Assembly (NCBI GenBank): GCA_900553465.1
Contig: USDT01000034.1
Location: 1 to 30,617 of the forward strand
DNA length: 30,617 bases
From: an uncultured Prevotella sp.
Lineage (GTDB): Bacteria; Bacteroidota; Bacteroidia; Bacteroidales; Bacteroidaceae
Reading direction: 5' to 3'
In this document: in pieces, positions 1-30,617 of the stretch
Layout of the letters: each line of letters begins with the position of its first letter
Numbering within the stretch: the first letter of the stretch is position 1
The notes under the pieces: generated by a model
Told to the model about the DNA's origin: nothing
The model's input: the letters and a program-made list of their open reading frames with translations, nothing else
The model's database searches: none
Translations under genes and position numbers: made by a program

Positions 1-1084
1 TGTTGCCCAGCTGGTCGCCTCTGAGGTCGAGTGCGACAATCTTGCCCTGCGGATCAACGAGCAGGCTCGACGGTATGGAGCGGATGTTGTAAGTAGCTGC
101 AGCGATGGATTTCCATCCCTGAAGGTCGGAGAGGTTCGGCCACTGCATGCCGAGGTCGGCAATGCCTTTCTTCCATGCGTCTTCCTTGTTGTCGAATGAC
201 AGGCCGACGATTTCGAATCCTTTGGCGTGATACTTCTCGTAGTTGGCCTTCACGTTAGGCATCTCTGCGCGGCATGGTCCGCACCAGCTTGCCCAGAAGT
301 CGATGAGCACGTAGTTGCCCTTGCCGCAGTATTCGCTGAGCTTGTGCATCTTTCCGTCGGTTCCCTTCATCTCCAGGTCCTTGAACTGAGTGCCGATGAT
401 GGCCATCTTCTTCTCGAGGTCGGCCATGTAAGCCTTTGCACGTGCAGCCATCGGATGGCTGGTGTAGGCATATTTTGGGTCGAGCAGTTCTTTCAGCTCG
501 TCGAGTTCACAGTCGTACATGATGTTGTTGATGAACGCTGCCGGTATGATGTTGTCTTTGTTGTCGCGGATAATCTGCTTTGTGAGCTCTGTGCTCTTGG
601 CTGCAATGGGCTCTATGTATTTGCTGTTCAGTTCCTCGGCCAGAGCTTTCAGTTCGGCTTCTGATTTGCCGCTCTTCTGTGCCTCGTTGTACTGTTCGAT
701 GTATTTTCTTACTTCACCGTTTATTGCATCGAGCTGACGGTCGTAGCCGTTGAGCTTGTTGTTCAGTTCAGAACCTTTGAGCGTCATGGTGGCAAGGTCG
801 GTGCTTACCGGTGTTCCGTCGTTTATGAATACGATGTAGCTGGAACTTCCTTTAGCTGCAATGCCGAGGAAAGCGTCCTTCTTGTTGCTTCCCTTTATCT
901 CGAATGTTCCGTTCTTTGTCTCTGTACTGTCTGCCACGCCCTTCATCAAGTCGATGACATACACCTTCGCGATGTCTGTCGGGCATGTGCCTTTAACCTC
1001 ATAGGCAGTGTCGCCGTTGCCTGTCTGTGCCATGAGCGGCATGCAGCAGAATGCAAGGGCAGCTGTGATAATTGAATTCTTCAT
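1..1084 (-). CDS. TlpA-like DUF4369/thioredoxin-fold protein (C-terminus cut by window edge)
   Basis: Secreted or periplasmic thiol:disulfide oxidoreductase-like protein of the Bacteroidetes DUF4369-plus-TlpA type. Reading the minus strand from the ATG at 1084 gives 361 codons open to the window edge. Residues 1-20 form a signal peptide (MKNSII...CMPLMAQ). Residues about 27-110 fit the beta-rich DUF4369 domain, followed by a charged helical stretch and then a thioredoxin fold with active-site motif WCGPC at residues 267-271 (codon for W at 284-286) in the context DFWASWCGPC. The last readable residues (LRGDQLGN) match the usual end of this family, so only a few residues are missing. Family knowledge: these proteins reduce or isomerise envelope disulfides; substrates are unknown. 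It is transcribed away from yhhQ. Confident in family, not in partner. Confidence 0.92.
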   Translation of the reverse strand, partial: MKNSIITAALAFCCMPLMAQTGNGDTAYEVKGTCPTDIAKVYVIDLMKGVADSTETKNGTFEIKGSNKKDAFLGIAAKGSSSYIVFINDGTPVSTDLATMTLKGSELNNKLNGYDRQLDAINGEVRKYIEQYNEAQKSGKSEAELKALAEELNSKYIEPIAAKSTELTKQIIRDNKDNIIPAAFINNIMYDCELDELKELLDPKYAYTSHPMAARAKAYMADLEKKMAIIGTQFKDLEMKGTDGKMHKLSEYCGKGNYVLIDFWASWCGPCRAEMPNVKANYEKYHAKGFEIVGLSFDNKEDAWKKGIADLGMQWPNLSDLQGWKSIAAATYNIRSIPSSLLVDPQGKIVALDLRGDQLGN

Positions 1085-1122
1085 AATCATATATAATTAA
1101 AATGGTTTATGTTTGTGGGGCA

Positions 1123-1130
1123 CAAAATTA
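1123..1130 (-). promoter_or_regulatory. -7 promoter element for the TlpA-like gene
   Basis: The minus strand reads TAATTTTG, matching the Bacteroidetes -7 consensus TAnnTTTG, 39 nt upstream of the start codon. No clear -33 TTTG is seen at the expected distance. Confidence 0.5.
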
Positions 1131-1174
1131 TATATTTTATTCCGTTCGGCGGTTATTAATCAATTAAAAATGTG

Positions 1175-1182
1175 TAACTTTG
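1175..1182 (+). promoter_or_regulatory. -7 promoter element for the yhhQ-queF operon
   Basis: TAACTTTG matches TAnnTTTG. A start a few bases downstream (about 1187) would put the whole preQ1 aptamer in the leader. The box overlaps the in-frame upstream ATG at 1180, which therefore cannot be the translation start of this transcript. No good -33 element is visible. Confidence 0.55.
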
Positions 1183-1197
1183 CCGCCGAATTTGTAT

Positions 1198-1231
1198 TCA
1201 GAGTGCTTGGTAAACCTCTTAAAAAACAAGG
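1198..1231 (+). promoter_or_regulatory. preQ1-I riboswitch controlling yhhQ-queF translation
   Basis: Compact class-I preQ1 aptamer. Seen: P1 strand AGAG (1200-1203) pairs with CTCT (1216-1219). The base just inside P1, C1215, is in the position of the cytosine that pairs with preQ1. Loop strand CTTG (1206-1209) pairs perfectly with CAAG (1227-1230), making the H-type pseudoknot P2. The linker is the diagnostic A-rich tail (1221-1226), and the 3' end has the ACAAGG form known from the Thermoanaerobacter preQ1-I aptamer. The AAGG at 1228-1231 lies directly before the ATG at 1234, so ligand binding should hide it and repress translation. The downstream genes, a queuosine-precursor transporter and QueF, are the expected targets. 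P1 is short (4 bp), so a covariance-model score would be useful. Confidence 0.85.
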
Positions 1232-1233
1232 AA

Positions 1234-1923
1234 ATGGACATAAACAGGAAGACTGTGAGCGTGCTGTTCATGCTTTTCAGCATGCTCTTCTGCGTTTGCC
1301 TTATTACGGCAAACGTGCTTGAGACAAAGCAGATATCGTTCGGACCGATAAACATTACTGGCGGATTGCTCGTATTCCCCGTGTCGTACATCATCAACGA
1401 CTGTGTGTGCGAGGTGTGGGGATATGCCAAGGCGCGGCTGCTCATCTGGCTGGGCTTTGCCATGAACTTCATATTCGTGATGTTCGGAGCGCTTGCCGAC
1501 GCCATTCCCGGCGCGCCTTATTGGGACAACGACGCCGGATTCCATGCCGTGTTCGGTCTTGCACCGCGCATAGCTGCCGCGTCGTTCGTGGCTTTTCTTG
1601 TCGGATCGTTCATCAATGCCTATGTCATGAGCCGCATGAAGGTGGCACACGGAGGCCGTCATTTCTCGCTGCGTGCGGTGCTCAGCACGGTGTTCGGTGA
1701 GACTGCCGACTCGCTGATATTCTTTCCGCTCGCCCTCTCGGGGGTGGTGCCGTTGTCGGAAATGCCGTCGCTCATCATCTCGCAGGTGGTTCTGAAGACG
1801 CTTTACGAGATATTGGTGCTGCCGGTGACGGTGCGTGTGGTGCGTATGACAAAGGCACACGAGCACACCGATGTTTATGACGAAGGAATAAATTACAGTG
1901 TTTGGAAAATATTCAATATATGA
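1234..1923 (+). CDS. yhhQ: Queuosine precursor transporter (YhhQ/DUF165 family)
   Basis: Inner-membrane carrier of the VUT/DUF165 family (COG1738) that imports queuosine precursors such as preQ0, preQ1 or queuine. The 229-residue product has about six hydrophobic segments and the family signatures [34 protein letters not shown] and [14 protein letters not shown]. The ORF is open from an upstream ATG at 1180, but that ATG lies inside the promoter box. The ATG at 1234 follows the riboswitch's AAGGAA directly and gives the usual family N-terminus, so I chose 1234. The stop codon overlaps the queF start (ATGA at 1920-1923), which indicates translational coupling. Regulation by the preQ1 riboswitch in the leader fits its function. 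Which precursor it carries cannot be told from sequence. Confidence 0.93.
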
Positions 1924-2399
1924 GCAACAACAGTGAAAACAGAAAGGACGAGGGACTGAAGGCCCTCGGAGCGAAGACAAAATATGCCGACGACTATGCG
2001 CCGGAAGTACTTGAGACGTTTGTAAACAAGCATCCGGACAACGACTATTGGGTGAGATTCAACTGTCCGGAGTTCACGTCGCTGTGTCCCATCACCGGTC
2101 AGCCGGACTTCGCAGAGATACGCATCGCCTACATACCTGATGTTAAGATGGTGGAGAGCAAGAGCCTGAAGCTCTATCTTTTCAGCTTCCGCAATCACGG
2201 TGATTTCCATGAGGACTGCGTGAACATCATCATGAAGGACCTCATAAGACTGATGGACCCGAAATACATCGAGGTGACAGGACTATTCACTCCGCGCGGT
2301 GGCATAAGCATATATCCTTATGCCAACTATGGAAGACCGGGCACAAAGTATGAGAAACTGGCCGAACAGCGTTTCATTACGCACGACATGAACGGATAG
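1920..2399 (+). CDS. queF: NADPH-dependent preQ0 reductase QueF
   Basis: Reduces 7-cyano-7-deazaguanine (preQ0) to 7-aminomethyl-7-deazaguanine (preQ1) in queuosine biosynthesis; cytoplasmic, short single-domain (YkvM-like) form. The product has 159 residues from the ATG at 1920, which overlaps the yhhQ stop as ATGA. An in-frame ATG at 1902 would add six residues but sits inside yhhQ. The catalytic cysteine lies in [13 protein letters not shown] (Cys56), with the general acid Asp at position 63. The QueF NADPH motif ESKSLKLY follows at about 79-86, and the RNHGDFHE segment supplies substrate-binding His and Glu. Length and motif order are normal for the family. With yhhQ and the upstream riboswitch it forms a complete import-and-reduction unit controlled by its own product. 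Confidence 0.96.
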
Positions 2400-2447
2400 C
2401 AGACCGCATGTGACGCTGTCGGTGGTATATAAAAAGAGCATAAACGT

Positions 2448-4499
2448 ATGAGGAAAAGGTTTTTTGCAGCGCTTGGCATGCTGATGGTGGTGGCTTCACT
2501 GCTGTCTTCGGTCAGTGTGCACGCTTCCGACGGCAAAGGCCGTAAGAAGGTGGCTGTGGTATTGTCGGGAGGCGGTGCCAAGGGTATGGCGCATATCGGG
2601 GCACTGCGCGTGATAGAGAAAGCCGGAATACCGATCGACATCATCACCGGAACGTCGATGGGTTCTATTGTAGGCGGACTCTACGCAATAGGCTACGACG
2701 CCCACCGACTCGACTCTATGGTGAGGGTGCAGGACTGGTCGTTTCTGCTCACCGACAAGCTTGAGGCACACAGTCCGCTGCTCGACAACCGCGAGAGACA
2801 GAATACTTATTTCCTCACAAAGACACTCACGCTCAGTAAGAACAAGATAACCAACAAGCCGGGAGGAATGATAGAGGGCCGCAACCTCGACAAACTGTTC
2901 AACAGACTTACGGCCGGCTATCGTGATTCTATTGACTTCAACAGTCTGCCTATACCCTTTGCGTGTGTGGCCACCAATATTGTGGACAACTCGGAGTATG
3001 TCATGCACAGTGGCTTTCTTTCCGAAGCCATGCGTTCGAGTATGGCCATACCGGGTGTGTTCTCGCCGGTGAGAAAGGACAGTATGGTGCTTGTGGATGG
3101 CGGACTGCGCAACAATTTCCCTGTAGACATAGCACGGCAGATGGGCGCCGACGTGGTGATTGGCGTGACGGTTCAGGAAGATTTGAAGGAAGCCTACGAA
3201 CTGAAGAGTACGTCGGATGTGCTCATGCAGATTGTCAATATCAACTGTAAGAACAAGTATGACGAGAATCTGGCCATGACGGATGTGCCCATTTGTGTCA
3301 ACACTTCGGGTTATTCTTCTGCCAGTTTTACTGCTTCGGCCATAGACACGCTGATGAAACGAGGCGAGGAAGCGGCAGTGGAGCAGTGGGACAAGCTCAT
3401 GGAACTGAAGAGGATAATCGGTATTGACAGCACTTTTGTGCCTGACAGACCGCACCTTCATGCTGAGGCCATGCTGCCCGACACGCTGGTTGAGGATGCA
3501 AGAAAGAAACGTGTGGGAATGCTGTCGGCCGGGCTGGGTGTGAGGTTTGACACCGAAGAGATTGTGGCGTTGCAGATAAACGGCTCTTTCACGCCTGCCG
3601 CATCGCCCTTGACAACCGAACTTACGCTTCGTCTTGGCAAGCGTATAATGGGCCGCGCCGATTTCATATACGACCCGATAAAAGCCGGCCGTATGCGACT
3701 TTCATATATTTTCCGTCATAATGATTTGAATCTTTACTATGAAGGCAATCGCGACTTCAATATGACTTACAATCAGCACACAGCCATTCTGTCGCCTTTG
3801 AACTTCAACATACGCAATTTTAGTCTTGACATAGGTGTACGTTGGGATTATTATGCTTATAACAGCATGCTTTCAAATGTAGAGAATGAGAATCTTGAAA
3901 CCGTTGTCGATGGTGGCCATTACATAGCTTATTACGCAGGAGTGAGATACAACTCGGAGAACAAATGGTATTTCCCGACGCGCGGATCGCGCTTCAATGC
4001 GTCTTACAGTTACAACACAGACAACTTTGTAGGCTATGATGGCGACCGCGGATACAGCATCATAAGTGCTTCGTGGCGCACAGCTCTGCCTCTTTCGAGA
4101 CGCTTCACTCTGCAGCCGATGCTCTATGGACGTATGCTATTCGGTGGCACCATTCCGCTTTGCAGTGCCAATATCATCGGCGGCGACAGGTTCGGCAGTT
4201 ATGTAGAACAGCAGATGCCGTTTGCCGGAGTTGGCTATGCTGAGCATATAGACAATCAGTTTGTCGCAATGCAGTTGGCGGCATACCAGCGCATCGCAGC
4301 CAATAACTATGTTCAGCTCAAGTTTGCCGCTGCGTGCATGTCGCACAAGGCGGGCGATCTGTTGCGCGAACCGCTGATGGTAGGAACGCAGATGGCTTAT
4401 TACTACGACAGTATGTTCGGACCGCTTGGAGCTTCTTTGGGGTGGTCGAATCGCACGGGCAGTGTTTATTTCTATATCAATCTGGGCTTTGATTTCTGA
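2448..4499 (+). CDS. Patatin-like phospholipase with C-terminal outer-membrane beta-barrel
   Basis: Predicted secreted lipase anchored by its own barrel, of the PlpD-like two-domain type. The 683-residue protein starts with a signal peptide (cleavage near VHA-SDG, residue 27). The patatin domain (about 34-235) has the oxyanion motif GGGAKG (41-46), nucleophile motif GTSMG with Ser70, and DGG with Asp217, so the Ser-Asp dyad is intact. From about residue 330 to the end it has alternating aromatic/polar beta-strands ending YFYINLGFDF, a typical barrel terminus of the bacterial surface antigen (Omp85-like) class. It lies 48 nt after queF with no clear promoter between them, so it may be cotranscribed, although a functional link to queuosine is not expected. 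Family knowledge gives phospholipase A activity; the true substrate is unknown. Confidence 0.92.
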   Translation: MRKRFFAALGMLMVVASLLSSVSVHASDGKGRKKVAVVLSGGGAKGMAHIGALRVIEKAGIPIDIITGTSMGSIVGGLYAIGYDAHRLDSMVRVQDWSFLLTDKLEAHSPLLDNRERQNTYFLTKTLTLSKNKITNKPGGMIEGRNLDKLFNRLTAGYRDSIDFNSLPIPFACVATNIVDNSEYVMHSGFLSEAMRSSMAIPGVFSPVRKDSMVLVDGGLRNNFPVDIARQMGADVVIGVTVQEDLKEAYELKSTSDVLMQIVNINCKNKYDENLAMTDVPICVNTSGYSSASFTASAIDTLMKRGEEAAVEQWDKLMELKRIIGIDSTFVPDRPHLHAEAMLPDTLVEDARKKRVGMLSAGLGVRFDTEEIVALQINGSFTPAASPLTTELTLRLGKRIMGRADFIYDPIKAGRMRLSYIFRHNDLNLYYEGNRDFNMTYNQHTAILSPLNFNIRNFSLDIGVRWDYYAYNSMLSNVENENLETVVDGGHYIAYYAGVRYNSENKWYFPTRGSRFNASYSYNTDNFVGYDGDRGYSIISASWRTALPLSRRFTLQPMLYGRMLFGGTIPLCSANIIGGDRFGSYVEQQMPFAGVGYAEHIDNQFVAMQLAAYQRIAANNYVQLKFAAACMSHKAGDLLREPLMVGTQMAYYYDSMFGPLGASLGWSNRTGSVYFYINLGFDF

Positions 4500-4617
4500 T
4501 GTCCGGTTGTAGCGTATGCCGTGAGTCGGAATGTGTGGAATGTGGCCTGTGCGCATCATGCAGTAGTCAAAATAACTAAAAAAAGCGTATATGCTCGCTT
4601 ATTTGGAATTTTTTGTC

Positions 4618-4625
4618 TATTTTTG
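4618..4625 (+). promoter_or_regulatory. -7 promoter element for the decarboxylase/HD genes
   Basis: TATTTTTG fits TAnnTTTG, 47 nt upstream of the ATG at 4673. No TTTG at the -33 distance is seen. Confidence 0.4.
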
Positions 4626-4672
4626 CATGTTTGAAAGAATGAACGAAATTAAAAATCAGAAACATACAAGAT

Positions 4673-6448
4673 ATGAAAAAGAAAATCCAGTTCAGTCTCT
4701 TATATCGGGACATGTGGCAGTCTTCAGGAAAATTCCAGCCGCGTAAAGACCAGTTGGAGCGCATCGCTCCGGTAATCATCGATATGGGATGCTTTGCCCG
4801 TGTCGAGACAAACGGTGGTGCCTTCGAGCAGGTTAATCTTCTTGCAGGCGAGAATCCAAACGATGCCGTAAGAGCTTTCTGTAAGCCGTTCAACGAAGCA
4901 GGCATCAAGACTCATATGCTTGATCGTGGTCTTAACGCACTCCGTATGTACACAGTGCCAGACGATGTACGTCAGCTGATGTACAAGGTGAAGCACGCAC
5001 AGGGCGTTGATATTCCCCGTATATTCTGCGGTCTGAACGACGTTAGAAACATTATCCCGAGCATCAAGTGGGCTGCTGAGGCTGGTATGACGCCGCAGGC
5101 TACTCTCTGTATCACCAATTCACCGGTTCATACCGTTGAATATTACTGTGACATAGCAGACAAGGTGATCGCTGCCGGTGCAAAGGAACTGTGTCTGAAG
5201 GATATGGCAGGAATTGGTCAGCCGGCTATGCTCGGTCAGCTGACAAAGGCTATCAAGGACAAATATCCTGATATCATCATCGAATATCACGGCCATTCTG
5301 GTCCTGGACTTTCTATGGCTTCTATTCTGGAAGTATGTAAGAATGGTGCCGACATCATCGATACAGCGATGGAACCGCTGTCTTGGGGTAAGGTTCATCC
5401 GGACATCATTTCTGTTCAGAGCATGTTGAAGAACGAGGGATTCGATGTTCCTGAAATCAATATGAACGCTTACATGAAGGCCCGTTCACTCACTCAGGAG
5501 TTCATTGATGAGTGGCTTGGCTATTTCATCAACCCACAGAACAAGGTTATGTCTTCACTTTTGCTCGGATGCGGTCTGCCAGGCGGTATGATGGGAAGCA
5601 TGATGGCCGATCTTGGCGGTATACGTTCTACAATCAACAATATACGTAAGAAGAAAGGCGAAGAAGAACTTTCTATGGACGACATGCTCGTGAAACTGTT
5701 TGACGAAGTGGCTTATGTATGGCCGCGCGTGGGTTACCCACCACTCGTAACACCGTTCTCTCAGTATGTTAAGAACATAGCTCTCATGAACCTTCTTACT
5801 CTTGAGCAGGGCAAGGGACGCTTTGTCATGATGGACGATGCTATGTGGGGCATGATACTCGGTAAGAGTGGAAAGATTCCTGGAACCATCGATCCGGAAC
5901 TGGTTGAACTTGCAAAGGCACAGGGACGCGAGTTTACAGATGCCGATCCGCACACTCTCATTCCTAACAACCTTGATGAATTCAGAAAGGAAATGGACGA
6001 GAACGGATGGGATTACGGTAAGGACGACGAGGAACTGTTCGAACTTGCTATGCATCCGGAGCAGTACCGCAACTACAAGAGCGGCCAGGCAAAGAAGAAC
6101 TTCCTTGCAGATCTGCAGAAGGCAAAGGATGCAAAACTCGGCAGCCAGCTCACACCGGAGCAGCTCTCTGCATTCAAACATGCAAAGGCCGACGCTATCG
6201 TGGCTCCTGTAAGAGGTCAGGTGTTCTGGGAGTTCAACGGAGAAGGCGAGTGCGCACCGTCTGTAGAGCCTTACATCGGTAAGGAATATAAGGAAGGTGA
6301 TGTGTTCTGCTACATCCAGGCTCCGTGGGGCGAGTTTGTTGAAGTGCCTGCCGCTATGGGTGGAAAACTCGTTGAGATCGGAGCAAAACAGGGCTCTAAG
6401 ATCAACAAGGGCGATGTTGTTGCCTATGTTGAGCGTGCTCATGAGTAA
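4673..6448 (+). CDS. Oxaloacetate decarboxylase/pyruvate carboxylase subunit B-like protein, biotinyl-like domain without lysine
   Basis: Carboxyltransferase of the OadA/PycB family, which moves CO2 between oxaloacetate or pyruvate and biotin. The 591-residue protein has the TIM-barrel HMGL-like domain first: the RDxxQS metal-binding segment (R12, D13, Q16), GLNDVRN (120-126), ITNSPVHTVEYY, carbamylated-lysine motif CLKDMAG (K176) and metal histidines in EYHGH (206, 208). A helical PYC-OADA domain with WPRVGYPPLVTPFSQYV follows. The C-terminus (about 510-588) has the pattern of a biotinyl/lipoyl domain, but where the (A/V)MKM biotin motif belongs it reads QAPWG, with Trp552 in place of the lysine. 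The protein therefore probably cannot be biotinylated itself and would need a separate carrier. It is followed 10 nt later by an HD protein. Family is certain; exact reaction is not. Confidence 0.85.
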   Translation: MKKKIQFSLLYRDMWQSSGKFQPRKDQLERIAPVIIDMGCFARVETNGGAFEQVNLLAGENPNDAVRAFCKPFNEAGIKTHMLDRGLNALRMYTVPDDVRQLMYKVKHAQGVDIPRIFCGLNDVRNIIPSIKWAAEAGMTPQATLCITNSPVHTVEYYCDIADKVIAAGAKELCLKDMAGIGQPAMLGQLTKAIKDKYPDIIIEYHGHSGPGLSMASILEVCKNGADIIDTAMEPLSWGKVHPDIISVQSMLKNEGFDVPEINMNAYMKARSLTQEFIDEWLGYFINPQNKVMSSLLLGCGLPGGMMGSMMADLGGIRSTINNIRKKKGEEELSMDDMLVKLFDEVAYVWPRVGYPPLVTPFSQYVKNIALMNLLTLEQGKGRFVMMDDAMWGMILGKSGKIPGTIDPELVELAKAQGREFTDADPHTLIPNNLDEFRKEMDENGWDYGKDDEELFELAMHPEQYRNYKSGQAKKNFLADLQKAKDAKLGSQLTPEQLSAFKHAKADAIVAPVRGQVFWEFNGEGECAPSVEPYIGKEYKEGDVFCYIQAPWGEFVEVPAAMGGKLVEIGAKQGSKINKGDVVAYVERAHE

Positions 6449-6458
6449 ATGACATTTC

Positions 6459-6995
6459 ATGGATTGGAAAATCATAATAGACAAGTATTATCCTAAGGAG
6501 AGCAAACTCAGGGAGATACTTATAACACATAGTCAATCTGTAACGCGTCGAGCGTTACAGATTGTTTCTTTACATCCGGAACTGCAACTCGACCGTGACT
6601 TCATAGCCGAGGCTGCAATGTTGCATGATATAGGCATAATACGCTGTGATGCGCCTGATATCTGCTGTTTCGGAGACGAACCTTATATACGTCACGGCAT
6701 TCTTGGCGCGGCCATGCTCCGTGCCGAAGGTTTCCCCAGACATGCACGTGTTTGCGAACGCCACACAGGTGCCGGTCTGTCGCTTGACGATATATGCGGG
6801 CGCAATCTGCCGCTTCCGCATTCGGACTTTCTGCCCGAAACTCTTGAGGAACAGGTGATATGCTATGCCGATAAATTCTATTCCAAGTCGCATCTCGAAC
6901 GCGAAAAGACAATCGAACAGGCCGAGAAGAGTATTTCCAAATATGGAGAAGCCGGTCTGATGCGTTTTCGTCGTTGGGTGGAGATGTTCGAATAA
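6459..6995 (+). CDS. HD-domain hydrolase (HDIG-type)
   Basis: Small metal-dependent phosphohydrolase of the HD superfamily, 178 residues, probably cytoplasmic. The metal and catalytic residues are visible in order: His24 in THSQSV, the His56-Asp57 doublet in MLHDIG, His79 in YIRHG, His102 in ERHTG and Asp138 in CYADKF. Such single-domain Bacteroidetes proteins are usually annotated as HDIG or tRNA 2',3'-cyclic phosphodiesterase-like proteins without a proven substrate, and I cannot go further. It starts 10 nt after the decarboxylase stop, so the two are probably cotranscribed; no functional link is known to me. Confidence 0.85.
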   Translation: MDWKIIIDKYYPKESKLREILITHSQSVTRRALQIVSLHPELQLDRDFIAEAAMLHDIGIIRCDAPDICCFGDEPYIRHGILGAAMLRAEGFPRHARVCERHTGAGLSLDDICGRNLPLPHSDFLPETLEEQVICYADKFYSKSHLEREKTIEQAEKSISKYGEAGLMRFRRWVEMFE

Positions 6996-7038
6996 TGTTA
7001 AAGTAACGAAATCACTCGCCCGTTCTTTATATATTAAG

Positions 7039-7046
7039 TAACTTTG
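7039..7046 (+). promoter_or_regulatory. -7 promoter element very close to the lptD start
   Basis: TAACTTTG fits TAnnTTTG and ends only 8 nt before the ATG at 7055. The leader would be about 2-5 nt, so translation would be essentially leaderless. No convincing -33 element is seen. Confidence 0.45.
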
Positions 7047-7054
7047 CAAGTTGA

Positions 7055-9889
7055 ATGAGGACAAAGTCAATTATAGCCCTTCTGCTTTTCGCCATCATGT
7101 TTGTGATGGCTGATACCAATATACCGTTCTTTCAGAAAAAGAAGGAAAAGACTCAGATGGTAACCGATTCGGTGATGCAAAGCGATTCTATCATGCGTGA
7201 TTCGCTGGGCAACATTGTTGTTGATACCACCAAAATGGACTCGCTCGAACTTGCCATCTATCATCACAACAAAGCGATTGACGATTCCATAAGGCTCGAT
7301 TCGCTCAACCGACAGAAGTCGGAGGGCATCAATTCGCCTGTGCAATACAGCGCCAACGATTCGCTCGTGTATGACGCGAGCAGCAAAACAGCGCATCTGT
7401 ATGGCAGTTCCAACGTCAAATACGAGAACATGGATCTTGCCAGCGAAAAGATTTACATGAGTCTTGACAGCAGTCTTGTGCATGCCACCGGTATCCGTGA
7501 CACGGCTGATACCACAGGTCTGAAACTCACGGGAACGCCTGTCTTCACAATGGGTGCCGATTCGTATGAGAGCGATACGATGGCTTTCAACTTCAAGACA
7601 AAGAAAGGTCTTATAAGCAACGTATATACTGCGCAGCAGGACGGATTCCTCCGCAGTGAACTGTCGAAGCGCAGTGCCAGCGGCGATGTCTATCTTCAGC
7701 ACGGCCGTTACACCACGTGTGACGCTCCGCATCCCGATTTTTACATCGCGCTTTCGCGTGCCAAGGTACGTCCTGGTAAGGATGTAACGTTCGGTCCGGC
7801 CTATCTTGTCGTGGCAGACGTTCCGCTTCCGCTCGCCATACCATACGGATTCTTTCCTTTCACCAAAAGTTATTCGAGTGGATTCATAATGCCTACTTAC
7901 GGTGATGAGAGCGACCGAGGCTTCTATCTGCGCGACGGAGGATACTATTTCGCCATGGGCGACAAGTGGGATCTGAAGCTTTTGGGTGAGATCTACACCA
8001 AAGGCTCATGGGGTGTTTCGGCAGCCAGCAACTACAACAAGCGTTACAAGTACAGCGGAAGTTTCCTTTTCAGCTATCAGGACACACGTACCGGAGAGAA
8101 GGGAATGCCCGATTACGGACGTCAGGAGAGCTTCAAGATACAGTGGAGCCACCGTCAGGACCCCAAGTCAAATCCTTTCAGCACACTGTCGGCAAGCGTC
8201 AACTTTGCCACATCGAGCTATGAGCGCAACAATCTCAACAGTCTTTACAATCCGCAGACGCTCACCCAGTCGACCAGAACTTCTTCTGTGAGCTGGAGTA
8301 CCACTTTCTCAAGCATCGGACTCTCGCTCAGTTCTACGGCCAACTTGTCGCAGAACATGGTCGATTCAACCATCGCCATGACGTTGCCCGACCTCAATAT
8401 CTCCATAAGCCGATTCTATCCGTTCAAGCGTAAGAACGCCGTTGGCAAGGAACGTTGGTACGAAAAGATTTCGATGAGCTATACCGGACAGCTCTCCAAC
8501 TCCATCAACACGAAGGAAGACATGCTTATGAAGTCGAACCTTATAAAAGACTGGCGCAACGGATTCAACCATTCCATACCTATCAACGGTAACTTCACGC
8601 TGTTCAACTATATCAATATCACGCCGTCGTTCAGCTTTACCGACCGCATGTATACCAACAAGGTGATGCGTTCGTGGGACGAAGAGCGTCAGACGGAAGT
8701 GGCCGACACGACATACGGATTCTACAATGTATATAACTGGAACCTCAGTGTTGGTATGTCGACAAAGCTTTACGGTTTCTGGATTCCGAACCGCAAGATA
8801 TTCGGAGATAAGATACAGGCCATACGCCATGTCTTCACTCCGTCGGTAAGTTTCAGCTATGCGCCGGACTTCGGAGCCTCACGTTATGGTTATTGGGAAA
8901 CATACCAGAAGACTGACGCCGACGGCAATGTGTCGCTGGTTGAGTATTCTCCGTTCACCAATGCGCTTTATGGAGTGCCTGGAAAGGGAAAGACCGGTAG
9001 TATCTCGTTTGATGTTTCAAACAACATCGAGATGAAAATAAAGTCGGACAAGGACTCCACCGGTATGAAGAAGATAAGCATTATCGACGAACTCGGTGCC
9101 AACCTGCGCTACAACATGGCGGCGAAGGTACAGCCGTGGAGCGACCTTACCATGCGAATAAGGCTTAAATGGTGGAAGAACTATACCTTCAACATGACTG
9201 CCGTATTCGCTACATATGCATATGAACTCGACGCCAACGGCAGACCATACGTAGGAAACCATACCGAGTGGAGCAAAGGACGCTTCGGCCGTTTCCGCGG
9301 AACATCACAGAACATATCGTTCACTCTCACCCCGGAGAAGCTTAAGAAGTGGTTCGGCGGAGGCGATGACGAGGAAGACGAGAAGAAAGAAGACGAAGAA
9401 GGAATAGACACCGGCATTGAAAGTAATGTGGATGACGACATGATAGAAGGCCAGCGCGGAGCCAAGAAGAAGTCGGGAGGCGGAAAGGCGCTCACTGATG
9501 CTGACGGTTACATGAAGTTCTCCATGCCGTGGTCGCTCACGTTCGGTTACGGTATAACAATGAGTGAGAACACCTCCGGAAAGTTCAATACAAAGAGCAT
9601 GCGCTATCCGTACAAGTTCACACAGACGCTCAACTGCAGCGGTAACATACGTATCAGCGACGGATGGAACATCAGTTTCTCCAGCGGTTACGACTTCGAG
9701 CGCAAGGATATATCCATGACAACGGCGTCGCTCCAGCGCGACCTCCACTGTTTCAACATGAGCTGCTCGGTCGTTCTCGCGCCTTATACTAGCTACAACT
9801 TCACGTTCCGCTGCAACGCCGCGACGCTTACCGATGCCCTCAAGTACGACAAACGAAGCGGCTACAGCAATGCTGTGCAATGGTATTAA
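7055..9889 (+). CDS. lptD: LptD-like LPS-assembly outer-membrane protein
   Basis: Outer-membrane translocon that inserts lipopolysaccharide at the cell surface, Bacteroidetes form (OstA family), 944 residues. An N-terminal signal sequence (about 1-19) is followed by a Ser/Asp-rich linker, then an OstA-like beta-jellyroll (about 95-230; LYGSSNVKYENMDLASEKIYM) and the LptD barrel. The signature VPLPLAIPYGFFPF (about 255-268) resembles the conserved LptD entry segment, followed by GFIMPTYG and many amphipathic strands to the end. Residues about 771-811 form an extremely acidic then basic, glycine-rich insert (DDEEDEKKEDEE...AKKKSGGGK) between strands, probably a loop. A strong bidirectional terminator follows. 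The start is fixed by the signal peptide; a promoter box lies 8 nt upstream. Confidence 0.9.
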   Translation: MRTKSIIALLLFAIMFVMADTNIPFFQKKKEKTQMVTDSVMQSDSIMRDSLGNIVVDTTKMDSLELAIYHHNKAIDDSIRLDSLNRQKSEGINSPVQYSANDSLVYDASSKTAHLYGSSNVKYENMDLASEKIYMSLDSSLVHATGIRDTADTTGLKLTGTPVFTMGADSYESDTMAFNFKTKKGLISNVYTAQQDGFLRSELSKRSASGDVYLQHGRYTTCDAPHPDFYIALSRAKVRPGKDVTFGPAYLVVADVPLPLAIPYGFFPFTKSYSSGFIMPTYGDESDRGFYLRDGGYYFAMGDKWDLKLLGEIYTKGSWGVSAASNYNKRYKYSGSFLFSYQDTRTGEKGMPDYGRQESFKIQWSHRQDPKSNPFSTLSASVNFATSSYERNNLNSLYNPQTLTQSTRTSSVSWSTTFSSIGLSLSSTANLSQNMVDSTIAMTLPDLNISISRFYPFKRKNAVGKERWYEKISMSYTGQLSNSINTKEDMLMKSNLIKDWRNGFNHSIPINGNFTLFNYINITPSFSFTDRMYTNKVMRSWDEERQTEVADTTYGFYNVYNWNLSVGMSTKLYGFWIPNRKIFGDKIQAIRHVFTPSVSFSYAPDFGASRYGYWETYQKTDADGNVSLVEYSPFTNALYGVPGKGKTGSISFDVSNNIEMKIKSDKDSTGMKKISIIDELGANLRYNMAAKVQPWSDLTMRIRLKWWKNYTFNMTAVFATYAYELDANGRPYVGNHTEWSKGRFGRFRGTSQNISFTLTPEKLKKWFGGGDDEEDEKKEDEEGIDTGIESNVDDDMIEGQRGAKKKSGGGKALTDADGYMKFSMPWSLTFGYGITMSENTSGKFNTKSMRYPYKFTQTLNCSGNIRISDGWNISFSSGYDFERKDISMTTASLQRDLHCFNMSCSVVLAPYTSYNFTFRCNAATLTDALKYDKRSGYSNAVQWY

Positions 9890-9915
9890 GCCACACCTTA
9901 TTATACGATATACGT

Positions 9916-9946
9916 AAAAGCCCCACCTTTTCCAGGTGAGGCTTTT
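9916..9946. terminator. Bidirectional rho-independent terminator after lptD
   Basis: A-run AAAAGCC, stem of 13 positions with one mismatch, loop TTTCC, then GGCTTTT. The flanking A and T runs allow it to work in both directions, 27 nt after the lptD stop and at the 3' end of the minus-strand small ORF. Confidence 0.9.
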
Positions 9947-10169
9947 ATTGTATACAGGCTTCTGCTAAGGCCGCCCGTTGTTTCTTCGGCATTGTAGGAT
10001 AGGACAGTGCGGAAAGTAGAAAGCATATCTCTGTATTGTGGATAAATACGATATCCGAGTCTTTGGCAGACTCTATACGACTCAGTATAAAGTCTGTGGT
10101 GAATGCCTTTTCGTATAAATAGCTGCTGAATATCGGAATACTTACAGACACGCTGGTGGTATAAACCAT
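9945..10169 (-). CDS. Small hypothetical protein or 3' remnant of a larger gene
   Basis: I do not recognise this ORF. From the ATG at 10169 it encodes 74 residues (MVYTTSVSVSIPIFSS...ALAEACIQ); a TTG at 10202 would extend it to 85, and an in-frame stop lies just upstream of that. Codon choice is ordinary for the window, and the stop sits exactly at the arm of the bidirectional terminator, which favours a real or formerly real gene. There is no signal peptide or clear domain; the phrase DSDIVFIHNTEICFLLSAL looks like the buried part of a globular protein. No promoter is evident upstream. It may be the decayed C-terminal end of a longer gene, because the adjacent sequence is repeat A. Confidence 0.35.
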   Translation of the reverse strand: MVYTTSVSVSIPIFSSYLYEKAFTTDFILSRIESAKDSDIVFIHNTEICFLLSALSYPTMPKKQRAALAEACIQ

Positions 10170-10464
10170 GATGGCACGGGTATTGCGTAATAATAAATTC
10201 AAATTACCACTACTTATAAATCATCGTTGCAAGAGTCGGCGCGCACTTTTTCCGCGCTTTTCCTACGCCTGATATCAGTGTCTTTAAAGAAAACCCGGAC
10301 GGTGAACTTACAGATTTTCTTGACTTTTTTTTTGACAAAATAAATACGGAAAATAGGTGTGAAGGAATGTTAAATCATGCCTTGTAAAGGCTATTTCGGT
10401 ATGTTCCGTCTTTTAATATACCCTATACCATAGTTTGAATAAATTGATGTTGTGCTCTGATAAT

Positions 10465-10553
10465 GCCCGTTTGAGCCTATGGTTTCGCCCGTTTCAGGGT
10501 GTGATATTGTGCATTTCATGCCCCGAAACGGGCAATATCGCATGCCGAAATGG
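10465..10553 (+). ncRNA. Putative structured RNA core of repeat A (hairpin plus pseudoknot)
   Basis: A 21-position stem pairs 10489-10509 with 10533-10553, with only two mismatches (one of them G against G), closing a 23-nt loop at 10510-10532. The 3' side of the loop (AAACGGGC, 10526-10533) is complementary to GCCCGTTT at 10465-10472, so an upstream strand can pair with the hairpin loop. In copy B the same pairings are kept with compensatory changes (see findings). Transcription is not proven. Confidence 0.5.
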
Positions 10554-10631
10554 TGCTTATTACAAGACGGAAAAATGAATGTCAGACATAAGTTGTTGCA
10601 GTCCAGTAACTTATGCAATGTTCTTATAATT

Positions 10632-10682
10632 CGCGTATTTGCGTCCGAAGGAGAGTCGGTCTGCAAATACGCGTTTGTTTTT
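10632..10682 (+). terminator. Terminal hairpin with T-run in repeat A
   Basis: An 11-bp perfect stem pairs CGCGTATTTGC (10632-10642) with GCAAATACGCG (10663-10673). It encloses an inner CCGA/TCGG helix and is followed by TTTGTTTTT. It looks like an intrinsic terminator ending the repeat in its own orientation. Confidence 0.6.
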
Positions 10683-10821
10683 CGGGGTAGATCATGAAAC
10701 TCAGACCTGAAAATCAAAATCTGCTTACAATCTGTAAGTGTCCCGGTGGCATTTCTTTCGGCAGAATAAAACAATGCCGGTTTGGAATTGAATCCGTGGT
10801 TTTTATTGCAACCGATACCGA

Positions 10822-13110
10822 TTAATTTCCACTGGGTTGTTTGTTTGCCTTGTCGCCGCGGTTGTGTTTTGCCACGCTTTCCAGGTCGGCTGTCTCGCCT
10901 ACAAGCCATACAATGTCGTCGGGACGGAATCTGTATGATGCATCCACGGCCGAGAGGTTCTCCTTGCCTTCCTCTATTCCAACCACCATGCAGTTGTATT
11001 CGTCTCTTATTCCGCTTTCGCCGAGCGTCTTGCCTGTGAATTTTCCGTCCTTGTCTATTACAATCTGCTTGAGGTGCATTTCCCTCTGTTCCAGGTCGGG
11101 GTCATCTTCCACCACATTACTGTTCACGGCCTCGCTGAATGTAGTCAGCTGTTCGTCGCTTCCTATCACCTGCAGCCGGTCGCCGGGAAAGAGAGTGTCG
11201 TCGCCGCCCGGTATGTTTATGCGTCTGTGTCCGCGCAGAATACTGCTTACGTGCACTCCATAGCGGTTGCTCAGTCCGAGCTCGCGCAGCGATTTTCCAG
11301 CCCATACCGAGTCGGCCGGTACGTCTATGTCGCTTATGTGCACGTCTCTGTCGAGCAGGTGACCTTCATACAGCGGCTTTCTCATTCCGAGCACCTGCGC
11401 CTCTATCTCACGCGATCTGAGGTTCTGTACGAATATCTTCTCCATTCTTATGCTGCGCTTCTTCAGTCGTCTCGACACCACCATGAGCATCACCAGAGCC
11501 GTGGCTATGCTTATCATCAGCGCGTTGGTGAAACGCGACAGATAGTTGCATATATAGAAAATGAAGGCAATGGCTATGATTGCCCGCACGATAATGGTGA
11601 ATATGAGCGGGAATCGGTTCATCCAGTTCTCGTGCCACAGTGTCATGAACTCTTTGCTGTGGTTCTTCTTCATTATCATGGCGCGTAGGAACGGCGATAT
11701 GATAAACACCGTGAGCAGGCCGCATATGCCGTTTGCCCACCAGTGCATGCCGGGCATGACTTTTCTTATGAACGGAAGGAAGAACATGAACATCAGAACT
11801 ATGCACGCCGTAGACAATATGGAGTAGACCAGAGTGTTGAGCGCCATCTGTGTGATGAGTCTTTTCCAGTTGCTCTGTTGTGCGGGCGCATTGTTCATGG
11901 ATATGTTGTTGAGCGTGTTTATCCAGCTTTTTGGCAGATGGCGTTCCACGTAGCCGTAGCACGGCACCGACAGTTTTATCATGTAAGGTGTGAGGAACGT
12001 AGTTATCACCGATACGGCCACAACAACGGGATAGAGGAAGTGGCCCGTCACTCCGAGCGAAAGTCCCAGCGAGGCAATGATGAACGAGAACTCACCTATC
12101 TGCGCCATGGAGAATCCGCATCGCATGGCTGACCTGAGCGACTGTCCGCCGAGCATGAAGCCTATTGTGCCGAACACAGCCTGTCCTACGAGTATCGTTA
12201 TGACGAGCGCCACTATTGGGAGAGCGTATTCCACGAGTATCTCCGGATCGACAAGCATGCCCACCGACACGAAGAATATCGCGCCGAAGAGGTCTTTCAC
12301 CGGCGATACGAGCTTCTCTATCTTGTCCGCCTCGATGGTCTCAGACATGATGGAACCCATGACAAACGCTCCGAAAGCGCTGCTGAAGCCCACCTTTGTC
12401 GACAGCACCGCCATCAGACAGCACAGTCCGAGTGACACGATGAGCAGCGTTTCGTTGTTGATGAGCTTGCGCATCGACCTCAGGAACAGCGGCACCACGG
12501 CTATGCCCACCACAAACCAGAGAATGAGGAAGAACACAATCTTCACGATGCTGCCTATCATCTGCCCACCGTCGGCGCCGTTGCCCACGGCTATGGCCGA
12601 CAACATCACCATCATGACAATGGCCAGTATGTCCTCCAGTATGAGCACACTCATCACCGGTCCGGTGAATTTCTGCTGCCTGAGCCCCATGTCGTTGAAC
12701 GCCTTATAGATGATGGTGGTGGAGCTCATGGCCAACATTCCGCCCAGGAATATGCAGTCCATGCGTTTCCAGCCGAAGGAGTGGCCCACGATTATGCCCA
12801 GCGTCATCATGCAGAAGATGATGGTGCATGTGGATATGACGGGCGATGCGCCCATCTTCATTATCTTCTTGAACGAGAAATCGAGACCGAGCGAGAAGAG
12901 CAGGAACATCACTCCTATGTCGGCCCACGTCTGAATGCTCGACTGATCAATAACCGACATGGTGTACGGCATGTGCGGACTGACGATGAATCCTGCCACA
13001 ACATAGCCGAGCACAAGCGGCTGTTTCAGTTTCTTGAACAGTATTGTGACCACGCCTGCCACTATCAGTATCAGTGCGAGGTCGGATATGAAATTCGGTG
13101 TTTCTGCCAT
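10822..13110 (-). CDS. CPA2 (Kef-type) cation:proton antiporter with two C-terminal RCK_C domains
   Basis: Inner-membrane monovalent cation/H+ exchanger for K+ or Na+ and pH homeostasis. Starting at the ATG at 13110 (MAETPNFISDLAL), it has 762 residues; the longer open frame to 13257 adds a hydrophilic, low-quality 49-residue extension, which I left out. Residues about 8-390 form the Na_H_Exchanger domain with some 12 membrane segments (GVMFLLFSLGLDF, LEDILAIVMM, GAIFFVSVGML, CGFSMAQIGEFSFI). A further set of four segments (about 420-560) is followed by two TrkA-C/RCK_C-like domains (about 600-675 and 685-755) with the pattern FRPDDIVWLVG. No nucleotide-binding RCK_N domain is present. It lies 201 nt downstream of pepT on the same strand. 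Ion specificity is not readable. Confidence 0.92.
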   Translation of the reverse strand: MAETPNFISDLALILIVAGVVTILFKKLKQPLVLGYVVAGFIVSPHMPYTMSVIDQSSIQTWADIGVMFLLFSLGLDFSFKKIMKMGASPVISTCTIIFCMMTLGIIVGHSFGWKRMDCIFLGGMLAMSSTTIIYKAFNDMGLRQQKFTGPVMSVLILEDILAIVMMVMLSAIAVGNGADGGQMIGSIVKIVFFLILWFVVGIAVVPLFLRSMRKLINNETLLIVSLGLCCLMAVLSTKVGFSSAFGAFVMGSIMSETIEADKIEKLVSPVKDLFGAIFFVSVGMLVDPEILVEYALPIVALVITILVGQAVFGTIGFMLGGQSLRSAMRCGFSMAQIGEFSFIIASLGLSLGVTGHFLYPVVVAVSVITTFLTPYMIKLSVPCYGYVERHLPKSWINTLNNISMNNAPAQQSNWKRLITQMALNTLVYSILSTACIVLMFMFFLPFIRKVMPGMHWWANGICGLLTVFIISPFLRAMIMKKNHSKEFMTLWHENWMNRFPLIFTIIVRAIIAIAFIFYICNYLSRFTNALMISIATALVMLMVVSRRLKKRSIRMEKIFVQNLRSREIEAQVLGMRKPLYEGHLLDRDVHISDIDVPADSVWAGKSLRELGLSNRYGVHVSSILRGHRRINIPGGDDTLFPGDRLQVIGSDEQLTTFSEAVNSNVVEDDPDLEQREMHLKQIVIDKDGKFTGKTLGESGIRDEYNCMVVGIEEGKENLSAVDASYRFRPDDIVWLVGETADLESVAKHNRGDKANKQPSGN

Positions 13111-13233
13111 TGTTGTTCTTTCTGTTTTGTCGTTTTGTGCCGTATGCGGTTTGTCTTGCGGTGCGATATTCCCACGCAGCCGTGTCCGGGCAGCGTGGTA
13201 TTCGCTCCGCAGGGACGTATAGTGCCGTACGGT

Positions 13234-13263
13234 CTGTTCATAAATGCACCGGCGCATGAACAG
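13234..13263 (-). other. Hairpin between pepT and the antiporter gene
   Basis: CTGTTCAT (13234-13241) pairs with ATGAACAG (13256-13263), a perfect 8-bp stem. There is no T-run, so it may stabilise or process the pepT mRNA end rather than terminate. No promoter box is seen between pepT and the antiporter. Confidence 0.35.
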
Positions 13264-13311
13264 TCGTTGTGAATGTCCATGCGCCGTGCCGCTTTATCTT
13301 TATGCTGAGGC

Positions 13312-14535
13312 TCAGTCGTTATACTGTGCCGTCAGCTCGCATATTCTCACAATCACTTGCATGGCCTTCTCCATTACCTGTATGCTCACAAATTCATACG
13401 GGCCGTGGAAGTTTACTCCGCCTGCGAAGATGTTGGGGCAGGGCAGACCCTTGAACGAAAGCTGTGCGCCGTCCGTGCCGCCACGTATCGGTTCCACTTT
13501 CGGTGGTACGCCGCAGTCCTGCATGGCCTTCAGTACGATGTCTATGACGTGCATGTTCGGGTCTATTTTTTCCTTCATGTTGTAGTACTGGTCCTTCAGG
13601 TCGGCTGTCACCGTTCCTTCGCCGTACTTCTCGTTCATGCGCTTCACGCAGTCTTCAATGAAGTCCTTGCGGTCTTCGAAACGGCTGCGGTCATGGTCGC
13701 GTATAATGTAGTGCAGTGTTGCGTTCTCTATGTTGGCCTGCATGCCCAGCAGGTGATAGAATCCCTCATATCCCTCTGTGGTTTCCGGTGTCTCGTCCTC
13801 CGGCAGCATCATTGCGAACTCGGCAGCCAGACGGTTGGCGTTCACCATCTTGTCCTTGGCATATCCCGGGTGTACGCTTATGCCCTTGATGTGTATCTTG
13901 GCCGATGCAGCGTTGAAGTTCTCATACTCCAGATTTCCCAGGTCGCCGCCGTCCATGGTGTATGCCCATTCGCATCCGAACTTCTCAACATCGAAGTGGT
14001 GGGCGCCCATGCCTATTTCCTCGTCAGGGTTGAATCCCACTCTGATGTCGCCATGTTCAATCTCGTCATGGTCGCGCAGCCAGCACATGGCCTGCACTAT
14101 CTCGGCTATGCCGGCCTTGTCGTCGGCGCCCAGCAGGGTGTGACCGTCAGTCACGATGATATCCTCACCCTTGTGGAATTTCAGTTCCGGGAATTTCTCC
14201 GGTGATGATATGATGCCTTCGGACAGCACGATGTCGCCTCCGTCGTAGTTTCTTATGATTCGTGGGTTGACGTTGGCGCCGCTGCAGTCAGGGCTTGTGT
14301 CGTAATGGGAAATGAATCCTATTGTCGGTATGTTCTTCTTTGAGTTCGATTTCAGTGTAGCGTAGATGTAGCCTTTGTCGTCCATCTCCACATCGCTGAA
14401 GCCCTCGTCCTCGAGTTCTTTTTTCAGATATTCGGCAAAAACAAGTTGTTTTGACGTACTAGGCACGCTGTCCGATTCCTCGCTCGACTGCGTGTCGAAT
14501 TTGGTGTAATTTAAAAATCGTTCGGTAATGTCCAT
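13312..14535 (-). CDS. pepT: Peptidase T (tripeptide aminopeptidase)
   Basis: Cytoplasmic zinc-dependent aminopeptidase of family M20B that removes the N-terminal residue from tripeptides; 407 residues, normal length. The first zinc site is His77-Tyr-Asp79 ([11 protein letters not shown]). The bridging Asp is in [12 protein letters not shown] (138-139), the catalytic Glu pair in NPDEEIGMG (172-173), and Asp195 in [23 protein letters not shown] and [10 protein letters not shown] near the C-terminus complete the family pattern. The start ATG at 14535 gives the standard N-terminus [17 protein letters not shown]. It has its own promoter box about 100 nt upstream and a GC-rich hairpin in the leader. 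Identification is secure. Confidence 0.97.
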
Positions 14536-14594
14536 TTTGAGTTATTATGTAAAATATGTTTCTTTGTTGTTTCGGATTATTCGGCGTAAGGATT

Positions 14595-14619
14595 CCGCCC
14601 CTGTGCGGGCGGTCCGCAC
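14595..14619 (-). promoter_or_regulatory. Alternative GC-rich hairpins in the pepT leader
   Basis: CCGCCC (14595-14600) can pair with GGGCGG (14607-14612), while GTGCGG (14603-14608) can pair with CCGCAC (14614-14619). The two 6-bp stems exclude each other. On the minus strand they lie between the -7 box and the start codon. Confidence 0.35.
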
Positions 14620-14637
14620 CGATGAGTATTGTATTTG

Positions 14638-14645
14638 CAAACTTA
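14638..14645 (-). promoter_or_regulatory. -7 promoter element for pepT
   Basis: The minus strand reads TAAGTTTG, fitting TAnnTTTG, and leaves a leader of about 95 nt. No -33 TTTG is apparent. Confidence 0.5.
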
Positions 14646-15273
14646 CTAATAATCATCGTAAAAAACGAATAAAATGATAAAAAATAAAGCCCGGTGGCTT
14701 CTCTTTGTCAGCCCGTCGGGCGATGGCGTGTGTGCGGTGTACGTGTGGTGTGGATGTGTTGTGGGGTAGGCAGGCGCTAACTTTTGCTGTGCCAGATGTT
14801 GTGATGTAAACAATTTTTAACGAAAACTCAACCGGATTTTAACACTTTTCCTTCGCTCCTTCCAGCTTCCTGAAGCAGAATCTACCCGCTTTTTTATGCA
14901 TGCAAATGCCTTTATGCCGGTTGCCTTGTGCGTTGTTGTCGGGGCGTTTTCGCTTCGCTGATTTCCATTAAAGCCCGTTTTGCACTGCGATAGACACCGT
15001 TTTATCACCTGATATGGACGGAATCAGGGCATGAAAGAGCCCATTCGGAGGTGCCGAATGGGCTCTTTCGCGCCGCCGTTTTTTCATAACGGTGTGGCGG
15101 TCTGATGTATATCGTTGAATATCAACGCCTTGCACAATGTGCCGAAAATTCCCGTTTTTCGCGTCAAAATATCTCTTATAGAAAACTTTACGAATTTTGA
15201 GCCATTTTCGGACGTTGTTTTTTAACATTTCAGGGACTCCGTTTTCCCCTTGTCCGGCGATCTTCCTATGGCG
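14646..15273. other. Gene-poor gap between the HAD gene and pepT
   Basis: No convincing coding region. The two minus-strand ORFs here (14817-15008, 14968-15228) are basic, low-complexity readings, one running straight through a perfect hairpin. Visible structure: AAGCC/GGCTT hairpin (14687-14700), a 15-bp hairpin (15034-15068) and a two-part hairpin (15071-15099; CGCC/GGCG outside, CCGTT/AACGG inside). Part may be the 3' untranslated region of the HAD transcript, part a repeat or RNA gene. Confidence 0.5.
15034..15068 (-). terminator. Strong 15-bp hairpin, possible terminator of the HAD gene
   Basis: The stem starts AAAGAGCCC and ends GGGCTCTTT, 15 bp perfect, with the 5-nt loop AGGTG. It lies 205 nt beyond the HAD stop and has only a TTT tail on either strand, so its use as a terminator is uncertain. 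Confidence 0.5.
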
Positions 15274-16059
15274 TCAGTCGATTACTCCGAAGTGCTCTAA
15301 TGCCTTGGCCACGCCGTCATTGTCTATATGGTCGGTCACGTAATCGGCTGCTGCCTTCACGTCGTCGAGTGCATTACCCATGGCCACACCCGTGCCCGCA
15401 CGTTTTATTATAGGTATGTCGTTGCCGCCGTCGCCGAATGCCATTGTCTCTTCTATGGCTATGCCGGCAGCTTTGGCCACGGCTTCCAGTCCGCGACCTT
15501 TGTCGGCCTGATTGGACGTTATGTCGCAGAAGGCCGGATACCAGCGTGTGGCCGTGCATGCCTTGAGGTAGGGCATGAGCGTGTCTTCCTGCTGTTGGGT
15601 GAAGAACGGCGTTATCTGCAGCACCGGTTTCTTCAGCAGTTCTTCTATCGGCACCGACATTACGCCACGTTCTACGTCGAGTATATCGTATAGCACATGG
15701 TCTGTCTCTTCGGTGCTGTAGAGCATTGATGTGCCCTCGTTACCCATCACCAGACATCCGGCTTTTTCTTTTTTGACATACTCCAGCAGTGTGTCCACGT
15801 CGCTGCGCTCTATCGGTGTCAGTCTTACGTTTTGGTCACCTATGGTGCAGCATGCGCCGTTGGTTGTGATGTATCCGTCTATCAGGTGGCTTATGGCGCC
15901 GAGATTGTTGATGAGCGGCATGGGTCTGCCTGTGGAAATGAATATCTTTACTCCTTTCTCCTTGGCGCGTGTGAGAGCTTTCACCGTCGACTGTGGTATG
16001 GCGTGCGTGTTGAAACTCACAAGTGTGCCGTCTATATCGAAAAACAGTGCTTTTATCAT
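15274..16059 (-). CDS. Cof-type HAD-IIB sugar-phosphate phosphatase
   Basis: Cytoplasmic haloacid-dehalogenase phosphatase of the Cof/YbjI-YidA class, 261 residues. The HAD motifs are complete: motif I DIDGT with Asp8 (nucleophile) and Asp10, motif II STGRP (42-46), motif III lysine in QADKGRG (Lys187) and motif IV GDGGND (209-214). The type IIB cap lies between about residues 83 and 185. The family acts on small phosphorylated metabolites, usually sugar phosphates or FMN/PLP; the substrate here cannot be read. It has its own promoter box 36 nt upstream and is separated from pepT by 738 nt. Confidence 0.93.
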   Translation of the reverse strand: MIKALFFDIDGTLVSFNTHAIPQSTVKALTRAKEKGVKIFISTGRPMPLINNLGAISHLIDGYITTNGACCTIGDQNVRLTPIERSDVDTLLEYVKKEKAGCLVMGNEGTSMLYSTEETDHVLYDILDVERGVMSVPIEELLKKPVLQITPFFTQQQEDTLMPYLKACTATRWYPAFCDITSNQADKGRGLEAVAKAAGIAIEETMAFGDGGNDIPIIKRAGTGVAMGNALDDVKAAADYVTDHIDNDGVAKALEHFGVID

Positions 16060-16094
16060 GACTTTATATGTTGTTGTGTATCATTAAGCGGATG

Positions 16095-16102
16095 CAAAAT
16101 TA
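16095..16102 (-). promoter_or_regulatory. -7 promoter element for the HAD phosphatase
   Basis: The minus strand reads TAATTTTG (TAnnTTTG), 36 nt upstream of the ATG at 16059. It is part of a divergent promoter region with the helicase gene. Confidence 0.5.
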
Positions 16103-16181
16103 CTTATTTTCCGTGGCACGGCCGAGAGTGGCGCGTTATTTTTTGTTAGCGTGGCATTGACGTGCTTTCAGCTATTTTGCG

Positions 16182-16189
16182 TAACTTTG
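16182..16189 (+). promoter_or_regulatory. -7 promoter element for the PIF1-like helicase
   Basis: TAACTTTG fits TAnnTTTG and lies 27 nt upstream of the ATG. A TTG at 16157-16159, 22 nt before the box, is a weak -33 candidate. Confidence 0.5.
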
Positions 16190-16216
16190 CGTCTGTCTTA
16201 AAAAACACCGCACATC

Positions 16217-18406
16217 ATGAACGAGGAAGCACAGCTGGCGTGGCAGATTATCGAAACCACCGACACAAGTCTTTTTCTCACCGGTAGGGCCGGAACGGGA
16301 AAGACAACCTTTCTGCGCAATCTGAAGGAGCGCACGTCGAAGTGTGCCGTCGTGGTGGCGCCCACGGGCATAGCTGCTCTCAATGCCGGCGGTGTGACGA
16401 TGCACTCATTTTTCCAGCTGCCTTTCGCGCCTTACGTACCCGGTACCAAGTTCGGCTCGCAGGGTTCGCAGGTGCGCATGAGCAAGGAGAAGAAGAGAGT
16501 GATATGTGCCATCGACCTGCTCGTGATAGACGAGATAAGTATGGTGCGTGCCGATGTGCTCGATTCGGTAGACTATGTGTTGCGTCTCTGCCGGCGCAAC
16601 AGCAGGCTGTTCGGCGGTGTTCAGCTGCTCATGATAGGCGATCTCGGACAGCTTGCGCCTGTAGTTAAGGACGAGGAGTGGCAGATTCTGCGGCAGTATT
16701 ATCCCACACCATATTTCTTCAGCAGCAGTGCTCTGGCCAGAACAGAGTATGCTGTGGTGGAACTGAACAAGGTGTACAGGCAGGCTGATCCGCAGTTTGT
16801 CGAACTGCTCAACCGTGTGCGCGACAACATGGCCGACCAGAGCGTGCTCAATACACTCAACAGCCGCTACATTCCCGGTTTCAAGGCCGACGCCGTGGAG
16901 GGCTGCATACGTCTGACCACACACAACGCACAGGCTCAACGTGTGAACAGTGCAAGGCTCGATGCCCTGCCGGGAAAGGCATACACTTATGAGGCTGAGA
17001 TAACAGGTCACTTCCCAGATTATATGTATCCGGCCGATGAACGCCTTACGCTCAAGGAGGATGCGCAGGTGATGTTCGTGAAGAACGACTCGTCACCAGA
17101 GAAACGCTACTACAACGGCATGATAGGCACAGTGTGTTCGATAGGCAGCCGAGGTTTCAGAGTCAGGCCGAAGGATGGTGGTGACGAGATAGAGGTGGAG
17201 CCGGAGACATGGGAGAACACTCGCTACGAACTCAATGAGGAGACGAAGGAGATAACGGAAGTGGTTGACGGAGAGTTCCGTCAGTTTCCTGTCAAGACTG
17301 CGTGGGCCATCACCATACACAAGAGTCAGGGCCTGACGTTCGACCATGCTGTGATAGATGCTTCCATGTCTTTTGCCCACGGGCAGACTTATGTGGCACT
17401 CAGTCGTTGCCGTACGCTCGAGGGCATGGTGCTGAGTGCTCCACTCACACGCTCGGCCATCATACGCGACGGGGCTGTGGATGGATTTGTGAGCGATGCG
17501 CGCCGCCATATTCCCGACGGCAGTATGCTGGCCGGGATGCAGCGCCGTTACTTTGTGGCGATGCTTGACGAGCTGTTCGACTTTTCGGGCATTACCGAAC
17601 CGTTCTACTCAATGATGCGCGTCATGACCGAACACATGTCGCGTCGCTATTCGCGAACGACCACAGAGTTCAAGGCACGCAATGCCCGGCTTGTGTCGGA
17701 AGTGACGTCTGTGGCCGATAAGTTCCATCAGCAGTACGGCCGTATGGTTGTGGCCGCTGCCGATTATGCCACCGATGCGGCATTGGCCGAGAGAATTAAC
17801 AAGGGTGCTTCGTATTTTCTGAAACAGTTGTCGGATGTTGATATGTTTGTGAAAAAGCTCGACATAACAACCGAAAACAAGGAGCTGTCGCGACGTGTGG
17901 ACGAATACATATCTATGTTGAAGACATCGTTGGCTGACAAACTTCATCTGCTTAGATTCGTTATAGACAATGGTTTTGAGGCCAACAAGTACATGCGTGA
18001 GAAGACAAAGATAGCAGTGGAAGGTGTAGAGGACGACAACCGTAAGGGAGGACAGGCTGCGGGACGCAAGAGCCGGCGCCGTAAGACTCAGGCAGGGATG
18101 GCCGGCGATGAGACAGAACCTGACGCATCAGCAGCTTCAAACGCTACGGCCGACGGACAGAAACGCCGGAAAGGCAACGCCAAAGTGCTTGAGGCTCTCA
18201 TGGCCTGGCGCAGGGATAAGGCACTGCAGACAAAGATGCCGGCCTTCTGCATAATGAAGACTGAGTCGCTGGAAGCCATCGCCGACACTATGCCGAAGTC
18301 ATCCGACGAACTGGTGGGGCTGTCGTCGATAGGTCAGAGAAGAGCAGAGAAATACGGAAAGGAAATAATTGATATTGTGGATTCACTGCGAGGTGCGGAT
18401 GATTGA
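16217..18406 (+). CDS. PIF1-like DNA helicase with C-terminal HRDC domain
   Basis: Superfamily 1B helicase (RecD/Pif1 group), 729 residues, acting on DNA in the cytoplasm. Walker A is GRAGTGKTT (23-31), motif Ia APTGIAALNAGG (48-59), Walker B IDEIS (104-108) and motif III GDLGQLAPV. A UvrD_C_2-like segment carries AWAITIHKSQGLTFDHAVID and TYVALSRCRTLEG (motifs V and VI, about residues 375-415). A helical middle follows, then a Lys/Arg and Ala-rich linker (about 632-665) and an HRDC-like domain (about 670-725; MPKSSDELVGLSSIGQRRAEKYG). HRDC domains bind DNA and are usual on RecQ helicases and RNase D; this PIF1-plus-HRDC architecture is frequent in Bacteroidetes as far as I recall. Likely roles are repair, fork restart or G-quadruplex removal. 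Confidence 0.9.
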   Translation: MNEEAQLAWQIIETTDTSLFLTGRAGTGKTTFLRNLKERTSKCAVVVAPTGIAALNAGGVTMHSFFQLPFAPYVPGTKFGSQGSQVRMSKEKKRVICAIDLLVIDEISMVRADVLDSVDYVLRLCRRNSRLFGGVQLLMIGDLGQLAPVVKDEEWQILRQYYPTPYFFSSSALARTEYAVVELNKVYRQADPQFVELLNRVRDNMADQSVLNTLNSRYIPGFKADAVEGCIRLTTHNAQAQRVNSARLDALPGKAYTYEAEITGHFPDYMYPADERLTLKEDAQVMFVKNDSSPEKRYYNGMIGTVCSIGSRGFRVRPKDGGDEIEVEPETWENTRYELNEETKEITEVVDGEFRQFPVKTAWAITIHKSQGLTFDHAVIDASMSFAHGQTYVALSRCRTLEGMVLSAPLTRSAIIRDGAVDGFVSDARRHIPDGSMLAGMQRRYFVAMLDELFDFSGITEPFYSMMRVMTEHMSRRYSRTTTEFKARNARLVSEVTSVADKFHQQYGRMVVAAADYATDAALAERINKGASYFLKQLSDVDMFVKKLDITTENKELSRRVDEYISMLKTSLADKLHLLRFVIDNGFEANKYMREKTKIAVEGVEDDNRKGGQAAGRKSRRRKTQAGMAGDETEPDASAASNATADGQKRRKGNAKVLEALMAWRRDKALQTKMPAFCIMKTESLEAIADTMPKSSDELVGLSSIGQRRAEKYGKEIIDIVDSLRGADD

Positions 18407-18692
18407 AGCTCTGCCGACAATGAAAAATAAAATGTGTGTTTGGTGGTGTATGCTTTCTCACTAACTTATTTATGTTGTTAGGACATGAGCATATGAACAA
18501 AGTACATATGCATAATCTTGCGTATCTCAATTAATACATAATTTTTTGATACTTCCTTAAACAACCCTCATATCATGTAATGCATGATTCTGCGTTTTTA
18601 TTTAGACTGGATGTCATTGTAAACATAGATGTTCAGTTGTTCAGGGGATGTTAGCATTATGTTGTGATTATTTACAGAACGGATATAAAAAT
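18407..18692. other. Intergenic stretch downstream of the helicase
   Basis: AT-rich and without a gene. The only structure seen is a 6-bp hairpin ATCATG/CATGAT (18572-18588) followed after 7 nt by TTTTTATTT, a weak terminator candidate for the helicase transcript. Confidence 0.4.
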
Positions 18693-18720
18693 AAGAGGTA
18701 AATCATGTGATTCACCTCTT
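18693..18720 (-). terminator. Terminator of the tRNA-Arg gene
   Basis: On the minus strand, AAGAGGTGAATCA pairs with its complement with one mismatch (up to 13 positions) and is followed by TATTTTTAT. It begins 10 nt after the tRNA 3' end. Confidence 0.8.
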
Positions 18721-18730
18721 TTCTATTATG

Positions 18731-18804
18731 TGATCCCGTTGGGATTCAAACCCAAGACCTTCAGAACCGGAATCTGACGCTCTATTCAGCTAAGCTACGG
18801 GACC
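18731..18804 (-). tRNA. tRNA-Arg (anticodon CCG)
   Basis: The minus strand gives a complete cloverleaf of 74 nt. The acceptor stem pairs GGTCCCG with CGGGATC (one G-T pair), with discriminator A at 18731. The D arm contains AGCTGAATAGAGC. The anticodon stem is TCAGA/TCTGA with loop TTCCGGT, so the anticodon CCG occupies 18768-18770 and reads codon CGG. The T arm is TTGGG-TTTGAAT-CCCAA. CCA is not encoded and must be added by CCA transferase. A consensus promoter and a terminator flank it, so it is a single-gene unit. Confidence 0.97.
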
Positions 18805-18820
18805 TCCATTTTGATTGCTG

Positions 18821-18852
18821 CAAATTTATATAAAAAAAATGATACGCACAAA
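18821..18852 (-). promoter_or_regulatory. Consensus promoter of tRNA-Arg
   Basis: On the minus strand TTTG (18852-18849), a 20-nt spacer and TAAATTTG (18828-18821) match the Bacteroidetes primary sigma consensus exactly. Transcription would begin about 10 nt before the mature tRNA. Confidence 0.85.
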
Positions 18853-19081
18853 TAATACCCTGTTTTTGTTGGACGGCATAGATTATGCTGAGCTGTGTCT
18901 GAAATGCTGTTACGGCATGGCCGTTTTGTGAAGCATGGAGGATTGTGAGACTTGTGCAGCATGTGCGAGGGGACATATGTGCGGCATGATATTGTCGCAT
19001 ACTGATACTTAAAGGTTGGTGTTGTGTCTTTTTGTAAATTATTTTCTGTTATTTTCTTTCCATTTTTCAATTATTATTATT

Positions 19082-19089
19082 TATCTTTG
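19082..19089 (+). promoter_or_regulatory. -7 promoter element for asnA
   Basis: TATCTTTG fits TAnnTTTG, 28 nt upstream of the ATG. TTTC at 19057-19060, 21 nt before it, is an imperfect -33 element. Confidence 0.55.
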
Positions 19090-19117
19090 CAACCATTAAT
19101 GTTAAAAACGACAATAT

Positions 19118-20155
19118 ATGAGCAAATTGATAAAACCTGAGGGATATAAGGCACTGCTCGACATGAAACGCACGGAGCAAGGAATAAAACTTATAAAGGA
19201 CTTTTTCCAAGAGAATCTTTCCACAGAGCTTCGTCTCAGTCGTGTCACTGCGCCGCTCTTTGTCCTGAAGGGTCTCGGAATAAACGACGACCTGAACGGG
19301 GTGGAACGCCCTGTGACTTTTCATATAAAAGACCTGGCTGAGGCCGAGGCCGAGGTGGTTCATTCGCTGGCAAAGTGGAAACGTCTCACTCTGGCCGAAT
19401 ATGGCATAGAGCCGGGATATGGTGTTTACACCGACATGAACGCCATACGTGCCGACGAAGAATTGGACAACCTTCATTCGCTGTATGTGGACCAGTGGGA
19501 CTGGGAGGCTGTGATAACCGCAGAACAGCGCAATGTGGATTTTCTGAAAAATGTGGTGGAGCGCATATATTCAGCCATACGTCGCACGGAGTATCTTACG
19601 TGTGAGACTTATCCGGAACTGAAACCTTTCCTGCCGGAGAAAATACACTTCATACACAGTGAGGATCTGCTGGAGATGTATCCGGACTTGTCGCCGAAGG
19701 AACGCGAGGACGAGATATGCAGAAAGTATGGTGCGGTGTTCCTCATAGGCATTGGCGGAAAACTGTCTAACGGCGAGAAGCACGACGGACGTGCGCCCGA
19801 CTACGACGACTGGTCAACGCCGACGGACGACAGAAGGGCAGGACTGAATGGCGATATACTGATATGGTATCCGTTGCTCGGACGTTCGTTTGAACTGTCG
19901 TCAATGGGAATAAGAGTGGACAAGGAGGCTTTGCTCCGCCAGCTTGCGCTCGAGGGCAAGGAAGACAGGACACAGCTGTACTTCCACCGTCAGCTGCTTG
20001 ACGGAAAGTTGCCGCTGAGTATTGGTGGTGGTATAGGACAGAGCCGTCTGTGCATGCTGCTGTTGCATAAGGCACACATAGGAGAGATACAGGCAAGTAT
20101 CTGGCCGGAGGATATGCGCAGAGAATGTCGTGAGGCGGGGATGCCGCTCATTTAG
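19118..20155 (+). CDS. asnA: Aspartate-ammonia ligase (asparagine synthetase A)
   Basis: Makes asparagine from aspartate, ammonia and ATP through an aspartyl-AMP intermediate; cytoplasmic homodimer with a class II aminoacyl-tRNA synthetase fold. The product has 345 residues, the expected length. Diagnostic segments: VTAPLFV near residue 45, GYGVYTDMNAIRADEELDNLHS, YVDQWDWE (aspartate site), LIGIGGKL, HDGRAPDYDDW, and the motif-3-like GGGIGQSRLCMLLL near the end. The ATG at 19118 lies after a promoter box and gives the family N-terminus. It is followed by a terminator shared with dnaX. Identification is secure. Confidence 0.97.
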   Translation: MSKLIKPEGYKALLDMKRTEQGIKLIKDFFQENLSTELRLSRVTAPLFVLKGLGINDDLNGVERPVTFHIKDLAEAEAEVVHSLAKWKRLTLAEYGIEPGYGVYTDMNAIRADEELDNLHSLYVDQWDWEAVITAEQRNVDFLKNVVERIYSAIRRTEYLTCETYPELKPFLPEKIHFIHSEDLLEMYPDLSPKEREDEICRKYGAVFLIGIGGKLSNGEKHDGRAPDYDDWSTPTDDRRAGLNGDILIWYPLLGRSFELSSMGIRVDKEALLRQLALEGKEDRTQLYFHRQLLDGKLPLSIGGGIGQSRLCMLLLHKAHIGEIQASIWPEDMRRECREAGMPLI

Positions 20156-20209
20156 CGGAAAATGGAATGCAGGACGGAGCGTCCGTCCGGTGTGTATGAT
20201 ATGAAAAAT

Positions 20210-20247
20210 GAAGCAGGACCGTGCGTGTAGAGCGCCGGTCCTGCTTC
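20210..20247. terminator. Strong terminator between convergent asnA and dnaX
   Basis: A 12-bp stem pairs GAAGCAGGACCG (20210-20221) with CGGTCCTGCTTC (20236-20247), followed by GTTTTATT on the plus strand and preceded by AAAAAT-type sequence for the minus strand. A second small hairpin, GGACG/CGTCC, lies at about 20171-20184. Confidence 0.9.
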
Positions 20248-20269
20248 GTTTTATTGTGTGAACGGTGGT

Positions 20270-22039
<1,770 letters not shown>

Positions 22040-22106
22040 ACGGTTCGTGAAAATATTTTGTTTGTTTTTGTATGTCGGATTTTTACTCTCTGTCGATTAT
22101 TACATG

Positions 22107-22138
22107 CAAAGATAGTGAAAGGTGAGCGCAATAGCAAA
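22107..22138 (-). promoter_or_regulatory. Consensus promoter of dnaX
   Basis: On the minus strand TTTG (22138-22135), a 20-nt spacer and TATCTTTG (22114-22107) match the Bacteroidetes consensus exactly, giving a leader of about 60 nt. It lies in the first unit of the 88-bp tandem repeat. Confidence 0.85.
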
Positions 22139-22313
22139 TGAAAAAACATGGTTTTTTCTGAATTTGATATTGCCGAACCGCCTCCTGTCTTATCCAAAGA
22201 CAGTGAAAGGTGAGCGCAACAGTAAACGAAAAAACATGTTTTTTTCTAAATTTGATATTGCCGAACCGCCTCCTGTCTTATCCAAAGACAGTGAAAGGTG
22301 AGTGCAAGAGCAG
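22107..22313. repeat. 88-bp tandem repeat, two full units and a partial third
   Basis: The start CAAAGAYAGTGAAAGGTGAG recurs at 22107, 22195 and 22283, an exact 88-bp spacing. The two full units differ at only a few positions; both contain an A/T-rich inverted repeat (GAAAAAAC...GTTTTTTC in unit 1) and TTTGATATTGCCGAACCGCC. The third unit breaks off after about 30 bp. Only unit 1 has the TA needed for a -7 box (TATCTTTG); units 2 and 3 read TGTCTTTG. Confidence 0.95.
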
Positions 22314-22426
22314 ATCATCTTATTCCGAATAAGCGTTGTCGCAAGGCTGCTGACAGGAGAACTGTCAAGGCTCGTCCCACGCCATGATTTTTCGTCTGAG
22401 TTTTCTGTTCTACCCCAAAAAATTAG

Positions 22427-22468
22427 CGAGTATTGGCGTGCCGACTCACCTTCGGACGCAAATACACG
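22427..22468 (-). terminator. Terminal hairpin of repeat B
   Basis: The minus strand has CGTGTATTTGC pairing with GCCAATACTCG (two mismatches of 11) around CCGA/TCGG, followed by CTAATTTTTT (T-run opposite 22417-22422). This is the counterpart of the hairpin at 10632-10682. Confidence 0.5.
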
Positions 22469-22546
22469 AAAAATAAGAATATTGTGTAAGTTGCTGAATA
22501 TCAATAACTTATATATAATAACCATTTTCCTGTACTGCAATAAGTA

Positions 22547-22635
22547 CTGTTTTAGCACGTGATATTGCCCATTTCAGGGCATGAAACGCGCAATATTGCA
22601 CCCTAAAACAGGCGAAACCACAGGCTCAAATGGGC
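22547..22635 (-). ncRNA. Putative structured RNA core of repeat B
   Basis: Arms 22591-22611 and 22547-22567 form a 21-position stem with three mismatches and a 23-nt loop. The loop strand at 22567-22574 is complementary to 22628-22635 (GCCCATTT with AAATGGGC on the minus strand). Loop length, the G-G mismatch at stem position 10 and the loop motif TTTCATGCCC are the same as in copy A. Confidence 0.5.
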
Positions 22636-22844
22636 ATAATCGGAATGGCAGGTGCATCATTCCGCACTGCACTGCTGGGTATATGATAATGTGGTACGGA
22701 CTGATATGGCCTTTGTAATGTCTGATTTAACATTCGTTCACATCTCTTTTGCGATTTTATTTTGTCAAAAAAAAGTCAAGAAAATCCGTAAGTCCGTCGT
22801 CTGAGTTTTCATAAAAAACATTGATATTAGGTGTAAGTAAAAAC

Positions 22845-22988
22845 ATGGAAAATGTGTGCTGTGTTTGCGGTGCAGATTTTACGGTTGGGCAACATGAATT
22901 CTTTATTGCGTGGAGACATACCGGTCATGCATCATATCATCCGCCTTGGCGGGAAGTTTTGCGCTATTCTGTGATGTTTCATGAATAA
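22845..22988 (+). CDS. 47-residue hypothetical ORF with CxxC-like Cys cluster
   Basis: The ATG at 22845 opens a 47-codon frame beginning MENVCCVCGADF and ending LRYSVMFHE. It has three cysteines (CCVC), five histidines and three tryptophans, which could fit a tiny zinc-binding protein or be chance. It starts just outside the end of repeat B. No promoter box is seen and it is too short for codon statistics, so it may not be translated. Confidence 0.25.
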   Translation: MENVCCVCGADFTVGQHEFFIAWRHTGHASYHPPWREVLRYSVMFHE

Positions 22989-23032
22989 AAATCTCTCCCC
23001 GCTGAATTTCTTGAGAGCTCGAACTTATAAAA

Positions 23033-23075
23033 CAAATGGTGAAAGAGGAGTGCAGCAGGAAATGAAGAAACACGG
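23033..23075. repeat. Diverged partial copy of the 88-bp repeat unit
   Basis: The segment CAAATGGTGAAAG...GAAATGAAGAAACACGG aligns with the first half of the 88-bp unit at roughly 70% by eye. The rest of the unit is replaced by a GC-rich hairpin, CCGGCA/TGCCGG (23081-23100). Confidence 0.5.
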
Positions 23076-23163
23076 TTTGTCCGGCACCGGATGCTGCCGG
23101 ACGGTATCTGTGTTATGCGGAATATGTGTATGAGACTGTGGAAAACGGGTATGCGCTCTGTTC

Positions 23164-24528
23164 TTACGGCTGCGCTGTATCCGTCTTGTTGCTGTCGGCA
23201 GCCATCCTTTCAAGTGCCTCGAAATCTATTTCCGGCGGATTGTCATCGGATGTTTCTATTGTGAAACGGCTGCCGTATCCGGTGCTCTCGTTGAAGAAAC
23301 CGCAATTCTGTAGCATGAAAGCGTTGTCGCATACTCCGCCTTTCTTGTCGGTGCGCAAGCCGGACTGGCCTGTACCGTCGCATGTGAACGTGGCGTTTTC
23401 TATTCTGTGCCAGTTGCCCTGTCTGTCGCGTGTCCACTGGTTTCTGAACATAACCTTTCTTGTGAAAATGCTTGTTTCCGGGACGAAGCACTCGAGAAAG
23501 GAGTGGGCTCCTTTATAATATGTGTCTGTGGCAGGGCGCAGCATACGTGACAGAAGATGCCATTTGCCGTATTCGTCGCCGAAGTATCCGGTGTATATTG
23601 TGTTGCCGTTGTTGTCGGGTTGCACCTTTACGAGTGTGCGGTATGTCTTGCCGGCTTTCCAGGGATAGTGCATGAAGCTCTGTTTGCCGGAGCCTTCGTT
23701 GCCGAAGTTCTGCGCAGTCACGCCGTCGCCTTTGCTGAGAACCTTCACATGAAGTGAGTCGGGGATGGCGTCGGGATTGTCTGTTGAGTAAGGGCTCCAT
23801 ACGGAAAAGAGCACCATGTTGGCGTTGTTGCCCTTGTCGTCTTTGATAGACTGTATGCCCATGTAGCCTTCGCCGAATCCTGTTGTCATGAAATATGTGC
23901 CATGTATGTCGTTTCCTTTCGGAACAACTACCTCGTTGTAGAAATACTCTATGTCTTCATTCGGCATTTCATATATCATGTGTACCGACGGTCCTCTGCG
24001 TGCCCAATAGCATTCGCCGGTCTTTTCTTCCGGCACAAAATGGTTTTCGCCGGCAACGGCATCGCCGCTTGCGGTGAATTCCGATATGTTTCCGAAGGTT
24101 TCGCCTGAACGCTCTATGCCCTGGATATTTATCTTCACATATCCCGCAACGTCCGAGCGGAATGTACCGACTGTGTAATACTGTTCTTTTCCTCCGGCAA
24201 TTTCCACCTTGTATTTCTTTCTTCCTGACGAGAAGCGCAGCGTGGAACAGTTGTTCGCCTTGCCGGCTGTGGCTTTGACAGAAAGCGTGAAGTCGCCGGC
24301 CTGGCCGGTTTTGAAGTAGAGGCTTATTGTCGTCTTGCTGTCATTCCATTCGGCTATTCTGCCGTCGTAGGTGTTGATGGTCTTTGCCGCTCCGGCCGTG
24401 AAGTTCCTGTCGTTGCATGCTGTAACGTAGGTGTTGCCCTGCTGTGGAATTGTTATTCTCGGTGTGCTTTGGGCGTATATACATGTTGTGAGAAACAGGG
24501 AAAAGAGTGTTGCGCAGTATTTTTTCAT
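23164..24528 (-). CDS. Secreted DUF5077/DUF3472-domain protein
   Basis: Exported protein of unknown biochemical role, 454 residues, with signal peptide MKKYCATLFSLFLTTCIYAQ (cleavage near 20). Residues about 25-155 fit DUF5077, a jelly-roll carbohydrate-binding-like domain (YVTACNDRNFTAGAAKTI, WNDSKTTISLYFKTGQAGDF). Residues about 165-430 fit DUF3472, with CYWARRGPSVHMIY, FMTTGFGEGYMGIQ, LFSVWSPYSTDNP and YKGAHSFLECFVPE. The pair occurs widely in gut Bacteroidetes, often near glycan-use genes, but here it stands alone with its own promoter. A surface or periplasmic role in glycan binding or breakdown is plausible but not shown. The start is supported by the signal peptide. Confidence 0.85.
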   Translation of the reverse strand: MKKYCATLFSLFLTTCIYAQSTPRITIPQQGNTYVTACNDRNFTAGAAKTINTYDGRIAEWNDSKTTISLYFKTGQAGDFTLSVKATAGKANNCSTLRFSSGRKKYKVEIAGGKEQYYTVGTFRSDVAGYVKINIQGIERSGETFGNISEFTASGDAVAGENHFVPEEKTGECYWARRGPSVHMIYEMPNEDIEYFYNEVVVPKGNDIHGTYFMTTGFGEGYMGIQSIKDDKGNNANMVLFSVWSPYSTDNPDAIPDSLHVKVLSKGDGVTAQNFGNEGSGKQSFMHYPWKAGKTYRTLVKVQPDNNGNTIYTGYFGDEYGKWHLLSRMLRPATDTYYKGAHSFLECFVPETSIFTRKVMFRNQWTRDRQGNWHRIENATFTCDGTGQSGLRTDKKGGVCDNAFMLQNCGFFNESTGYGSRFTIETSDDNPPEIDFEALERMAADSNKTDTAQP

Positions 24529-24644
24529 TCGTTTCAGGCTGTTGTTATAGGATTATGGTTGCGTGGGGTACACAGAAAGCCATTCTTTGTGAAGTGATGG
24601 CATGATATAGGTATGCCGTGTGTATCAGGCATAATCATTTTATG

Positions 24645-24652
24645 CAAAGTTA
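24645..24652 (-). promoter_or_regulatory. -7 promoter element for the DUF3472 gene
   Basis: The minus strand reads TAACTTTG (TAnnTTTG), giving a leader of about 110 nt. No clear -33 element. Divergent from the divIC promoter 45 bp away. Confidence 0.5.
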
Positions 24653-24696
24653 TGGTTTTTTTTCATCAGAACATGTCGAAAATGATTTTTTTTAGT

Positions 24697-24704
24697 TAAG
24701 TTTG
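24697..24704 (+). promoter_or_regulatory. -7 promoter element for divIC
   Basis: TAAGTTTG fits TAnnTTTG; the ATG follows 17 nt later, so the leader is only about 10-13 nt. Confidence 0.5.
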
Positions 24705-24721
24705 CATCCAAATAATCATTA

Positions 24722-25057
24722 ATGAAACGTTTAGTACCAATAATCAATCTCATCGGACACTACAAATATGTCATTACGATAGTAGTGGGAGTGTTGGTCG
24801 TGGGCTTTCTTGACGAAAACAGTTTCGTCAGGAGAGTGCAGCTCGAATTGCAGATAAGCGATATGAAGGCGGAAATCGAGAAATATCGTTCAATATACGA
24901 GGCTGACTCAAAACAGCTCAGAGAACTGAGAACCAATCCGGAGGCTTTTGAGAAGATAGCACGCGAGCGTTATTTCATGAAAGCCGACGATGAGGACATT
25001 TATGTACTGAGCGATGACCAAAAACCAGAAACAGAAAACGATGAAACAGTTGAGTAA
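24722..25057 (+). CDS. Septum formation initiator DivIC/FtsB family protein
   Basis: Bitopic division protein expected to act with FtsL-like partners in the divisome to activate septal peptidoglycan synthesis. The 111-residue product has a short cytoplasmic N-terminus and one membrane segment (about 15-30). A coiled coil follows (about 33-70, QLELQISDMKAEIEKYRSIYEA cut by heptads), then the conserved C-terminal motif FEKIARERYFMKADDEDIYVL. The length is typical of FtsB/DivIC. The next gene overlaps its 3' end by 17 bp, so the two are cotranscribed. Confidence 0.88.
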   Translation: MKRLVPIINLIGHYKYVITIVVGVLVVGFLDENSFVRRVQLELQISDMKAEIEKYRSIYEADSKQLRELRTNPEAFEKIARERYFMKADDEDIYVLSDDQKPETENDETVE

Positions 25058-25445
25058 GACTCAGAATATAATATTCCTTGTCGGAGGAGTGCTTATGGTG
25101 ATCGGCGCAGGATGCTTCGCCTTTATGTGGCAGCAGGAAGTGGTGTGCTGGATATATCTAGTAGGTGCGGTCATGTTTGCCACAATGCAGATGATGCAGA
25201 CCTATGAAGGCAATAATCCTACGGTGAAAAGACTGAAGAAAATCATGACGACGGCAGACATATTCTTCGTTTTGTCCGGCATACTCATGATTGATAATGC
25301 ATACCGATTCATGCAGCAGGTCTTCACAAACTATATAACATATTTTCAGTATGTGTTCAACAAGTGGGTGCTGTTGCTTCTTGTTGCCGCAGTGCTTGAG
25401 ATATACACCATGCACCGTATTTCATCCGAGTTGTCTAAGGAGTGA
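25041..25445 (+). CDS. Conserved four-helix membrane protein of unknown function
   Basis: A 134-residue integral membrane protein with four hydrophobic segments (about residues 9-30, 36-55, 73-90 and 105-125). I chose the ATG at 25041 (MKQLSKTQNIIFLVGG); an upstream ATG at 25014 would add nine polar residues deeper inside divIC. Small proteins of this kind next to divIC are common in Bacteroidales, but I know no function for them. Coupling to divIC suggests an envelope role, which is inference only. Confidence 0.7.
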   Translation: MKQLSKTQNIIFLVGGVLMVIGAGCFAFMWQQEVVCWIYLVGAVMFATMQMMQTYEGNNPTVKRLKKIMTTADIFFVLSGILMIDNAYRFMQQVFTNYITYFQYVFNKWVLLLLVAAVLEIYTMHRISSELSKE

Positions 25446-25506
25446 CATTTTGCTGAAAAAAACTATAAAAGACAACCTTTTTAAATTAAATAGAGTAAAA
25501 AAAAGC

Positions 25507-25535
25507 TTGAACTTCAATAATACATATTATCTTTG
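25507..25535 (+). promoter_or_regulatory. Promoter of the DUF4369-pyrC operon
   Basis: TTG (25507-25509), an 18-nt spacer and TATCTTTG (25528-25535), 28 nt upstream of the ATG at 25564. The -7 box fits the consensus; the -33 part is weak. Confidence 0.6.
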
Positions 25536-25563
25536 ATACCGCAGATGTTAAAACGCTGATCCT

Positions 25564-26355
25564 ATGAACAAATTGATATCTTACTTTTTATCTATTGTAT
25601 TTTTATCTTCTTGTGCGAATACGTATAATATCCAGGGCACATCGAATGTATCGACACTTGACGGCCGGATGCTTTACCTTAAAGTCTTGAAGGACAACGA
25701 ATTCAAAAGTCTTGACTCATGCGATGTGGTGCACGGTCAGTTCCGGTTCAATGGAACATTCGATTCTGTGTGCATGGCAAACATATTCATGGATGACGAA
25801 AGCGTGTTGCCGCTTGTGCTCGAAGACGGAAATATAACAATAAAACTCAATACAACACAGCAGACGGTCAGCGGAACACCTCTCAATGACGAGCTTTTCA
25901 AATTCTTCAGCAAGTATAATCAGCTCAACAACCAGAAAGCTGAACTGCTCCATACGCACGACAGAGCGATAATGGATGGCAAGAACATGGATGAGGTCAA
26001 CGCTAAACTGATGGTTGAGGCTCAGAAACTATCAATGCAGGAAGACAAACTCATCACTACGTTTGTCACCGAGAATTTCAACAATGTCCTCGGCCCGGGC
26101 GTGTTCTTTATGGTAACTGCCGGTCAGCGTTATCCGGAACTGACACCGTGGATAGAAGATATCATGAGCAAGGCAACCGATAAATTCAAGAACGACGCAT
26201 ACGTGAAGGATTATTATCGCAAGGCTCAGGAGAATCAGGCAATAATGAACGGAATGAAAGATGTGCCTGAAGCCGAAACGGCTGTGCCTGAAACTGCTGC
26301 GCCGGATGCAGCTCCGACACCAAACGAACTGGCTAAACCGGTTGAAGAAAAATGA
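25564..26355 (+). CDS. DUF4369 lipoprotein
   Basis: Envelope lipoprotein of 263 residues. The signal peptide ends in the lipobox FLSSC, with acylated Cys17. Residues about 22-115 form a DUF4369 beta domain (LYLKVLKDNEFKSLDSCDV, GQFRFNGTFDS, VLEDGNITIKL). A helical region (about 115-230) follows, then a Pro/Ala/Glu-rich tail (PEAETAVPETAAPDAAPTP...). Unlike the gene at the left edge of the window, there is no thioredoxin domain, so it resembles only the front half of the TlpA-type proteins. Its stop overlaps the pyrC start as ATGA (26352-26355). Function unknown. Confidence 0.85.
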   Translation: MNKLISYFLSIVFLSSCANTYNIQGTSNVSTLDGRMLYLKVLKDNEFKSLDSCDVVHGQFRFNGTFDSVCMANIFMDDESVLPLVLEDGNITIKLNTTQQTVSGTPLNDELFKFFSKYNQLNNQKAELLHTHDRAIMDGKNMDEVNAKLMVEAQKLSMQEDKLITTFVTENFNNVLGPGVFFMVTAGQRYPELTPWIEDIMSKATDKFKNDAYVKDYYRKAQENQAIMNGMKDVPEAETAVPETAAPDAAPTPNELAKPVEEK

Positions 26356-27674
26356 AAACACTGATATATGGCGGCACCATCGTGAACGAAGGCCGTGTCC
26401 TAGAAGGATCACTGGTAATTGAAAACGATGTCATAGCCGAAATAAAAGAAGGAACCGAAATACCCTGTGGCAACTACGACAAGAAGGTGGATGCCACAGG
26501 GCTTCTTGTCTTGCCTGGCGTGATAGACAGCCATGTTCATTTCCGTGAACCAGGTCTTACGTCGAAAGCTGACATCGAATCGGAAAGTAAGGCTGCGGCT
26601 TTCGGAGGGGTTACGACATTCTTTGACATGCCGAACACCGTGCCTCAGACTACATCGTTGGAGGCTCTTGACGAGAAGTTCAGAATAGCAAAGGAGAAGA
26701 GTCACGTGAATTACAGCTTCTTCTTCGGTGCTACCAATAACAATGCTGACGAGATAGAGAAACTGGACAGACACATTGTTCCGGGTGTGAAACTGTTTAT
26801 GGGAGCCAGCACCGGTAATATGCTTGTCGACAAGGACGACTCTTTGCGCAAGATATTCAGCACGGCCACGATGCCGGTAATGGTGCATTGTGAGGACACG
26901 AACATCATAAATGCCAACATGGCTGAGGCAAAGGTGCGCTACGGCAACGATCCAGATGTGACGTATCATCCGCTCATACGAAGTGAGGAGGCATGCTATA
27001 AATCGTCGTCTCACGCCGTTGAGCTGGCACGTACTTACGGCACCCGTTTGCATGTAGCCCATGTCAGTACGGCGAAGGAGCTCGGACTGTTCGGTCACGA
27101 CGATAATATCACTGCCGAGGCAGTCATTGCCCATTTGTTCTTCAGTGATGAGGATTATGCCCGTCTGGGCACAAGGATAAAGTGCAATCCGGCAGTAAAG
27201 ACCGCGCACGACCGCAGTGAGTTGCGTAAGGCGCTTTCGTCCGGAATCATATCTACCGTGGGCACCGACCATGCTCCGCATCTTCTTAAAGATAAGGAAG
27301 GCGGATGTGCACGTGCTGCATCGGGCATGCCGATGATTCAGTTCTCGCTTGTCACGATGCTCGAGCTTGTGGATGAGGGCGTGCTTACCATGGAACGTCT
27401 TGTCGAACTGATGTGTCATAATCCGGCACGAATATTTGAAGTGAGAGACAGAGGATTCCTGCGCAAAGGATATAAAGCCGATATTGTGCTTGTCGGCCGT
27501 GATCGTCAATGGACTGTTACAGACGATATCATCCGCAGCAAGTGTGGTTGGAGTCCGATGGAAGGCCACAGATATGACTGGCGCGTGGTGAAGACTATAT
27601 GTAACGGCCGCATGATATATGACGATGGAAAGTTTGATGAAGGCAGCCGTGGCGAACAGGTGATGTTCAGATGA
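26352..27674 (+). CDS. pyrC: Dihydroorotase
   Basis: Zinc amidohydrolase that interconverts carbamoyl-aspartate and dihydroorotate in pyrimidine synthesis; cytoplasmic, 440 residues. Metal ligands: His61 and His63 in DSHVHFREPG, the carboxylated Lys147 in GVKLFMGASTGN, His179 in MVHCED, the histidine of LHVAHVSTAKE, and the Asp of GTDHAPH. The order and length fit the class I (PyrC-1/multifunctional-complex) type. Start and stop both overlap the neighbouring genes by ATGA, showing strong translational coupling with the lipoprotein before it and the methionine-synthase reactivation protein after it, an unexpected trio. Confidence 0.95.
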   Translation: MKTLIYGGTIVNEGRVLEGSLVIENDVIAEIKEGTEIPCGNYDKKVDATGLLVLPGVIDSHVHFREPGLTSKADIESESKAAAFGGVTTFFDMPNTVPQTTSLEALDEKFRIAKEKSHVNYSFFFGATNNNADEIEKLDRHIVPGVKLFMGASTGNMLVDKDDSLRKIFSTATMPVMVHCEDTNIINANMAEAKVRYGNDPDVTYHPLIRSEEACYKSSSHAVELARTYGTRLHVAHVSTAKELGLFGHDDNITAEAVIAHLFFSDEDYARLGTRIKCNPAVKTAHDRSELRKALSSGIISTVGTDHAPHLLKDKEGGCARAASGMPMIQFSLVTMLELVDEGVLTMERLVELMCHNPARIFEVRDRGFLRKGYKADIVLVGRDRQWTVTDDIIRSKCGWSPMEGHRYDWRVVKTICNGRMIYDDGKFDEGSRGEQVMFR

Positions 27675-28480
27675 TAACTGTATTGAAATACAACATAAGC
27701 GAGATAGAACCGTACATCAACTGGATTTATTTCTATCATGCCTGGGGATTGTCCGGCAAGCCTGAAAGCGAGAAAGTCAAGCTGAGGGCTGATGCCGAAA
27801 CGATGTTGGCCGAGTTTGAGAGCCGCTATCATACACATGCCGTTTTCGGACTGTTTCCTGCCAACAGCGATGGTGACGATATAATCATAGACGGAGTGCG
27901 TGTGCCGTTTCTGCGTCAGCAGATTATGAAGACAGACGGTAGTCCTAATCTTTGTATGGCCGACTTCATACGTCCGTTATCGTTAGGAAAAAACGACCGC
28001 ATAGGTGTCTTTGCGACAACTGTTGACGCTGGCATGGAAAAGGATTACAGTGATGATGACTATCTGAAAATGATGTCGCAGACACTGGCCGATAGGCTTG
28101 CCGAGGCTACAGCTGAGAAGATGCACGAAGAGGTGAGACGCAATTACTGGGGCTATGCGGCGCAGGAACAGTTGTCCATTCCCGAAATGCTGAATGTAGG
28201 CTATTGCGGTATACGACCTGCGGTGGGTTATCCTTCCATGCCGGACATAAGCATAAACTTCATTCTGTCGGAACTTGTAGGCATGTCTAAAATAGGAATA
28301 CGCCTCACAGAAAGTGGTGCCATGCAGCCTCATGCTTCTGTTTCGGGGCTGATGCTTGCCCATCCCAAAGCCACCTATTTCGACGTAGGACAGATAGGTG
28401 AGGACCAACTGGAAGATTATGCGTCGCGTCGTGGCATACCGGTTAAGATGATGCGCCGTTTTCTTTCTGCCAGTCTGTGA
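27671..28480 (+). CDS. Stand-alone AdoMet-binding reactivation domain of cobalamin-dependent methionine synthase
   Basis: Corresponds to the C-terminal activation module of MetH, which binds S-adenosylmethionine and remethylates oxidised cob(II)alamin. The whole 269-residue protein is this one module. The entry motif is YINWIYFYHAWGL (15-27), the AdoMet loop RPAVGYPSMPD (182-192), and the family end LTESGAMQPHASVSG (212-226), HPKATYFDVGQIGEDQLEDYASRRG (231-255, cited in parts). Separate reactivation proteins are known, for example in Thermotoga, where MetH lacks the module; a MetH core without it is therefore expected elsewhere in this genome. Starts inside the pyrC stop (ATGA at 27671-27674). 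Confidence 0.9.
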   Translation: MITVLKYNISEIEPYINWIYFYHAWGLSGKPESEKVKLRADAETMLAEFESRYHTHAVFGLFPANSDGDDIIIDGVRVPFLRQQIMKTDGSPNLCMADFIRPLSLGKNDRIGVFATTVDAGMEKDYSDDDYLKMMSQTLADRLAEATAEKMHEEVRRNYWGYAAQEQLSIPEMLNVGYCGIRPAVGYPSMPDISINFILSELVGMSKIGIRLTESGAMQPHASVSGLMLAHPKATYFDVGQIGEDQLEDYASRRGIPVKMMRRFLSASL

Positions 28481-28518
28481 AATATAAACAATGTTGACCA
28501 TATAAAAATCATGTCATA

Positions 28519-29679
28519 GTGATAGCGAGGATATATATTTTTATTGTATTGGCAATTGTGTTGCCAGATGTCTACGTGTATGTCCGCTATCTGCGTCGCC
28601 GTACCGATCTCAGCCTTCTGCAGCACATGCTGTGGTGGGTGCCGGGCATTATTATGACTGCCTATACTATCGGTCTGTCGCTTATAAGAGATTTTGCGCC
28701 TGGAGATATGACGTGGCTTAACGTCTATCTTTTCATGTTCGGTCTTATCATAGTGCCGAAACTGTTGTTTGTCACGTGCTCATTCGCAGGTCTTATTGCA
28801 CGACGCGTTTTTTCGCTGAAGCGTAACTGGGGCAATTTTGTAGGCATTGTACTTGTGCTTTTTTCCTTGTACATGCTCATTTACGGTTCTACCGTCGGTG
28901 TACGTAAGTTCACTGTGAAACATGTCAACCTTTTTTTTGATGATCTTCCGTCTGCTTTCGACGGATACAGAATAGTGCAGTTCACCGACCTCCATGCCGG
29001 TTCTATTGAGGCAGAATTGGTCGAACGCACCGTAGAGACAATAAACTCGCTCGATGCCGATGCCGTGGTCTTTACCGGAGACATACAGAACATGTTGCCG
29101 GACGAACTCAACCGTTATGACACTGAGCTCTCGTCGATTAAAGCAAAGGATGGAGTGTTTTCGGTGCTTGGTAATCATGACTATAGCATATACGTGAATG
29201 CCGATTCTTCCATATGCATGGCAAACGAGCGTAGGCTCATCTCTCTTGAGCGCAGCTATGGCTGGACACTTCTCATGAATGAGCATAGGGTGATACGCCG
29301 CGGCTCTGACTCTATAGTTATTGCAGGCGAGGAAAACGGCGGAAAGGCACCTTTCCCACAAAAGTCCGACCTTAAAAAGACTCTTTCCGGTGTGTCATCA
29401 GGTACTTTCATAGTACTGTTGCAGCACGATCCGTCAGCATGGCGTCGCTACATACTGTCCGGGTCAGATGTGCGTCTTACTCTCAGCGGTCATACACATG
29501 GCGGACAGATAAGCATGTTCGGCTACCGTCCGACGCAGCTTTCCGGCGTTGAGGATAGCGGACTCTATCGAGAAGGGCGCCATTTTCTGTATGTCTCCAC
29601 CGGCGTGGGCGGCCTTGTGCCATTCCGTTTCGGCATTGCTCCCGAGATAGTAGTTTTCACATTGCATAAAATCAAGTAA
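28519..29679 (+). CDS. Membrane-anchored metallophosphoesterase (YaeI/YkuE type)
   Basis: Calcineurin-like phosphoesterase attached to the inner membrane, 386 residues from a GTG at 28519; the only nearby ATG, at 28511, is out of frame. Four hydrophobic segments (about 2-20, 38-56, 66-90, 106-125) precede the catalytic domain. Its dinuclear metal motifs are FTDLHAG (Asp157, His159), FTGDIQN (Asp188), LGNHDYS (218-224), LLQHDP and SGHTHGGQ (near 320). Relatives hydrolyse lipid-linked or nucleotide pyrophosphates such as UDP-diacylglucosamine; the substrate here is unproven. It sits 14 nt before a PlsC-type acyltransferase, which supports a role in envelope lipid metabolism. Confidence 0.88.
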   Translation: MIARIYIFIVLAIVLPDVYVYVRYLRRRTDLSLLQHMLWWVPGIIMTAYTIGLSLIRDFAPGDMTWLNVYLFMFGLIIVPKLLFVTCSFAGLIARRVFSLKRNWGNFVGIVLVLFSLYMLIYGSTVGVRKFTVKHVNLFFDDLPSAFDGYRIVQFTDLHAGSIEAELVERTVETINSLDADAVVFTGDIQNMLPDELNRYDTELSSIKAKDGVFSVLGNHDYSIYVNADSSICMANERRLISLERSYGWTLLMNEHRVIRRGSDSIVIAGEENGGKAPFPQKSDLKKTLSGVSSGTFIVLLQHDPSAWRRYILSGSDVRLTLSGHTHGGQISMFGYRPTQLSGVEDSGLYREGRHFLYVSTGVGGLVPFRFGIAPEIVVFTLHKIK

Positions 29680-29693
29680 ACAATAAATCATAC

Positions 29694-30452
29694 ATGAAGT
29701 ATTTATATCGAGCTTATCAGTTGTGCATCGCACTTCCTCTTATTGCAGTTCTCACTGTGCTTACAGCCGTTACGGTTATTATTGGCTGTCATATCGGCAA
29801 CGGACATTTCTGGGGATATTATCCCGGAAAATGTTGGGCGTGGTTCATTGTGCGCATTCTTCTTCTGCCGGTCAAGGTGGAAGGACGTGAGAATCTCGAC
29901 AAAAACAGTTCCTATGTGTTTGTGGCCAATCATCAGGGTGCATTCGACATTTTCCTTATCTACGGATTCCTCGGACGTAACTTCAAGTGGATGATGAAGC
30001 GCCAGTTGCGCAGTGTGCCGTTTGTAGGCAAGGCATGTGAGGCCGCTCACCACATATTTGTCGACAAGCGTGGTCCGAGCAAGATACGCGAGACCAATGA
30101 TAAGGCGCGCAATACACTTCGCGACGGTATGTCACTTGTTGTCTTCCCCGAGGGAGCACGCACGTTCACCGGCCACATGGGAGTGTTCCGCCGCGGTGCA
30201 TTCATGCTTGCCGACGAGTTGCAACTGCCTGTTGTACCTCTTACAATCAACGGTTCGTTCAATATCATGCCCCGTACACGCGATATGAAATGGGTGTGCC
30301 GTAATCCATTGCGCCTCACAATCCATAAGCCTATAATGCCTGTAGGGCAGGGACCGGAAAACATAAAGCATGCGGAAGAGACAAGCTATAAGGTTGTGAT
30401 GAGCGGACTTGTGCCGGAGTATCAGGGTGCGGTCGACAATCCCGACCAGTGA
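29694..30452 (+). CDS. plsC: 1-acyl-sn-glycerol-3-phosphate acyltransferase (PlsC family)
   Basis: Transfers an acyl chain to lysophosphatidic acid to give phosphatidic acid at the inner membrane. The 252-residue protein has N-terminal hydrophobic segments (about 7-33 and 48-60). The catalytic HX4D motif is NHQGAFD (His80, Asp85), with MMKRQLRSVPFVGKA, substrate motif FPEGART (151-157) and VPLTINGSF (motif IV) following. Motif order and length are normal. It is the last gene of the operon-like run and is followed by a weak terminator. Other lyso-lipid acyltransferases share these motifs, so the acceptor is inferred. Confidence 0.9.
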   Translation: MKYLYRAYQLCIALPLIAVLTVLTAVTVIIGCHIGNGHFWGYYPGKCWAWFIVRILLLPVKVEGRENLDKNSSYVFVANHQGAFDIFLIYGFLGRNFKWMMKRQLRSVPFVGKACEAAHHIFVDKRGPSKIRETNDKARNTLRDGMSLVVFPEGARTFTGHMGVFRRGAFMLADELQLPVVPLTINGSFNIMPRTRDMKWVCRNPLRLTIHKPIMPVGQGPENIKHAEETSYKVVMSGLVPEYQGAVDNPDQ

Positions 30453-30464
30453 GTCAGCCTGATG

Positions 30465-30495
30465 CAGAAGGTGTTGTGCCGTTCTGTTTTATTTT
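30465..30495 (+). terminator. Weak terminator after plsC
   Basis: CAGAAGG (30465-30471) pairs with CCGTTCTG (30479-30486) with one bulge, followed by TTTTATTTT. Confidence 0.5.
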
Positions 30496-30548
30496 GTCTG
30501 ATAAAGTTTTTTATGACGCAACAGATACATACTATGAGTTTTTTTATG

Positions 30549-30556
30549 TAAGTTTG
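30549..30556 (+). promoter_or_regulatory. -7 promoter element of a gene beyond the right edge
   Basis: TAAGTTTG fits TAnnTTTG. No open frame starts between here and the window end, so the gene it serves would lie outside. Confidence 0.35.
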
Positions 30557-30617
30557 CAATGTGAAGTTACGAAAAGAGTGTAATTTATTGGAAATGAGCG
30601 TAGGTTAATTGCTCTTG

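What the first reader, a model, noticed from the sequence alone, without database searches (positions are those of the whole stretch)
10465..10553. Repeat core folds as a covarying hairpin with pseudoknot topology
In copy A (plus) and copy B (minus, 22547-22635) a 21-position stem is kept: 19 of 21 positions pair in A and 18 of 21 in B. Compensatory changes occur at stem positions 2 and 7 (C-G in A, T-A in B), position 3 is G-T versus G-C, and the G-G mismatch at position 10 is present in both. The 23-nt loop keeps TTTCATGCCC, and its 3' side pairs with an upstream strand: GCCCGTTT/AAACGGGC in A, GCCCATTT/AAATGGGC in B, again a compensated pair. The order strand-hairpin-loop gives a pseudoknot. 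Paired changes in both helices argue for selection on RNA structure rather than on protein.
Basis: seen in the sequence. Interest (0 to 1): 0.82.

Follow-up and report, generated by a model that had tools for sequence, protein, structure and literature searches.

The report
Spaced palindrome-array elements in Prevotella chromosomes
The folded repeat is one piece of a roughly 400-base non-coding DNA element, built from phased 22-base palindromes and a palindromic tail, that recurs between genes along the chromosomes of some Prevotella-group bacteria and rarely lies close to another copy, as if the bacterium needs these marks set apart.

Summary
The pairing is real: 19/21 and 18/21 positions, above shuffles. 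A third copy from Leyella lascolaii, not used to draw the structure, keeps 6 of 28 pairs through changes on both sides. An RNA pseudoknot is not shown: the stem has probability 0.00 in copy A's predicted fold, the 'pseudoknot' strand is a word repeated 22 bp on, and G-U versus A-C tests give no consistent strand signature.

What is there is a dispersed intergenic DNA element: AT-rich left block, tandem self-complementary 22-bp units in fixed phase, and a 38-bp palindrome CGTATTTGC-N20-GCAAATACG. The window holds three (A; T at 14,970-15,155; B). L. lascolaii has 42 in one 745-kb contig, no two closer than 7.6 kb (14 spacings below 7.5 kb expected, 0 seen). A second species has at least 138 places and 2 spacings below 3 kb where 17 are expected. 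Array words are shared within a genome but hardly between species. T is kept at its orthologous site in L. lascolaii; A is not.

Best reading: chromosome-wide protein-binding arrays kept apart by selection. Main rival: an old MITE-like family with target immunity. Closest known architecture: BrickBuilt of Porphyromonas gingivalis. No cognate protein was found.

The parts
10258..10706 (+). element copy A (stretch alignable to copy B), between lptD and a Na/H exchanger gene
10315..10357 (+). left block TTTTCTTGAC...TTTTGACAAAATAAA...GAAAATAGG, largely shared with B and the L. lascolaii copy; counterpart of the AAAATAGAAA block of other species (by eye)
   Evidence: L. lascolaii profile matches 10487-10682, E 8.8e-20
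10465..10472 (+). upstream strand (GCCCGTTT) proposed for the pseudoknot; same word at 10487
10487..10533 (+). competing nested hairpin, arms 10487-10499 and 10521-10533, favoured in the RNA fold of A but without covariation above shuffles
10634..10671 (+). tail palindrome CGTATTTGC-N20-GCAAATACG
   Evidence: model R1 match 10609-10696, E 2.3e-16, (A is in the model)
14970..15155 (+). third element T (array plus degenerate tail), same place and orientation as an element at 201.4 kb of the L. lascolaii contig
   Evidence: profile E 6e-18; alignment; synteny
22394..22841 (-). element copy B, between dnaX and a DUF5077/DUF3472 gene
   Evidence: profile match 22613-22425, E 6.3e-15
22429..22466 (-). 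tail palindrome of copy B (3 mismatches to the 18 arm bases)
   Evidence: model R1 match 22404-22491, E 1.4e-13, (B is in the model)

Best explanation
The hairpin is the repeat array of a dispersed intergenic DNA element. Each copy has an AT-rich left block, several tandem 22-bp units (two helical turns) that are each an inverted repeat, and a 38-bp palindromic tail with a fixed 20-bp centre. I infer that dimeric DNA-binding proteins occupy the units on one face of the helix and a second, more conserved factor occupies the tail, so that each element is a loading or anchoring site. Copies are kept several kilobases apart because they divide the chromosome into stretches (nucleoid, topological or segregation domains). 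Shown: anatomy, copy number, lack of close pairs, intergenic position, motifs conserved above spacer in L. lascolaii, one orthologous site in the window. Inferred: the proteins, cooperative binding and chromosome organisation.
For: A lag of 21-23 or 43-45 bp ranks first on one side of the palindrome in 38 of 40 loci, exactly 22 or 44 in 35. In L. lascolaii 26 of 26 model-found copies have the array beside the tail and keep it in one phase, unit consensus GCGGAAAAG-C-CTTTTCCGC + 3 bp. Their mean pairwise identity is 0.825 in palindrome arms (inflated, copies were found by the tail), 0.459 in the array, 0.301 in the spacer, 0.264 in the left flank. A profile from 18 copies outside contig C5 gives 42 elements on C5 at E<=1e-3 and 0 on the reversed contig (a profile from all 26 gives 1 on the reversed contig). 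Minimum spacing 7.6 kb; 0 of 41 below 7.5 kb against 14.2 expected at random positions or 13.3 at random intergenic gaps, 0 of 20,000 simulations each. G017, one chromosome: 138 places, 2 spacings below 3 kb against 16.8 expected, 0 of 20,000 as few. Mean overlap with ORFs of 300 aa or more 7% against 63% of the contig. The dyad occurs 120 times in L. lascolaii at <=3 mismatches, reversed control 0. Array 8-mers are shared within genomes (mean 0.043-0.093 in six genomes, 3-26 copies each) and near shuffle level between unrelated ones. T sits at the same place and orientation in both species.
Against: No cognate protein was found. Array conserved clearly above spacer only in L. lascolaii; in G030 (0.469 against 0.447), G047 (0.434/0.413) and G118 (0.364/0.320) the gap is small. 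Different units in different species are hard to explain by slow co-evolution of one protein with hundreds of sites. The family is patchy: any match in 8 of 60 relatives, six or more rows in 5; 12 of 200 by strict pattern; lower bounds, since model R1 misses the element inside L001. Copy A has no counterpart at its L. lascolaii site. A lies about 4.5 kb from T, closer than any pair on C5. Spacing is not even in general: G017 has CV 1.17 (random 0.99) and two close pairs (0.8 and 2.0 kb, weak matches); on C5 low CV holds at E<=1e-3 but not at E<=1e-15. C5 spacings fit an exclusion zone plus chance (KS p 0.43; G017 p 0.02 on 135 places), so no ruler is shown.
Confidence: 0.46

Rival explanations
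1. Old family of non-autonomous mobile elements (MITE-like, BrickBuilt-like). The 22-bp array and tail are transposase-binding sites; the empty zone around each copy is transposition target immunity or loss of close pairs. The present copies are mostly fossils.
For: Dispersed copies in both orientations (22 and 20 on C5); A present in the window and absent at the orthologous place in L. lascolaii; patchy distribution; higher copy similarity in G030 (median 77% over 56 hits longer than 200 bp) suggests a younger burst; array words shared within a genome; C5 spacing fits an exclusion zone plus chance; a palindromic motif TGNATATTTATGCA near both ends in L. lascolaii; modular leader-tandem-tail build as in BrickBuilt (PMC4596501).
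Against: Motifs kept while spacers are near random in L. lascolaii; in G030, G047, G191 and G118 end-to-end matches, direct or inverted, are close to shuffles; no Y1 transposase in G001, G047, G113, G163 or G191; orthologous retention of T and of 4 G047/G191 pairs.
Confidence: 0.33
2. Structured non-coding RNA genes: each element is transcribed and folds into a hairpin array with a pseudoknot.
Against: The wider set of 79 copies gives no consistent G-T excess over slid controls, and A-C exceeds G-T in L. lascolaii arms; array dyads mostly follow composition; stem not in the predicted fold of A; all four arrangements of flanking genes occur; no Rfam match.
Confidence: 0.12
3. Recombination or processing sites: the tail palindrome is the substrate of a site-specific recombinase or single-strand nuclease, the array its accessory sites.
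For: Tail arms conserved across species around a fixed 20-bp centre that varies.
Against: Copies scattered in both orientations; no exact tail palindrome in viral contigs; no candidate enzyme found.
Confidence: 0.05

Closest known systems
BrickBuilt MITE of Porphyromonas gingivalis (PMC4596501; abstract, sections 5 and 8 and part 1 of 2 of section 7 read)
   Same: Intergenic, dispersed, leader - tandem short repeats - tail; predicted long stem-loops; no Rfam match; many copies in one genome
   Different: Repeat unit 23 nt; IS5-like 12-nt inverted ends; 19 copies in ATCC 33277; by that paper's BLASTn confined to P. gingivalis, with homologues in P. gulae (BLASTx gave weak tail hits in two Prevotella species). 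Here 22-bp dyad units in fixed phase, a conserved 38-bp tail palindrome, at the ends only a palindromic motif in L. lascolaii, 42 copies in 745 kb and 138 places in another species, close pairs under-represented
REP/BIME/REPIN elements with RAYT transposases (recalled; papers seen in search listing only)
   Same: Intergenic palindromes in many copies; paired inverted arms with a variable centre
   Different: No Y1 transposase in five of the ten carrier genomes tested; units are head-to-tail 22-bp dyads
Iteron arrays and Tn7/Mu end sites of about 22 bp (recalled, no call)
   Same: Tandem or clustered protein sites spaced by two helical turns
   Different: Dispersed over the chromosome; no rep or transposase gene was looked for beside each copy, and Mu-type family PF09299 rang nowhere, controls included, so it is untested

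Membership tests
BrickBuilt MITE | 23-nt tandem repeats | tested here: not met
   top lag exactly 22 or 44 in 35 of 40 loci and information autocorrelation peak at 22
BrickBuilt MITE | different leader and tail flanking the repeats | tested here: met
   left block and palindromic tail in fixed order in information profiles of three genomes; left block not recognisable by eye in every copy, e.g. L226
BrickBuilt MITE | short terminal inverted repeats of IS5 type | tested here: inconclusive
   end matches close to shuffles in G030, G047, G191, G118; in G001 both direct (11.3) and inverted (11.0) exceed shuffles (10.1) through a palindromic motif; the published 12-nt motif was not searched for
BrickBuilt MITE | intergenic location | tested here: met
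   39 of 42 elements overlap ORFs of 300 aa or more by no more than 10%
REPIN/RAYT | genome encodes a Y1 (RAYT) transposase | tested here: not met
   5 of 10 genomes with the strict pattern have none; 8 of 12 genomes G002-G013 have one (G013, without one, was later found to carry the element)
Structured RNA (reader) | compensatory change in the proposed helices | tested here: met
   6 of 28 pairs in three sequences
Structured RNA (reader) | strand-specific G-U tolerance | tested here: not met
   no consistent sign over 79 copies; a first set of 42 tails showed it in inner pairs only
Structured RNA (reader) | transcription | not testable with these tools
   no RNA-seq available
Tn7/Mu-type transposon | Mu-transpos_C transposase in carrier genomes | tested here: inconclusive
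   0 of 20 genomes, but 0 of 14 controls rang
Known Rfam family | covariance-model match | tested here: not met
   only a tRNA in the window at gathering score; best sub-threshold match to copy A scores 24.8 against gathering 55

The most novel reading that the evidence does not exclude
A lineage of Prevotella-group bacteria marks its whole chromosome with hundreds of separately evolving clusters of phased 22-bp dyads plus a conserved palindromic anchor, set several kilobases apart, as a dedicated domain-organising system. The binding protein and its sites would change specificity together from species to species, since copies in a genome share array words that other species lack while the tail stays the same.
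Probability: 0.32. Interest if true: 0.9.

Novelty: new variant of a known kind. Interest (0 to 1): 0.72.

Why it matters
If the elements are functional sites, they give a sequence-defined set of chromosomal domain boundaries or anchor points, testable by deletion and Hi-C. If they are mobile, they show an exclusion zone around a non-coding repeat and how a dispersed family can change its repeat unit in step across a genome. Either way an intergenic feature that is easily taken for RNA genes or spurious ORFs gets a definition (22-bp dyad array + CGTATTTGC-N20-GCAAATACG). In the open-access searches made here I found no description of it.

Tried and rejected
REPIN/RAYT: Y1 transposase does not track the element. 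Plasmid or phage cargo: blastn of copy A against plasmids and phages found nothing; the exact tail palindrome is in 0 viral contigs. Wider Bacteroidales: of 295 order-level genomes at <=2 mismatches 36 match, but only G001 has more than two places and the reversed control rings in 19, so the rest is background level (my note 4 says 20, a miscount). Named relatives: over the 80 loci (1.4 Mb) model R1 rings in 2 at E<=0.1 (L013, L035) and R2 in 5 at E<=1e-3 (L013, L017, L019, L035, L068); R1 misses the decayed-tail element that lies in L001. Direct terminal repeats or target duplications: not above shuffles except the L. lascolaii motif near both ends. A shared neighbouring gene that could encode the binding protein: 5 cross-genome hits, which I judge to be about chance (not simulated). 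A clean empty site at A: the two intergenic regions are too diverged. B's L. lascolaii place could not be checked, synteny breaks near 18.7 kb. Analyses later replaced: neighbour directions used spurious ORFs inside elements, replaced; the listing stopped on a script error and was redone; one search left out 15 of the 150 G017 rows, among them two places close to others, so repeats it with all rows. Only 150 of 1655 G017 candidates and 150 of 807 G001 candidates were scored. On C5, rows weaker than E 1e-3 (for example at 75.0-75.4 kb, E 0.2-0.9) are not counted. In one search, 6 loci with unclear orientation were skipped, and L110, L134, duplicates and the G017 loci were not put in.

Full report
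Both copies exist where stated and the pairing counts are right: 19 of 21 and 18 of 21. Dinucleotide shuffles of the same 89 bases reach the best stem 0 of 300 times for A and 1 of 300 for B. The structure was drawn from A and B only, so I tested it on a third copy from L. lascolaii (L081, 71% identical over 435 bp). Six of 28 pairs show changes on both sides, sliding the partners gives 0 to 2, and 4 of 500 shuffles reach the covariation score. A nested competitor shows no covariation above shuffles (220 of 500). So the pairing is real and kept, on three sequences.

What is not shown. RNAfold puts probability 0.00 on the stem in A and at most 0.38 in B, because arm 10487-10499 pairs instead with 10521-10533. 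Here fold prediction and covariation disagree, and RNAfold does not score pseudoknots, so a pseudoknot is not excluded. The upstream strand 10465-10472 and the competing arm at 10487 are one word repeated 22 bp apart: such alternatives are what a tandem array of self-complementary units gives. A test that separates RNA from double-stranded DNA is the balance of G-T and A-C mispairs, which should tip towards G-T on a transcribed strand. The first 42 tails gave 33 against 40 in outer pairs and 45 against 22 in inner pairs. The larger set of 79 copies gave 86 against 51 in inner pairs, but slid controls were similar (75:47, 79:58); arms were 4 against 20 in L. lascolaii and 14 against 7 in G030. 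Array dyads are more numerous than in shuffles (L. lascolaii 195 against 116) but their mispairs follow base composition in six of seven groups; G191 has an excess, 35 against 17. Compensatory changes between orthologous copies are too few to tell (1 of 57 and 3 of 49 pairs in the two directions, about 0.6 expected). The RNA reading is not supported, though not excluded.

The window and its relatives. The genes (lptD, Na/H exchanger, dnaX and others) and the best relative (L. lascolaii, exchanger 88% identical) place the window in the Prevotella group. No genome is held for it. Copy A in full matches one strong and three weak places in L. lascolaii. Reading those showed a recurring end, CGTATTTGC-N20-GCAAATACG. 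A strict search finds it in 12 of 200 genus genomes, up to 13 places per genome, with the reversed pattern at 0 in all 200. Searches gave no Rfam, plasmid, phage or viral-contig match.

Anatomy. In 38 of 40 loci around that end, a lag of 21-23 or 43-45 bp ranks first on one side; L110 and L111 do not show it. Forty-two tails align without gaps; pairs 15-42 with 47-74 form standard pairs in 73% of cells against 33-44% when slid; 18 of 28 pairs show changes on both sides (48 of 500 shuffles reach that number, 0 of 500 the covariation score; the arms were mostly selected by pattern). A model of the tail finds 26 places in L. lascolaii at E<=0.05. All 26 have the array beside the tail; the left block is plain in most but not all, for example not in L226 (by eye). 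In register they give the unit GCGGAAAAG-C-CTTTTCCGC plus three bases, in one phase relative to the tail (information autocorrelation 0.59 at lag 22). Other species have other units with the same period. Measured as shared 8-mers, arrays within a genome share 0.043 to 0.093 (six genomes), arrays of unrelated genomes mostly 0.001 to 0.008, about the level of shuffles. Related pairs lie between: G047/G191 0.052, G030 with these two 0.026-0.028, G118 with these two 0.014-0.016, window/L. lascolaii 0.018. Mean pairwise identity in L. lascolaii is 0.825 in the arms, 0.459 in the array, 0.301 in the spacer and 0.264 in the left flank. In G030, G047 and G118 the array exceeds the spacer only slightly, although the 20 bases after the tail stay conserved (0.51-0.66).

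Number and spacing. The dyad occurs 120 times in L. lascolaii at up to 3 mismatches, reversed control 0. I took one whole contig (745 kb) and searched it with a profile made only from the 18 copies outside it: 42 elements at E<=1e-3, 0 on the reversed contig. The smallest spacing is 7.6 kb; the 38 spacings below 30 kb average 13.9 kb (SD 4.0). None of 41 is below 7.5 kb, where random positions give 14.2 and random intergenic gaps 13.3; 0 of 20,000 simulations match in either case. The lack of close pairs holds at every threshold tried; the low coefficient of variation does not hold at E<=1e-15 and stricter. Three of the six gaps over 20 kb have GC below 0.46 (contig 0.498), so they may be islands. 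A second species, G017, with one 3.17-Mb chromosome, was searched with a model from 14 of its own copies: 150 rows, the scoring cap, in 138 places. Two spacings are below 3 kb against 16.8 expected, five below 5 kb against 26.8; the two closest pairs involve weak matches. Overall spacing there is not even (CV 1.17, random 0.99), which incomplete detection may partly explain. I therefore claim exclusion at short range, not a ruler; on C5 an exclusion zone plus chance fits (KS p 0.43; G017 p 0.02 on the 135 places). Elements lie between genes, often where transcription direction changes (27 of 42 against 136 of 402 gene pairs, genes called from ORFs by my script).

Stability. T, a third element in the window at 14,970-15,155, was not in the finding. 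It matches the element at 201.4 kb of the L. lascolaii contig, between the same genes and in the same orientation. Copy A has no counterpart in L. lascolaii. G047 and G191 share at least four positions. So at least some copies are old and inherited, with some gain or loss.

Interpretation. Fixed phasing, intergenic position, conserved motifs in decayed surroundings (clear in L. lascolaii) and mutual exclusion point to sites that matter where they are, most simply clusters of protein-binding dyads that organise the chromosome. The same facts, with patchy distribution (any match in 8 of 60 relatives) and the A difference, could come from an old MITE-like family with target immunity. Against that stand the weak evidence for inverted ends (only a palindromic motif in L. 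lascolaii) and the lack of a candidate transposase (one search is uninformative because no control rang). Array words shared within a genome but not between species are explained more easily by amplification within each lineage than by slow co-evolution, and are the most puzzling feature for the functional reading. After re-checking I moved the odds slightly: best reading 0.48 to 0.46, MITE 0.32 to 0.33, RNA 0.10 to 0.12, novel case 0.33 to 0.32.

Known relatives. BrickBuilt of P. gingivalis (PMC4596501; abstract, sections 5 and 8 and part 1 of 2 of section 7 read) has the same modular plan but 23-nt units, IS5-like ends and 19 copies. It was reported from P. gingivalis and P. gulae, with weak BLASTx tail hits in two Prevotella species. 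Membership fails on unit length and is inconclusive on the ends. In PMC5771137 and PMC10969869 I saw passages only. Searches of the open-access library turned up no account of this family; most subscription journals and all bioRxiv preprints are not covered.

Noticed in passing
window 22104-22315: Tandem 88-bp repeat (2.3 copies, 92% matches) between dnaX and copy B; 88 is four times 22, possibly coincidence
   Followed up: no
window 15028-15074: 21-nt-arm hairpin with a 5-nt loop inside element T; the arms look like element unit words, and it could also act as a terminator for the HAD-family gene ending at 15274
   Followed up: partly
window 9892-10860 and L001 12335-12641: The lptD/exchanger intergenic region is about 970 bp in the window and about 310 bp in L. 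lascolaii; a similar terminator-like hairpin sits beside lptD in one and beside the exchanger gene in the other
   Followed up: partly
L167 (G259:C6:1941-1978): Single order-level place whose palindrome arms read CGTGTTTGC/GCAAACACG, changed in step on both sides; a possible distant relative
   Followed up: no
G001:C5 81-137 kb, 439-497 kb, 643-683 kb: The three longest stretches without elements; two of the three are clearly AT-richer than the contig and may be acquired islands
   Followed up: partly
L142 (G118): Array expanded to many near-identical 22-bp units (autocorrelation 0.88 at lag 22), suggesting recent slippage growth
   Followed up: no
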